DNA from: a virus
Direction: 5' to 3' (one strand)
IMG/VR virus record: IMGVR_UViG_3300047510_004033
Coordinates: 1-52,473 of that record
DNA: 52,473 nucleotides
The notes under the pieces: generated by a model
Told to the model about the DNA's origin: nothing
The model's input: only the letters and a program-made list of their open reading frames with translations
The model's database searches: none
Shown here: piece after piece, positions 1 through 52,473 of the stretch
Layout: each line of letters opens with the position of its first letter
How positions within the stretch are numbered: the first letter of the stretch is position 1
Translations under genes and position numbers: made by a program

Positions 1-700
1 TTATAATAGCCTTCTTAACACGATCAGCCTAAATAGAAACAAGATCCGAAACAATTTCCAGAATACACGCAAACATTTCGAAAAATTAATTCAAGACTTT
101 CCTGAAGATGAACTTAAGAAAATGTTTGTTAATATTGTCAAGCTCACAAGCATGAGCGGCACCACCATCTTCGAAGCACTAAGCTTAGCTGAAAATATAT
201 TGCAGCATAATACGGCCCAGATTAAAAACATAATTCTGCTTTCGGATGGCTCGGATTCCAATTTTGCGGGGGTAATAGGCAACTATACTTTTTTGAACCC
301 TAGATCTGTAGAAAAAACGCCCTTGTTTAGTATTACCCCATCTTTGCCCAGATCTTTAATCTCAGATCTTATCGCCGGGAAAATTAATATTTCTTATGAC
401 AATAGGCAGTTGTCACAAGCGGAAATAGTGGTGATAACTGATAAAATGTCTCCTGCGGGCTTTATCAAAAAAATTGCTTTAAGGCTGATTAAGAAAAAAT
501 TAATCAGAAATGAAATCAATTTTAATGTGATTGGCTGGAACATGTTAGAAGGACAAGAATTGGACATCAAGGAGGTCTTTGGAAAGGAGGCCTTAAATAT
601 CAGTAGTGATTCAGCTAAGTGTGTACTTCACCGATATGTGCAGATGGATAATCCGTTCATTGTACGAATATCTAAGGCGCTGCTCGGGCAAAGCCAATAA
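1..700 (+). CDS. von Willebrand A-like protein, 5' end outside the window
   Basis: The frame is open from base 2 to the stop at 698-700 without an upstream stop, so the gene almost certainly starts before the window; the first internal ATG is at 122 and has no convincing ribosome site. The visible part shows vWA landmarks: SGTTIFEAL followed about 30 residues later by a hydrophobic strand and LLSDGSDS, resembling the threonine and aspartate elements of a MIDAS metal site, and a further strand AEIVVITD. vWA domains usually mediate metal-dependent protein contacts, often alongside AAA+ ATPases in phage and bacterial gene pairs; the partner gene would lie left of the window. The first MIDAS element (DxSxS) is outside, so a complete metal site cannot be confirmed. 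It precedes the primase by 88 bases. Confidence 0.68.
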   Translation, partial: YNSLLNTISLNRNKIRNNFQNTRKHFEKLIQDFPEDELKKMFVNIVKLTSMSGTTIFEALSLAENILQHNTAQIKNIILLSDGSDSNFAGVIGNYTFLNPRSVEKTPLFSITPSLPRSLISDLIAGKINISYDNRQLSQAEIVVITDKMSPAGFIKKIALRLIKKKLIRNEINFNVIGWNMLEGQELDIKEVFGKEALNISSDSAKCVLHRYVQMDNPFIVRISKALLGQSQ

Positions 701-788
701 GTTGATTTTAAAATAGCACATTTTACATCTTTATTATTACCGAAGGTGATATAATAAACCTGATAATTTATTTGATTGGAAAATTAAG

Positions 789-1793
789 TTGAATGATTTT
801 TCATCTTTTGAACAGCTGATTCGGGCCAGGGCCTTTTTAGGCAGACCAAGCGCCACCGGATTTGAGCGAACAAAATGTCCAGTCTGTCATGACTACAAGG
901 ATCGTGGCGGCTTTAAATTTGAAGCTGGAAAAATTGGTTATTCTTGCTTTAACTGCCAATTTAAAGTTATCCATGATGAAACCTCAAACAAGGTCTCAGC
1001 AAACTTCAGGAAGCTGCTGAAGGCATTTGGCAGTTCAGATGAAGATATAAATTCAGTGACCGCGGCAAAATTCCTAACCAAGGAAGAAACAGAGATAACG
1101 CTAAAGTCATTGACCAAGAAAAAACAGAGTGTCTTCCTGAGGGAGATTGAGCTACCAGCAGAAGCCAAGAAACTAAACCTCACGCAGCCTTTTGATGATC
1201 TTGAGCACCTAGCAGTCGAGTACTTGCAGCAGCGCCGAGCTCTCAGGCCAGACTTGTCTTTTTACGTTGTCAAAGAAGGAAAGCTCGCACGAAGGTTGTT
1301 GATTCCATGTTATTATCGTGACAAATTAATTTTTTGGACTGCGCGAGCACTTGACAGCTTCGAAAAACTCAGGTACATTTCTTGTTCTGCACCGAGTTCA
1401 GCTGTCATGTTCGGGATGGATGAGCTCTATAGAAATACCTCGCTGCCGCTACTGGTGTTCGAGGGTATTTTTGATGCGATCCCGTTTAATGGAATTGCTC
1501 TGCTTGGCAGTAAGCTCAGTGAAAGTAAATTAGAACTTTTAAAAAACGCTAAACGCCGCTTAATTTTTGTGGTTGATCGAGATAAAACTGGTACCCTGCT
1601 CGGTGAAGCGGCGATCAATGCTGGATTTGAAGTATCATTCATCCCATCAGGGTTCAGAGACGCTAATGAAGCGTTAGTAAAAACTGGAGCGCCTTGGGTT
1701 GTATATAATATAATGAAAAGTATTCCACCATCTACCACCGAAGCACTGCTACGACTAAAATTAAATCTACTCTCTCCAAATGGAACCAAATAA
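789..1793 (+). CDS. DNA primase, T4 gp61-like (zinc finger plus Toprim)
   Basis: Synthesises RNA primers for lagging-strand replication together with the helicase encoded next. A zinc-binding module is visible with Cys30, Cys33, Cys53 and Cys56 (CPVC and CFNC), followed by a Toprim catalytic core: Glu225 in VFEGIFDA, Asp263 and Asp265 in VVDRDKTG, and a downstream GFRDANEAL motif typical of these primases. Length is 334 residues, close to T4 gp61 (about 342). The start is a TTG; the only nearby ATG (793) is out of frame and there is no in-frame ATG before residue 207, so TTG with a weak GGA eight bases upstream is the best choice. The last 14 bases overlap the helicase gene, suggesting translational coupling. 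Confidence 0.92.
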   Translation: MNDFSSFEQLIRARAFLGRPSATGFERTKCPVCHDYKDRGGFKFEAGKIGYSCFNCQFKVIHDETSNKVSANFRKLLKAFGSSDEDINSVTAAKFLTKEETEITLKSLTKKKQSVFLREIELPAEAKKLNLTQPFDDLEHLAVEYLQQRRALRPDLSFYVVKEGKLARRLLIPCYYRDKLIFWTARALDSFEKLRYISCSAPSSAVMFGMDELYRNTSLPLLVFEGIFDAIPFNGIALLGSKLSESKLELLKNAKRRLIFVVDRDKTGTLLGEAAINAGFEVSFIPSGFRDANEALVKTGAPWVVYNIMKSIPPSTTEALLRLKLNLLSPNGTK

Positions 1794-3078
1794 ACAACAT
1801 CACTTAGTTAGCTGTTTGGCTAGCAACCCAGAGCTGTTTGCAATCTGTCACTCAATCATAAAGCCAGATTACTTTGACGCGTCAGTGAGAAAAGCCGTCA
1901 GGTTCATGCAAGAATTTTTCACAAAACACAAAGGTTTGCCTTCGCTACAAGCAATCAAGGCCGAGACATCAGTTGAACTTGAAGGCTTACAAGTTCACAA
2001 GGCTGAACTTGATTATGTCGCGGCTGAAGTTGAAACGCTGTGTAGAAATCAAGCCATCACGTCAGCGATCATTAAATCGGTTGAGCTGCTTGAAAAGCAA
2101 GATACTGGCGCGATTGAGAAGCTGATAAAAGAAGCCGTGGCTCTTGGCCTTACAAAAGATCTTGGCGTTGATTACTTTGCCGATCCTGAAAAGCGGATGG
2201 CCGAGGCCGAGTCGGCGTTCAAACCAATGTCTACTGGCCTACCAGAGCTTGATGCTGTTATCAACGGCGGGCTAATGAGGCAAGAGATCATTCTGTTCAT
2301 GGCAAACTCTGGTGTCGGTAAGTCGATATTTCTCGCCAACATCGGCGCTTACCTGGTCGCCCAAGGTTTGAACGTGGTTTATATCACGCTTGAGCTTGCT
2401 GATAAAATTGTCGCAAAAAGATTTGACTCGATGATCACTGGTATCGAGCAGTTTAAGCTGCAGACAAATAAGCAGATGGTGATTGCCGAAATTGAAAAGC
2501 GGCGTGAAAGTTATGGCAAGCTACAGATCAAAAGAATGCCTGAAAGCGTAACTTCCGCAAATCAGATTCGTGCCTACGTAAAACAGCTGCAGCTTGAAGC
2601 CGGCTGGGATCCTGATGTTATCATTATAGATTATCTTGACATCATGGCCACCAATAATAAGGTTGCGGCAGATAATCTCTTCATCAAGGATAAGTACCTA
2701 ACTGAAGAAGCTCGAGCCCTTGGCGCAGAATTCAACTGCGCAGTGTTATCAGCTTCGCAGATGGGCAGGGCGGCTCTTGACGCTGAAGAAATTAATCAAG
2801 GTCACATCCAAGGCGGCATCTCAAAGGTTAATACCGCAGACTTTTTGCTGGCAATCATTCAAGATAATCTGATGAGAGATGCTGGCGAATATGTGATTCA
2901 AGTTGCAAAAGCGCGAAATGCGCCAACTGTCGGCAAAACAATAACTCTTGGTTGGGACGCAAAAACCTTAAGAGTTACTTCTCTGTTAAATGGAGTATCT
3001 AAAAAATTATCGCCTGAACAGGCTAGAGAAGAAAAAATCAAATCAACAAAAAGTTTATTAGATCTAATGAAGAATTAG
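1780..3078 (+). CDS. Replicative DNA helicase, T4 gp41-like DnaB family
   Basis: Hexameric ATP-driven helicase that unwinds the replication fork and binds the primase. An N-terminal DnaB-like helical region (about 1-125) leads into a RecA-fold core: Walker A ANSGVGKS with Lys181, a Glu after the following strand (TLELAD), Walker B VIIIDYLD with Asp284, and an SASQMGR motif (DnaB motif H4 region) plus KARNAP near the C-terminus. At 432 residues it is slightly shorter than T4 gp41 (about 475). It starts inside the 3' end of the primase gene, an arrangement consistent with a primosome pair. No strong ribosome site precedes the ATG at 1780, again consistent with coupling to primase translation. 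Confidence 0.95.
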   Translation: MEPNKQHHLVSCLASNPELFAICHSIIKPDYFDASVRKAVRFMQEFFTKHKGLPSLQAIKAETSVELEGLQVHKAELDYVAAEVETLCRNQAITSAIIKSVELLEKQDTGAIEKLIKEAVALGLTKDLGVDYFADPEKRMAEAESAFKPMSTGLPELDAVINGGLMRQEIILFMANSGVGKSIFLANIGAYLVAQGLNVVYITLELADKIVAKRFDSMITGIEQFKLQTNKQMVIAEIEKRRESYGKLQIKRMPESVTSANQIRAYVKQLQLEAGWDPDVIIIDYLDIMATNNKVAADNLFIKDKYLTEEARALGAEFNCAVLSASQMGRAALDAEEINQGHIQGGISKVNTADFLLAIIQDNLMRDAGEYVIQVAKARNAPTVGKTITLGWDAKTLRVTSLLNGVSKKLSPEQAREEKIKSTKSLLDLMKN

Positions 3079-3087
3079 ATAAAAGAT

Positions 3088-3095
3088 GATAAATA
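3088..3095 (+). promoter_or_regulatory. Late-promoter-like box GATAAATA
   Basis: The octamer GATAAATA lies 49 bases before the ATG at 3145 and shares the TAAATA core seen upstream of other transcription units in this window. T4-type late promoters have TATAAATA at -10 and no -35. This copy deviates in the first base and lies in AT-rich sequence, so it is less certain than the exact copies. Confidence 0.4.
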
Positions 3096-3144
3096 TATCT
3101 CATAATCAATATGTTTATATCATAAAATATAGGAGAAATAAAAT

Positions 3145-3360
3145 ATGAGCCAAGTTCCAAAAGTCACAATTGATGGTGTAGAATACGAAGTTGAGAAACT
3201 CTCACCAGCTGCGAGAAGCTTAATTTCATTTTATCAAACATGGAGTGGAGAACTTGCTACGGCGAGATTAGAAGTTGCAAAATTGGAAGCTGCACTTCGT
3301 CAATTATCGTCAGAAATTATTGCCGTGGTTAAATCAGACAATGAGCCAAAAGCCGAATAA
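3145..3360 (+). CDS. Small coiled-coil protein, DUF6447-like
   Basis: A 71-residue protein with the pattern KVTIDGVEYEVEKLSPAA at the start, followed by a heptad-rich helix (about 25-62) ending in an acidic tail. Small phage proteins annotated DUF6447 have the same layout (a TIDGKEY-type hairpin, a DLS-type turn and one long helix); their role is not known. This assignment is from memory of the family pattern. A clear ribosome site, AGGAGAAAT, precedes the ATG. It is the last gene before a strong terminator, so it closes the replication segment and may be made from its own promoter at 3088. Confidence 0.6.
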   Translation: MSQVPKVTIDGVEYEVEKLSPAARSLISFYQTWSGELATARLEVAKLEAALRQLSSEIIAVVKSDNEPKAE

Positions 3361-3390
3361 ATTGATTTAACAATATTACTCTTATCATGA

Positions 3391-3418
3391 AAACCGCCCA
3401 AAAGGCGGTTTTTGTTTT
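3391..3418 (+). terminator. Rho-independent terminator after the replication genes
   Basis: Perfect 8-bp stem AAACCGCC / GGCGGTTT (3391-3398 and 3404-3411) with a CAAAA loop, running straight into TTTTTGTTTT. It separates the replication genes from the structural genes. Confidence 0.93.
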
Positions 3419-3489
3419 GATGCAGGCGTAATTTGGATAATAGTTTGTAAATATTTTTCTTAAATATTATTTCGTGTTTGTGCAGAAAA

Positions 3490-3497
3490 TATAAATA
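3490..3497 (+). promoter_or_regulatory. Late promoter, exact TATAAATA
   Basis: Exact T4-type late -10 box 46 bases before the ATG at 3544 and 72 bases after the terminator. It is the natural head of the structural gene run that follows. Confidence 0.75.
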
Positions 3498-3543
3498 AGT
3501 TACTACAAGCAGGATATTTTCCTAGGAATTTTGGAGATCTAGA

Positions 3544-4062
3544 ATGGCAATTTCATTCAACGAGTATCTTATTAAAGATGCTCTATATTTTAATTTAACA
3601 TTCAAACACCAACGAGATAGAAACAACGCAGATGGCAGAGATAATGTTGCTCCATTCGGTACGTCAAAAACTATATATCTTTTTGATAGTTCTATTAGGC
3701 CGTATCCAGCAAATCCAATCGACAGCACGTACTATACTGGCAGTCAACCGCATCCTTCTTTATCAAATTTTATCTTTGAGCAAGATCTTAATTCTAATAT
3801 AACCATCGATGATGGCGGAACAAAAGGCAATGCCACAGATGATAAAATTTATTTTAACACTGTGCTTTACTCGGCAGTCGCATCTGGAAAAATAGATTGG
3901 TTCGCAATAAGATCTAATCCGCGGTCTAGTACTGAAGAGGGCATAGTTACCATTTCAGATTCTGTTGGAATTCCTGGAACAAATAGTTTGTTAACAGTTT
4001 CAACGAGCACCGTTACGACAGGCCAAGCTATCATTTGCTGGTTTAATTTGTCCATCATATAA
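3544..4062 (+). CDS. Putative virion protein, SGxAxWF beta family (1 of 4)
   Basis: A 172-residue protein without a recognised named domain. Its C-terminal half follows a pattern shared with the three genes at 4075, 9619 and 10089: an ASGKIDWFAI strand, then a variable segment and a closing SLLTV...VTTGQAIICWFNLSI strand pair. Related phage proteins with the SGTATWF...ADLxL...xxGQ pattern are usually small beta-rich tail or head decoration proteins; that is family knowledge, not shown here. A ribosome site (TTTTGGAGATCT) fits the ATG at 3544, and an exact late promoter box lies 46 bases upstream. No signal peptide or membrane segment is seen. Confidence 0.55.
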   Translation: MAISFNEYLIKDALYFNLTFKHQRDRNNADGRDNVAPFGTSKTIYLFDSSIRPYPANPIDSTYYTGSQPHPSLSNFIFEQDLNSNITIDDGGTKGNATDDKIYFNTVLYSAVASGKIDWFAIRSNPRSSTEEGIVTISDSVGIPGTNSLLTVSTSTVTTGQAIICWFNLSII

Positions 4063-4074
4063 GAGAGAAAAATT

Positions 4075-4989
4075 ATGGCAACAATAAAATTTTCTAAAGA
4101 AGCGGCTAAATTCATGGGTGCAGGTAAATCTTGGTTGGCCTATGGCGTACAAACTCATAACGGTTATGGTCTTTGGGATACCACTGCGTCATCTGCAATT
4201 TTTGGTGGGCCGGCTGGGACTAGCACAGTTCATAGTGTTTTAAACATTTACAAAGGGACAGTACCTACTGTCACCCAGTTCACAGATTTGGCAGACAGAG
4301 AAAGCGATCTTCTTTTGTCATTTCCAATGTACGGCCACAGCGATCATATTTTATATTTGGGTTTTATTGAAGAAACCGATTCTCACCGTTATATTTGCGG
4401 CCGTAATTTAAATTTTGTTGATGCATTAAGATCTGGCGAGGCAACGTGGTTTGCTGCAGTAAATTATGAAGAGCCAAGTCAAACTGTGAATCAATCAACA
4501 CCTTCTGCCACGTGGACAATTTCACTTTCAGCCTTAACAGAAAATAAACTATTCAATGAACCAATAAATTTTGACGTTAAAAATGTTGTTCCATCAATTA
4601 CTGGCACAGTATCAACTTTATTAAGCTCAACTGTTACAACTTCCACTGCAGTGTTTCAATTTAGCACGCCGTGTACTGGAACTGTAGTTTCCTCATTTAC
4701 TGCTACATTCTTTGGTGGTGGTTTTGGCGGTCAAGCCACGGTTAGTCCACTCAAAGGTACTGTGCCTGCTGATTCATTTTTATATGGAACTTTCACAAAT
4801 GCGGTAAATGCATATGACTACTCTGGAGCTGCTAGATTTTCCCATTATCGTCGTGGCGCAATGTTAGGCACAGTTGGTTTGTTGTATTCTACTGCTGATT
4901 TACAAATTTTAACAACGAGCATTGTTGCTGGACAGCGATATAATTGCGCAGGCATTTTCTTAAACTTCCCGCAGGTATGGACAATATAA
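4075..4989 (+). CDS. Putative virion protein, SGxAxWF beta family (2 of 4)
   Basis: A 304-residue protein whose central RSGEATWFAAVN strand and C-terminal YSTADLQIL...IVAGQRYNCAGIF segment match the small neighbours at 3544, 9619 and 10089. Between them is a Thr/Ser-rich beta region with a Gly-rich loop GGGFGGQ. It starts 13 bases after the previous stop with an AAGAGAGAA ribosome site and ends three bases before the next ATG, so it sits in one operon with both. The composition (few charges, many T, S, G, V) is that of a virion surface protein. Exact function is unknown. Confidence 0.55.
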   Translation: MATIKFSKEAAKFMGAGKSWLAYGVQTHNGYGLWDTTASSAIFGGPAGTSTVHSVLNIYKGTVPTVTQFTDLADRESDLLLSFPMYGHSDHILYLGFIEETDSHRYICGRNLNFVDALRSGEATWFAAVNYEEPSQTVNQSTPSATWTISLSALTENKLFNEPINFDVKNVVPSITGTVSTLLSSTVTTSTAVFQFSTPCTGTVVSSFTATFFGGGFGGQATVSPLKGTVPADSFLYGTFTNAVNAYDYSGAARFSHYRRGAMLGTVGLLYSTADLQILTTSIVAGQRYNCAGIFLNFPQVWTI

Positions 4990-4992
4990 GAT

Positions 4993-7900
4993 ATGCGTCC
5001 GGTCATTTTGATTTGGAGGCCCCCAAAGTCGGATAAACTGCTTTGGGGTGCAGAAAATTTCACGGCCACTAATTTTTTTCTAAATATCCCAACGGCATAT
5101 GCCAAAAGTGAAGTATTCACCTTTTTAGATGCAGAGTATTACAATCAACTTCCAATTGATTTAGAAAAAAATGAAATAATAACATTCCTCTCAGAGGATT
5201 ATCTAAAACCAATTTCTATAACTTTACAGAAATCTGAAATATTAACTTTAACAGACGAAGAATATCTTCGAGCTATACCTACAGGATTCGCTAAAGCCGA
5301 AATATCAACATTTATTGATGAAGAATATCTTCGAGCTATACCTACAGGATTCGCTAAAGCCGAAATATCAACATTTATTGATGAAGAATATGTTCGTCCT
5401 ATTCCGGCAGCAATTACAAAAAATGAATCATTTTCCTTAATAGATGAAGAATATGTTCGTCCTATTCCATTCCTATTACAAAAAGAAGAAACTCACACAT
5501 TCACATCCGAGAAATTCAAATCATCCATTTATAATTTTTATGTTTTTGAAAAAAATGAGCAAATTAATTTCTTAACGCTTGATGTTTTAGTTAAAACTCC
5601 AATTTCAGTTAACATAGAAAGTTCAAATGAATTTATAAGCTCAAATTATACTAGCACGATTTTTACGCAGTTTATAGCACAGAGTTCAAATGAGTTTGTT
5701 CCTTTTAATTCTACTGCATCTGTAATTTTCAATTTTTCAAAAGATCCAGTTGGTGACAGTTTTGTAACTGGTCAAATTGCAGATGTTCCTACAAACTTTT
5801 TTGCAGATAACACCGGTGCAATTAAAACATTTTTAAGCAATGATTCATTAACTCCGATTGCAATAGGATTTAATTCTGGCGGTCAAATATCAGATTCACT
5901 TTTTGTTCATCAGAATGATGAACAGATAATCCCAGCAGGATTTTTGATTCCGCCATTCCTTGTAGAAATACCACCATTAAATGGCCCAGAAACAAAATCT
6001 TCCTCATCACCAGATCTTTTATTTTATAAAAATTTAGTCCATCTTAAAATGGAAGGTGTTGTTGGTCAAAGAGCAGTGACTGACTTGACACATAAGGCAG
6101 TTACATCATCAAATATAATGCTAGTTAATTCAACTAGATTTATTAATGATCAAAACAATTTGCAGACAAAAGCCGCAAAGACAGAAGATGAAGGTTCATA
6201 TATTGAAACTGAAATCTATGGTTCACAATTTGAAGATAAAAGTGCTAATACCGCCCTTACGGTATATGGTTCACCAACAATTTATGATTTTGGACCTTTT
6301 AGTCAGAATTTGGGCAATTCAGTTTATTTTAATGGATCCACCGATTACTTAGAGACGTCTTTAAATGCAATTAATGTCTCTACAATAGACACAATGACAT
6401 ACGAATTTTGGATATATCCGAAAATTATAGATTCTATATACCCCGATGCAATTTTCAGCAATTCAATCGGTGGTTCATATGATAGACATTATTGTCAAAT
6501 CCCAACAGCAGGCAATTCAATCAATTATGTGGAAGAAACAGGATCCGGCATAAGCATAAATGTGCAATCATCAGCTGGTTCAATACAAAATAATACCTGG
6601 ACACACGTGGCTATTGTTAGAAAAAACACGGCGCCATATGTTAAAATTTTTATAAATGGAACTCTCGCTGCCCAGACATCAACCGGAAGCTTAACAGCTG
6701 TTAGTAATAACAGATTCTTAATAGGTAGGCATGGTGGAGCAACGGCTACCGCCAATTTTTTTCGAGGACATATTTCAAACCTGAGGGTAGTAAAAGGTAC
6801 AGAAGTTTACACAACAGATTTCGCTGTTCCTAAAAATAATTTATCAATTGTTGCTAACACTAGACTGCTAGTTTTACAGGATGATACTGAAAGCTTAGAT
6901 TTATCTGATAAAGATTTTACTATAGAGGGTTGGTGGAGTCCGCTAAAATTATCAAGTGATGGTGCACTAATTGGTGTTTGGTCTAACACAACAGCAACAT
7001 CAAGCTGGTTAGTTTCTCAAGGAATTGATTCCTCACAATTAGCATTTTCTCTGTCTGATGGTTCTAAAACTGTTCGTTTTGAAGGCATCAAAAATGATGA
7101 TGAACATGACCCGTTTTCATCATTAGGTTGGTATCACTGGGCAGTGGTAAGACGTAATGACATGCTTCAGGGGTTTGTGAATGGTAAAAATATTAGTTCT
7201 TTTACTGGATTTTTTACTGGCACAATAAAGGCACCAGAACTTCCACTTAGAGTTGCAACAATTTCAGACGGGTCAAGGTCAAGCTATGGATATTTTGATG
7301 ACATTAGAATAACCAAAGGCATTGCACGCTATTATGATGATTTCATTCCGCCAAGACAAACATCAACAGAACCCCCAATATTACCACTGCATTTGTTGCA
7401 TTTTGATGATACCGCATCTACGCAATTTATTGATCAAATGCAGTCAAATTGGACATACTATAATGCTGGCTCTCCGGCAAGTTCAGCAACAATAACATCT
7501 TTGGCAGCTGCATTTGGATCAGGCGGGTTGTCTGTAGCTGGTGGATCTGGAATAAAAACCACACCAGCAAAAAATATCTTAGCCGGAGATTTTACAATTG
7601 AGGCTTGGATTAATCCACAGCTTTTTAATACTAGTTCAATTAATACTATTATTTCTCAGGATTTGGTAACAATTTCGGGATTCACTTTATATGTAAATGC
7701 CAACTCGGTGGTATTATCATATCACAATGATGGCAGTAGAACAACAACTACAAATTTTCTAACTGGTGCCTGGTACCACTTGGTTATCCAGAGAGAAAAT
7801 ACTAATCATTTAATTTTTATTAACGGCAAAAAGCATTTACCAGTTGGGTCCGGAAATAGATTTTCTACTGCGTCCTCAACACTTTATGTCGGCGCATATA

Positions 7901-9579
7901 CTGCAAGTAGCGTGTCATTTAATGGTTACATTGATGAATTAAGAATATCCAATTTTGCTAAGTACACAGAAGACTTCAATCTACCAGCACTGGCGTTTAC
8001 TGAAAATATCAATGATGAAAATATTGTCGCAAAGAATTTAGATCTATACTTTGATCCTTCTAATTCTTTCTCATTTGATAGAAACAATCCAGGAGTTTTA
8101 TTAAATGTTAATAATGATGGAACAGAACTGTTAACTGGTGGTACGCAAAAATTAGATCACGCTTCTTCAAACGCGTTTTCATTATCATGTTCCGAATTAG
8201 ACAGTACTGCAACAACAGCATTAATTGAAAATATTGATGGAGAATCAACTGGGGAATTTGCTATAGAGATGTGGTTAAAAGTCGCTGAGGGCGCCAACGC
8301 AACATACACGTATTCTTCAACCAATTTAGTACTACCCGCAACAATTTCAAGTTTAGCGCCTACCGCACAGCCTAATGTTTGGGACCATATTGTACTCTCA
8401 CGAAGTGGTAGCATAATATCTGGTTATAAAAATTCAATTTTGTGGGGTACAGGAACTGATGCCTCAATGCTAAAAAATATCCAATTCGGTAATCGCGTAA
8501 CAGGAACTTCAGTAGATATCGGCAATCTTAGAATGTATAACCGTGGTTTGTCTGATAATGAAATTGTCCAGAACTACAACGCACAAAGGGATCGATTTTA
8601 TAAACCAGAGGTGTTGATAAAATTAGATTATGAAGAATCCCCAAATCTTTTTGATCGATCTGCTTACAATTATCAAACCAGTTTTGTTGGTTCAGCTACA
8701 GTTACCACGACTGATTTCAAATTTGGTTTGTCATGTTTAGACATGACTGATAGTTCTTCCGGTGCATTTTTCGCAAAGGGAGTCGTGAAGCCGCTGGAAA
8801 TTGCAGATTTTACTTTTGAAACTTGGTTTAAACAAAGAGGGTTTGAGGGTACACAATCTCAATATCTGGTTTGTGCTTGTCCTGATCCAACAAGTGGTGC
8901 TGTTGATGCAAGCGATATCTCCATAAGCTTAGAGTCGGATGCAGGGTCTTGGAAGCCAAGATTTTCAGTTAGAAATAATGGCACATTAACAACAGTACTA
9001 AGCACCTCCTCAGTCTCTCTAAACACCTGGAACAATATCGCCATAACAAGAAGCGGTGGTACTCTGTATGCCTTCCTAAATGGAAACCCATTTGCTGTTG
9101 TTTCTGGAGTTACTACTAATTTTTATAATTCATCTTGGCATCTTGGTAATTTTTATAAGCAAGTTGGTAGTAATAGACTTGGGTTAATCGGACGTATGGA
9201 TTCAACAAGATTGCTCAAAAATGTATGTCTATATACTGGAAATTACACAGTATCAGAAACAGATTTTGGTACATCTTTGAATTTATTGACTGTTGAAGGT
9301 GGACCAATAAATGAATTTCCGGTATTTGCGATTGGTCAAATAGGCGAGTCATTCTTTACTAGATTAATTTCTTCGTTTGATGTTTATCTAACTTCTCTGT
9401 CAACTTCTGGAATTAATTCTGTTGTTACCGCGTATTCACCTGACCAGAATTCTGCCGACAGCCTACCAATAAACATTAGCTCAATGCCGTCAACTGGGAC
9501 TTTAAGTGTGTCAACTTTATATTCGCCGGAAGAAATTTCAGCAAATGAACTACCAATTTCTATGACGCCAGCAAATTGA
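4993..9579 (+). CDS. Large tail/receptor protein with 21-residue repeats and about five laminin-G-like domains
   Basis: A 1528-residue protein. Residues 47-172 contain six tandem 21-residue repeats (EEYLRAIPTGFAKAEISTF type), followed by a beta-rich linker. From about residue 430 there are roughly five concanavalin/laminin-G-like domains, recognised by recurring FTIEGWW / FTIEAWI strands, WTHVAIVR / WYHLVIQR strands, and closing turns such as ISNLRVVKGTEVYT and IDELRISNFAKYT; approximate spans are 433-612, 630-787, 797-998, 1036-1200 and 1205-1420. Such domains bind sugars in phage adhesins, so host-surface glycan recognition is the likely role. The chosen ATG follows the previous stop by three bases but has no clear ribosome site, so coupling is likely. 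Confidence 0.75.
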   Translation: MRPVILIWRPPKSDKLLWGAENFTATNFFLNIPTAYAKSEVFTFLDAEYYNQLPIDLEKNEIITFLSEDYLKPISITLQKSEILTLTDEEYLRAIPTGFAKAEISTFIDEEYLRAIPTGFAKAEISTFIDEEYVRPIPAAITKNESFSLIDEEYVRPIPFLLQKEETHTFTSEKFKSSIYNFYVFEKNEQINFLTLDVLVKTPISVNIESSNEFISSNYTSTIFTQFIAQSSNEFVPFNSTASVIFNFSKDPVGDSFVTGQIADVPTNFFADNTGAIKTFLSNDSLTPIAIGFNSGGQISDSLFVHQNDEQIIPAGFLIPPFLVEIPPLNGPETKSSSSPDLLFYKNLVHLKMEGVVGQRAVTDLTHKAVTSSNIMLVNSTRFINDQNNLQTKAAKTEDEGSYIETEIYGSQFEDKSANTALTVYGSPTIYDFGPFSQNLGNSVYFNGSTDYLETSLNAINVSTIDTMTYEFWIYPKIIDSIYPDAIFSNSIGGSYDRHYCQIPTAGNSINYVEETGSGISINVQSSAGSIQNNTWTHVAIVRKNTAPYVKIFINGTLAAQTSTGSLTAVSNNRFLIGRHGGATATANFFRGHISNLRVVKGTEVYTTDFAVPKNNLSIVANTRLLVLQDDTESLDLSDKDFTIEGWWSPLKLSSDGALIGVWSNTTATSSWLVSQGIDSSQLAFSLSDGSKTVRFEGIKNDDEHDPFSSLGWYHWAVVRRNDMLQGFVNGKNISSFTGFFTGTIKAPELPLRVATISDGSRSSYGYFDDIRITKGIARYYDDFIPPRQTSTEPPILPLHLLHFDDTASTQFIDQMQSNWTYYNAGSPASSATITSLAAAFGSGGLSVAGGSGIKTTPAKNILAGDFTIEAWINPQLFNTSSINTIISQDLVTISGFTLYVNANSVVLSYHNDGSRTTTTNFLTGAWYHLVIQRENTNHLIFINGKKHLPVGSGNRFSTASSTLYVGAYTASSVSFNGYIDELRISNFAKYTEDFNLPALAFTENINDENIVAKNLDLYFDPSNSFSFDRNNPGVLLNVNNDGTELLTGGTQKLDHASSNAFSLSCSELDSTATTALIENIDGESTGEFAIEMWLKVAEGANATYTYSSTNLVLPATISSLAPTAQPNVWDHIVLSRSGSIISGYKNSILWGTGTDASMLKNIQFGNRVTGTSVDIGNLRMYNRGLSDNEIVQNYNAQRDRFYKPEVLIKLDYEESPNLFDRSAYNYQTSFVGSATVTTTDFKFGLSCLDMTDSSSGAFFAKGVVKPLEIADFTFETWFKQRGFEGTQSQYLVCACPDPTSGAVDASDISISLESDAGSWKPRFSVRNNGTLTTVLSTSSVSLNTWNNIAITRSGGTLYAFLNGNPFAVVSGVTTNFYNSSWHLGNFYKQVGSNRLGLIGRMDSTRLLKNVCLYTGNYTVSETDFGTSLNLLTVEGGPINEFPVFAIGQIGESFFTRLISSFDVYLTSLSTSGINSVVTAYSPDQNSADSLPINISSMPSTGTLSVSTLYSPEEISANELPISMTPAN
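5131..5508 (+). repeat. Six tandem 63-bp repeats (21 residues each)
   Basis: Repeat units begin at 5131, 5194, 5257, 5320, 5383 and 5446 with exact 63-base spacing. The units at 5257-5319 and 5320-5382 are identical at every base, the others diverged. Each encodes an acidic EEY/EDY turn, a proline, an amphipathic KAE-type stretch and a hydrophobic strand. A seventh, degenerate copy may begin at 5509. Confidence 0.9.
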
Positions 9580-9586
9580 ATAAATA
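9579..9586 (+). promoter_or_regulatory. Late-promoter-like box AATAAATA
   Basis: The box overlaps the last base of the stop codon of the laminin-G-like protein and lies 32 bases before the ATG at 9619, the spacing seen for the exact copies elsewhere. Confidence 0.55.
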
Positions 9587-9618
9587 AAGAATCTATAAAT
9601 TAAAGGATTAAATCAACA

Positions 9619-10080
9619 ATGGCTCTTCTTTATCATCCAAATATCAAAAGGGTTTTTGCAGAAAGAGGTATCCGGCAGGGTTTGGGTGGCTCTATCACAG
9701 TATATTCTGGAGTACAACCAACTCCGCAAACTATACTCAACAGCTGGGCATCGTACAACCAGAGTGCGGCAAATTGTCTTTGGCACAGTAGCGGGATAGT
9801 CTGGAGTTTACAAAACAGTCTAACAGTATATGCCTCTACGCCTCCCACTGCGGCTATCCCGCTGCGAGCTGGCACTGCAGCTTGGTGTATTTTATGGAAT
9901 TCGACGATTAGCACTGGTGCATCAAGTGGACAATTAGGTTCGGCCACAATCCCTTCTACACGTTTCATTATTGGAGATGTTACAACTACCGCAAATAGCG
10001 GTGTGATTCGTTTTTCTTCACTTAATTTCACAACTGCGTCAGCAATAACATTTGTCGATGCAGGAATAACTATAATTTGA
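9619..10080 (+). CDS. Putative virion protein, SGxAxWF beta family (3 of 4)
   Basis: A 153-residue protein that belongs with the genes at 3544, 4075 and 10089: an AGTAAWCILW strand in the middle and a C-terminal series of strands ending ITFVDAGITII. The N-terminus (ALLYHPNIKRVFAERG) is helical and resembles the first residues of other small phage tail proteins that begin with a short helix before the beta domain. The ribosome site is AAAGGA, 12 bases before the ATG, and a late-promoter-like box lies 32 bases upstream. The function beyond virion structure is unknown. Confidence 0.5.
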   Translation: MALLYHPNIKRVFAERGIRQGLGGSITVYSGVQPTPQTILNSWASYNQSAANCLWHSSGIVWSLQNSLTVYASTPPTAAIPLRAGTAAWCILWNSTISTGASSGQLGSATIPSTRFIIGDVTTTANSGVIRFSSLNFTTASAITFVDAGITII

Positions 10081-10088
10081 GGTGAATA

Positions 10089-10655
10089 ATGGGGACAATT
10101 TATCTAAGCCCTGATTTCGCAGCAGGCAATAACACTTCTGCAGCCAAAAGAATATTTGAAGTTGGCGATTCAGGATTTGTGTCAAATGGTGCTGTCACCC
10201 AACCGCTATTACCAGAAAGATATAAACCAGTGACATCGACGCCGTACCCAGCGGGCAGATTAATAGTTATGCAAGGTACGCCTCCAGCTGTTATTTCCAC
10301 GGTCACCTCATTTTCTTCTTATACTTCAACAGTTTTATGTGCCTTTGAAGGCGCAGAATTCACTACTGCGTCTTCCGCATCATTTTATGCTTCCCCATCA
10401 GTTCTGACTAGTGCATATAAACCTGCTACGTCGTCGGGCACTGCTACCTGGTTTTTGCTTCTATCAACCATAATACCACCTAATAGCAATGTCGATTATT
10501 ATAATTCTGCCCCACTATTTCACCAAATAGTTGGTAGCGTTGGTGTGGTTGGTTCAGGTGCAGATTTGGAAATCGCAAACGTAAATGTTACGACTGGACA
10601 ATTATTGAGAATATACAATCTGAGATTTTCAATTCCGACGACATTTACATTTTAA
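10089..10655 (+). CDS. Putative virion protein, SGxAxWF beta family (4 of 4)
   Basis: A 188-residue protein with the clearest version of the shared pattern: SSGTATWFLLL, then GSVGVVGSGADLEI and VTTGQLLRIYNLRFSIP. In many tailed phages a very similar SGTAxWFR...GTVGxSGADLxL...GQ domain occurs in small structural proteins of unknown position in the virion. It starts eight bases after the previous stop with the ribosome site GAGGTG. A 135-base spacer without a gene follows; it contains only the next late-promoter-like box. Confidence 0.58.
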   Translation: MGTIYLSPDFAAGNNTSAAKRIFEVGDSGFVSNGAVTQPLLPERYKPVTSTPYPAGRLIVMQGTPPAVISTVTSFSSYTSTVLCAFEGAEFTTASSASFYASPSVLTSAYKPATSSGTATWFLLLSTIIPPNSNVDYYNSAPLFHQIVGSVGVVGSGADLEIANVNVTTGQLLRIYNLRFSIPTTFTF

Positions 10656-10741
10656 ATAATTTGGTCATAATCAATATTTGAACTGTGTATACGGCTATTT
10701 TGCGCAAGCTCGATGATTCTCCGCTAAATCCCACACGTATT

Positions 10742-10749
10742 AATAAATA
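10742..10749 (+). promoter_or_regulatory. Late-promoter-like box AATAAATA
   Basis: Lies 41 bases before the ATG at 10791, in an otherwise featureless 135-base intergenic gap. It shares the TAAATA core with the other boxes in the window. Confidence 0.58.
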
Positions 10750-10790
10750 AATCGTATATTTTATTTCTTAATATTATTGGGGGTTCACTT

Positions 10791-13700
10791 ATGCTGCTCG
10801 ACGGCCTAATCCTAGTAGAGGGTTCCACTGCAAGTAATTTGGTAATTGCCTCTGGTTCAAGTTTCCCAAGCAGTGCAGATCTTGGAGAACTTTTTTATAG
10901 ATCAGATTTGTCTCAACTTAGCATCTACAATGGCTCAACTTGGACAAACGTTTCTTCAGTTGGTGGACTTGGAACAGTCACATCGCTAGGAATTTCATCT
11001 TCAGATTTAGCTGTTAGCGGCAGCCCAGTGACCTCAAGTGGTACAATTACGCTGTCACTTAACACAATCCCAATAAGCAAAGGCGGTACTGGTGCAACAA
11101 CCACAGCAACCGCTATCAACAATCTTCTGCCTGCACAAACGGCAAACTCACAAAAATTCCTTAAAACTGATGGTACCAATGTCTCATGGGGCGTGGTAAC
11201 AACAGCGACGGTGTACGTTGGAACATCTACTGGTGATGTGTCTGCCGTAGAAGGTAATGCATTCTACGCTGATGGCACTGGAGATTCCGCGGAAGGCTTG
11301 CACGTTTACAGCGGCGGCAATTGGATTCAAGTAACTGGCGCAGGTTCAATTCCATCTGGCTTATTCACAGCAGATGTTGAAGGTGATGTTACCGGAACCA
11401 TAGTTGGTGGTGATACTGCAACATTGACTTTGGCTACTTCTGGTGTAGTAGCTGGCACATACACAAAAGTTACTGTTGATGAAAAGGGTCGTGTTACCAC
11501 AGCTACTACATTAGATGCTGGTGATATCCCCTCATTAGCTGGAACCTACTTAACTGGGAATGAAACAATTTCTTTATCAGGCGATGCGACCGGTTCCGGT
11601 TCAACATCAATTTCATTAACCTTAGCTAATTCAGGTGTAGCGGCTGGCACATATGGCACTGCCTCAGCCGTACCAACTGTAACTGTTGATGCGAAAGGCC
11701 GTTTGACTAGCGCCACAGCCACAAATATTGCAATTGCGGCATCTCAAATAACTTCAGGGACGTTGAGTGATTCTATCGTTGCTTCTTCTAACGTTACACA
11801 ACACCAAGCCTCATTGACAATAGCTGAAACACAAATAACTGATGGTGCCTTATTAGCTCGTGTTGGTTCATCTGAAACAATTTCTGGTACCTGGACATTC
11901 AATAGCCCAGTAACGGTTGGAACACCTGTTTCAGGCAGCCATGCCGCAACTAAGGATTATGTTGATAACACAATAACTGGCCTTGATATGAAGGCATCAG
12001 TTCGAGTTGCCACCACAGGCAATATCACATTATCTGGAACCCAAACAATTGATGGCGTTGCTGTAGTTGCTGGTAATCGCGTTTTAGTTAAAGATCAGAC
12101 TGTAGCTGCCGACAATGGAATTTATGTCGTGGCTGCAGGTTCTTGGTCTAGAGCAAGCGATGCAGATAATACACCAGATGGAGAAGTTACTTCTGGCATG
12201 TACGCTTTCGTAGAAGAAGGCACCACAAATGCCGATTCTGGGTGGGTACTAAGCACAAATAACCCAATTTCACTCGGCATCACAACTTTAACATTTGTTC
12301 AATTCAACGGCTTAGGTCAAGTCACAGCTGGTGCAGGTTTAACAAAAACTGGAAACACCGTGAATGTTGTTTCTGCTTCAGCTGATAGAGTTATTGTTAA
12401 TGCCGATAGCATTGATTTAGCTACAACTGGAACTGCCGGCACATATGCAAAAGTCACCACAGATGCATATGGTCGAGTGGTTTCTGGCGGCGCATTATCT
12501 GCTGGTGACATCCCATCACTTTCAAGTACATACCAACCGTTAGATGCCGATCTTACCGCAATTGCTGGTCTGGCTGGTACTTCTGGTCTTCTTAAGAAAA
12601 CCGGCGTCGATTCTTGGTCGCTTGATACCAGCACGTATTTGACAGGAAATGAATCAATTTCCGTAAGCGGTGATGCCACAGGTTCTGGGTCAACTTCAAT
12701 TGCATTAACGTTGGCTAACTCTGGCGTAGTTGCTGGGTCTTATACAAAAGTTACAGTTGACGCCAAAGGCCGTGTTACCACAGCCACTTCAATAACCGCT
12801 GGTGATATTCCTTCATTAGCAAGCACATATGTGTTAAAAGCTGGTGATACTGTGACTGGGACCTTAACTGGTACTAACTTCCATGCTGGTGCAGGAACCA
12901 CATCTTCACCGTCAATCTCGTTCTCAGCAGATACTAATACTGGTATCTACAATCCTGCTGCAGATACACTTGCCTTCGTAGAAGGCGGCGTTGAATCAAT
13001 GCGAATTGATTCTGCCGGTAATGTTGCAATCGGCACCTCAACTAATTCATTAGGCCATCGCCTTATGGTTTATGGTGCATCGCCTGGTGGGATTGCGACA
13101 CAGGGCGTGGATTACTTATTTGCAGTCAAGTCAACAGCAACAGCTTCATATCTTGGTTTTAATCAAAACACAATCGCCGTCTCAGGTGCAACACCATTAC
13201 TATTTGGTATTGGTGTCAATGAAGCAATGCGAATTGATTCTTCTGGTAATGTTGGTGTTGGTACATCATCGCCTTCAGCAAAACTCCATGTAGGTGGCCA
13301 TGTCAGCGCAACTTCAGTTTTTGCTGCGACAACTCTTTCTGTTTCATCGTCTGGCCAAATTTATTTGCCAAATGCCTGGACTACTTCCTCTGGTCATCTT
13401 GTTCTTAAAAACGGCACGGATTTCGGAAAGGGCAATGAATTCCATCTTGGTTATTTCCCTACACCAAATGATGGCTCAGAAGCATGGTTGATGCTTTATG
13501 GCTCATCCTCTGCAACGTTGCATATGGCCGTTACAGATGGTAACATGATGGTTGGTACTACAGCCCATGGTGGTAACAGATTAACTGTTGCGGGAACTGC
13601 AACAACTACAGCTCTAAGAATAGGAAGTGGCAGTACATCTTCACCATCATTGTCGTTCCTTGATGATTTTGCAACTGGTATCTTCAAACCAACCACAACA

Positions 13701-15335
13701 ACATTAGGTTTCTCAACTAATGGTGGTGAAAGAATGCGAATTGATTCTTCGGGCTTCGTTGGCATCGGCACCACAGCACCTACGCAAAGATTACATGTGA
13801 TTGGCACTGCCACCATGTCTGCAATTTCAGTAGGGTACGGGTCTAATCCATCACCAGGAATAGCATCATTTACATTCGGTCATGGCCCACAGTATAACTT
13901 AGAAATGACAGGTACATCAAGAATATCAGCAAATAAATCATCATCAACATTTATTGTTGCGTATTCAGACAACGGCGGTGCTAATGCTTCTGGTTTTGGT
14001 TTAAGAAATTTGGAAGACACGTGGATGTTTTCTCCTTATCGTGGCGGAACAGGTACAGTTCGACCACTAAGATTTGCAACTAACACGTGGGGTGATTCAA
14101 CAACTGGTGTCGCTTTAACAATAGAAACAAATAGTAATGTTGGTATTGGAACTAGTACAGTTAATGCTAGGCTTGACGTTTATGGTGGTGATGCGTTAAT
14201 TAATGGAGTCACTGTTGGCAGAGGCGTAGGCGGCCAAGATAATATTGCTCTCGGTACTTCAGCTTTAGCAGCTAATACAACCGGTATTGGTAACGTTGCT
14301 GTAGGTCGTGCAGTTTTAATGGCAAATACCACTGGCACGTATAATACTGCTGTTGGTTATGACTCGCTGAAATCTAACACCTCCGGCACCAATAACGTAG
14401 CAGTCGGACCATTTACTCTGCTGCTTAATAAAGCTGGTTGGGCAAACACTGCGGTTGGCGCAAATGCAATGCAGGCCAATACAACCGGCTCAAATAACGT
14501 AGCTATAGGCCATCTGTCAATGTACGCTAACACTGGAGGTTCATATAACAGTGCAATCGGCCGAAGCGCGTTATATGCTAACACTTCAGGTTATGAAAAT
14601 AGTGCACTCGGTTTTGCAGCGTTGCTTGCTAATACTATCGGTTATCATAACGTAGCAGTTGGCACTAGAAGTCTTCAAACTAACACCTCTGGTTATAGAC
14701 TCACTGTTCTTGGCACAGATGCCATGAATAAAAACACGACTGGCCATAGCAGCGTAGCCGTAGGTTATGCTTCACAATACAACAATCTAACTGGCGAACA
14801 AAATGTTAGTATTGGTCGTGGTTCATTATATGCTAATGCTTCTGGGTCATGGAATGTAGCAATTGGTCAAGATGCCCTGTATTACTCATCCGGAACCAAT
14901 AACTTCGGCATAGGTTATCTTTCTGGTGCAGATGCATTGTTGAACATCACAACTGCAAGCAACCAAGGTGTGATTGGTAACAACAGCACCACCAACATCA
15001 CTGCTAAAGTTGCAATCACTGTCCCATCAGATATTCGTGATAAGACAGAAATTGCACCCGTAACGCTTGGTCTTGGCTTCGTCAATTCGGTGAATCCGAT
15101 TTCTTATCGCTTTAAGAAATCACGTGACTCAGAAGAGGCAGTTGGTCGTAAGATTCTCGGCTTCTCCGCTCAAGAGCTATTACCACTCCAAGGCGATGCA
15201 ACAATTATTGATGCCTCAGATGCAAATCTGTTGAAATTCAATTCTCAGGATTTAATTGCGGTGTTATTTAAAGCAGTTAAAGAGCTATCTACGGAGATTG
15301 AAATTCTTAAGGCTAAGATTGATAATAAAGAATAA
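10791..15335 (+). CDS. Tail fibre/spike with YadA-like repeats and a C-terminal S74 intramolecular chaperone
   Basis: A 1514-residue trimeric-fibre protein. The first about 55 residues match the start of the fibre at 15475 and probably attach it to the virion. Residues 60-700 carry fibre repeats (VTVDAKGRVTSAT and GDIPSLASTY motifs) and a GDRVLV-type module (about 420-505). Residues 730-1010 have repeated MRIDSSGNVGIGT units, and residues 1151-1370 form thirteen 17-residue NVAVGxxAL repeats. The C-terminus is a Peptidase_S74 chaperone domain starting SDIRDKTEI: Ser1413 and Lys1418 have the five-residue spacing expected for the Ser-Lys pair of autocleaving endosialidase-type chaperones, which release the domain after trimer folding. 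The last about 20 residues form a coiled coil. The ribosome site is GGGGG and a terminator follows. Confidence 0.88.
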   Translation: MLLDGLILVEGSTASNLVIASGSSFPSSADLGELFYRSDLSQLSIYNGSTWTNVSSVGGLGTVTSLGISSSDLAVSGSPVTSSGTITLSLNTIPISKGGTGATTTATAINNLLPAQTANSQKFLKTDGTNVSWGVVTTATVYVGTSTGDVSAVEGNAFYADGTGDSAEGLHVYSGGNWIQVTGAGSIPSGLFTADVEGDVTGTIVGGDTATLTLATSGVVAGTYTKVTVDEKGRVTTATTLDAGDIPSLAGTYLTGNETISLSGDATGSGSTSISLTLANSGVAAGTYGTASAVPTVTVDAKGRLTSATATNIAIAASQITSGTLSDSIVASSNVTQHQASLTIAETQITDGALLARVGSSETISGTWTFNSPVTVGTPVSGSHAATKDYVDNTITGLDMKASVRVATTGNITLSGTQTIDGVAVVAGNRVLVKDQTVAADNGIYVVAAGSWSRASDADNTPDGEVTSGMYAFVEEGTTNADSGWVLSTNNPISLGITTLTFVQFNGLGQVTAGAGLTKTGNTVNVVSASADRVIVNADSIDLATTGTAGTYAKVTTDAYGRVVSGGALSAGDIPSLSSTYQPLDADLTAIAGLAGTSGLLKKTGVDSWSLDTSTYLTGNESISVSGDATGSGSTSIALTLANSGVVAGSYTKVTVDAKGRVTTATSITAGDIPSLASTYVLKAGDTVTGTLTGTNFHAGAGTTSSPSISFSADTNTGIYNPAADTLAFVEGGVESMRIDSAGNVAIGTSTNSLGHRLMVYGASPGGIATQGVDYLFAVKSTATASYLGFNQNTIAVSGATPLLFGIGVNEAMRIDSSGNVGVGTSSPSAKLHVGGHVSATSVFAATTLSVSSSGQIYLPNAWTTSSGHLVLKNGTDFGKGNEFHLGYFPTPNDGSEAWLMLYGSSSATLHMAVTDGNMMVGTTAHGGNRLTVAGTATTTALRIGSGSTSSPSLSFLDDFATGIFKPTTTTLGFSTNGGERMRIDSSGFVGIGTTAPTQRLHVIGTATMSAISVGYGSNPSPGIASFTFGHGPQYNLEMTGTSRISANKSSSTFIVAYSDNGGANASGFGLRNLEDTWMFSPYRGGTGTVRPLRFATNTWGDSTTGVALTIETNSNVGIGTSTVNARLDVYGGDALINGVTVGRGVGGQDNIALGTSALAANTTGIGNVAVGRAVLMANTTGTYNTAVGYDSLKSNTSGTNNVAVGPFTLLLNKAGWANTAVGANAMQANTTGSNNVAIGHLSMYANTGGSYNSAIGRSALYANTSGYENSALGFAALLANTIGYHNVAVGTRSLQTNTSGYRLTVLGTDAMNKNTTGHSSVAVGYASQYNNLTGEQNVSIGRGSLYANASGSWNVAIGQDALYYSSGTNNFGIGYLSGADALLNITTASNQGVIGNNSTTNITAKVAITVPSDIRDKTEIAPVTLGLGFVNSVNPISYRFKKSRDSEEAVGRKILGFSAQELLPLQGDATIIDASDANLLKFNSQDLIAVLFKAVKELSTEIEILKAKIDNKE
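14241..14900 (+). repeat. Thirteen 17-residue repeats (51 bp) in the fibre shaft
   Basis: Repeats with the pattern NxAxGxxALxxNTxGxx recur every 51 bases from 14241; the thirteenth is one residue shorter and a partial unit (NFGIGYLSG) follows. The pattern resembles the left-handed beta-roll of YadA head repeats, so this is probably a stiff trimeric shaft placed before the chaperone. Confidence 0.85.
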
Positions 15336-15359
15336 TAATTAAAGAAGCAGAAATGGGAA

Positions 15360-15400
15360 TGACGGTCTGAATGAAAAATTCAGACCGTCATTTTATCTTA
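15360..15400 (+). terminator. Rho-independent terminator after the S74 fibre
   Basis: Perfect 13-bp stem TGACGGTCTGAAT / ATTCAGACCGTCA (15360-15372 and 15378-15390) with a GAAAA loop, followed by TTTTATCTTATTTT. Confidence 0.93.
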
Positions 15401-15424
15401 TTTTACGCATTATTTTTTCGTTCT

Positions 15425-15432
15425 AATAAATA
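15425..15432 (+). promoter_or_regulatory. Late-promoter-like box AATAAATA
   Basis: Lies 42 bases before the ATG at 15475 and 25 bases after the previous terminator, so the second fibre is probably its own transcription unit. Confidence 0.6.
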
Positions 15433-15474
15433 ACAAGTACCTTTTACCTAATACAATCTTAGGGGAATCTAATT

Positions 15475-16281
15475 ATGTTACTCGACGGCCTTAATCTGGT
15501 GGAAGGCTCCACCGCTACAAATTTGGTTTTAGCTTCAGGAACATCAAATCCATCAAATCCTAATGTTGGTGAATTATTTTACAGATCAGATAGTCAGGCT
15601 ATTGTTGTTTATAATGGTTCTGCCTGGGTAGAAGTAGCTGGTGGTGGCGGTGGTGGATCAGGCACTGTAACTTCAGTTAATGCTACATCAACAGATATTA
15701 CTGTAAGTGGTGGCCCAATTACAACAACTGGCTCCTTAACATTATCACTTAATAATTCTGGAGTAGCTGCTGGAACATATACAAAAGTTACGGTTGATGC
15801 TAAAGGTCGAGTAACCTCAGCAACAACATTAACCGCAGCTGATATCCCCTCATTAGCTGACACATATATGTTAAAAACTGGTGATACTGTAACCGGTACC
15901 ACAACAGTTACTAACTTGGTGTTAACTGGTCCAGCAGAGTTGAAATCATACACTGAATCATATTTCTCTGTGACTGGGGCCTCAACAACAAACATTGATG
16001 TTTCATCAGGCTCAATGGTGCTTTTAACACTTAGTTCAAGTATTAACACACTAACATTTAGTAATGTTCCGTCAGCACCAAAAGTTGCTTCCCTGAACAT
16101 GTTTATTGAGCAAGCTGGTGGCGGCAGTAAGACTATAACTTGGCCTAATGCAGTTAAATGGGCAAATGCGGCCGCGCCGACTCTATCAACAACTGCTACC
16201 AGAGTAGATGTTGTTACTTTAGTTACTTATAACAGTGGTACTTCTTGGTTCGGTTTTATTTCCGGCCAGAATTATGCTTGA
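15475..16281 (+). CDS. Short tail fibre sharing its N-terminus with the S74 fibre
   Basis: A 268-residue protein. Its first about 55 residues (MLLDGLNLVEGSTATNLV, then GELFYRSDSQ) closely match the start of the 1514-residue fibre, so both probably dock at the same virion site. A Gly-rich hinge (GGGGGGSGT) and one fibre repeat (TKVTVDAKGRVTSAT, ADIPSLADTY) follow. The C-terminal about 110 residues form a distinct beta domain (SYFSVTGAST ... KTITWPN ... NSGTSWFGFISGQNYA), of a kind that often ends phage side fibres. No chaperone domain is present. The ribosome site AGGGG precedes the ATG. The next late-promoter-like box overlaps its stop codon. Confidence 0.72.
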   Translation: MLLDGLNLVEGSTATNLVLASGTSNPSNPNVGELFYRSDSQAIVVYNGSAWVEVAGGGGGGSGTVTSVNATSTDITVSGGPITTTGSLTLSLNNSGVAAGTYTKVTVDAKGRVTSATTLTAADIPSLADTYMLKTGDTVTGTTTVTNLVLTGPAELKSYTESYFSVTGASTTNIDVSSGSMVLLTLSSSINTLTFSNVPSAPKVASLNMFIEQAGGGSKTITWPNAVKWANAAAPTLSTTATRVDVVTLVTYNSGTSWFGFISGQNYA

Positions 16282-16287
16282 TAAATA
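16280..16287 (+). promoter_or_regulatory. Late-promoter-like box GATAAATA
   Basis: Overlaps the stop codon of the short fibre and lies 28 bases before the ATG at 16316. Confidence 0.5.
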
Positions 16288-16315
16288 ATTAAAACAACAC
16301 TAAAAGGGATTAAAA

Positions 16316-18418
16316 ATGCTTGCATTACAACTAACAGTGGCCGCCGCAGGAAGAATCTTGATATTGTCAAGTCAAGCGCAAGCCCCAGTGACTTCAGAAA
16401 TTTTATCTAATTCTGCTTATTTGTCTCTATTTTTGGATGGTGAAACATTTTCAAGCACTGCAGATAGTAGAATCTTTTTTGATTCGTCTGATAATAATTT
16501 CACAGTTACTAACAGCGTTGGCGGAGTACGCCGTGTGGTACAGACTTCATTTAATCCATATGGACAAGTTGGTCTTTGGTCGGAATATTTTGAAGAGGCA
16601 GCAGATTATGTGTCGCCTTTTACAACTTCGTCTGGATTTACATTCCTCCACACACCAACCGCTAAATTCACAATTGAGGGCTGGATATTCCCACTAGTTA
16701 GAGGAGCAAACGCATCCACGGCACAAGTAATTCTTGATGATAAAAATAACTCAGACACTGGACTTGGGATTACTCTGTCAATCTTAGCGAATAAATTAAA
16801 ATTAACTATCGGCAATGGTGGGGCGACAGTTTGCACGGCTCAATCTATTTCTGACATCCCATTAAGATGGACGCATATTGCTGTTACTTATGATCAGACA
16901 ACAGCAACTGATAATGCTAAAATTTATATTGACGGTGTTTTAGATTCCACCACAAGTAAATCTGCGGCTTCCGCCACAACAACTAATGCATCTTCAGTTT
17001 TGTATATCGGAAATAATACTGGTAGAACTAGACGGTTTTCTCCAGGCTATATATCAAATCTTAGAATTTGTAATTCAGTTGTTTATGATACGAATTTTAC
17101 ACCTTCAACTACAGCACTGACCGCAATTTCTGGAACTCAGTTACTTGTTTTCCAAGATGGTGTCCTTAAAGATAGCAGTCCAAATAACTACAAATTACAA
17201 GTCTCTGGTGCGCAAGCAGCCAGATTTAGTCCGTTTGGAGTGCCAGTACAAACTTCATCAACAGTTGGTTCTGCCTATTTTCGAACCTTTTCTGGTAACC
17301 CACAAGCATTAAGACTCCAGCCAAACGACGCATTTGTTTTTGGAACCGGAGATTTTACTGTTGAGTGTTGGGTTTATCCGTTCCTTTCTGGCGAAAATGT
17401 TCTTTTTAATTCATATAATAGTGTTCCGCAAATTGGTTTTTTGCTAGATGCCGCTAAACCAGCTTTGTGGGATGGTACCGCAAAACGAACTTCATCGCAG
17501 AATGTAGAAAACTTCCACTGGTCACATGTTGCATGGGTTAGAAGTAGCAATGTCTTTAAAATTTATGTAAATGGTAAAGCCACAACAACTACAAGCCACA
17601 GCATCAATTTTGCCTCCACAACAACTGAGTATTTTATAGGTCGAAGAGATAATGCTGCCCTCGCGCCATATCAAGGTTACATTTCAGATTTTCGTATTGT
17701 TAAGGGGACCGCAGTTTATAATGGGGATTTCACCCCACCAAATTCCCCACTTTCTGCACTAACCGGAACGAGCCTTTTGTTAAAATTCAATAATTTGTCA
17801 GTTACTGACAAAACTGGCGGCATGTATCCTGTTTATTTAGAGGCAACTACCACAAACGCCGGTGGAATTGTAACATCAGTCAAAAAGAATGGCACATCAA
17901 GCATATACCTAAATGGTCAAGGCAGCAGTTATGTAACAGTTTTAAACAATCAATTTCAGTCAAATTATAAAACATTTGATTATGGAAGAGCCGATTTCAC
18001 CATCGAATTTTGGGTAAATTTCCAAACATTTACTGCTAACACATTATTATATTCCAGAGATAATGGAAACGCAACTGATGGCATTCTGATAGGTGTTAAC
18101 GCGGCAGCAACAGCAACAAACTTGGCTGTTTCTTCTAATGGTTCATCTTTTTTTGCCAGCAACATTATACTTTCTCCTGGGTCGACAACTGGCACATGGC
18201 GTCACATGGCATTTACAAGAAGCGATGGCACTTTTAGAACATTCTCAAATGGCACATTAGTTTCAACATTTACCTCAACCTCAGCTATTTTTGAGTCTGC
18301 CAACAATCCTATTCGTATTGGCGGGCGAGGGGGCTCAACTAATATTACTGGTTACATAGATGACTTCAGAATTTATAGAGGTTACGCTAAGTATACATCT
18401 AATTTCACACCAGAATAG
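16316..18418 (+). CDS. Virion adhesin with three laminin-G-like domains
   Basis: A 700-residue protein made almost entirely of three concanavalin/laminin-G-like domains, at about residues 70-265, 270-480 and 485-700. Each has an entry strand (FTIEGWIFP, FTVECWVYP, FTIEFWVNF), a central strand (WTHIAVTYD, WSHVAWVRS, WRHMAFTRS) and an exit turn (ISNLRICNSVVYDTNF, ISDFRIVKGTAVYNGDF, IDDFRIYRGYAKYTSNF). The domains are closer to those of the 1528-residue protein at 4993 than to anything else in the window, so the two genes probably share ancestry. Binding of host glycans is the likely role. The first about 30 residues are hydrophobic and Ala-rich but are not a convincing signal peptide. The ribosome site is AAGGG. 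Confidence 0.75.
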   Translation: MLALQLTVAAAGRILILSSQAQAPVTSEILSNSAYLSLFLDGETFSSTADSRIFFDSSDNNFTVTNSVGGVRRVVQTSFNPYGQVGLWSEYFEEAADYVSPFTTSSGFTFLHTPTAKFTIEGWIFPLVRGANASTAQVILDDKNNSDTGLGITLSILANKLKLTIGNGGATVCTAQSISDIPLRWTHIAVTYDQTTATDNAKIYIDGVLDSTTSKSAASATTTNASSVLYIGNNTGRTRRFSPGYISNLRICNSVVYDTNFTPSTTALTAISGTQLLVFQDGVLKDSSPNNYKLQVSGAQAARFSPFGVPVQTSSTVGSAYFRTFSGNPQALRLQPNDAFVFGTGDFTVECWVYPFLSGENVLFNSYNSVPQIGFLLDAAKPALWDGTAKRTSSQNVENFHWSHVAWVRSSNVFKIYVNGKATTTTSHSINFASTTTEYFIGRRDNAALAPYQGYISDFRIVKGTAVYNGDFTPPNSPLSALTGTSLLLKFNNLSVTDKTGGMYPVYLEATTTNAGGIVTSVKKNGTSSIYLNGQGSSYVTVLNNQFQSNYKTFDYGRADFTIEFWVNFQTFTANTLLYSRDNGNATDGILIGVNAAATATNLAVSSNGSSFFASNIILSPGSTTGTWRHMAFTRSDGTFRTFSNGTLVSTFTSTSAIFESANNPIRIGGRGGSTNITGYIDDFRIYRGYAKYTSNFTPE

Positions 18419-18443
18419 TAATTAGTAAATTTTTGTCCATGAA

Positions 18444-18480
18444 GCAAACGGTTTATTTTATATAAACCGTTTGCATTTTA
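18444..18480 (+). terminator. Terminator fused to a late promoter
   Basis: Perfect 13-bp stem GCAAACGGTTTAT / ATAAACCGTTTGC (18444-18456 and 18462-18474) with a TTTAT loop, followed by ATTTTA. The tail runs directly into the next TATAAATA box. Confidence 0.88.
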
Positions 18481-18486
18481 TAAATA
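18479..18486 (+). promoter_or_regulatory. Late promoter, exact TATAAATA
   Basis: Exact late -10 box beginning inside the U-tract of the terminator at 18444 and 32 bases before the ATG at 18519. It heads the operon running to 25778. Confidence 0.75.
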
Positions 18487-18518
18487 GATAATAAATTCTG
18501 TTTATAAGGCGCCATTGC

Positions 18519-20912
18519 ATGCAATTTCAAATCTTAACAGAAGGTATTGCACATCTTGAAGATTTAACTCCTGAATCTTTTCTTGAGGTTCTTCAAAATC
18601 TGGAGAAATTTATTGCCACTGAAAAATTAGATGGCTTTAATTTTCGCTTTGGACTTGATTCAGCTGGTAAATTATATACTTCTCGTGAAAGCAAAGGCGC
18701 AAAAGATCGAATATTTGACGCTGATGATTATGGCACAGGTGCAGCCCAATTAAAATTTGCTGCAGCCCATCGCGCAATTCAAGATCAAGAAAAGATACTC
18801 CAAAAAGAATTAAAGCCCGGTGAGGCCGTAGAGATAGAAGTATTATCTGGCGAACAGCCAAATGCTATCAAATACGGTATTGACAATAAGAACTACATTT
18901 CACTACTCAGAATGGTTCCTGGTGATCTTGAAGAGGTAGATCAAAACAGATTAAAAGATATTTCAAAAGCGCTCTTAGGAAAGACTTCAAAGATCAGAAC
19001 ACCAATTTTAGACACCGAAGATGGAAAAAATCTGAAATTAATTTCAGTTAATATGAGTTGGGAATTTGTACCAGCTCAGAAAATTGACAGTGCTGAATTA
19101 AAAGAAATTGATGTTTCTTCCGAAATTGAAGAAATGCAAAAATATCTAGATTCAATCAATCAGTCATTAGACATGACAAACAGAGAAGTTCTAGCGCTGA
19201 AATTAACTTCAATCCCAAAGGAAAATCGTGAAAAAGCAAAAGAGGAAAGAGAACGCGTGAAAACTGAGGTGCTTGATAACTTCAAGCTACCAATTAAACA
19301 AAAATTTCTATCTCAGCTTGTCAGTAAGATAGAACCAAAGCTTCAAAAGAGTTCAGTAGACCCCAAAGAAAAAATTGGCGTTGAAGGGATTGTTCTATTA
19401 GATCCAGAAACACAAGAACAAGTAAAATTAGTAGATAAAGATACTTACACAACAATAAATTCATTCAATTTTGCAGTTCGAAAAAAAATCTCCGGTGCTG
19501 TTAGAAAAGCTGATGTTGAAGCTGAAGATGAATTATCTGGTGGAATTGAAGGTCGTGCCATGATTAGGATTGCTAAACTTTTCGGCAATCCATCTTTAGC
19601 ATTAACCATGCAGGCGAAACGTCAAATAGAAAAAATGAATGCCAAAACTGCGGAAGAAGCCGCAATTAAGATTGCTGAAAAGTCTTCTGTTAATTTTATG
19701 GATCTAAAAACAAAAATACTTTCTATCTTAGCAGCAGCCGAAAAAGATATTAACGAAGAATTAGAAAAATTTAAACGTGAAGCTAAAGATTATAAATTAG
19801 TTCTTAAAGATGGGCGAGAAGTGAAATATACACAAGAAATAATTAAAAGAACACTAATTCAATTCGCTGAGACTCTTTCAAAAATTTCTGAACTTGAGCG
19901 TTTAGTTAATAAAGCAAAGTCTAAAGAAGGATTGGTTGCTGCCATTTATGGAAATAAAATTAAGCAGATTTTTGGTCAGCAATTAGAAGAAGCATTAAGC
20001 CTATTTAAACCGCGAAAAATGAAAGTGCCGCTCTTACAATTTACTGATAGATTGGAATTACTCTCAAGAATTACACCAGAGCAAGCACACAACGCCTACA
20101 CGGCGAATTTGCTGGCAGCTTTACTGTTAGTCGCGACAAATTCAAGAACTGGTATAAAGGCGCTTCATGATCCCGAACACGCGAATCTACAAAAGCTGTC
20201 GCCTGACATGAGCGATTTGAATTTCTGGGGCGCAATTGTTTTTTATCCCGACAAGAAGCATGTTAAACCATACTTAAGTGCAGACACCGGTGCAGCGCTT
20301 TGGAAATCAGCCAAACGCATTTTTAAGGAAAGAATTAAAACAATCCACACTCCTATTTCTACAGATATAAGTTTTAACACTGTTAACTGGGAAGAACAGT
20401 CTGAAAATATGAGAGTCATCACTCTTAGGTTTGAAAATAGAACAAAGGCTATAAATATCATTCGAGCTGGAATTCCAACTTTTGATTTCTTGGATCAAGC
20501 AGCGCAGAATGATGTGATACAAAAAACATATATGCTGCTATTAAGACATGACCCGGCATCAAAATTGTTATCAGAGTTAAGAAAAACACAAAATGCGAAT
20601 TTATTAGGAGCTGCTGGAGTGGAAGCCAAAAAAAGTCTTATCAGAAGCGTTAACAAAATTGCTGAAGATAATCAACGAGTTAGTGAGACCACAGCAGGCG
20701 CAACAGGTGCAGCCGCTGTTGGTGGTGCACCAGCTGGCGCTGGTACAGGACCCATGGTTCACATGGCTACCACCAGTGATATTCCTGCCACCACAGCCGC
20801 TAGTATTGCAAGCTATCCCGTAAGAATTTTTAATAACGCGGCCGTCATGAGAAGAAAGAGAAATTTTCAAGCTACTTCCAAATTTATGAAACCAGTTAAG
20901 GATAAAAAATGA
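18519..20912 (+). CDS. Large protein with covalent nucleotidyltransferase (ligase-type) motifs
   Basis: A 797-residue protein. The N-terminal region has the signature order of DNA/RNA ligases and capping enzymes: motif I KLDG (Lys36, Asp38, Gly39), a LYTSRESKG strand 12 residues on, a VEIEVL segment (103-109) where motif III would fall, VEGIVLL (288-294, motif IV) and VKLVDK (302-307, motif V). Residues 190-285 insert a charged helical stretch between motifs III and IV, which is unusual. The remaining about 450 residues are mostly helical and end in an Ala/Gly-rich linker and a basic tail. An adenylated lysine intermediate is predicted if it is active. It heads an operon controlled by a late promoter, unlike replication ligases, so a virion or prohead role is possible. 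The ribosome site is AAGG. Confidence 0.62.
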   Translation: MQFQILTEGIAHLEDLTPESFLEVLQNLEKFIATEKLDGFNFRFGLDSAGKLYTSRESKGAKDRIFDADDYGTGAAQLKFAAAHRAIQDQEKILQKELKPGEAVEIEVLSGEQPNAIKYGIDNKNYISLLRMVPGDLEEVDQNRLKDISKALLGKTSKIRTPILDTEDGKNLKLISVNMSWEFVPAQKIDSAELKEIDVSSEIEEMQKYLDSINQSLDMTNREVLALKLTSIPKENREKAKEERERVKTEVLDNFKLPIKQKFLSQLVSKIEPKLQKSSVDPKEKIGVEGIVLLDPETQEQVKLVDKDTYTTINSFNFAVRKKISGAVRKADVEAEDELSGGIEGRAMIRIAKLFGNPSLALTMQAKRQIEKMNAKTAEEAAIKIAEKSSVNFMDLKTKILSILAAAEKDINEELEKFKREAKDYKLVLKDGREVKYTQEIIKRTLIQFAETLSKISELERLVNKAKSKEGLVAAIYGNKIKQIFGQQLEEALSLFKPRKMKVPLLQFTDRLELLSRITPEQAHNAYTANLLAALLLVATNSRTGIKALHDPEHANLQKLSPDMSDLNFWGAIVFYPDKKHVKPYLSADTGAALWKSAKRIFKERIKTIHTPISTDISFNTVNWEEQSENMRVITLRFENRTKAINIIRAGIPTFDFLDQAAQNDVIQKTYMLLLRHDPASKLLSELRKTQNANLLGAAGVEAKKSLIRSVNKIAEDNQRVSETTAGATGAAAVGGAPAGAGTGPMVHMATTSDIPATTAASIASYPVRIFNNAAVMRRKRNFQATSKFMKPVKDKK

Positions 20913-22339
20913 CTCAAAAACATGATAAGCCATTGAGCGAAACTACCGCTGCTGGCACACAACCAAAGCTCAATCTTTCTCTTTTGAGCCAAGTAGATAA
21001 TGCTCAAGCCGCTAAACAAGCTGGCCATGAACTTTCAACTAATGACGTTCACAAAATTTTATCTGATGCTCATGCCGAAGATGAAGAAGTTGAAACTGAA
21101 GCGTTCGGCTTAGAAACAGATGAAGGCGACATTGTTAAAGTGTACGTTAATATTAAAGACAGTGATGGCTTTGAAAAAGCCCTCGCTGATATGTTAGGAT
21201 CTGAAGATGACATTGAAACTGCTCTTGAGAAACTATCAACTCGTTTTGACATCGTTGATGTAGAATGGCCAGATATGGAAGAAGAGGAAGAGGGAGAAGA
21301 AGAGGGAGAAGAAGACAAAGAAGAGGACTGTGAAGACTGTGAAGGTTGTGAAAAGTGTGAAACAGAAGATGAAGCTGAAGCTGAACTCGAGTTGAGTCCC
21401 GAAGATTTGGAAAAAGCTGCTGAGGCCGAAGAAGAAGAAGAAATAAAACAAGAGGAGAGCAAAATGTCATCATTTGGACAAAAATTTACACAGCGTTTAT
21501 TGTCAGCCATCAATCAGGAGATCACCTCTGACAGCTCATTAACTGAGGCAGTAGATAAAAAAGAAATGCTTTTTGATTTAACTGTAGATCAAAAAGAACT
21601 CGAGCGCAAATTTCAAATTCCGATGCAGCGCAAAATTATTCAAACTATTTTGCTGATGGGTTTTCCAGTTTCGCAACTTAAAACAAAACTTTCATCTCTG
21701 CGTGATGGCGTAGAAGCCGCGCAAGAAACTCTGACCTCAAACCCACAGGCACTACGTTATTTTAAAGAGCTACACAAAGTTTTAGGCCAAATGGTTGGTG
21801 CTAAGCAAAGTGAAAAAGCTGAGGTGATGGAAGGCGAAAAAGATGCACATTTCTCCTCAATCTACCAGCAAAAAATTTATGATCTTTACAAAATGCTTGG
21901 TGTTCCAGAAGAATTATTGGGCCAACAAAAGAAAACTCGCTTTATTGAACAACTAAAAGATATGGCAATTTTGGTAATGTCTTCACCAGAGCTGCGCCGC
22001 GTAGTTAACAATTTAGAAAAAGCTCTTGGAAAAGAAGATGCGGCTATCGGCATGAAGTCAACTGACCGCCCAGTCGGCGAGAAAATAATGGCTGAAGAAA
22101 TGATGGCAAGTGACGCACTAGGCACTTCACCATTGGCACAAGTTTTAGTTAATCTGTTTAACGCGTTAGAATTAGGCGATGCAATAAACAAACAAGACGT
22201 ACTCCAAAAACTGAAGAAACAAATTCGAGACGACAGAATGGAAGTCAAAGGAATGTCGATGATCGTCAACAAGTTGAATTCAGCTGTTGAGATGATTAAC
22301 AAAGGTAAAGCAAAACCAGCAGAAGGTGCTGAGGAATAA
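20909..22339 (+). CDS. Hyperacidic protein with a CxxCxxCxxC cluster, possible prohead/internal protein
   Basis: A 476-residue protein overlapping the upstream gene by four bases (ATGA). Residues 1-120 form a mixed domain, and residues 123-184 are a Glu/Asp-dominated segment containing Cys141, Cys144, Cys147 and Cys150. From residue 186 on there is a helical domain to the end. A strong ribosome-site-like GAGGAG lies just before the in-frame ATG of residue 186 (21464), so a 291-residue shorter product may also be made. Acidic segments are typical of phage prohead core proteins, which are removed on maturation. That role is inferred from composition and from the basic neighbour, not from homology. 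Confidence 0.55.
   Translation: MTQKHDKPLSETTAAGTQPKLNLSLLSQVDNAQAAKQAGHELSTNDVHKILSDAHAEDEEVETEAFGLETDEGDIVKVYVNIKDSDGFEKALADMLGSEDDIETALEKLSTRFDIVDVEWPDMEEEEEGEEEGEEDKEEDCEDCEGCEKCETEDEAEAELELSPEDLEKAAEAEEEEEIKQEESKMSSFGQKFTQRLLSAINQEITSDSSLTEAVDKKEMLFDLTVDQKELERKFQIPMQRKIIQTILLMGFPVSQLKTKLSSLRDGVEAAQETLTSNPQALRYFKELHKVLGQMVGAKQSEKAEVMEGEKDAHFSSIYQQKIYDLYKMLGVPEELLGQQKKTRFIEQLKDMAILVMSSPELRRVVNNLEKALGKEDAAIGMKSTDRPVGEKIMAEEMMASDALGTSPLAQVLVNLFNALELGDAINKQDVLQKLKKQIRDDRMEVKGMSMIVNKLNSAVEMINKGKAKPAEGAEE
21451..21466 (+). promoter_or_regulatory. Possible internal translation start within the acidic protein
   Basis: AGAGGAGAG at 21451-21459 lies five bases before an in-frame ATG (21464-21466) at the boundary between the acidic linker and the helical domain. 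GAA/GAG codons mimic ribosome sites in acidic stretches, so this may be coincidental. Confidence 0.4.
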
Positions 22340-22355
22340 TTCGACAGGACCTAAA

Positions 22356-22652
22356 ATGAATAAGCCTGTTATATCACTTCTGCAGCAAATTGATGAAGCA
22401 GTCCGCGCTTTTAGAAGGCGCGGGCATGAAATCAAACGAGTGTTTGTTTGCGCGGGCGGCCCGCGTAAAGGTAAAAAAGTCAGTAAGCTAACTGCATGTT
22501 TTAAACGGCGTAAACCGCTTAAAACGCGCCTTAAATTACGTAAAGCAGCATTAAGAACTAAGGCGCAGCGCGCAGTTAAAACAAAATTGGGACTCAGAAA
22601 AGCAGCACATTTCAAATTAATACGTCTGAATAAAGCTATTAGAAAAAGATGA
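22356..22652 (+). CDS. Hyperbasic 98-residue protein, possible DNA-binding virion protein
   Basis: About 34 of 98 residues are Lys or Arg and only three are acidic. After a short amphipathic helix (residues 4-20) comes a long series of Lys/Arg clusters (RRRG, PRKGKK, FKRRKPLK, LRKAALRTKAQRAVKTK). It would bind nucleic acid or the hyperacidic protein encoded immediately upstream. The ATG at 22356 after AGGAC is preferred over a GTG at 22326, which overlaps the previous gene. The stop overlaps the nuclease start by four bases. Possible roles are a packaged DNA-condensing protein, a prohead core protein or a counter-ion partner for the acidic protein. No named family is recognised. Confidence 0.7.
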   Translation: MNKPVISLLQQIDEAVRAFRRRGHEIKRVFVCAGGPRKGKKVSKLTACFKRRKPLKTRLKLRKAALRTKAQRAVKTKLGLRKAAHFKLIRLNKAIRKR

Positions 22653-23317
22653 CTCAATTTAATTACAAAGACTACGACACTGTTAATTTAAATAACACAC
22701 GCTTCTATGACATTGACGGCTGTCATTATCCATCTATTACTTCAGTTTTGGGCAATACCATGTCTGAGGAAAAGAAGAAATCTTTGCAAAATTGGCGAAA
22801 TTCTCTAGGCGCCGAGAAGGCAGCTAAATTTACTAAGGACGCCGCCGAACGTGGCACACAGATTCACTTAATGTGCGAGCGCTTTCTGAAAGGCGAAAAT
22901 GTAGTTCAGAAACCAAATGAATTTACTCCTCAAGTACTTGGCATGTTTAATGGACTTAAGTTAAAGCTCGGAAAAATAAAAGACATTTGGGGTCAAGAAG
23001 TTGTTTTATACTCTCATGAGTTAGAAGTTGCTGGGCGCTGTGACTTAATTGGCGTCTATAATGACTCTCCAGCAATAATCGATTTTAAAACTAGCACTAG
23101 GCTAAAAGATAAATCAAAAATTGGAGATTACGTATTACAGATTACTGCATACGCTCAGATGCACAATGAAATGTTTGACACTAAAATAGAAAAAGGTGTC
23201 ATTTTAATGATCACTGAGCAAGGTTTTCCGAGTGAATTTCATTACACACTTACTGAACATAAATTAGAACTTGAAAAACGAGTTGCAGACTTTTACACTC
23301 GCCTTCTTGACGCATAA
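22649..23317 (+). CDS. PD-(D/E)XK exonuclease, MGME1/RecB-like
   Basis: A 222-residue single-domain nuclease with the full motif order of the MGME1/Cas4/RecB branch: RGTQIHLMCERFL (His73), a Glu strand GQEVVLYS (Glu117), GRCDLIG (Asp132), IIDFKTS (Asp145 and Lys147) and QITAYAQM (Gln164, Tyr168). All expected catalytic residues appear present. Such enzymes trim single-stranded DNA ends and occur in T4-like marine phages, where they may degrade host DNA or process replication or packaging intermediates. It is embedded, with ATGA overlap, in an operon of structural-looking genes rather than among the replication genes. Confidence 0.85.
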   Translation: MTQFNYKDYDTVNLNNTRFYDIDGCHYPSITSVLGNTMSEEKKKSLQNWRNSLGAEKAAKFTKDAAERGTQIHLMCERFLKGENVVQKPNEFTPQVLGMFNGLKLKLGKIKDIWGQEVVLYSHELEVAGRCDLIGVYNDSPAIIDFKTSTRLKDKSKIGDYVLQITAYAQMHNEMFDTKIEKGVILMITEQGFPSEFHYTLTEHKLELEKRVADFYTRLLDA

Positions 23318-23328
23318 CGGAGATTAGC

Positions 23329-23841
23329 ATGCCAGCCGACACATACACCCCCAACTTGACAATTGCTACCACCCTAGAACCCATGGCGGTAATTCAACCG
23401 GCAGACGCACTCGCTGCAGAGCCAGAAGCAATGCAAACAGCCGAACCAGACTATCTTACAAAAGACGAAGTGATGCAGGCTGTTGCTCAAGCTGATACAA
23501 GCGTAAGTGCCACTGCTGAAGAACCCGCGGTAGCACCAGGTTCACCGTATTTTAGTGTCTCAGTAGTAGACGTGGTGCCAGTTAAAGGTGGCAACCCAGT
23601 TGATCCAATTCTAAAGTTTAACGTAAATTTTAACGTATTTTTAGATGATGGGTCAGTTGTGCCGGTGTCAAGAATTTTAGAAATCGACAGCTGCAATTTA
23701 ATCGATGATGCGCTGAAGCAAATAAATGACAAAGTTATTCGTTTGGAAAGCCAAGAAAATAAAGCTGGAAAATCACAGGCTAAGGTCGCGAAGAGAATGA
23801 GAGAATTAGCTGGAATTCCGCACAGGGGGAACTTTGTATGA
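23329..23841 (+). CDS. Unknown protein with a Pro/Ala-rich N-terminus
   Basis: A 170-residue protein. Residues 1-75 are low in complexity (A, P, E, T rich) and probably disordered. Residues 76-135 form a compact beta-like domain (FSVSVVDVVPVK ... FNVNFNVFLDDGSVVPV), followed by a charged helix and a basic tail (KVAKRMRELAGIPHRG). The family is not recognised. The ribosome site CGGAGA precedes the ATG, and the stop overlaps the next start by four bases. Its neighbours are a nuclease upstream and another acidic-linker protein downstream. Confidence 0.6.
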   Translation: MPADTYTPNLTIATTLEPMAVIQPADALAAEPEAMQTAEPDYLTKDEVMQAVAQADTSVSATAEEPAVAPGSPYFSVSVVDVVPVKGGNPVDPILKFNVNFNVFLDDGSVVPVSRILEIDSCNLIDDALKQINDKVIRLESQENKAGKSQAKVAKRMRELAGIPHRGNFV

Positions 23842-24467
23842 AAACTCTAGTACTTTCATTACTGATTAAGGATGATTCCCTATATAGTCAAATAGTTGAA
23901 ATGCTGGCTAAGCAGTTAAAAGAAAATGGAATTAATGTTCTTCAACAGACAGGGCCTGGCTCAACAATTTTAAATGGCATTCAGGTGACAGACGAAGAAG
24001 AGGAACAGGAAGAGAAAGAAGAGGAACAGGGTGAAGAACCAGAAGAAGTTGCGGTTGAACCAAAGCAAGAAGAACCAGAAGAAGTTGAAATGCCAGCAGC
24101 ATCCGAAGCAGAACCGGAAGAAATGACGGTCGCGGCAGAAGACGAAGAAGTTAAAAATGAAGAGATAGTTGAAGAAGAGCAGTCATTCTGGGTTAAATCT
24201 TTTTGGCTAGGCGACTGCGACGTAAAAGTAAAAAGTGGCGTGACCGAATCAATTCTCTACGTCGATGAAATCACCGTAGATGCACCGTACGCCTTATTCA
24301 AATTCAAGGATACTTCATATAGATATCCTATTTGCGAAAATACCGCTGAAGGCGCAAGCATCGCATTAGATTTTTATTCTGCAAATGAGTTATTTAGAGA
24401 AGTTAAATGCCTGCTTAAGAAAAAAGAAGATCAAGATTTTGATTTAACTCTGAGCTCTAAATCATGA
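23838..24467 (+). CDS. Unknown protein with a hyperacidic central linker
   Basis: A 209-residue protein in three parts: a small N-terminal helical/strand domain (1-50), a Glu-dominated linker (51-117), and a C-terminal beta-rich domain (118-209) containing SFWVKSFWLGDCDV and a Lys-rich end. The acidic linker resembles that of the 476-residue protein at 20909 in composition but not in order. It overlaps the genes on both sides by four bases. No named family is recognised. An internal virion or prohead protein is possible from composition and operon context. Confidence 0.6.
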   Translation: MKTLVLSLLIKDDSLYSQIVEMLAKQLKENGINVLQQTGPGSTILNGIQVTDEEEEQEEKEEEQGEEPEEVAVEPKQEEPEEVEMPAASEAEPEEMTVAAEDEEVKNEEIVEEEQSFWVKSFWLGDCDVKVKSGVTESILYVDEITVDAPYALFKFKDTSYRYPICENTAEGASIALDFYSANELFREVKCLLKKKEDQDFDLTLSSKS

Positions 24468-25243
24468 AAAATAAAATAATCTTTCCAGAATATGTTCAAA
24501 ATAATATTAATTTTAGAATAGTATCTTCACACACAATTTCTAAATTTAAAGAAGCACAAGCTTTTGACTTTAACGAAATCAACACGGCTGAATATAAAGA
24601 TAAATTTTCAAAAGCGACTCGTGAAATAGTGTTAATTGAATATGATTATTGGTTTAAGTTTATTTTAGAAGTTGAAAGATATTTTCTACAGTACGGTGAA
24701 GAGAAAAATTTAACAAGTTGCTGTAGCGTAAAGATAAAACCTATTCTAGACCAAGTTTTTACTTACATTGAAGATATTTTAATTTCTCATGATGAGCTTT
24801 TCAGCAACTCTTTAATTAGTTATGTCATTAAAATTCATGAAATTGCAAAACAGCCGCTGGCAGAAATGCTAAATGAGCTTGAGGGTTTATCTATTTTTAT
24901 TGCATTTCCGATGGTTACAAAAATAATTTCTGCATATCTGCAAATGGTCATGTTCAGCATGTTTGAATTTAACCATAACGTTATAAATAGCAAAATGGAG
25001 AAAGAAAAGATTTTATGTTTTACTGATTTGGTTGATTTTGACTCAAAATATGAAAAGATTTATGCAATAACAGAACGTGCATGTTTAATGAAACAAATGT
25101 TTGGCGTAAGAGAATTCACAATTAAAAATTATAAGCATGTCGATGCGCCTCACATTGAGGCAGTATTTAAGCAGCTCGAAGAAAAGGGAATAAGGATATT
25201 AAATTTATCTGATATACAGGCATACCACTTATTAGCCGCGTAA
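24464..25243 (+). CDS. Unknown helical protein
   Basis: A 259-residue, mostly helical protein rich in I, F, K and E. Hydrophobic patches around residues 140-175 (LSIFIAFPMVTKIISAYL, then VMFSMFEF) are borderline for membrane segments but also fit a buried helix bundle. Two adjacent cysteines occur in NLTSCCSVKIK. It overlaps the previous gene by four bases (ATGA) and is followed by a 25-base gap. No family is recognised and no function is proposed. Confidence 0.58.
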   Translation: MKNKIIFPEYVQNNINFRIVSSHTISKFKEAQAFDFNEINTAEYKDKFSKATREIVLIEYDYWFKFILEVERYFLQYGEEKNLTSCCSVKIKPILDQVFTYIEDILISHDELFSNSLISYVIKIHEIAKQPLAEMLNELEGLSIFIAFPMVTKIISAYLQMVMFSMFEFNHNVINSKMEKEKILCFTDLVDFDSKYEKIYAITERACLMKQMFGVREFTIKNYKHVDAPHIEAVFKQLEEKGIRILNLSDIQAYHLLAA

Positions 25244-25268
25244 TTTAACCCTTTTTTGAGTTTATCCT

Positions 25269-25778
25269 ATGGAACTTATTTTAAAACTTTTTACCAGCGT
25301 TGCCAATGTGATGACGCTCGAGATGTTCATCTATTTGATTGCGATCATAATAGCAGTAAGTATATTAGTCGTTAAATTGACATTAAAGTTCTCAGATACA
25401 TTTAGAGAAGTTTTTAAGTCAAAAAAGATGGCCCAAGAAGAGATTAAATCTTTTCTTGGAGAGGAACTTCAGAAGATTCAAGATAATTTATCTCAGCAGA
25501 TAGGTGATTCTGATCAACAGGTTAAATTCGATGATGAAAGAATTAAGGAAATACTTCAGCAGAGCGTAGAAGATATTGAGCTGGTTAAAGAGAAAATTGA
25601 GAACTTAGAAAAAACATTATTCGTTTTAAACAAGCTCGTTGAAGATATTTCTGAAGACCAAAAACATGTTCATGCAGAATTAACAAGAAATATTAATGAC
25701 ATTGGAAAAACTTTAGCCACGTTACAGGGAATATTATTAGTTAGCAACATGACTGTGCAGCGCTCAAATTTTGGTTGA
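25269..25778 (+). CDS. Membrane-anchored coiled-coil protein
   Basis: A 169-residue protein with one strong transmembrane helix near the N-terminus (about residues 19-39, MFIYLIAIIIAVSILVVKL) and a long heptad-rich region (about 48-150). The topology resembles phage membrane-tethered coiled coils such as i-spanins, but there is no partner lipoprotein beside it and a spanin pair exists at 30200-30912. Other possibilities are a superinfection-exclusion or envelope-scaffold protein. It is the last gene of the operon starting at 18519; nine bases after it a new exact late promoter box begins. Confidence 0.65.
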   Translation: MELILKLFTSVANVMTLEMFIYLIAIIIAVSILVVKLTLKFSDTFREVFKSKKMAQEEIKSFLGEELQKIQDNLSQQIGDSDQQVKFDDERIKEILQQSVEDIELVKEKIENLEKTLFVLNKLVEDISEDQKHVHAELTRNINDIGKTLATLQGILLVSNMTVQRSNFG

Positions 25779-25786
25779 GCGAAAAC

Positions 25787-25794
25787 TATAAATA
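25787..25794 (+). promoter_or_regulatory. Late promoter, exact TATAAATA
   Basis: Exact late -10 box 30 bases before the ATG at 25825, nine bases after the preceding stop. Confidence 0.75.
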
Positions 25795-25824
25795 GAATAA
25801 CATAGTAATTTAGAAGAGGTCGTA

Positions 25825-26463
25825 ATGGTTAAAAGCCCATTCATCGTAATTGAAGAATTTATATCACCGAAGTTGTGTGAGGATATTGTTGCGAAAGTTT
25901 GGGTAGAACAACCAGATCTTGACAAAGATGGAGATCCAATAAAGATGGAGCGCTTTAATCAAGAGCTCCAGTCTTCTCTGTACAAGAGAATCTCAGAATT
26001 AGTTCCCGTGGTTGAAGATACGTATGATGTAAAATATCGCGGCAGTGACAAATTAGTTTTTCAATATTATCCTGAATTTAGTAAGCGACCTGCTGAAGCA
26101 CCCGGTTGCGAAAATTCAAAATACGTTAGGAAGAAGTGGGTTAAAGTAAAAGATGTTGATTTGACCGCAATTATTTGGCTAAAATCATATAATAATCAAA
26201 TTCCACTAGATCCAAACACAGAAGTTTATGGTGGAAAATTAGAATTTCCTGCGTATAACTTCTCATTATTGCCGCAGCGTGGTACAATGGTGATGTATCC
26301 AGCAGGCCCGCATTTTATCACTGCAATCTCTCCAGTTTTAGTTGGAGATTTGTATCAGATTAAATTGAATATAGCCGTTCAGCCAAAACAGGGCGGAATT
26401 TGGCTTTACGACCCATCTCAGTTTCCAGGTACTTGGAACCAGTGGTTTGAGACTTTCTTTTAA
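25825..26463 (+). CDS. 2OG-Fe(II) oxygenase-fold protein with an altered metal site
   Basis: A 212-residue protein with the layout of phage prolyl-hydroxylase-like oxygenases: an N-terminal FIVIEEFISPKLCEDIV segment, a strand VDLTAIIWLKSYN preceding YGGKLEFP, and RGTMVMYPAGPHFITAISPV near the end, giving the distal His163. The proximal HxD metal pair, normally about 15-20 residues before the LTAIIWL-type strand, reads Gly94-Cys95-Glu96 here, and the 2OG-binding Arg near the end is Gln178 or Lys180. Either this branch uses other ligands or the enzyme is inactive. It has its own exact late promoter, and its stop abuts the stop of the convergent minus-strand gene. Confidence 0.65.
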   Translation: MVKSPFIVIEEFISPKLCEDIVAKVWVEQPDLDKDGDPIKMERFNQELQSSLYKRISELVPVVEDTYDVKYRGSDKLVFQYYPEFSKRPAEAPGCENSKYVRKKWVKVKDVDLTAIIWLKSYNNQIPLDPNTEVYGGKLEFPAYNFSLLPQRGTMVMYPAGPHFITAISPVLVGDLYQIKLNIAVQPKQGGIWLYDPSQFPGTWNQWFETFF

Positions 26464-27396
26464 TTAGACTTTTTTCCAAGAACCGTCAGTAGCAGAATTT
26501 CCTTCCCACTCAAGTAGCTGCTCGGCTGAAGATACACTGCCATTTTCATTTTCTGTCTCAATTAGTAATATGATAGACCGCATAGGTCCGGTTTTTACAC
26601 CATTTGCAGAAGGTGGTGGACCATCTGCGTTTGTTAATGAGAGTTTAGTGAATTCGGGAAACTTAAAATTTGGATAATAAACATCCGCAAGCGTTCTAGT
26701 ATCTCTAACGTCAGATAAGTTTCCTGGTGGATCGATGATAGTGATTAATTGACTTTTGCTATTAACATCTTGCGCAATATCAGTAATCTTTAAATGTTGA
26801 GTACTGCCAAAACTCGTTGCTGTATAACTATATGTTTCACAAGGATAACCCGCCAAGAAGGTGATTGTGTCAGTTCCGGTATTGCTTACTAATAAATTCT
26901 TCAGCCCAAAACATATTGAAGAAGATCTAAAGTACCTGCCTACAGTAAAAGTTCCGAGTGTCCCAAGTATTTGATCTTTTACTACAGCCTGACCTGCAAC
27001 AGTAACTGTGCTCGTCATTCCAGTATTTTTGTCTTTTGAGATAGTATTAGTTACTGTATAAAACCCAATAGAAATTAATCGCGCAGGATGTGAACCAGCA
27101 ACAGCGCCAATTATTTCGGCTGAAGCGCCTTGCGATAATTTAATTTTGTCTACTTTGGGTATTTCTAATGTGGCAGTAAATGTTAATGTAAGCGTAGAAC
27201 TTAGAGATGACTCAACAGTTAAATAATTTCCGTGATATCCTACGTCTTTTGCTCGTATAAAAACTGGGCCATCTAAAGTAGTTCCAGTAATTGCGGCAGT
27301 TCCCGTGACGCCTATCATGATATTGCTTCGGCGGGCTGAAACAAGTCGCAACTCAGGTAAATCTCTTTTTGGGTCAAATTGTGGAGTGTAAACCAT
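26464..27396 (-). CDS. Unknown tail-associated protein next to PAAR
   Basis: A 310-residue protein counted from the ATG at 27396, which follows the stop of the PAAR gene after two bases; a longer reading frame from 27450 would overlap that gene and is not favoured. It begins VYTPQFDPKRDLPELRLVSARR and continues as a beta-rich protein with many T, S, G and V residues and a cluster of Pro/Gly (NADGPPPSANGVKTG) before the C-terminus. No named domain is recognised. Operon sharing with the PAAR tip protein suggests a role at the baseplate or tail tip. Confidence 0.6.
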   Translation of the reverse strand: MVYTPQFDPKRDLPELRLVSARRSNIMIGVTGTAAITGTTLDGPVFIRAKDVGYHGNYLTVESSLSSTLTLTFTATLEIPKVDKIKLSQGASAEIIGAVAGSHPARLISIGFYTVTNTISKDKNTGMTSTVTVAGQAVVKDQILGTLGTFTVGRYFRSSSICFGLKNLLVSNTGTDTITFLAGYPCETYSYTATSFGSTQHLKITDIAQDVNSKSQLITIIDPPGNLSDVRDTRTLADVYYPNFKFPEFTKLSLTNADGPPPSANGVKTGPMRSIILLIETENENGSVSSAEQLLEWEGNSATDGSWKKV

Positions 27397-27398
27397 TA

Positions 27399-27692
27399 TT
27401 AGTTTATAAAAACTGTTGGCGAACCTTTTTGAATTTTGCCAACATGGCAAGAACTGGCGCAGTGCCGTTCAGCAGCATCTCCAACTTTAACAGCAGGTCG
27501 GTTGTTTATAAAAACATTCGATGAGCCTTCTACTATTTTTACACTTCTCCAGAAATCACGGCCACTTGAATGACTTGTTGTTACATCATTTTGACGTGAG
27601 AGCGGCAAGCCATCAGCATAAACATCTGATGAACCAGTTTTAATAAAATCACCGCAAGATAGGCGGTCTGAAATTCTACCAGCTGCAGGCAT
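27399..27692 (-). CDS. PAAR-repeat tail-tip protein, T4 gp5.4-like
   Basis: A 97-residue protein, the same length as T4 gp5.4. It has the PAAR layout: MPAAGRISD at the start, repeated turns of the type GSSDVYADGLPLSR, GSSNVFINNRPAVKVGD and GSPTVFIN, and metal-binding candidates His and Cys (ERHCASSCHVG). PAAR proteins cap the central spike of contractile injection machines and phage tails with a sharp metal-stabilised cone that pierces the outer membrane. The gene is the first of a two-gene minus-strand unit behind a GATAAATA box. This supports a contractile-tailed phage. Confidence 0.9.
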   Translation of the reverse strand: MPAAGRISDRLSCGDFIKTGSSDVYADGLPLSRQNDVTTSHSSGRDFWRSVKIVEGSSNVFINNRPAVKVGDAAERHCASSCHVGKIQKGSPTVFIN

Positions 27693-27708
27693 TTTAGTTA
27701 ATTCTCCA

Positions 27709-27737
27709 TTTTAATTTATATACGACAAGTATATAAT
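27709..27737 (+). promoter_or_regulatory. Possible sigma70-like promoter for the gene at 27769
   Basis: A perfect TATAAT (27732-27737) lies 31 bases before the ATG; the hexamer 17 bases upstream (TTTTAA) is a poor -35. If real, this gene would use host-type rather than late transcription. Confidence 0.3.
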
Positions 27738-27739
27738 AG

Positions 27740-27747
27740 TATTTATC
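27740..27747 (-). promoter_or_regulatory. Late-promoter-like box GATAAATA (minus strand)
   Basis: TATTTATC on the plus strand, read as GATAAATA on the minus strand, 47 bases before the PAAR start. It overlaps the divergent promoter region of the + gene at 27769. Confidence 0.5.
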
Positions 27748-27768
27748 TAATTTAACGGAGTGACTATT

Positions 27769-28527
27769 ATGCGCGAATTATTCATCAAGTGTGGAAAGCA
27801 TGAATATGGACTTGGCGTTGTTTTAGATTCAGGAGATGATGAACATCCATGTACACTTACGTTATATGCATTCAAATATTTCATTAAGTTTATGCTACCA
27901 AGAATAGTCTGGCCCGTGCGAATTAAGCGTGATTACGTCAGGGCGAATGGCAGCGTTGCAACATATTACGATGTTTTCAATCGTGTTTTTGGTTTTGTTG
28001 TTTATGAAGAACATGTTCATACGTATTACGGCGCAAGAACTTATGCTTCGTTAACTGAAAAAGTTAAATTATTTTGCATTCCGTGGCGGATGACGCGAAG
28101 AGTGAGATATGATTTCTACACCGCTGATCATGAATATTTCTGTTCAGTTAATGATTATGAGGGTTTTTTGACTGAGTATGAAGCGATAAAAGATGCTGAA
28201 AGAAAAGTCCCAAAGTTGAAAATACAATTCAATGATTTTGATGGTGAAAAGATTGTCGCTTCGTGTTACATCGAAGAAATGGAATGGCGAAATGGAGTTG
28301 GGCTTTTTAAATGGGTAGGAAGCATAACTAAACCAACCATCGTTCGCAGCATGGTATATGAATTTGACAAAGAAGCAGGCAGAACAAAAACTGATTGGAA
28401 GGGTGGAATTATTTCAGCTAGTCGCAAAATAGAAAAAGGCGATTCTGTTTTTGGAGTTTTTACAAGTATTCTGAAAAACAGTAAGATGTTTAATATTGAA
28501 TCACCAAATTGCAAAATAATAGATTAA
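27769..28527 (+). CDS. Unknown protein, lone plus-strand gene
   Basis: A 252-residue protein isolated on the plus strand between minus-strand structural genes. The ATG at 27769 has a well-placed AACGGAG eight bases upstream; a GTG nine bases earlier overlaps that site and is not favoured. The sequence has a hydrophobic, aromatic region (YAFKYFIKFMLPRIVWP), a Tyr/His-rich middle (EEHVHTYYGARTYAS) and a mixed alpha/beta C-terminal half. No named domain is recognised. Its stop codon overlaps that of the convergent lysin gene in the shared tetranucleotide TTAA (28524-28527). The divergent control region suggests different timing from its neighbours. Confidence 0.65.
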   Translation: MRELFIKCGKHEYGLGVVLDSGDDEHPCTLTLYAFKYFIKFMLPRIVWPVRIKRDYVRANGSVATYYDVFNRVFGFVVYEEHVHTYYGARTYASLTEKVKLFCIPWRMTRRVRYDFYTADHEYFCSVNDYEGFLTEYEAIKDAERKVPKLKIQFNDFDGEKIVASCYIEEMEWRNGVGLFKWVGSITKPTIVRSMVYEFDKEAGRTKTDWKGGIISASRKIEKGDSVFGVFTSILKNSKMFNIESPNCKIID

Positions 28528-30203
28528 GCGAAATCAGTTTTTCTTCTCTGAATATATTGCGCACCCTGAGTGTCTGTGCCGGCTATCATTGCTGGAAGAC
28601 CAGCATGGTGAAAAGCGTAACACCATTCTGCTTTAGTGTAAGATGCATATTTTGCACTTACTGAATTTGGAGCTATAACTTTACCTAAAATTCTAGTACC
28701 ACCAGAAGCAACATAACTATTGTAACCTGGCAAAATTTCTTTTTTATACCAAGCAACCATCGCGTGAGTAGCATATGTAACATTGCAACGATTTTCACAT
28801 GTTGGTGGAATTCCAGCTAAGGCTGGAGCTTGAAATTTGCCGCCACCATAAAAAACCTTTGCAAGTTGGTCAAGGAATTGATAAAGTCCAGTAGCTGAAG
28901 ATGTTTTATTTTTTGCGTAAGGATCATAATTGCTTTCAATTTGTGCAGTTATATGAACAAACAATCTATCGCTGGCATCTAAATCTGGATACATATTAAG
29001 AACAGCGTCAATTTCAGATTTTACTGTTGCAGCCGATGGGGTTGTTGCTGGTCTGCATGAAGCACGTGAAGGACCTATCTGTTGAGATGGAATAAAATTA
29101 GTTGCAGTATCAGAAAGTGTAGGTACAACTGGAGGTGCATTAAATACTGGACACGGTTGAGCATTTCCTCTCTCGTACGTCATTTGAACATTTGTGTTAG
29201 TTGCGGTGGTTAGATTAGCAGCTATAACTCCTGGATCTGATTCGCCTGATGGCGTAACACCGGCAATGCCCAAATCAACTTTACCATCTAGATATGGCAG
29301 TGGGTCTGTGCACCCCTTACCAGGAAGCCCTGGCAGACGTACTTCATAATGCAAATGTATGCCAGTACCTATACCTGTCCAACCATATGGCCCACCAAGA
29401 AATCCTACCGGTGTGCCGGCTGAAATTTTCTGACCCTGCGTAACTAAAACTTTTCCAAGGTGGGCGTAGGCGGTGCGACATACAAGTTGTCCTTTAGCAT
29501 TTTGGTGCTTAACTATAACTATATTACCATAACCGCGTTGCACGCCATTAAATTCTACTGTGCCATCCGCAGAACATAATACAGGTTTCCCTGAACCATA
29601 ATTGCCTTGGCCGTAAGAAAAATCCAGACCACCATGTGTACTTGAGCACCCAGCGCATGGCGATTGTCTTGGCCCAAAGCGAGAAGTATTTCTTGAACCA
29701 GGCATTGGATGTTGCAACTTAACATCTTCATCATCTCTACATATTTTAGGAACCACAGTGTAAGATCTAGAATCTAGTGTTGCTGTTCCGCTATATGCAG
29801 TGATCAGAATTGTAAATTTTTTCTTTTCGTCAGCAACCGGGAATGTGCCACTTAAGATGCCAGTTGATGAATTAAAAACTAACGCAGCAGTTGTTGAAGT
29901 GCTGGCTGTCACTGGCGGGGTGATCGCGAATCCCCACGAAGTAACTGTCGAAGTAGCGGTAGACGCAGATACTAAAAATGTAGCAGTTACTACATTCATA
30001 TTGCAATCTACAGCTATGGTATTAGTAGTGATTTTTCCAGGCACTTCTTCTGGTGCTCCTCGCTGATCACCAGATGGGTTACCGGCTCGGTTCATATAAC
30101 AATCAACAGATTCGCCAGGTAACATAAAAGTTGGTTGGGTAAAATCTGGAATTGGCGTCCAAGATGCAGCAGCAGTTGCAGAACCCTTATCACAACAACT
30201 CAC
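28524..30203 (-). CDS. Bifunctional peptidoglycan hydrolase: M23 peptidase plus lytic transglycosylase
   Basis: A 559-residue protein. Residues 62-152 form an Ig-like (He_PIG-type) domain with the SSTGILSGTFP signature. Residues 165-300 are an M23/LytM zinc endopeptidase with His190 and Asp194 (HGGLD), His248 (AHLG) and the HxH pair His283/His285 (HLHYEV), all intact. Residues 392-559 look like an SLT-type transglycosylase with Glu423 (IESNYDPYA) and the SSATGLYQF motif. Together they cut peptide cross-bridges and glycan strands. No signal peptide is seen; it needs a holin or acts as a tail lysin. It overlaps the o-spanin gene by four bases, which favours a lysis role. Confidence 0.88.
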   Translation of the reverse strand: MSCCDKGSATAAASWTPIPDFTQPTFMLPGESVDCYMNRAGNPSGDQRGAPEEVPGKITTNTIAVDCNMNVVTATFLVSASTATSTVTSWGFAITPPVTASTSTTAALVFNSSTGILSGTFPVADEKKKFTILITAYSGTATLDSRSYTVVPKICRDDEDVKLQHPMPGSRNTSRFGPRQSPCAGCSSTHGGLDFSYGQGNYGSGKPVLCSADGTVEFNGVQRGYGNIVIVKHQNAKGQLVCRTAYAHLGKVLVTQGQKISAGTPVGFLGGPYGWTGIGTGIHLHYEVRLPGLPGKGCTDPLPYLDGKVDLGIAGVTPSGESDPGVIAANLTTATNTNVQMTYERGNAQPCPVFNAPPVVPTLSDTATNFIPSQQIGPSRASCRPATTPSAATVKSEIDAVLNMYPDLDASDRLFVHITAQIESNYDPYAKNKTSSATGLYQFLDQLAKVFYGGGKFQAPALAGIPPTCENRCNVTYATHAMVAWYKKEILPGYNSYVASGGTRILGKVIAPNSVSAKYASYTKAEWCYAFHHAGLPAMIAGTDTQGAQYIQRRKTDFA

Positions 30204-30493
30204 TTAGTGCTCCCATCTAACTTCTCTACTGGCACGTCATTAAATTTTTTAATTTCTTCTAATTTTCTCTCAAGTTCATACATTCGTTTTTCAGTTTCTG
30301 CTATAAATTTCGAAACATCAGCCTGAGTGGCAGTTTCGACATCAATTTTTTTAGGATACGGTGGAACTTCCATCAGCGACTCAGGTATTTTCATTTTGAT
30401 GACTTCAGTTTTTACAACCATTGGCGTTTTTTGATCTAGCGCAGCACAGCCAGTTATTAAAACTGTTAAGAAGATTATTCCGAGTGATTTCAT
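30200..30493 (-). CDS. Outer-membrane spanin (o-spanin) lipoprotein, Rz1-like
   Basis: A 97-residue protein with a bacterial lipoprotein signal: MKSLGIIFLTVLITGCAALD, with Cys16 as the lipidated residue after the lipobox ITGC. The mature part has a Pro-containing stretch (KIPESLMEVPPYPKK), as in other o-spanins, followed by a helical segment (about 50-85). It should sit in the inner leaflet of the outer membrane and bind the periplasmic end of the i-spanin to fuse the two membranes at lysis. The start overlaps the i-spanin stop by four bases and the stop overlaps the lysin start by four bases. Confidence 0.85.
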   Translation of the reverse strand: MKSLGIIFLTVLITGCAALDQKTPMVVKTEVIKMKIPESLMEVPPYPKKIDVETATQADVSKFIAETEKRMYELERKLEEIKKFNDVPVEKLDGSTK

Positions 30494-30912
30494 TTTACTG
30501 TCTCCTTACTACGATCATCACGCTGTTTTTGAATTGTGTCAACGGTGTCTTTTAATACATTCGCAACTTGACCATCATCTTCTGGTTTAACCTTTGAAAT
30601 TCTCTCCATCAAATTATCTATTGTCTGTTGATCCTTCTTCATCTTATCTTTTAAATTTCGTTCAGCTTGTTCTTTCAACTTATTGGCATTTTCTAATCGT
30701 TTGATAGTTTGTTGATTTTCTATATTAACGTCAATTGCACGACGCAGATCATTCGCCAACATAGTATTTTTCTCAATTAATTCTACTTTTTCTTTCTCAA
30801 GAGAATTAATTTTATGTTTAACAAAAAGAATTCCACCTACAATAACAAATAAGACTAAAATAATAGCGATTGTTTTGAATTTAAATGCGGAAAATGGTAG
30901 GAAGGGTATCAT
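30490..30912 (-). CDS. Inner-membrane spanin (i-spanin), Rz-like
   Basis: A 140-residue protein with an N-terminal transmembrane helix (about residues 13-31, FKTIAIILVLFVIVGGILF) and a long periplasmic coiled coil (33-125) full of K, E, Q and N. This is the classical type II membrane topology of Rz i-spanins. It is directly followed by the o-spanin lipoprotein gene with a four-base overlap, and then by the hydrolase. A late-promoter box on the minus strand lies 44 bases upstream, so expression would be late, as expected for lysis. Confidence 0.85.
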   Translation of the reverse strand: MIPFLPFSAFKFKTIAIILVLFVIVGGILFVKHKINSLEKEKVELIEKNTMLANDLRRAIDVNIENQQTIKRLENANKLKEQAERNLKDKMKKDQQTIDNLMERISKVKPEDDGQVANVLKDTVDTIQKQRDDRSKETVK

Positions 30913-30930
30913 ATATAATATCCATATAAA

Positions 30931-30961
30931 AAATAAGGTCAGTGCAGTACTGACCTTATTT
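30931..30961 (-). terminator. Terminator fused to a late promoter (minus strand)
   Basis: Perfect 13-bp inverted repeat AAATAAGGTCAGT / ACTGACCTTATTT (30931-30943 and 30949-30961) with a 5-base loop. Read on the minus strand it is followed by TTTTATATGG. It closes the unit of small proteins ending at 30981. Confidence 0.8.
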
Positions 30962-30964
30962 ATA
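30957..30964 (-). promoter_or_regulatory. Late promoter, exact TATAAATA (minus strand)
   Basis: TATTTATA on the plus strand; five of its eight bases lie inside the terminator stem arm (30949-30961). It lies 44 bases before the i-spanin start and is the natural promoter of the lysis cassette. Confidence 0.75.
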
Positions 30965-30980
30965 AAAAATTTCAGTTAAT

Positions 30981-31187
30981 TTATGCTACTAGACGAGCTG
31001 TACCAGAAGTTGCAACAGAAAATGTAATAATAACTGTTGAAGTAGTTGGATGTGTTACGCTTTTTGGTAATATTTTTCGACCATCATGCAAAAATACATC
31101 ACAAATTGGATATGAACGAAGAGAATGATTAATTGTCCAAGTTGTTGCTGCGGTGCTAGTGGAAAAATCATATGAAGTCTCAGCCAT
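30981..31187 (-). CDS. Single WTIxH beta-module protein
   Basis: A 68-residue protein that is one copy of a module shared by several genes in this region: an aromatic start, TWTINHSL, a strand ending in VFLHDGRKILPKSV, and a final TVIITFSVATSGTARLVA. The module is common in phage tail and fibre proteins and folds as a small beta sandwich or hairpin set; its binding partner is unknown. The ribosome site AAGGGGAT precedes the ATG. It is the last gene of its unit before the terminator at 30931. Confidence 0.72.
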   Translation of the reverse strand: MAETSYDFSTSTAATTWTINHSLRSYPICDVFLHDGRKILPKSVTHPTTSTVIITFSVATSGTARLVA

Positions 31188-31198
31188 AATTTATCCCC

Positions 31199-31420
31199 TT
31201 AAATCACGCGAGCCACACCAGTTTGTGGGCTCGTGAAAGTAATAGTTACAGTAGCAGTTGATGTTCTAGCAACTGATGCCGGAATAATTTTAGTTTTAAC
31301 ACCACCAACGTCTACTAATACGTCAACAACTGGATAACCATCAAAGCCATAGTTAATCACCCAAGTATTTGAAGCTGTTGTTTGGGTGTGTAATACTGAG
31401 TGGCCAGGTTTATAAGACAT
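31199..31420 (-). CDS. Single WTIxH beta-module protein
   Basis: A 73-residue protein consisting of one module: NTWVINYGFDGYPVVDVLVD, then KIIPASVARTSTATVTITF and TSPQTGVARVI (here quoted in pieces). It resembles its neighbours at 30981 and 31432 but is diverged enough to be an old duplicate. The ribosome site AAGGAG precedes the ATG. It lies 11 bases after the previous gene and 11 bases before the next, so the three are one operon. Confidence 0.7.
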   Translation of the reverse strand: MSYKPGHSVLHTQTTASNTWVINYGFDGYPVVDVLVDVGGVKTKIIPASVARTSTATVTITFTSPQTGVARVI

Positions 31421-31431
31421 ATTTTAACTCC

Positions 31432-32034
31432 TTAAATAAACTTAGCAACACCAGTTTGCTGTGATGAGAATGTAATCGTTGTTCTATTCACTGTGTTATG
31501 AGTGATTGAAGCTGGCTGAACTTCTTGATCATTAATAAACACACGAACATCTGGCTCATATCCTAAAGCATGATCAATAACCCATGTTGTTAAAGCATAT
31601 GACTGGGTGTGTTCATAAGAATAAACTGGTTTAGCATTACCCTCAGTGCTTCCAGAAACCACGAAAACAGTTCCTGTGGCTGGCGAATTTAAACTAACCT
31701 GAACAGTATTCTGATCAATGATCTCAATTTCATTAGGGATAATAACTTTTTTCAAACTATCAAATACCTGAACTGAAACTGTGCCAGCACGTAAGTTATG
31801 TGTTACGGTCCAAGTTGATGCTGAAGAGGACTGAGTATGCACATAAGATGTGATTTCTCTTGTTAAAGGAACCCAAACAGGAAGGCCGTTTGAGAAACCA
31901 ACAACAATGTAAACTACGCTATCTTTAAAAACAACTTGTCCTAAAACCGGACTAGCTGGAAATGTCTCAATAACTTCCAGGGCCGGGTTTTGTAACTGAT
32001 TTTTCTGTAAATCTGCGTGGCCATAAAATTTCAT
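31432..32034 (-). CDS. Two-module WTIxH protein, paralogue of the gene at 32079
   Basis: A 200-residue protein. Residues 1-62 (MKFYGHADLQKNQLQNPAL to WVPLTRE) match the start of the 137-residue protein encoded next upstream, at the DNA level as well. Then come two WTIxH modules: STWTVTHNL (about 67-130) and TTWVIDHAL (about 137-200). The second ends with SSQQTGVAKFI, like the single-module proteins. The upstream paralogue stops just after its first module, so this gene appears to have gained a module, or the other lost one. A tail or fibre-tip assembly role is inferred from the company it keeps. Confidence 0.7.
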   Translation of the reverse strand: MKFYGHADLQKNQLQNPALEVIETFPASPVLGQVVFKDSVVYIVVGFSNGLPVWVPLTREITSYVHTQSSSASTWTVTHNLRAGTVSVQVFDSLKKVIIPNEIEIIDQNTVQVSLNSPATGTVFVVSGSTEGNAKPVYSYEHTQSYALTTWVIDHALGYEPDVRVFINDQEVQPASITHNTVNRTTITFSSQQTGVAKFI

Positions 32035-32051
32035 AATTCAATCCTTTAGTT

Positions 32052-32070
32052 AAAAAGTTGATGACTTTTT
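32052..32070 (-). other. Small inverted repeat between two paralogous genes
   Basis: Perfect 7-bp arms AAAAAGT / ACTTTTT (32052-32058 and 32064-32070) with a TGATG loop. On the minus strand the stem ends in ACTTTTT, so it could act as a weak terminator or attenuator after the gene at 32079. Confidence 0.4.
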
Positions 32071-32078
32071 ATCATATG

Positions 32079-32492
32079 TTATTCGGTTGGTGCCCTATTA
32101 CCATCAAGACTACCAGTTGCAACAATTGCTCGGCCTATCATGGCGGAAGAAAGTGTAACTGTTGCTGTTGTTTTACTTGTAAGCTCAATCTCGCTAGGAA
32201 TTACCATTTTACTATCTTGATCGTAGATCTGAATGCTAACAATGTCCGAATTAAGATTATGGGTAATGGTCCATGAAGAGGATGATTCAGCTTGAATATG
32301 GATATGTGTTTCTACATCTCGTGTTAAAGGTACCCAGATTGGATAATTTTGAACATTGACACAGATGTAAACAGTATTACCTTTGAAAATAAGAGAACCA
32401 ACAACTGGATTGACTGGAAATGATGAAATAACTTCCAGTGCTGGATTCTGGAGCTGATTCTTTTGCAGGTTTGCGTTTCCATAAAATTTCAT
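32079..32492 (-). CDS. One-module WTIxH protein, paralogue of the gene at 31432
   Basis: A 137-residue protein. The first 60 residues (MKFYGNANLQKNQLQNPAL to WVPLTRD) are a shared N-terminal domain also found at the start of the 200-residue protein downstream; the remainder is one WTIxH module (SSWTITHNL ... MVIPSEIEL ... TVTLSSAMIGRAIVATGS) followed by a short tail DGNRAPTE. The corresponding point in the paralogue continues into a second module. A late-promoter-like box lies 42 bases upstream, so it heads the four-gene unit 30981-32492. No signal peptide or membrane helix is seen. Confidence 0.7.
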   Translation of the reverse strand: MKFYGNANLQKNQLQNPALEVISSFPVNPVVGSLIFKGNTVYICVNVQNYPIWVPLTRDVETHIHIQAESSSSWTITHNLNSDIVSIQIYDQDSKMVIPSEIELTSKTTATVTLSSAMIGRAIVATGSLDGNRAPTE

Positions 32493-32534
32493 AGCACGGA
32501 TCCTATTTTGGGCGTAAGGTATTTCTTCAGTAGC

Positions 32535-32542
32535 TATTTATT
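32535..32542 (-). promoter_or_regulatory. Late-promoter-like box AATAAATA (minus strand)
   Basis: TATTTATT on the plus strand, 42 bases before the start at 32492 and downstream of the terminator at 32603-32631. Confidence 0.58.
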
Positions 32543-32602
32543 ATGGAATTACTAATTTTCTATTTTATGGGGCAGTTTTTACGTACAACTGGTAAAACAT
32601 AA

Positions 32603-32631
32603 AAAGGAGAAGAGCAATGCTCTTCTCCTTT
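32603..32631 (-). terminator. Terminator after the 899-residue fibre gene
   Basis: Long perfect inverted repeat AAAGGAGAAGAGC / GCTCTTCTCCTTT spanning 32603-32631, 23 bases after the stop. Read on the minus strand it is followed by a T-rich stretch (TTTATGTTTTACC). Confidence 0.85.
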
Positions 32632-32653
32632 CCCTCTACAAAACTACAACCTA

Positions 32654-35353
32654 TTAGGCTGTAGCGATACCCATTACAACAATCTTACATGCAATAGCGG
32701 AGTTGAACACAACTGTGAGCTGTGTTGAGCTGTTGAATGTGATTGATTGTGGGATCACGACTTCGTCGCCAGCATCCACAACTGTTACGTTGCAATACTT
32801 CTGGCCAAGGCCATGGGTAACAACGTGTGTTGTAGCTGAAGCGCCATCATAGAGATGGAACATCTTGGTTGTACCGAAGGTGTTGTCACCCTTAACTGCG
32901 AGGACTTCACCAACTGTAGCTGTTGAAGCTGTACCAACATCACCGAGGTCACCAAGCTTAACTTGACCCATGAGTGTTGAAGGAGCAACAACTGTCCAGG
33001 TGCTACCATCTTTCTGGAGGAGTGACTTATCAGCACCAGCATCAGCACCGTCAACGTTGGTAAGATCGTCGAGGGAAGCTGCGAGGCTGACAGCGCCAGA
33101 AGAAACAGAGAAGAAGTCGCTGCTGAAGCTTGCGACACCCTTAACTGTTGTTGAAGCATCAGCAACAGAAACTGTAGCTGTTGAGCCGGCTACTGCTGTG
33201 GAGATAGCGCCAGAACCCTTAACATCGAATGAACCACCAAGTGATGTGGCGGCTGAGCCGGTATCACCACCAAATGTCATTGAAGAGTTAGCAAGTTGAG
33301 CGTTATCGATACCAGCAGCTTTCACTGTAACCATACCATCAACAGCAACGGCGAAGTCATCGCTTGAGAACTTAGCGACACCGAGAGCTGCTGTTGTAGC
33401 TGTTGCTACTGTGATTACGGCTGTTGAACCTGTGACAGCAACGTCAACACCTTGAGCGGCAACACCGTCAAATGTGATTGTGCCGCCGAGTGACACTGAA
33501 CCTGCTGTGCCTTGATCGCCAGCTAAGCTAACAGCGCTGTTAACAAGCTTAGCATTCTCAATTGAGCCGGCCAACATGGCGTTGGTGACACCGAGAGGAG
33601 CGATAGCAAGTTGTGCAGCTGATGATGTTGAAGCAGCTGAACCGTCAGTTGTCAGTAAGAGACCGCCAGCGGAGTAGAGGTCAAGACCGACTTCGTCAGT
33701 TGGGAGCTCTCTAACACCAGCACCAAGGTTGATGTCAAGAACGTTAGCGTTTTTAGACATACCAACGCCAGCGGTGATCTGACCAGCACCTGTGAACTGA
33801 ACCCAGCTACCTGTACCTGGATAGACATAACCAGTTTCTGTAGCACGATCAAACACGGCCCAACCGTCGACTGGAGCAACACCAGCATCCCATGTGTTAG
33901 CAGCTGTAGCAGTGTAGATCTTATAATCGGTTGTGTTCAAGAAACGGTCGCCTGTTGTAGCTGTTCCTGGCAGTGCGGCACCAACGCTATCAACTGGCTC
34001 TTTCCAGGAAAGACCTGAAGCAACTGAGTCAACATATGACTTGTTTGCAGCATCACCAGCACTTGTTGGAGCGGCCAAGCCTGTCACTTTCTGTGTACCA
34101 CCGAATGAAAGATCACCGGTCATGGTATCGCCAGAAACGTTGACATATGTAGCATCAACGAGAGCTGTGATATCGCCTGTTGTAACGGCTGTTGAAGTTG
34201 TTACACGGCCATAGGCGTCAACAGCAACTTTGCTGAATGCAGCTGAACCAGAGAATGGAACAACAGCGAGGTCAACAAGAATGTCACCAGCGTCTGTACC
34301 GGAACCGTTTGTAACAACAACGCGATCGGCTGTACCAGCAACATCTTTACCGACCATGGTGCCATCAGCCTTACGGATCATGATGCCATCGTCAGATGTG
34401 TTGGCTAAGCTAACAAGTGTTGCGTCAAGTGACAGGGTGATGTTAGCGCTAACGCCTGTGCCTGAGCTAACAGCAATACCGTCAGAACCGACAACTTCGC
34501 GTGTTACAGCTGAACCGTCGCCTGTACGGACGATAATACCTGTTGTTGACAGACCTTCAAGAGCTGCGAGGTCATTTGCGAGGGCGATTGTTGGGTTACC
34601 AGCAACACCGTCAGCATTGGTGATTGACATGCCAGTTGGGACAACGATTTCACGTGAAGCAAATGTGTCAGCGCCTGTTTGAACGAGAATACCTGTTGAT
34701 GTTTTATCAGCAAGGGCATCAAGACCAGCATCATACTTCTGCACGCCTGAATCTGAACCGATTGTGACATCTGTCCAGGTTGAACCGACTAACTTCATTA
34801 ATGAACCGTCGGCGGCGCCTGTGAGATCAACATCACCGAGTTGGTCGAGTGAAACTTGACCAGCTAAACCAGCAACAGTAACATCTTCCCACTTACCTGA
34901 TGTGCTGCTGTACTGGAGTAAGCCTTTGTCGGCAAGACCAGCAACATCAACGTCATCAAGCTCTGAGAGTTGGTTGTTTGAGTTTGAGTAGATAGCTAAC
35001 TTGTTGATAGCATCGGTAAAGCTTGTTGGTGCGCCACCGAGGTCGCTGAATGTGCTGGTGAAACCACCTGCAACGAACGTACCTGTTGATGAAATGCCGG
35101 CGCCGAGTGATGTTTCGACAGCGTCGATTTCAGTCTGAACACCAGTAAGGATTGAAGCATTTGCAACTTTGATCCATGCTGAATCTGTTGAATAATAGAA
35201 GCCAGCACCTTCACCACCAGCACCTGTTTGGTAGATGAAGCGACCAGCTGCGCCTACGGCGAGACCATCAACTGTTGATGTTGTCTCAAGGAACGCGTTC
35301 TGAACGCGGCCTGTACCGTCGGCATTAAAAAGTAAATGACCATTAATTTTCAT
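32654..35353 (-). CDS. Large tail fibre with elevated GC and biased codons
   Basis: An 899-residue protein counted from the ATG at 35353, which has GGAGAA nine bases upstream; an ATG 12 bases earlier overlaps that ribosome site. It starts MKINGHLLFNADGTGRVQNA, then has fibre repeats: LDDVDVAGLADKGLLQYSS-type units (three or four copies), TGIIVRTGDGS-type units, a VAVDAYGRVTTSTAV/GDITALVDATYV unit as in the + strand fibres, GDTMTGDLSFGG with an AANKSYVDS motif, and a C-terminal WTIxH-like module (TTHVVTHGLGQKY ... VIPQSITF). Base composition is clearly richer in G and C than its neighbours, and codon choice is more uniform, suggesting high expression. It probably forms the main long fibre. Confidence 0.82.
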   Translation of the reverse strand: MKINGHLLFNADGTGRVQNAFLETTSTVDGLAVGAAGRFIYQTGAGGEGAGFYYSTDSAWIKVANASILTGVQTEIDAVETSLGAGISSTGTFVAGGFTSTFSDLGGAPTSFTDAINKLAIYSNSNNQLSELDDVDVAGLADKGLLQYSSTSGKWEDVTVAGLAGQVSLDQLGDVDLTGAADGSLMKLVGSTWTDVTIGSDSGVQKYDAGLDALADKTSTGILVQTGADTFASREIVVPTGMSITNADGVAGNPTIALANDLAALEGLSTTGIIVRTGDGSAVTREVVGSDGIAVSSGTGVSANITLSLDATLVSLANTSDDGIMIRKADGTMVGKDVAGTADRVVVTNGSGTDAGDILVDLAVVPFSGSAAFSKVAVDAYGRVTTSTAVTTGDITALVDATYVNVSGDTMTGDLSFGGTQKVTGLAAPTSAGDAANKSYVDSVASGLSWKEPVDSVGAALPGTATTGDRFLNTTDYKIYTATAANTWDAGVAPVDGWAVFDRATETGYVYPGTGSWVQFTGAGQITAGVGMSKNANVLDINLGAGVRELPTDEVGLDLYSAGGLLLTTDGSAASTSSAAQLAIAPLGVTNAMLAGSIENAKLVNSAVSLAGDQGTAGSVSLGGTITFDGVAAQGVDVAVTGSTAVITVATATTAALGVAKFSSDDFAVAVDGMVTVKAAGIDNAQLANSSMTFGGDTGSAATSLGGSFDVKGSGAISTAVAGSTATVSVADASTTVKGVASFSSDFFSVSSGAVSLAASLDDLTNVDGADAGADKSLLQKDGSTWTVVAPSTLMGQVKLGDLGDVGTASTATVGEVLAVKGDNTFGTTKMFHLYDGASATTHVVTHGLGQKYCNVTVVDAGDEVVIPQSITFNSSTQLTVVFNSAIACKIVVMGIATA

Positions 35354-35552
35354 ACTTTTCTCCAATGGTTAATTAAAGATTTAATACAGTAAAATGCATT
35401 TTATGTATTATGGTATTATGCTGACACGATGATGCCGTGTCTTTATATCGTTAGATAACATCTAAAACATGTTGTTATCTAAAAACAAAAGATGAAAGAA
35501 TTTTAGTCTCATCTAAAGATTAAAGATTAAAAGTCATTTCGTCTTGCGTGTA
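35354..35552 (-). promoter_or_regulatory. Long structured 5' leader of the fibre gene
   Basis: From the late box at 35553 to the ATG is about 199 bases, against 28-53 for other genes. It contains two perfect hairpins: TTAGATAACA / TGTTATCTAA (35451-35460 and 35473-35482) and GACACG / CGTGTC (35423-35428 and 35436-35441). No gene is seen in it. The hairpins may stabilise the mRNA or control translation. Confidence 0.5.
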
Positions 35553-35560
35553 TATTTATA
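35553..35560 (-). promoter_or_regulatory. Late promoter, exact TATAAATA (minus strand)
   Basis: TATTTATA on the plus strand, 18 bases after the stop of the DUF5659-like gene. The next downstream gene is the 899-residue fibre. Confidence 0.65.
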
Positions 35561-35578
35561 AGTTGGGAAGGGATTTTA

Positions 35579-35812
35579 TTATATTTGGCGGCGTGTTGCA
35601 GTAGTTAAAGCTTTAATTGCTGAATTAAAGGCAACAGGCTCAACTGCCAAATTTCCTAAGTCATAGTCTTCAATAATTTTTTCGTCAACAGAATCAAACA
35701 CGAAAGTGCCTTTATTTCCGTTCTTTTCTATTCTGTTTAAGTTAAAACCAAGAACTTTAAGAGTTGCGGCTAGCACGATATCTTGTGTATTTACAGTTCT
35801 AATTTTTGTCAT
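35579..35812 (-). CDS. DUF5659-like small protein
   Basis: A 77-residue protein fitting the DUF5659 pattern: a short start (IRTVNTQDIVLAATLKVLG), a central charged turn, a FVFDSVDEKI strand, then NLAVEPVAFNSAIKALTTA. Proteins of this family are small, widespread in phages and bacteria, and uncharacterised; the assignment is from memory of the pattern. It is flanked by a late-promoter-like box with phased T-tracts upstream and an exact late box downstream, so it is probably a single-gene unit. It may regulate or assist the fibre gene it precedes; that is inference from position only. Confidence 0.6.
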   Translation of the reverse strand: MTKIRTVNTQDIVLAATLKVLGFNLNRIEKNGNKGTFVFDSVDEKIIEDYDLGNLAVEPVAFNSAIKALTTATRRQI

Positions 35813-35865
35813 TTCAGTACCTCAGGACCTTTAAATTAAATTTCTTTGGTTTAAGATTCTTCTAT

Positions 35866-35873
35866 TATTTACT
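35866..35873 (-). promoter_or_regulatory. Late-promoter-like box AGTAAATA (minus strand)
   Basis: TATTTACT on the plus strand, 53 bases before the start at 35812. It keeps the TAAATA core and lies directly downstream of the phased A-tracts. Confidence 0.42.
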
Positions 35874-35911
35874 TTTTTTCAATCTTTTTTCAATCTTTTT
35901 TCAATCTTTTT
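35873..35911 (-). repeat. Four phased A-tracts with an 11-bp repeat (GATTGAAAAAA)
   Basis: On the plus strand, T-runs at 35873-35879, 35885-35890, 35896-35901 and 35907-35911 are separated by CAATC, giving an exact 11-base period. A-tracts phased near the helical repeat bend DNA. The array sits immediately upstream of the putative promoter of the gene at 35579. Confidence 0.75.
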
Positions 35912-35931
35912 CTACTTATAATCAACTAAAA

Positions 35932-35944
35932 GTGTGTAACACAC
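35932..35944 (-). terminator. Weak hairpin after the gene at 35950
   Basis: GTGTG / CACAC stem (35932-35936 and 35940-35944) with a 3-base loop; on the minus strand it is followed by TTTTAG. It could end the run of genes coming from the right. Confidence 0.35.
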
Positions 35945-35949
35945 ATGTA

Positions 35950-36549
35950 TTACCCGGTTGTTTCTACGAAAAACTGTAGACGATTCTGCAAGTTCATACC
36001 CAATTTCTTGATAATTGCTGTTGAGCTGCTTGCAGTACCAACAAATCTTGGCGTATTATAATTTTCACGCTGTTGGCGATAATATACTTTGCCAGTTGGA
36101 TCTGTATAAGCAAAAATAATATCACTGCCGGCTTTGTTAAAATCACGCAAATCATCAACTGCTATTCTGCATGAGGTGGTACCAGTCACAGATAATAACT
36201 GATACGCTGCTGGACCGCTGTTGTAGAACCAAATATTTGATGCTTGGGCTGTTTGAAAAGCCACAATCGCCGAGCCATTTTGGTCAAAGGCGCCAGAACA
36301 TGTAATAAGATTTGCGATCGTGCCAGTTGTAGGATAAGTAAAAGCCACAGTTGATGTATTGGTTTTGCGCATTTTAACTTTACCACCATCAATGAATGTT
36401 GTCCAATATTGATATTCACGTCCCTGCGATAGATCGCTGATATTGATCGGTCCAGAGCACACATGTGAAGTAGCAGAATATGCTTGATTCTCAGGCGGTT
36501 TGAAAGTTGATACTCGCGGTGTTGGAGTGATAGCGTTATTTGGAATCAT
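35950..36549 (-). CDS. Unknown structural protein
   Basis: A 199-residue protein counted from the ATG at 36549, one base after the stop of the previous gene and preceded by GGGGAGAG; a longer frame to 36612 would overlap that gene and is rejected. It begins IPNNAITPTPRVSTFKPP and continues as an alternating beta sequence rich in aromatic residues (GREYQYWTTFIDGGKVKMRK, FWFYNSGPAAY-like segments). The layout suggests a beta-propeller or lectin-like surface protein, but no domain can be named with confidence. It is the last gene of the long minus-strand unit starting to the right. Confidence 0.55.
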   Translation of the reverse strand: MIPNNAITPTPRVSTFKPPENQAYSATSHVCSGPINISDLSQGREYQYWTTFIDGGKVKMRKTNTSTVAFTYPTTGTIANLITCSGAFDQNGSAIVAFQTAQASNIWFYNSGPAAYQLLSVTGTTSCRIAVDDLRDFNKAGSDIIFAYTDPTGKVYYRQQRENYNTPRFVGTASSSTAIIKKLGMNLQNRLQFFVETTG

Positions 36550-36550
36550 T

Positions 36551-37471
36551 TTAATCTCTCCCCCACGTTTGGCGGAATGTAATTGAAAAACTATTAGTTG
36601 CTGTTTTTGCAATTGGATTATTCAAAATAATTTGGTACTTACCTATTCCAGAATTTAGGTAAAATCCTTTGATACCACCGCCGACATTGCCATCTTGTGG
36701 TGCGACGACAAAATTTACGTCACGATAGTATGTGCCTGTTGAATACGTTAAGGGAATTGCTGATTGAACACCACCCCCGTTAAGTGGCACAAAAGTACCA
36801 GATGCAACCGTGGCGGTGATATTAGTTAGTGAGGCATCTGTTTGCAAACCATTTAGGAAACAAGCATTTCCGGCAGTATATGAATAACCTGCATTTCCGG
36901 CTGCCAATAATCTTGATGTGTAGGTAAGTGTACTGCCAAGAATTGTAACTGTGCCAGTAGTATCAATCAATGATGGAAAAATCTGCAATCGATAGAAAAT
37001 AGTAAGTTCGTCTTCAGCGGCCACTGGGATAGAAGTTGGTGATCCAAACTCATCAGTGATAAGTGCGCGTGACACGAGCTGTCCAGGGTCTGGTACTAAA
37101 CCAAATCCACCCACACCAACTTCAGTAATATTGCCAACAGCTGAACCAACTGGAAATGTCGCGTTGAATGTCCAATTGCCAGAGTAATCACCGCTTGTGC
37201 CGTCGTTGAAATAACTTGATGATAATTGATTGCCACTATTATCAGCCCGTGCTAAAAAATTTGCAAGTTGTGTGTCATTTGGCGTAACGGGTGTTGTGCC
37301 TGTACCAACTTCTATGAAGGTAAAAACATATCCATAACCAATGGAACCAGACGTGCCGAAGGCGTCAAGACCTTGGTTAAGAATCATATTCTCAAACCAA
37401 GGTGTCTCATTTACGTGGCCATCTTTGTTCTTGACCGCGATCTTATAATATCCCTTCAGACGTCCTTGCAT
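36551..37471 (-). CDS. Putative tail fibre/baseplate protein, paralogue of the next gene upstream
   Basis: A 306-residue protein starting MQGRLKGYYKIAVKNKDG, then ETPWFENMILNQGLD and VGTGTTPVTPNDT. This N-terminal pattern (GxYKxxVxxxDG, ETxWxxNxILxQGLD, then VGTGxxxP) recurs in the gene at 37473 and is frequent in phage fibre or baseplate-associated proteins. A conserved middle motif, GNITEVGVGGFG, followed by RALITDEFGSPTSIPV, is also shared. The C-terminal part differs between the paralogues. The ribosome site is GAGGAT, and the ATG lies one base after the previous stop. Confidence 0.68.
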   Translation of the reverse strand: MQGRLKGYYKIAVKNKDGHVNETPWFENMILNQGLDAFGTSGSIGYGYVFTFIEVGTGTTPVTPNDTQLANFLARADNSGNQLSSSYFNDGTSGDYSGNWTFNATFPVGSAVGNITEVGVGGFGLVPDPGQLVSRALITDEFGSPTSIPVAAEDELTIFYRLQIFPSLIDTTGTVTILGSTLTYTSRLLAAGNAGYSYTAGNACFLNGLQTDASLTNITATVASGTFVPLNGGGVQSAIPLTYSTGTYYRDVNFVVAPQDGNVGGGIKGFYLNSGIGKYQIILNNPIAKTATNSFSITFRQTWGRD

Positions 37472-37472
37472 A

Positions 37473-38366
37473 TTATCCTCGTGCCCATGAAAGCTTCACA
37501 TCAAGTGTAAGCGTTTGTATATTTGTTTTTGGAATCGCGGGGGAGAATGTCATTTGGTAACGATTTAAGCCACCGTAAAGTTGCAAACCGCCAATACCGC
37601 CAGCAGCATTCCACATAGATGGACTAGCAGTAATTGTGCCAACCAACTCACTTGTACCGGCAACATAAGGAGTTACAGAAAATGCATAAGCATAAGAATC
37701 TAAGACTGTACCAGACATATCATTATCAGTAATAGGCGCAATTGCTGCATCATTTTCGTATGAGATACAAACAAAATTGTATTGGGCACTATAGAATTGA
37801 CATGCATAATTAGCCCGTAACAATGCTGATTCATAATTATATGTGCTTGTGCCAATTGTGACTGTCCCTGTACTTGTTGCAGTATCAGGAGTGATTGTTA
37901 AACGATAATATACGGTCAATTGATCCATTGATGTTACGGCAATTGAAACCGGATTTGAATATTGGTCAAGAATTAAGGCACGTGAAAATAGAATTGGTCC
38001 GTTAGCACCAATACCAACTTCTGTGATATTTCCAACTACAGCACCTTGTGCAAATGCAGCATAAATGGTATGTTTTCCTGCATAACTTTCACCCGAACCA
38101 CCATTTTCATAAGAGCCATAAGATTCATTAGTTTCTGTGGCAATTGGTGTTTCAAGAGATGTTTGAGATACGTTTGGCGCAGATGTGCCTGTGCCAACTT
38201 GCATATATCCACCGTAAGCCCCGTCCAAAAATGTACTACCAACATTTTCACCAATCAAATCCAATCCTTGGTCAAGGATAAGATTAGGAATCCAATCTGT
38301 TTCTTTAGTTGTGCCATCAGGAGACTTTACGACGAATTTGTACTCTCCTTTCAAAAAATTTTTCAT
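37473..38366 (-). CDS. Putative tail fibre/baseplate protein, paralogue of the next gene downstream
   Basis: A 297-residue protein starting MKNFLKGEYKFVVKSPDG with ETDWIPNLILDQGLD, VGTGTSAPNVS and the central GNITEVGIGANG / RALILDQYSNPVSIAV block that it shares with the gene at 36551. The two proteins align from end to end, so this is a tandem duplication. A shorter protein at 42639 has a loosely similar opening and may be a distant third member. The start overlaps the stop of the 125-residue repeat protein by four bases, with GGAGA upstream. Confidence 0.68.
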   Translation of the reverse strand: MKNFLKGEYKFVVKSPDGTTKETDWIPNLILDQGLDLIGENVGSTFLDGAYGGYMQVGTGTSAPNVSQTSLETPIATETNESYGSYENGGSGESYAGKHTIYAAFAQGAVVGNITEVGIGANGPILFSRALILDQYSNPVSIAVTSMDQLTVYYRLTITPDTATSTGTVTIGTSTYNYESALLRANYACQFYSAQYNFVCISYENDAAIAPITDNDMSGTVLDSYAYAFSVTPYVAGTSELVGTITASPSMWNAAGGIGGLQLYGGLNRYQMTFSPAIPKTNIQTLTLDVKLSWARG

Positions 38367-38740
38367 GTTAAATCTCCAGAAATAGGAATAGCGTTGTTGA
38401 AGTCTAGTAGTTCTATATCGCCCTGATTATAAGTGATATATGCGATAGTAGTTTCTAATGTGCCCGTTGTTGGTTCTGCATTGTTAAAACTGATAAGCTC
38501 TTCAGTACCTGTATACGAAATGTATGAAATACTAGTTTCTAATGTGCCAGTTGTGGGTTCTGCATTATTGAATGTCATCAACTCTTCTGTTCCCGTGTAT
38601 GACAAATATGTAATACTAGTTTCTAATGTGCCAGTTGTTGGTTCTGCATTGCTAAAACTGATATTGTCAGTCATTGTTGGTAAAAGAAATGATGACACTA
38701 TCGGCGGATTTTGAACTGTTAGATTATCAGTTTCTGCCAA
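38363..38740 (-). CDS. Repeat protein; probably the 3' part of a frameshifted gene
   Basis: A 125-residue frame with three near-identical 28-residue repeats (FNNAEPTTGTLETSI...YTGTEELI) and a fourth degenerate copy. The only candidate starts are a TTG at 38740 with no ribosome site and an ATG 22 codons later. The frame is open further upstream through 38775-38783, where a run of nine T residues lies at the stop of the preceding 149-residue gene. A -1 shift there would fuse the two. It may therefore not be an independent gene but the C-terminal half of a fusion of about 290 residues. Its stop overlaps the next start by four bases. Confidence 0.6.
   Translation of the reverse strand: MAETDNLTVQNPPIVSSFLLPTMTDNISFSNAEPTTGTLETSITYLSYTGTEELMTFNNAEPTTGTLETSISYISYTGTEELISFNNAEPTTGTLETTIAYITYNQGDIELLDFNNAIPISGDLT
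38451..38708 (-). repeat. 84-bp tandem repeats (28 residues) in the repeat protein
   Basis: The marker sequence GTTTCTAATGTGCC on the plus strand recurs at 38451, 38535 and 38619, exactly 84 bases apart. The copies are nearly identical, which suggests recent expansion. Confidence 0.85.
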
Positions 38741-38772
38741 TGGATATAGTGCTGAAGTAAAATACGAACTAG

Positions 38773-39222
38773 TTAAAAAAAAACAGCCGGTGGAGGTGGT
38801 TCAGGCGTCGTTGAAGGGAATAATATAAGAACTGCGCGACCATCTTGAGCACCAGCAAATGAAATTTGCACAGTATCTACGTCAACAACTGTTACTTTAT
38901 CTGGAAAAATAATTGCGCCTTCTACGTCATAAACAGTTACTTGTACATTTCGCGTGTTTTGCAGATGTGCTATTGTCCAAACTGCCTCAGCAATTGGTTT
39001 TTCATATGCAAAGCCTTTACAATTGCTAATTGAAAGAACTGATAGGCCAGTTATAACACCACCAGATTTACCTAGAACTTCGCCTTCTGCAATATCAACG
39101 AATTCTAATTGACGCGGACCAGGGCCGCGGCGGACTGGTATTGTTTCTTGAGATGGATTTGTTGTTACGTACGGCCGGCGAGGAAGTTCTTGCTGGACAA
39201 AATTTTCGAATTCGGCAGCCAT
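38773..39222 (-). CDS. Tail protein with one WTIxH module; 5' part of a possible frameshift fusion
   Basis: A 149-residue protein. The N-terminus MAAEFENFVQQELPRRPYV is followed by a short Pro/Arg-rich stretch, a segment EFVDIAEGEVLGKSGG, and one WTIxH module (AVWTIAHLQ ... VTVYDVEGAIIFPDKV ... VQISFAGAQDGRAVLIL). The protein then ends in TPEPPPPAVFF at a T9 run. The Pro-rich end looks like a linker rather than a natural C-terminus, which supports readthrough by -1 frameshift into the repeat protein at 38363. The start overlaps the preceding stop by one base (TAATG). Confidence 0.7.
   Translation of the reverse strand: MAAEFENFVQQELPRRPYVTTNPSQETIPVRRGPGPRQLEFVDIAEGEVLGKSGGVITGLSVLSISNCKGFAYEKPIAEAVWTIAHLQNTRNVQVTVYDVEGAIIFPDKVTVVDVDTVQISFAGAQDGRAVLILFPSTTPEPPPPAVFF
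38775..38783 (-). other. T9 slippery run, candidate -1 frameshift or transcript slippage site
   Basis: On the minus strand the 149-residue gene ends GTT TTT TTT TAA. Slipping back one base gives GTT TTT TTT TTA ACT AGT and leads into the open frame of the 125-residue repeat protein. The slippery heptamer would be T TTT TTT. No ribosome-site start exists for the downstream frame. A homopolymer sequencing error in T9 would give the same picture. Confidence 0.55.
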
Positions 39223-41567
39223 TATTCGGTCTCCTCTATTTCAACAACTAGCGAGCCAGTTGTATTTGCCCCGGCAAAATCGGCGTCTGACAAGAATAAA
39301 TTGTTGCCAGTTGAGTTAAAAACACCAACTGAATTAACTATTGTGAATCCGCCAAACACATTTGCTGTACTTGTTTGATACGCCAGAAGTTGAGTGATGC
39401 CTGCGTACCTAACTTGTACCTTTGAAACATCCAAGACGTTTGCGCCAATAGGTTGATAGCGAGAAAAAGCTGGATATGTAATTTGTCGCAAGGCAAAACC
39501 ACCAATCGTGAATGATTGGCCTGAGGTTATCACAGTTCCACTAATGATTGCTTCATTTAACATCATGTCAATTGTGAATGTCTGAACGCCGCGAGGATCA
39601 GAATCTCTGATTGTTAGAGTTGATGTCCAAACTTTGCCGCTACCCGTAAAACTAGACAATATTCCAGCAGAAACTGTAACAAGCGGCGCTGACGCCAGAT
39701 TCTCAGAAGCAGTTAATGTGACAGTGTAAGAAATTCCGCTGGCCGAGCTGCGTAACCGGGTCGGAGAACCCAAAATCGAAATTGCAGCTGTTGGCGCAGT
39801 ATTCGCAATCTTAACTAGCGCGTTTGCGATTGATTGTGTGCCGTTGCTTATCTTGTTTGCAGTAATTGTGTAATTATTTCCAGAATCAACATACGTTCCA
39901 CCAACACAAGTTACATTTTTTGTTACAGCATATGACGTGGGACCGGCAACGCTTATTTCTGTTCCAGCAGTGTAAGAAACTGTTGCAAAGTCAAAAATTT
40001 CAGCAGTTACTGTGGCAGTTGTGTCAACTTTTAAAGCACCAGTTCCAACTGGATACGCCACGGTGATTGGCCCAAATGTTGGTGCTAACTGATCAAGGAG
40101 TACAGCATTTGAAGATTCAAAAAATGAGCTAGTTGAACCGAATGAAGACGTCGCAAAGGCGCGAACTTTAAGCGAGCCAGTGCCAGAACCAACAACGAAT
40201 GTTCCAGTGAAAGATCTTAACCCAGAACCACCCGATTCAGTTGCGCCAAGAGTCACAGAAGAAGAATTGCCTGCAGCACCATAATTTGTCAAGAGCGTAA
40301 CACCTGCAGCAGCATTTTGAACAGCGCCAGTGACGCTAAGAACGTCTCCAGCCTTAACGGCTGTTTGCAGACCAGGATAACTGCCAATTGAGAGTGAAGA
40401 GATTGTTGGCACTGGTGGAGCAGCAAGAACATCAACATATGTAATTGCTCCAGTTGACGCTGTCAATCTAACATTCGCCGGCGTGACAACTGCTATAGAT
40501 GCAGTGCCCAGGAAAAAGCGTTTATCAGTGGGATGTTCAGTTAAAGTTGCCATAACTGGAATTGAGCCAACCTGACCTACTTCAACGGTTGGTGAATAAA
40601 ATGCTGAACCACCCTCGGCCACAAAGCTTACTGTTACCACTGACACATCTGAGGTTGCAGTCGTCAACACTGCATTTGCTGGAATTGTGCCTACTGCATA
40701 TTGTTTCTGAGAAACTAAACCAGTCGCGGTCGGTGAAACGTTTGTCACAAATAAACCGGCGCCTGACTGACTAATCGTGGCAAGCTTTAAATCAAGCGCA
40801 TCAATAACCGATTGAACATCTGTTGCCGCAGGCGCAAAAGACGGTGTTGGCATCACACTGACTTCTTTTGCACCGTGCTTGGTACTTGTGCTGGCTAAAA
40901 GGTGAGTTGTCAGAGTTGCGGCAAGAGAAGTTACTTGTGTTTGCAATGAGGAAACATCAACACCATCCACGGTGCCATTTATGTCAATATTTCCATTTAC
41001 GTAAATATGACCTGTTGCAAGGTCAGTGATAAGTGTAGTACCATCACTTGTTATTTTGAATACTTCAGGACTTGAATATCCAGGCCTAATTGAGACTAAA
41101 TCAACAGTACCAGTGGTAAAATCTGGTCTAATAATCAAGGCGCTTTGAGATGGTAGCGCTGGACTTATTAACCAATGATCTGCGTCTTGAACAGTTGATG
41201 TGATAATTGTAGAAGTTCCAAAAACTTCAAGATCGCCAGTGATGGTAACTCGGCCAGTTTCTGAATCTATCTTAAAATATAAGTTTGACTCGTCATTGTC
41301 GTAAATGACAAAATCTTTGCCAGTACTTAATTTGATGGATGCGTTATTATTAGAATCTAAACTTAAATCATACGCAGATTGCAGCGTGATAGAAGTGCCA
41401 GTGCCGGCCGAGGAAGAACCATCGTCAAACAAAAGTCCCTTGCCATTTAAAGTAAACCCTAGGCCAGGTGGCGAAACAATTGAACCGATGTGTATTTGAC
41501 TATCTTCTGGCGCCGATTGTAGGCGACCGTCAGAATTTACAAAAATAGGCTTAACGATAATGGGCAT
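39222..41567 (-). CDS. Large tail/fibre protein with Ig-like repeats
   Basis: A 781-residue protein. The start, MPIIVKPIFVNSDGRLQSAP, then GFTLNGKGLLFDDG and VTITGDLEVFGTSTIITSTV, resembles attachment regions of phage tail fibres that carry a TGDLxVxGT repeat. A short helical stretch (about 215-265) is followed by four or five Ig-like beta domains with recurring strands such as SVTGAVQNAAAGVTLL and SFTGTFVVGSGTGSLKVRA. The last 80 residues (RQITYPAFSRYQPIG) are a distinct tail. A role as a fibre or baseplate protrusion is inferred. The start has only a weak AGAAA ribosome site. Confidence 0.65.
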   Translation of the reverse strand: MPIIVKPIFVNSDGRLQSAPEDSQIHIGSIVSPPGLGFTLNGKGLLFDDGSSSAGTGTSITLQSAYDLSLDSNNNASIKLSTGKDFVIYDNDESNLYFKIDSETGRVTITGDLEVFGTSTIITSTVQDADHWLISPALPSQSALIIRPDFTTGTVDLVSIRPGYSSPEVFKITSDGTTLITDLATGHIYVNGNIDINGTVDGVDVSSLQTQVTSLAATLTTHLLASTSTKHGAKEVSVMPTPSFAPAATDVQSVIDALDLKLATISQSGAGLFVTNVSPTATGLVSQKQYAVGTIPANAVLTTATSDVSVVTVSFVAEGGSAFYSPTVEVGQVGSIPVMATLTEHPTDKRFFLGTASIAVVTPANVRLTASTGAITYVDVLAAPPVPTISSLSIGSYPGLQTAVKAGDVLSVTGAVQNAAAGVTLLTNYGAAGNSSSVTLGATESGGSGLRSFTGTFVVGSGTGSLKVRAFATSSFGSTSSFFESSNAVLLDQLAPTFGPITVAYPVGTGALKVDTTATVTAEIFDFATVSYTAGTEISVAGPTSYAVTKNVTCVGGTYVDSGNNYTITANKISNGTQSIANALVKIANTAPTAAISILGSPTRLRSSASGISYTVTLTASENLASAPLVTVSAGILSSFTGSGKVWTSTLTIRDSDPRGVQTFTIDMMLNEAIISGTVITSGQSFTIGGFALRQITYPAFSRYQPIGANVLDVSKVQVRYAGITQLLAYQTSTANVFGGFTIVNSVGVFNSTGNNLFLSDADFAGANTTGSLVVEIEETE

Positions 41568-41619
41568 TTTCTACAATATCTCTTATGAAGTATTTTATTA
41601 AAACTATATTATAAGACTC

Positions 41620-41644
41620 TTGCTTAAGCTAAGTGCCTAAGCAA
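41620..41644 (-). other. Imperfect hairpin after the gene at 41658
   Basis: TTGCTTAAGC pairs with GCCTAAGCAA (one mismatch) across an internal loop. It lies 14 bases after the stop of the minus-strand gene, but there is no clear T-run, so termination is uncertain. Confidence 0.35.
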
Positions 41645-41657
41645 AAATCAATGTATC

Positions 41658-42617
41658 TTAAAGAATCACAGGAACCATTATATTTATATAAACTGAATCA
41701 GAATCACGAACGAGTCCTACTTGTTGTGTAATTCCAACTGGTGGAGGCGTCAAAGTTAATTGTCCAGAAGGACCACAAAATAAAGGTTTTCCGATTGCGT
41801 TAGCCGGCCAAGACCAAAATTCATTTTTTAAGCTACCATTTGTAATTACTAAACCAACTTCACTTTCATACAAGTCCTCAATAATAATTCCGCCAACTTC
41901 TCTATTAACGTTGAGGTGTGACGCTAAGGAAATCTTATCCGGGGCAGTAAATGAAATCAATGAATATCGCGGCATATTTTCAGTTGCCATCGCATATATT
42001 AAGACTGAATCAAATTTAACATTAGTAGAGGACCCCCTACCAACAATCAATTCGCTTTCAGTTGTGACAAAGGTACCATCTGCCTGACGTAACGGCTTAT
42101 TGTTATTGCCAAAAATTATATGACCTGCTGTGCAGGGAGTATTATCAAGACCAACTTGAGAACCCAGTGTGTAGTGAACTAAAATCGCACTCGAGTTATA
42201 TTGAACTGCAAAAGCGCGCAATTTCATTAACCACTTTGCGCCGTTCCAAACTTTCATAACCCGGTCTGTTAAGTCAAACCAGTGCTGGTCAACTGCTGGG
42301 CTCAACGGTGGTTCTGCGCCATGCAGCGGAGGCAATATTGTAAATCCACGCGTTAGAGCACCAGTTGCCCAGTCAATGTCCCAATAAAGCCACTGTGTTT
42401 GACCAGTTGCAACAAGCGGACCCCAAGCCTTCGTTAATGATTTTGATTCTTCTACCAAATAATTTGCGTTGCCATGGGCAATTGTGAAGATAGTTGGATC
42501 TGGAGAAACATTCAGATCAATATAATCTCCAGCTACTGAGGTCTTTTGTAAGAACGTTGGCGTTGACGAGATGTCTGTTTGACGTCTAACTAAACCTTGT
42601 CTAAAATTAAGTTGCAT
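41658..42617 (-). CDS. Unknown tail structural protein
   Basis: A 319-residue protein. It starts QLNFRQGLVRRQTDISSTPTF, followed by a Trp-rich region with WLYWDIDWATGALTRGFT, a VDQHWFDLTDRVMKVWNGAKW segment, and many short beta strands to the end (DSVYINIMVPVIL). The YWDID...WFD...W-G-W pattern occurs in phage proteins that sit beside baseplate and fibre genes, but no function is established here. The ribosome site is GGAAT, and the gene is 21 bases from its upstream neighbour. It is not a paralogue of the neighbouring genes. Confidence 0.55.
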   Translation of the reverse strand: MQLNFRQGLVRRQTDISSTPTFLQKTSVAGDYIDLNVSPDPTIFTIAHGNANYLVEESKSLTKAWGPLVATGQTQWLYWDIDWATGALTRGFTILPPLHGAEPPLSPAVDQHWFDLTDRVMKVWNGAKWLMKLRAFAVQYNSSAILVHYTLGSQVGLDNTPCTAGHIIFGNNNKPLRQADGTFVTTESELIVGRGSSTNVKFDSVLIYAMATENMPRYSLISFTAPDKISLASHLNVNREVGGIIIEDLYESEVGLVITNGSLKNEFWSWPANAIGKPLFCGPSGQLTLTPPPVGITQQVGLVRDSDSVYINIMVPVIL

Positions 42618-42638
42618 TTATCAAATTCCTAAACAAGA

Positions 42639-43199
42639 TTAACTTACGCTAATTGTCAACGTGTACGTAATAACTAAAGTTCTATTTGCTGTTTTTTCAA
42701 TCGGAGAAAAGATCAAATGCGAAAGCAATAAATTGTCTTGTGTCATAAGTCCAAGCTCGTCAAAAACAAATTGGTCGTTAATATTGTCTGAACCATCGCC
42801 AGAATCTGAAGGATCTTGACCAACTGGTTCATTTGAACTTAAAAGAACGACTGTAGTTACTTTTGAGATAATAGAAGGCAGTGGATTAGACGTGGCAACT
42901 GCAGAGTTATCAGTTGCAGATAATAATTCAGAATACGTTTGATTATAGATTGTATTATCAGTTGGCGCAGTTCTAGTTGCTAAGTAAATGATATCCCCAC
43001 CGGAAGTTATTGTTGTTCCGCCATTTCCAAGAACTAACTTATATACACTAGCGTTACTAGCACCAGCTAGTCCTCTAGCAATTGCGATGCCCATATTTCT
43101 TGGGTGAATTGCATTATTCTTGTCAAGAATAACCTCACCAGAATTTTTATCTACAATTCTAACATGGCCAACTACTTTAGATTTAAAATCATCTAACAT
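42639..43199 (-). CDS. Putative baseplate/fibre-attachment protein
   Basis: A 186-residue protein beginning MLDDFKSKVVGHVRIVDKNSG and continuing with VILDKNNAIHPRNMGIAIARGL, a layout loosely like that of the proteins at 36551 and 37473 (an initial strand, a D-x-G turn, then an N-I/M segment and a long variable domain). The middle has an acidic loop DPSDSGDGSDNIND and the end is a beta strand (RTLVITYTLTISVS). The ribosome site GGAGAA is clear, and an exact late promoter box lies 29 bases upstream. Confidence 0.6.
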   Translation of the reverse strand: MLDDFKSKVVGHVRIVDKNSGEVILDKNNAIHPRNMGIAIARGLAGASNASVYKLVLGNGGTTITSGGDIIYLATRTAPTDNTIYNQTYSELLSATDNSAVATSNPLPSIISKVTTVVLLSSNEPVGQDPSDSGDGSDNINDQFVFDELGLMTQDNLLLSHLIFSPIEKTANRTLVITYTLTISVS

Positions 43200-43227
43200 G
43201 TATTTCTCCAGAGATTCATTTTACAGA

Positions 43228-43235
43228 TATTTATA
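43228..43235 (-). promoter_or_regulatory. Late promoter, exact TATAAATA (minus strand)
   Basis: TATTTATA on the plus strand, 29 bases before the start at 43199 and just after the stop of the gene at 43264. It probably drives the run from 43199 towards 35950. Confidence 0.75.
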
Positions 43236-43263
43236 GTTTTTATCAGAATCCAAAAATGTGCAA

Positions 43264-45948
43264 TTACACGACAAGCACCAAAATGCACTCTGAAATCAAG
43301 TCAGGAAAATTCGCGGTAAATGATTTCCAAATCGATGAACTAAATTTATTTGAGATATCTAATTCATGCGGCGCGTCATCAGAAAAATTGCGTAGCAAGT
43401 AAAGTTTTGGTTTAGTAGTCAAATCTGCGCCGTAATAACTTATATTTGCCTTGCTTAATAAAACATTATTAAGACCTATCATGCTAGGATTAATAACTGC
43501 GTAACAACCAGTTTTATTTCTAAAAAACATATTTCTTGCCAATTCATCCTCTGCAACATCACCAATCATAAAACATGGCGGCAACGTGATTATAGTTTCG
43601 CCAAGAATATTTAAGGCTGGATCAAATGGTGTTGAATCAAAAAGACTAGAGTCAAACCCAGTTGTAACATAGTTCAAGTCATACATCACACCAGCTTCGC
43701 CTATTTGGGCAGTGCTAATGTCAGTCGAGGTGTCTAAGGGCAAATCTGGATCTGGTAAAAGAATTTCTAGGTGGCGATCATATCCGGAAATCGCCAAGGA
43801 GCGGTCAGTGTAAATTCTTTTGCCTATTACATCAGTATTTCCGAATGCGTCTGTGAGTGGTCTGTTAAGAACAACAGCGGTGTTAGTGCCGTTGAAAACA
43901 ACATTTGTTACACCGTAAAGACCAGACCTTGGAATATCAGAGATAATTACCACGGAGTTTGTTAATGACGAAAACGCGACTGTTTGATCTCCTGAAACTA
44001 GAACTGCGTGGGCCGGAGAGTAAGTAGAAGTTGTAATCCCTATAATCTCAAAGCCGTCATTTTGCAAAACGTCTGGTGGGTAGATTATTGAAAATGGTGG
44101 CGTTTGATCATCATAGCCTAAAGAATCATAACCTAAATTTCGGGTGGCAAGCAGTAAATCCTCAAATGATAATCTATTCGCCTTCGGGAAATCTAATCTA
44201 AATATCAGCTGATCAACAATCTTTACTGCGAGACGATCAACATAATTGCCTTGCTGTTCAAATTCCATCGTGAATGGTTTATTGAGCGGCAAAAATGTGT
44301 TGACGAAGTTATTTGTTAAGGAGAGCACACTACTCGCGAGAGTTAATGTGCCTACAGTGTTTTGTCCATCTATTGGATTTAATAATTTTATTGTTGTTTG
44401 TGTTTCTTCCCCTGGCGCCTTTGCGCTCTCAAACATTATCGGAACAACTGAAGACGCAGTGAAAGTAGTTGCAGTTGAAGGAAGAGCAGTTTTGAAATAC
44501 AGCTTGTCATTCAAATATTGTTTAATGACAACTTCAGAAGACGTTGAATGCAAAACCGATGAAATTCCCGAAACGACGACAACAGATGCTGTATTACTCG
44601 TTATTTGATATTGTGCTTCACCAAAAATAAAAACATTTTGTCCAAAACGATGTTTAAATTCCCATTTTGACGAAACTGAGAATCTAATTTCATCTCCACG
44701 ACTTGGACTACCAGTAACCATAAAATTAACATGTGCGTCATCATATGCTTGACCAATAATGGCGCCAGGCAGGTGACCACGAACTGAGCTGTAAACGTCA
44801 CATGTTGTGGAATCTATTGCGCGAATAATAAAATTTTCGTCTTCAGCATAAAATTTTGGTGGAGACAAAAATGTAAGGTCAAAGGCGCCAACGGAAAATA
44901 TTGTGCCAGTCTGGCCGTTGGACCCAATATACATTGGCTCGGGAATTGTAAATGAAATCGGAGTTGTTGGTTCGTACGTGGTGTCATATGGAATTCCAAC
45001 TGCAGCTGGAGTCAACATGCCAGCTTCTGAACCATAAACTAAGTAGTTTGGCTGAATGCCTAAAACCGAAAATGAAAAAACATCTCCAGGTGAAAATGCA
45101 TATTTAGTAGTCGGAATTGTGAATTTAAATCCGTCATCATATAATTGTCCAACAACTGCGTTACTTTGAGTTCCAGACATGGAACCAACAACTGAGAAGG
45201 TAGTCGTTGAAATTGCAGTTATGGTCCAAGTTTGGGTGGTTGCGCCAACTAGACTATAAGGATCAACGTTTATAATTGGCTGATAATCAATTGAAGTGGC
45301 AGTACTTTCACCAAGTCCAACTCCGTTGAACAAAATTTTGTTTGTTACAATTGGGTCTATTTTTATTAATGACCAGGTCTGACTGGTGGCAGTTGGCGAA
45401 ATTTCAATGGTGCGGGGGTCTGACAATTTCCAATCTTGCTCAGGTGACAAAGTTTCGCGCCACTGTGGATTACCGCTATTTGAATCCACGTCGAGTGAAA
45501 TTACACCCAAGCTTCTGAACGCTGAGAAGCCTAATTGACACAATTTCTGATTAACACTTACGGATAATATGCCATCGCTGTTTGGTGCTAAGTACGAGCT
45601 ATGGCTAGCCGACAATCCAACGATATCAGACGCAGAATAATCAGTTGCGCTCGTGACAGTGTAAACTCTGGTGCCAACGCCGTATTCAGCGCGACCACGT
45701 GATAATTGCGCAGTTAATGAATATATTGTCTTGGCTGTACCGTTGCCAAAAATATTTTGAGAATAAACACTGTTAAGTCTAATTGCGCTTCTGAAGATAT
45801 CTTCAGTTATCTTAACGCTCATCGAGTCAGAAAAATATATATTTTCCTGTATCTCAGTTAATTTGCTGTGATACGGCTTAACGTCATTAACAAATTCGTT
45901 TAATGATGAGATGTATTTTATATTTTTTGTAATATTTCCAGACGCCAT
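43264..45948 (-). CDS. Large virion structural protein with TFTVxGS modules
   Basis: An 894-residue protein. The N-terminus (SLNEFVNDVKPYHSKLTEIQ) is a helical segment whose FVNxVxPYHxK pattern is typical of large phage virion proteins near the baseplate. At least two copies of a module recur: TWTITAISTTTFSVVGSMSG with GQLYDDGFKF and FSPGDVFSFSV (about residues 235-300), and a related AIDSTTCDVYSSVRG ... GQAYDDAHVNF ... GDEIRFSV (about 375-435). The C-terminal third is mixed alpha/beta and ends SECILVLVV. The gene follows the giant protein after four bases. Confidence 0.65.
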   Translation of the reverse strand: MASGNITKNIKYISSLNEFVNDVKPYHSKLTEIQENIYFSDSMSVKITEDIFRSAIRLNSVYSQNIFGNGTAKTIYSLTAQLSRGRAEYGVGTRVYTVTSATDYSASDIVGLSASHSSYLAPNSDGILSVSVNQKLCQLGFSAFRSLGVISLDVDSNSGNPQWRETLSPEQDWKLSDPRTIEISPTATSQTWSLIKIDPIVTNKILFNGVGLGESTATSIDYQPIINVDPYSLVGATTQTWTITAISTTTFSVVGSMSGTQSNAVVGQLYDDGFKFTIPTTKYAFSPGDVFSFSVLGIQPNYLVYGSEAGMLTPAAVGIPYDTTYEPTTPISFTIPEPMYIGSNGQTGTIFSVGAFDLTFLSPPKFYAEDENFIIRAIDSTTCDVYSSVRGHLPGAIIGQAYDDAHVNFMVTGSPSRGDEIRFSVSSKWEFKHRFGQNVFIFGEAQYQITSNTASVVVVSGISSVLHSTSSEVVIKQYLNDKLYFKTALPSTATTFTASSVVPIMFESAKAPGEETQTTIKLLNPIDGQNTVGTLTLASSVLSLTNNFVNTFLPLNKPFTMEFEQQGNYVDRLAVKIVDQLIFRLDFPKANRLSFEDLLLATRNLGYDSLGYDDQTPPFSIIYPPDVLQNDGFEIIGITTSTYSPAHAVLVSGDQTVAFSSLTNSVVIISDIPRSGLYGVTNVVFNGTNTAVVLNRPLTDAFGNTDVIGKRIYTDRSLAISGYDRHLEILLPDPDLPLDTSTDISTAQIGEAGVMYDLNYVTTGFDSSLFDSTPFDPALNILGETIITLPPCFMIGDVAEDELARNMFFRNKTGCYAVINPSMIGLNNVLLSKANISYYGADLTTKPKLYLLRNFSDDAPHELDISNKFSSSIWKSFTANFPDLISECILVLVV

Positions 45949-45952
45949 ATAC

Positions 45953-48900
45953 TTAGCCTTGAGTGAACGGTGTAATTTGTCTTACTGCGTAAATCATAAT
46001 TCTTGATGTTTTGAAAATATCAGCTAACTCAAAATTATTAACTAGCGCCTCATTTAATGCCGCAAAAAAGATTTCATTAACTTGTCTTGGCGAACCCATC
46101 TCCCAAATTTTTGACATCGTGTCTTGCGTAGATTCAGCAGTTGCAAACCAAGAATTATAATCTTCAAAATCAATAATACCATTTAGAGTATCTGGCAATT
46201 TACTGCCATCAGCTGCTGTTATAGTTAACTGTGTATTTAATATTGTGTACGTTATTACGTCAATCAATAAATTACGCGGTGCGAGGGTTTGTCCTTCTTT
46301 AAGCCCAAAGCGAGTAGAAGTTCCATGGCGCGCGTCGTATTGTTTTCTCTTGTCACTTGGAATTGGATTTCCAGCAAAATCCTCAGCTGCCAAAGAATGT
46401 GTTAATTTTAGCCATAAATCTTCTGGAATTCTTAAAGGATGTGATTTACGCAATAGGATCCACTCAGAGTGAGTATTTTTCAATTGCAATTGATTCGGGT
46501 CATCACGCAGTGTGAAATTCTTGGTGAATCTAAGTTTGTACATATTATTTTGAGTAACAATACTATTTAGACCGTAAACTGTAAAAGCTTGATAGCGAGC
46601 CGGTAAAATGCTGTTTGTTAAACCCAAATATGCTGGAGACTGGAATGACTGGAAAGTTGCATACAGACTTGGCCCAAATCTTAATTTATTTTTAAGTTGT
46701 TGGACAGAAGTTTTTTTGCCAGTACCCGCCGTGTTTTTGTTTTTAACCCAAAAATAGTATTTAGAAATATTTAAATTGCCCCCAGAATCCCGTGCTTGAA
46801 CTGAGACATATCTATAATCGCGTTTATATTGCGTTTGCACAGTAACATCATCTTGTGCTTCAGGATCAAATGCCAATTCTGCCGCGGTTGGCGAATAAGC
46901 TCGCTGAATAATCACGATCTCGTCGCCAATTGCAGTTGAAGGCAACTCAACTGTGTTCTCATTAATTGTAAAGTTTTTTCCAGAAATCAACGCGCCGTTT
47001 CGATAAATTGAAACACGTTTTGGTTCTAGCGTAAAATCAATTTGCGAACTAACAAAAGACGTACCAGTAGAGTATTGTTTGACAATTGTTTTATCTAATA
47101 ACTGCCATGCTCCCCAAGTTGAAGTGTATTTCTCAACTGCAGTTAAATCTTTTAACATTAATTTATTATTAGTATAATCCTGTATTAAACTAACTCTATC
47201 ACCAGTTATTGGTGTAATTTGTTGGTAGTCGCCGTAATATGGCACCCAACTGTTATTGGGTGATAGTAAATCAGAATCAAGTTGCGCTTGAGTTGGAACA
47301 GTCCAGGCTTTCCAACCGTATTCAATCATGTCATCATCATTACTTAGATGATTGTCAGGAATTGTAAGTTCAACAGTTGCCGAGATTGTTTCTCGCACAA
47401 AGATGTCATGAGTCAATTGCGCCAACGTGTTAAGAATTGTCGCGGCTGAGATTACTGACGTTAAACTATCAACAGCCGTGGTCAATTCTAATTTTATCCC
47501 AAGTGTTGAAAAATCATATGCTGCAACATAACCGGCTGGCTGTTGAATGTCAGTAATTGTTATAGTTTGACTTTCTCCTATATACGCAGCAGTAGCAGTA
47601 AGTTGATCCGCGCCAGTTGCTGTTAAAATAATTGGACCAATAAATGATATTATTGGGTTAATGCTTGATTTAGTGATTAAAATATTTGCCTCAAAAGTTG
47701 AGGTGTTAGAAATAATTCTGGCGTCAGTAAATCTATTCCAACTTGGGCCATAACTTTCTGAAGAGCCTATTATAGTGCCAAGACTTGTGCCTAACATAAC
47801 TTCACCGACTGGTTTTTCTTTAACTTCGTGAGCTACATTTTCATATAACTTAGTCCAAGCTGATAATTTCATTCCAGGCGTAATGTCATAATCTGAAAAA
47901 CGCCCGGTTGCTAAAATTATGTTTGACGGTCCTATCTCTGTTGATTGGAAATAAATGTCAGAACTAAAAGATGACGAAACAAATGGGTAAGAAGCTGGTA
48001 CCTGGTTATACGACCAAGCAATCGGCCTGCCGTACCATGTGCGATTCCGGAAATATGTTTCCGGGCGCGCGGCTTGGCCAGAAGCGCGAATTGCAGGATC
48101 TATTTCAGTGTTGCCTTCTTCTTTTAATGAAAGTGCGTCATATTCATTTGGTGGCACTGTGCTCTCAACCCACTCATAAACATCTACAGTTGACCAAGCA
48201 GCAGGCGCACCCCAACGTGCCAATCTTTCTTCTGTCGATGGAAAAATCAATTCATCATCATATGGCATATATGCCAAATTAGACGTGTCCCACCAAATTT
48301 TTCCGACTTGCGCAGGACCCCAAGATTTTAATGGGCTTAGATTTAAATTTCCCAACTCCAACGTTGAATATGTGTAGCGGGCTGGGTCGAAGGAGTCAGT
48401 GAAATCAATTTCAGCTAAAGCTGTTGGTTCATGAATGCCTGCTGCTGGGTTCCAAATTGGCACGTCGTCAACTAAAACTTTTGCTTGATAATTGAAAAGT
48501 TTCATTGGGTTAAATTTGGGGCTTGAATTAATAAAGCCAAAGAGAGATACCGCCGATGACGTAGTTATTGGTGCCAATAGCTTGACGCTTGAACCAGACA
48601 ATTTACTAACTTCAATTGAAAAATTAAATTTGTCACCCGCGGAAAATTCAGTTAAACCAGAACCAATTTTAAATGTTAAACCTGCAACATTAACGGTTTG
48701 ATTAATAGTAATGCTTGAACCAACTAAACTGCCGTTAACTGAAACTGTGAATTCAGTTGCTGAAGTTGCCAAGAATTCCCAGTCTTCTACTGAATTTATC
48801 GTTTTGAGCTTAATCGGTTCAACAATTAAAGATCCAGAACTCGTGTTAGCCAGCGTTTGAGTAATATTTGGTAGTATAAAAAGTTGTGGAGTTTTAAGAT

Positions 48901-51900
48901 TGACTGGAATAATTTGATCAACAGCTCCAGTTATCTGAATTGAATTTGTTTTTTCAGCAACAAAATATTGTGTTTGTCCTAGGTCGTCTAGTGAAAACCA
49001 ACGATCTTCGTCTAATGGCTCTAAGAGGGTGAATGACGGTTCTGAAGTAGTTATTGCAGCGGTGATACTCGCGTCTTCACTTTCAAAAACAAATCTAGAA
49101 TGTTGAAACTCAGCATCGCTTGGTTGAATTTTCATCTCTGGGAAATTTTTTGTTCTTGAATCGCCATACTCTGCGATCTTGTACGCCCAGAATTCATCTA
49201 AATCAAATTCTTTAAACTTTGATGAGTTGAAAAAGGCAGAAATTGCATTATTTGTGCCTTTTTCTTGAATTAAGCCGCGCCAAAAATTAAATTGTGATCG
49301 GTCAGATGTGTTAAGATTTTTAAAATAATCTTTTTTAGAATATCCAAGAAGCGCAAGAGCATGAGGCGAAGTTAGATTATCATCTGAAATTAAATTTGCG
49401 TCATAGTGTGATTTAAATCCAGCAACATGACTTTCAAGATTTTTAATCAGTTTATTGCCACTCAAAATGTAACCACCAAAAGATGGCCTGAGGGACAGAT
49501 TAGTCTGTTTTTCACCGTTAAAATAAATTCTTGAGATCTGTGAACCTAAGTACGAATCATAAATCAATTCGCCGTTCGCATAATTTTCAAAAACTATAAC
49601 ATGTTCATATTCTTCTATTAATCCATGCACAGAAAATAGAGGAACGGTTGATGAAATAGAAGTAAGTCGATCTTTTCTGATAATTGTCAAGTCGTCGGTT
49701 GAAATAATACTATTTTCCAAATCATATGCTGCAGGAATTGCATTTATATCTATAAATGCTTTTGAGTCAAAGGACGAAACAAGACCATTTGGGGTTTCAA
49801 TCCATATTTTTTCAACAAACGGGTTGAGAATGCTAGCCTGGCCAACTTCGATTCCTGACCACACGTCGGAAATAAATTTTTCTATTTCTAGCTGCCAACT
49901 AATTGCTCGACCAGTAATTTCGTCTATTGACGGTTTGTCTTGCTTATTAAAGCGCCAACCTTGAGCTTCAAGGTACAGTGTGTATCCGATTAAGAAGTTA
50001 ATTACGTTCTGAACTCCAGTGATAGCAAATGGAACAGGTCTAGTTATTAAGCCAGTTGGATTAGACGGTGTTGACAGAATGTTTACGTAGGATCTCCACT
50101 CATTATCAGTTTTTTCTTTGTTTAGAGCAAAAAATGTTACGTATTCTGCGCTTGTGTCTAAATCATAATACGTTATTTCAGGTCTGCGAGTATTATATGT
50201 CTCAATCCTAAATTGCCAATCTTCGCCAGCACCAGCAGGAATTATTGCGCCAGCAGTATTATATTTTCGCTGGCCGGTAGTTGTTAATTCTATTCTAAGC
50301 GCTTCAGCCCAAATACTTTTAACAAGCGGGTTGATCTTAATTACTGCCTCTGCTGCGGTGCCATATAATTCATTTAGATTTGTAGAAACATTTAAATTAT
50401 CAGTGCGCAAGAAACCATTTGCACGGTGCGCAAGTTTTGTTGACCAACCGCGATAAGCCTTAGCATTAAAAGTTGTATAAATGTCAATTGAATTATAACG
50501 TAGCAAATTAGTATAATACTGATTTAACCCTGCAAATTTTTCAACTGAAGCAGGAATAAATTGAACTGTTTTATTTGAACCATCTACAGTGATAATCAGT
50601 TGATCGCCTAAACTAAAACCTCGACCTTGATCAGAAATTTTTAGGTCAATAATTGACAAAAGTGAAGGCACTCCAATTAACGCGCCAGAGTACAGCGTGT
50701 TGGCAAACAAATTGCCAATTTTTATATCATTAACTGTTAATTGTAAGCAAGCGCCAGGCGCAACTGTTGGAAAAGAAGTTAATCCACTCAGCTGTGTTGT
50801 AACTTGTAATTTTATAGTTGATGGTGAAGTTGAATTAAAAGTTCCAACTACTAATTTTGAAACGTCTCTGTTAATCGCGGCCGGTTTTTCGCCGTGATAC
50901 AAAAATTTATTTGCGGCAGGACGTGTACCGGTAGATCTTATTAATTCAATATCTGTTAAGTCATTATTAAGGTGCTGAGTGCAAAAACCCCAACAACGGT
51001 TAAGATAAACAATAGGCTCAACTTTGAAACCTGCGCGGTTAAAACCGTATGCGTACTCGACAGATTTACGCCAAACAAGTTCAGCAGGTCCATTATCACC
51101 AAAAATATATCCTGTGTTTTTATCAGCTGGTTCAACATTTGTTATTGCAAATGAAGAAGCAAAAGAACCCGGCGCAACATATGGTGGCAACAATTCATCA
51201 GTTCGTGGGTTTACGCTAAGCGCTTGACTTAATCCTGGGCCAGGCGGCAAAATACTGGCGATCCAATTCCACATCTCAGACGACCACAGACGGCTTTGAA
51301 CAAATGTTGCAGCGTCAGTGCCAACTGTGCCAGTTGTTGTTAGCACCCAAACGGTGTTTAAAAATTCATATCCTTCAGAAATAGCAAGGCCCGCACCAGT
51401 TGACATAGTTGACATTCCGAGCATATCTGTAGCTCTTATCCAAATGCCGTTACTGCCGCTACCCAGAAAGCTAACTGTGTAAAGACCATTTTCCTCTTGA
51501 AGAGTTTGTCCAATAACTAGAACACGATCGCCTGCAGCTAAACTTACACCATCTACTGTATTTGGTGCAGCGTTAAGATTAAGATTAGTAACTTGAACAA
51601 CTTTTGCAGGAGCTAGTTCGCTTGTTGGAGAAATGCCAGTGTAAAAATCATCGCCTGTGCCCATACCGGAATCCCAAGCAACTGGTTTTGTTTCAAAACC
51701 AACAATCTTCCATGGTTCAAGATTTGGACGACATGTTGGCAGAGAAAAGCCAATTGACCCGACTGGTACTGGTGATAAAGACAGACCGTCAAAATGTTCT
51801 TTTAATAAATCGTGCCATCTGGCGATTCCAACAGTTGTTCCGGTTGTCAAAGATAATGTTATAGACGTTGCCGTCACTGCGCTTTTTGCAAGTTGTTTAT

Positions 51901-52473
51901 AATTCCATGTGAAAGCGTCAGTTGAGTCATAATCTGTACCAGCCGGATCATATTCATACTTCGCAGCAAAACGCGCAAATTCCAATTCAAGATTTTTTTG
52001 ATATGTTTGACTCGTCGAAATTGTATTATTAGGCGGCCAGACTTGTTGAGTGTTAGCAGGAACATTTTCGTATAGTTTAGTTTCAACCGCGAAAACTAGA
52101 CTGTTCACCGCAGCGGTTAAATCAACTTGCTGCCAGGCAGCTGTTAATACTTCTGGCTGCCAATTTGAACCGTCCCATCGCTTAAGAGTTTGTGTTTCTG
52201 AGCTGTACCAAAGATCATTTACAAAGGCAATTGCTGGTGAAGTAGTATCGCTTGCTACGCCAAAAATGTATAAATCGCCTGTTGAGCTGTCAAACCATAG
52301 TTGATTTTTATACAACAGCGGGTCAGCGTCTGAAGTTCTTGTTGGAGCTGTTGGACGTGAAATACCCGCCACCAGTTGATTATTCCAACGACTAACTTGT
52401 GCGCGGGATAACACGCGATTTACTTCTACATCTATGTTAATCACTGGAGTAGCATGTCCATCGTGATGTTTCA
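45953..52473 (-). CDS. Giant virion protein, 5' end beyond the window
   Basis: More than 2170 residues. A GTG at 52444 could start it, but no ribosome site precedes that codon and the frame stays open to the window edge (HHDGHATPV before INIDVEVN), so the true start probably lies outside. The N-terminal part has LWFDSSTGDLYIFG and LWYSSETQTLKRWDGSNW, common at the start of phage fibre and baseplate proteins. A GDRVLVIGQT module (about 290-385) matches one in the S74 fibre, and a TEFTVSVNGS module (about 1215-1280) matches those in the 894-residue protein. The central region is mixed alpha/beta. The size suggests a long baseplate arm or tail-fibre backbone. Confidence 0.65.
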   Translation of the reverse strand, partial: KHHDGHATPVINIDVEVNRVLSRAQVSRWNNQLVAGISRPTAPTRTSDADPLLYKNQLWFDSSTGDLYIFGVASDTTSPAIAFVNDLWYSSETQTLKRWDGSNWQPEVLTAAWQQVDLTAAVNSLVFAVETKLYENVPANTQQVWPPNNTISTSQTYQKNLELEFARFAAKYEYDPAGTDYDSTDAFTWNYKQLAKSAVTATSITLSLTTGTTVGIARWHDLLKEHFDGLSLSPVPVGSIGFSLPTCRPNLEPWKIVGFETKPVAWDSGMGTGDDFYTGISPTSELAPAKVVQVTNLNLNAAPNTVDGVSLAAGDRVLVIGQTLQEENGLYTVSFLGSGSNGIWIRATDMLGMSTMSTGAGLAISEGYEFLNTVWVLTTTGTVGTDAATFVQSRLWSSEMWNWIASILPPGPGLSQALSVNPRTDELLPPYVAPGSFASSFAITNVEPADKNTGYIFGDNGPAELVWRKSVEYAYGFNRAGFKVEPIVYLNRCWGFCTQHLNNDLTDIELIRSTGTRPAANKFLYHGEKPAAINRDVSKLVVGTFNSTSPSTIKLQVTTQLSGLTSFPTVAPGACLQLTVNDIKIGNLFANTLYSGALIGVPSLLSIIDLKISDQGRGFSLGDQLIITVDGSNKTVQFIPASVEKFAGLNQYYTNLLRYNSIDIYTTFNAKAYRGWSTKLAHRANGFLRTDNLNVSTNLNELYGTAAEAVIKINPLVKSIWAEALRIELTTTGQRKYNTAGAIIPAGAGEDWQFRIETYNTRRPEITYYDLDTSAEYVTFFALNKEKTDNEWRSYVNILSTPSNPTGLITRPVPFAITGVQNVINFLIGYTLYLEAQGWRFNKQDKPSIDEITGRAISWQLEIEKFISDVWSGIEVGQASILNPFVEKIWIETPNGLVSSFDSKAFIDINAIPAAYDLENSIISTDDLTIIRKDRLTSISSTVPLFSVHGLIEEYEHVIVFENYANGELIYDSYLGSQISRIYFNGEKQTNLSLRPSFGGYILSGNKLIKNLESHVAGFKSHYDANLISDDNLTSPHALALLGYSKKDYFKNLNTSDRSQFNFWRGLIQEKGTNNAISAFFNSSKFKEFDLDEFWAYKIAEYGDSRTKNFPEMKIQPSDAEFQHSRFVFESEDASITAAITTSEPSFTLLEPLDEDRWFSLDDLGQTQYFVAEKTNSIQITGAVDQIIPVNLKTPQLFILPNITQTLANTSSGSLIVEPIKLKTINSVEDWEFLATSATEFTVSVNGSLVGSSITINQTVNVAGLTFKIGSGLTEFSAGDKFNFSIEVSKLSGSSVKLLAPITTSSAVSLFGFINSSPKFNPMKLFNYQAKVLVDDVPIWNPAAGIHEPTALAEIDFTDSFDPARYTYSTLELGNLNLSPLKSWGPAQVGKIWWDTSNLAYMPYDDELIFPSTEERLARWGAPAAWSTVDVYEWVESTVPPNEYDALSLKEEGNTEIDPAIRASGQAARPETYFRNRTWYGRPIAWSYNQVPASYPFVSSSFSSDIYFQSTEIGPSNIILATGRFSDYDITPGMKLSAWTKLYENVAHEVKEKPVGEVMLGTSLGTIIGSSESYGPSWNRFTDARIISNTSTFEANILITKSSINPIISFIGPIILTATGADQLTATAAYIGESQTITITDIQQPAGYVAAYDFSTLGIKLELTTAVDSLTSVISAATILNTLAQLTHDIFVRETISATVELTIPDNHLSNDDDMIEYGWKAWTVPTQAQLDSDLLSPNNSWVPYYGDYQQITPITGDRVSLIQDYTNNKLMLKDLTAVEKYTSTWGAWQLLDKTIVKQYSTGTSFVSSQIDFTLEPKRVSIYRNGALISGKNFTINENTVELPSTAIGDEIVIIQRAYSPTAAELAFDPEAQDDVTVQTQYKRDYRYVSVQARDSGGNLNISKYYFWVKNKNTAGTGKKTSVQQLKNKLRFGPSLYATFQSFQSPAYLGLTNSILPARYQAFTVYGLNSIVTQNNMYKLRFTKNFTLRDDPNQLQLKNTHSEWILLRKSHPLRIPEDLWLKLTHSLAAEDFAGNPIPSDKRKQYDARHGTSTRFGLKEGQTLAPRNLLIDVITYTILNTQLTITAADGSKLPDTLNGIIDFEDYNSWFATAESTQDTMSKIWEMGSPRQVNEIFFAALNEALVNNFELADIFKTSRIMIYAVRQITPFTQG

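What the first reader, a model, noticed from the sequence alone, without database searches (positions are those of the whole stretch)
18519..20912. Ligase-type nucleotidyltransferase motifs in a late, structural-looking operon
KLDG, VEGIVLL and VKLVDK occur in the order and context of motifs I, IV and V of covalent nucleotidyltransferases. The protein is far larger than phage ligases (797 residues), has a helical insert between motifs III and IV, and is transcribed from a late promoter next to acidic and basic proteins. It could be a packaged nucleic-acid end-sealing enzyme, or a protein that AMPylates a partner, or a recycled fold.
Basis: partly seen in the sequence, partly recalled or inferred. 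Interest (0 to 1): 0.7.

Follow-up and report, generated by a model that had tools for sequence, protein, structure and literature searches.

The report
Ligase-like phage enzyme, probably head-packaged
A giant-phage gene encodes a new, intact relative of RNA and DNA ligases that is switched on late in infection and carries what looks like a removable address tag for the virus head, so it may be loaded into the particle and delivered into the next host cell to join broken nucleic-acid ends.

Summary
ORF 18519..20912 (797 aa) carries KLDG (Lys36), Glu289 and Lys303 in a predicted covalent-nucleotidyltransferase fold. In 75 non-redundant relatives, all from phages, Lys36, Asp38, Gly39, Glu107, Glu289, Gly290 and Lys303 never vary. 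AlphaFold2 on a 65-sequence alignment gives pLDDT 93.5, and the ranked PDB fold matches are ligases and capping enzymes. Individual scores are modest (best E 1.7e-3), so membership of a named ligase family is not shown. There is no OB fold; the C-terminal part is all-helical, as in RNA ligases.

First, the gene is late: a T4-type TATAAATA lies 33 nt upstream, and 54 of 68 relatives have TAAATA within 60 nt (random 3%). Second, the N-terminus, MQFQILTE|GIAHLEDL, matches the T4 prohead-protease site L/I-x-E, as do about 50 of 73 relatives; neighbours carry similar tags, and 15 of 16 genomes checked encode the matching protease.

Best reading: an active ligase-type enzyme, made late, probably packaged and processed in the head with an acidic partner, acting on nucleic-acid ends early in infection. 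Packaging and substrate are inferred: PA5oct virion data do not list its homologue.

The parts
18444..18474 (+). terminator-like hairpin between the fibre-type gene and the NTase operon
   Evidence: 13-pair stem with T-rich tail; scan total is no higher than in shuffles
18479..18486 (+). T4-type late promoter element TATAAATA, 33 nt before the ATG
   Evidence: exact match; TAAATA within 60 nt upstream of 54/68 homologous genes, 19% of other genes, 3% random
18519..20912 (+). ligase-type nucleotidyltransferase protein, 797 aa
18519..18542 (+). N-terminal extension MQFQILTE ending in a predicted prohead-protease site (L-T-E before G)
   Evidence: disordered in the model; [LI]xE at this place in about 50 of 73 relatives, absent with the whole extension in 8
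18543..19514 (+). nucleotidyltransferase domain, residues 9-332
   Evidence: AlphaFold2 pLDDT 93.5, pTM 0.89; ligase and capping folds fill the PDB ranking shown
18621..18635 (+). motif I EKLDG (Lys36, predicted nucleotidylated lysine)
   Evidence: K36, D38, G39 75/75
18684..18686 (+). motif Ia arginine (Arg56 in TSRESK)
   Evidence: 74/75
18837..18839 (+). motif III glutamate (Glu107 in EIEVL)
   Evidence: 75/75
19380..19400 (+). motif IV VEGIVLL (Glu289)
   Evidence: E289, G290 75/75
19419..19442 (+). motif V QVKLVDKD (Lys303)
   Evidence: K303 75/75, V305 74/75, D306 73/75
19437..19988 (+). all-helical C-terminal part of the NTase module (no OB fold)
   Evidence: secondary structure of the model
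20031..20618 (+). second helical domain, residues ~505-700; a separate gene in L039, L092 and others
   Evidence: possible distant relatives Atu_ph07 gp064 and Phosso 448
20790..20861 (+). short linear module TTAASIASYPVRIF...RRKR in the disordered tail
   Evidence: recurs only in NTase or acidic proteins, 18 distinct cases in about 3,750 ORFs
20909..22339 (+). acidic partner (476 aa, net charge -50), overlaps the NTase stop codon by 4 nt; fused to the NTase in L014, L015, L051, L056 and others
   Evidence: homologue in 97 held loci, many of them overlapping
22326..22652 (+). basic protein (net charge +33); from Met at 22356 it reads MNKPVISLLQQIDE|A
   Evidence: relatives in 27 held loci
22649..23317 (+). 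PD-(D/E)XK exonuclease of PHROG 298, conserved beside the NTase
   Evidence: E 1.1e-58; in 89 held loci

Best explanation
This is an enzymatically intact covalent nucleotidyltransferase of the polynucleotide ligase superfamily, closest in architecture to RNA ligases (NTase domain followed by a helical domain, no OB fold). It is transcribed late, carries an N-terminal targeting peptide ending in L-T-E that a T4 gp21-type protease would cut in the prohead, and is packaged in the head with the acidic protein encoded next to it. After injection it would load AMP from ATP onto Lys36, transfer it to a 5' phosphate, and seal RNA (or nicked DNA) ends before the phage's own ligases are made. Shown by conservation and prediction: fold, intact active site, late promoter, coupling to the acidic gene. 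Inferred: cleavage, packaging, ejection and the nucleic-acid substrate.
For: Active site invariant in 75 divergent relatives. The ranked PDB fold matches are ligases and capping enzymes; Pfam RNA_ligase is the only ligase family that hits at the right place, sub-threshold, and in Atu_ph07 it spans positions 3-169 of 171 at E 9.8e-4. Late promoter. [LI]xE before the mature fold in about 50 of 73 relatives. In 591 non-redundant neighbourhood proteins [LI]xE with Glu at residue 8 occurs 44 times against 6.4 per background position, and 23 against 1.4 with A/G/S after it. T4 gp21 cuts after L/I-X-E and a 10-residue N-terminal peptide is enough to target T4 IPIII to the head (PMC9026906). S77 protease in 15/16 genomes. 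Separate canonical RNA ligase in 15/16 and DNA ligase in 14/16 of the same genomes. ADP-ribosyltransferase-like neighbours in Atu_ph07, L041 and L050 share an N-terminus with invariant L6 and nearly invariant E8. A Pol-beta-type NTase lies beside it in PA5oct, Phosso, Atu_ph07, L033 and L035, and the PA5oct copy is labelled as detected by virion mass spectrometry.
Against: PA5oct's homologue is not among its MS-detected virion proteins although genes on both sides are; that member has only a poor site (I-A-E at residues 3-5). In PA5oct as a whole N-terminal [LI]xE is not enriched among MS-detected proteins (12/65 against 19/99). Twenty of 73 relatives have no site, including Atu_ph07 and Phosso. 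Profile-profile scores to ligases of the same phages are weak (P 0.002-0.07) and Foldseek E-values are modest (best 1.7e-3). The gene also lies between primase/helicase and an exonuclease, which could mean a replication role.
Confidence: 0.5

Rival explanations
1. An active ligase-type enzyme made late and used inside the producing cell (repair of tRNA, replication intermediates or DNA ends at packaging), not carried in the virion. The N-terminal LxE is part of the fold or coincidental.
For: Neighbouring primase, helicase and exonuclease genes; not MS-labelled in PA5oct; about a quarter of relatives lack the site.
Against: The extension is disordered in the model, unalignable and variable in length, yet keeps [LI]xE; in one subgroup the site stays while a 4-6 residue linker is added; neighbours of unrelated sequence share the tag.
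Confidence: 0.28
2. A packaged or late enzyme that transfers a nucleotide to a protein (AMPylation or guanylylation of the acidic partner or a host protein) rather than to nucleic acid.
For: Fusion and tight coupling to an acidic protein; neighbouring ART-like genes that may modify proteins.
Against: Characterised members of this superfamily act on RNA or DNA ends (own knowledge); the Pol-beta-type partner in some phages fits nucleic-acid repair, as in the RlaP and RNA-ligase pairing (PMC7824862).
Confidence: 0.12
3. A recycled, catalytically dead fold serving as a prohead core or structural protein.
For: Late expression, acidic and basic neighbours, disordered basic tail.
Against: Every nucleotide-binding and catalytic residue is invariant in 75 relatives at 20-40% identity; not expected of a dead enzyme.
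Confidence: 0.06

Closest known systems
RNA ligases of Pfam PF09414 / T4 Rnl2 type
   Same: Motifs I, Ia, III, IV, V in order; NTase domain plus helical C-terminal part; T4 Rnl2 is the top PDB match of the full-length model (2hvr, prob 0.98)
   Different: Below the Pfam cut-off (17.7 against 27 bits at best); long helical insert between motifs III and IV; extra C-terminal domain and tail; late promoter and N-terminal LxE extension; the same phages carry separate canonical RNA ligases
ATP-dependent DNA ligases (PF01068)
   Same: KxDG, EG(I/V)V and motif V; many DNA ligases in the fold ranking
   Different: No OB fold or motif VI seen in the model; a separate DNA ligase exists in 14/16 genomes
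T4 internal head proteins and Alt (capsid-targeted, gp21-processed)
   Same: Short N-terminal peptide ending in [LI]xE, late expression, S77 protease in related genomes, neighbours that resemble ADP-ribosyltransferases
   Different: The enzyme is of the ligase superfamily, not an ADP-ribosyltransferase; packaging not demonstrated
RlaP / RNA ligase repair pairs of phages (PMC7824862)
   Same: A Pol-beta-type NTase sits beside the ligase-like gene in PA5oct, Phosso, Atu_ph07, L033 and L035
   Different: No Pfam hit to RlaP for that neighbour; not found beside the window's copy; profile matches to RlaP lie elsewhere in the genomes

Membership tests
Covalent nucleotidyltransferase superfamily (ligases and capping enzymes) | KxDG lysine plus motif III Glu, motif IV Glu, motif V Lys, all conserved | tested here: met
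   75/75 relatives
Covalent nucleotidyltransferase superfamily (ligases and capping enzymes) | NTase fold | tested here: met
   pLDDT 93.5 model; ligases and capping enzymes fill the shown PDB ranking, best E 1.7e-3, prob up to 0.99.
Covalent nucleotidyltransferase superfamily (ligases and capping enzymes) | covalent lysyl-NMP intermediate | not testable with these tools
   needs biochemistry
RNA ligase PF09414 (Rnl2-like) | profile match above curated cut-off | tested here: not met
   window 15.6, L001 17.7 bits against cut-off 27; Atu_ph07 copy 17.0 bits over nearly the full profile
RNA ligase PF09414 (Rnl2-like) | helical C-terminal domain instead of OB fold | tested here: met
   no strands after residue 305 except one small hairpin
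ATP-dependent DNA ligase | OB-fold domain with motif VI after motif V | tested here: not met
   secondary structure of the model
T4-type capsid-targeted head protein | N-terminal propeptide ending in L/I-X-E | tested here: met
   MQFQILTE|G; about 50 of 73 relatives
T4-type capsid-targeted head protein | gp21-type protease in the same genome | tested here: inconclusive
   15/16 relatives' genomes have PF03420; the window itself is a 52-kb fragment
T4-type capsid-targeted head protein | protein present and cut in the virion | tested here: inconclusive
   PA5oct homologue not MS-labelled; Atu_ph07 NTase gene lies in a cluster with 29 MS-identified virion proteins (PMC6102473), but the supplementary protein list was not readable

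The most novel reading that the evidence does not exclude
A broad group of T4-related giant phages packages a protease-matured, ligase-type enzyme in the head, in some phages together with a Pol-beta-type nucleotidyltransferase and ADP-ribosyltransferase-like effectors, and injects it as a ready-made nucleic-acid repair kit that acts before any phage gene is expressed.
Probability: 0.33. Interest if true: 0.8.

Novelty: new variant of a known kind. Interest (0 to 1): 0.6.

Why it matters
Known head-packaged enzymes include RNA polymerases and ADP-ribosyltransferases; I found no description of a packaged ligase-type enzyme in the papers searched. If true, giant phages could undo tRNA cleavage or DNA breakage by host defences in the first moments of infection. 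Independently, a family with an invariant active site, present in many uncultivated and three isolated phage groups and annotated almost everywhere as hypothetical, gets a testable function, and the LxE N-terminus offers a possible way to list candidate injected proteins from sequence.

Tried and rejected
(1) Direct sequence search of PDB with the protein and with its profile: only chance coiled-coil type hits. (2) PHROG and NCBIfam: no usable family for the NTase. (3) Search of bacterial and archaeal genomes: no relative. (4) Test that N-terminal [LI]xE predicts virion presence in PA5oct: failed, 12/65 against 19/99; the PA5oct MS set also contains soluble enzymes such as thymidylate synthase and its DNA ligase, so it includes carry-over or other cargo. 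(5) Profile-profile comparison with ligases of the same phages: correct motif register for motif I, weak significance. (6) Confirming the ADP-ribosyltransferase-like neighbours by profile: no named family in Pfam, PHROGs or PDB sequences; the assignment rests on the YRG ... S-x-x-[FI] ... E pattern only. (7) Two further members searched against isolated phages added no further isolate group. (8) One mistyped paper id was fetched and is irrelevant.

Full report
WHAT IS THERE. The ORF at 18519..20912 encodes 797 aa. The window is a 52,473-base virus record with primase, DnaB-type helicase, tail sheath, fibre-type and lysis-type genes. Two IMG/VR contigs carry an 84%-identical copy. Wider searches gave 30 and then at least 80 phage loci (the output limit), several on contigs of 200-390 kb. 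Isolated relatives are the PA5oct group of Pseudomonas jumbo phages, Sinorhizobium phage Phosso and Agrobacterium phage Atu_ph07. The scan of bacterial and archaeal genome contigs found no relative.

THE ENZYME. In 75 non-redundant relatives Lys36, Asp38, Gly39, Gly45, Glu107, Asn115, Tyr119, Glu289, Gly290 and Lys303 are invariant and Arg56 occurs in 74, although identity to the window drops to 20-40%. AlphaFold2 gives pLDDT 80.6 for the full protein and 93.5 (pTM 0.89) for residues 9-332. Foldseek against the PDB returns T4 Rnl2, fungal tRNA ligase, ASFV ligase, trypanosome RNA editing ligase, human DNA ligase 1 and capping enzymes; for the trimmed domain all 50 rows shown are ligases, ligase complexes or capping enzymes. 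Single scores are modest (best E 1.7e-3; TM against 5cot about 0.4), so the superfamily is well supported and the closer family is not. Pfam RNA_ligase is the only ligase family to appear, below its cut-off. After motif V the model is helical, without an OB fold: against DNA ligase or capping enzyme, in line with RNA ligase architecture.

WHY 797 RESIDUES. In L039, L092, L098 and others the NTase part is a gene of about 500 aa followed by a separate gene for the domain that corresponds to window residues ~505-700. In L014, L015, L051, L056, L060 and others the NTase is instead fused to the acidic protein that is the next gene here. The acidic gene is found in 97 held loci, many of them overlapping copies of the same contigs, and overlaps the NTase stop codon by 4 nt. 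A physical partnership of NTase and acidic protein is therefore likely.

LATE EXPRESSION. TATAAATA lies at 18479-18486. The window has 9 copies against 3.4 expected, reached in none of 100 shuffles. TAAATA occurs within 60 nt upstream of 54 of 68 homologous genes, 19% of other genes in the same loci and 3% of random places. The T4 late promoter is TATAAATA; NATAAATA and CTAAATA variants are described for T4-like relatives (PMC2984593, PMC1524935).

HEAD TARGETING. T4 gp21 cuts after L/I-X-E, and a 10-residue N-terminal peptide suffices to target IPIII to the head (PMC9026906). The window protein starts MQFQILTE|GIAHLEDL; the first eight residues are disordered in the model. About 50 of 73 distinct relatives have [LI]xE in an otherwise variable N-terminal extension (53 by the script; I discount L095, L059 and L003), usually directly before the conserved G-I-x-H and in one subgroup separated by 4-6 residues; eight lack the extension and begin at the predicted mature end. 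Among 591 non-redundant neighbourhood proteins, [LI]xE with Glu at residue 8 is sevenfold over background, and seventeenfold with A/G/S following. This set includes the NTases, but many of the residue-8 cases are other proteins of the form MKLxELLEA. ART-like neighbours as little as 14% identical share an invariant Leu6 and nearly invariant Glu8. A gp21-type S77 protease is found in 15 of 16 genomes checked.

LIMITS. Virion presence is not shown. In PA5oct the genes on both sides of the homologue are labelled as MS-detected, the homologue is not, and its N-terminal site is poor. Across PA5oct the motif does not predict MS detection. In Atu_ph07 the NTase gene lies in a cluster with 29 MS-identified virion proteins, but the list itself could not be read, and that copy has no extension.

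SUBSTRATE. The same genomes carry canonical RNA ligases (15/16) and DNA ligases (14/16), so this copy is not their general ligase. In PA5oct, Phosso, Atu_ph07, L033 and L035 a Pol-beta-type NTase (GS...GDID...QVDFM) lies beside it; the pairing of Pol-beta NTases with RNA ligases in RNA repair is known (PMC7824862). I therefore favour RNA end joining, at about even odds against DNA nick sealing and protein modification together.

VERDICT. A real and, by conservation, enzymatically intact new family of the ligase superfamily, late-expressed; probably, not certainly, head cargo.

Noticed in passing
L109:12594-21029 (Atu_ph07): Tandem array of about ten paralogues, most starting M[RK]WxQL[TI]E, with an ADP-ribosyltransferase-like YRG / SxSxFxT / E pattern; L6 invariant and E8 nearly so. 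PHROGs 11975, 12810 and 15932, unknown function.
   Followed up: partly
L005:12570-13283, L004:9199-10059, L109:11013-11846, L033:11085-11918, L035:9501-10352: Unannotated Pol-beta-type nucleotidyltransferase beside the ligase-like gene; the PA5oct copy is labelled as a virion protein by ESI-MS/MS.
   Followed up: partly
window 20790-20861; also L051, L057, L060, L102, L103, L105, L030: Conserved linear module TxxxIAxxP...RRKR that stays between NTase and acidic domain wherever the gene boundary falls. Function unexplained.
   Followed up: partly
MK797984.1 176918-178288 (L137:26918-28288): PA5oct DNA ligase EST35_0267 is also labelled ESI-MS/MS, with thymidylate synthase, GTP cyclohydrolase and ribonucleotide reductase: carry-over or more cargo.
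   Followed up: no
window 10791-15335 and 15475-16281: Two structural-looking proteins share the N-terminus MLLDGLxLVEGSTAxNLVxASG, itself with an LVE|G site.
   Followed up: no
window 31432-32034 and 32079-32492: Two adjacent minus-strand proteins share the N-terminus MKFYGxAxLQKNQLQNPALEVI.
   Followed up: no
window, whole: TATAAATA occurs 9 times (3.4 expected), several 20-60 nt before gene starts on both strands (3490, 18479, 25787, 30957, 43228).
   Followed up: partly
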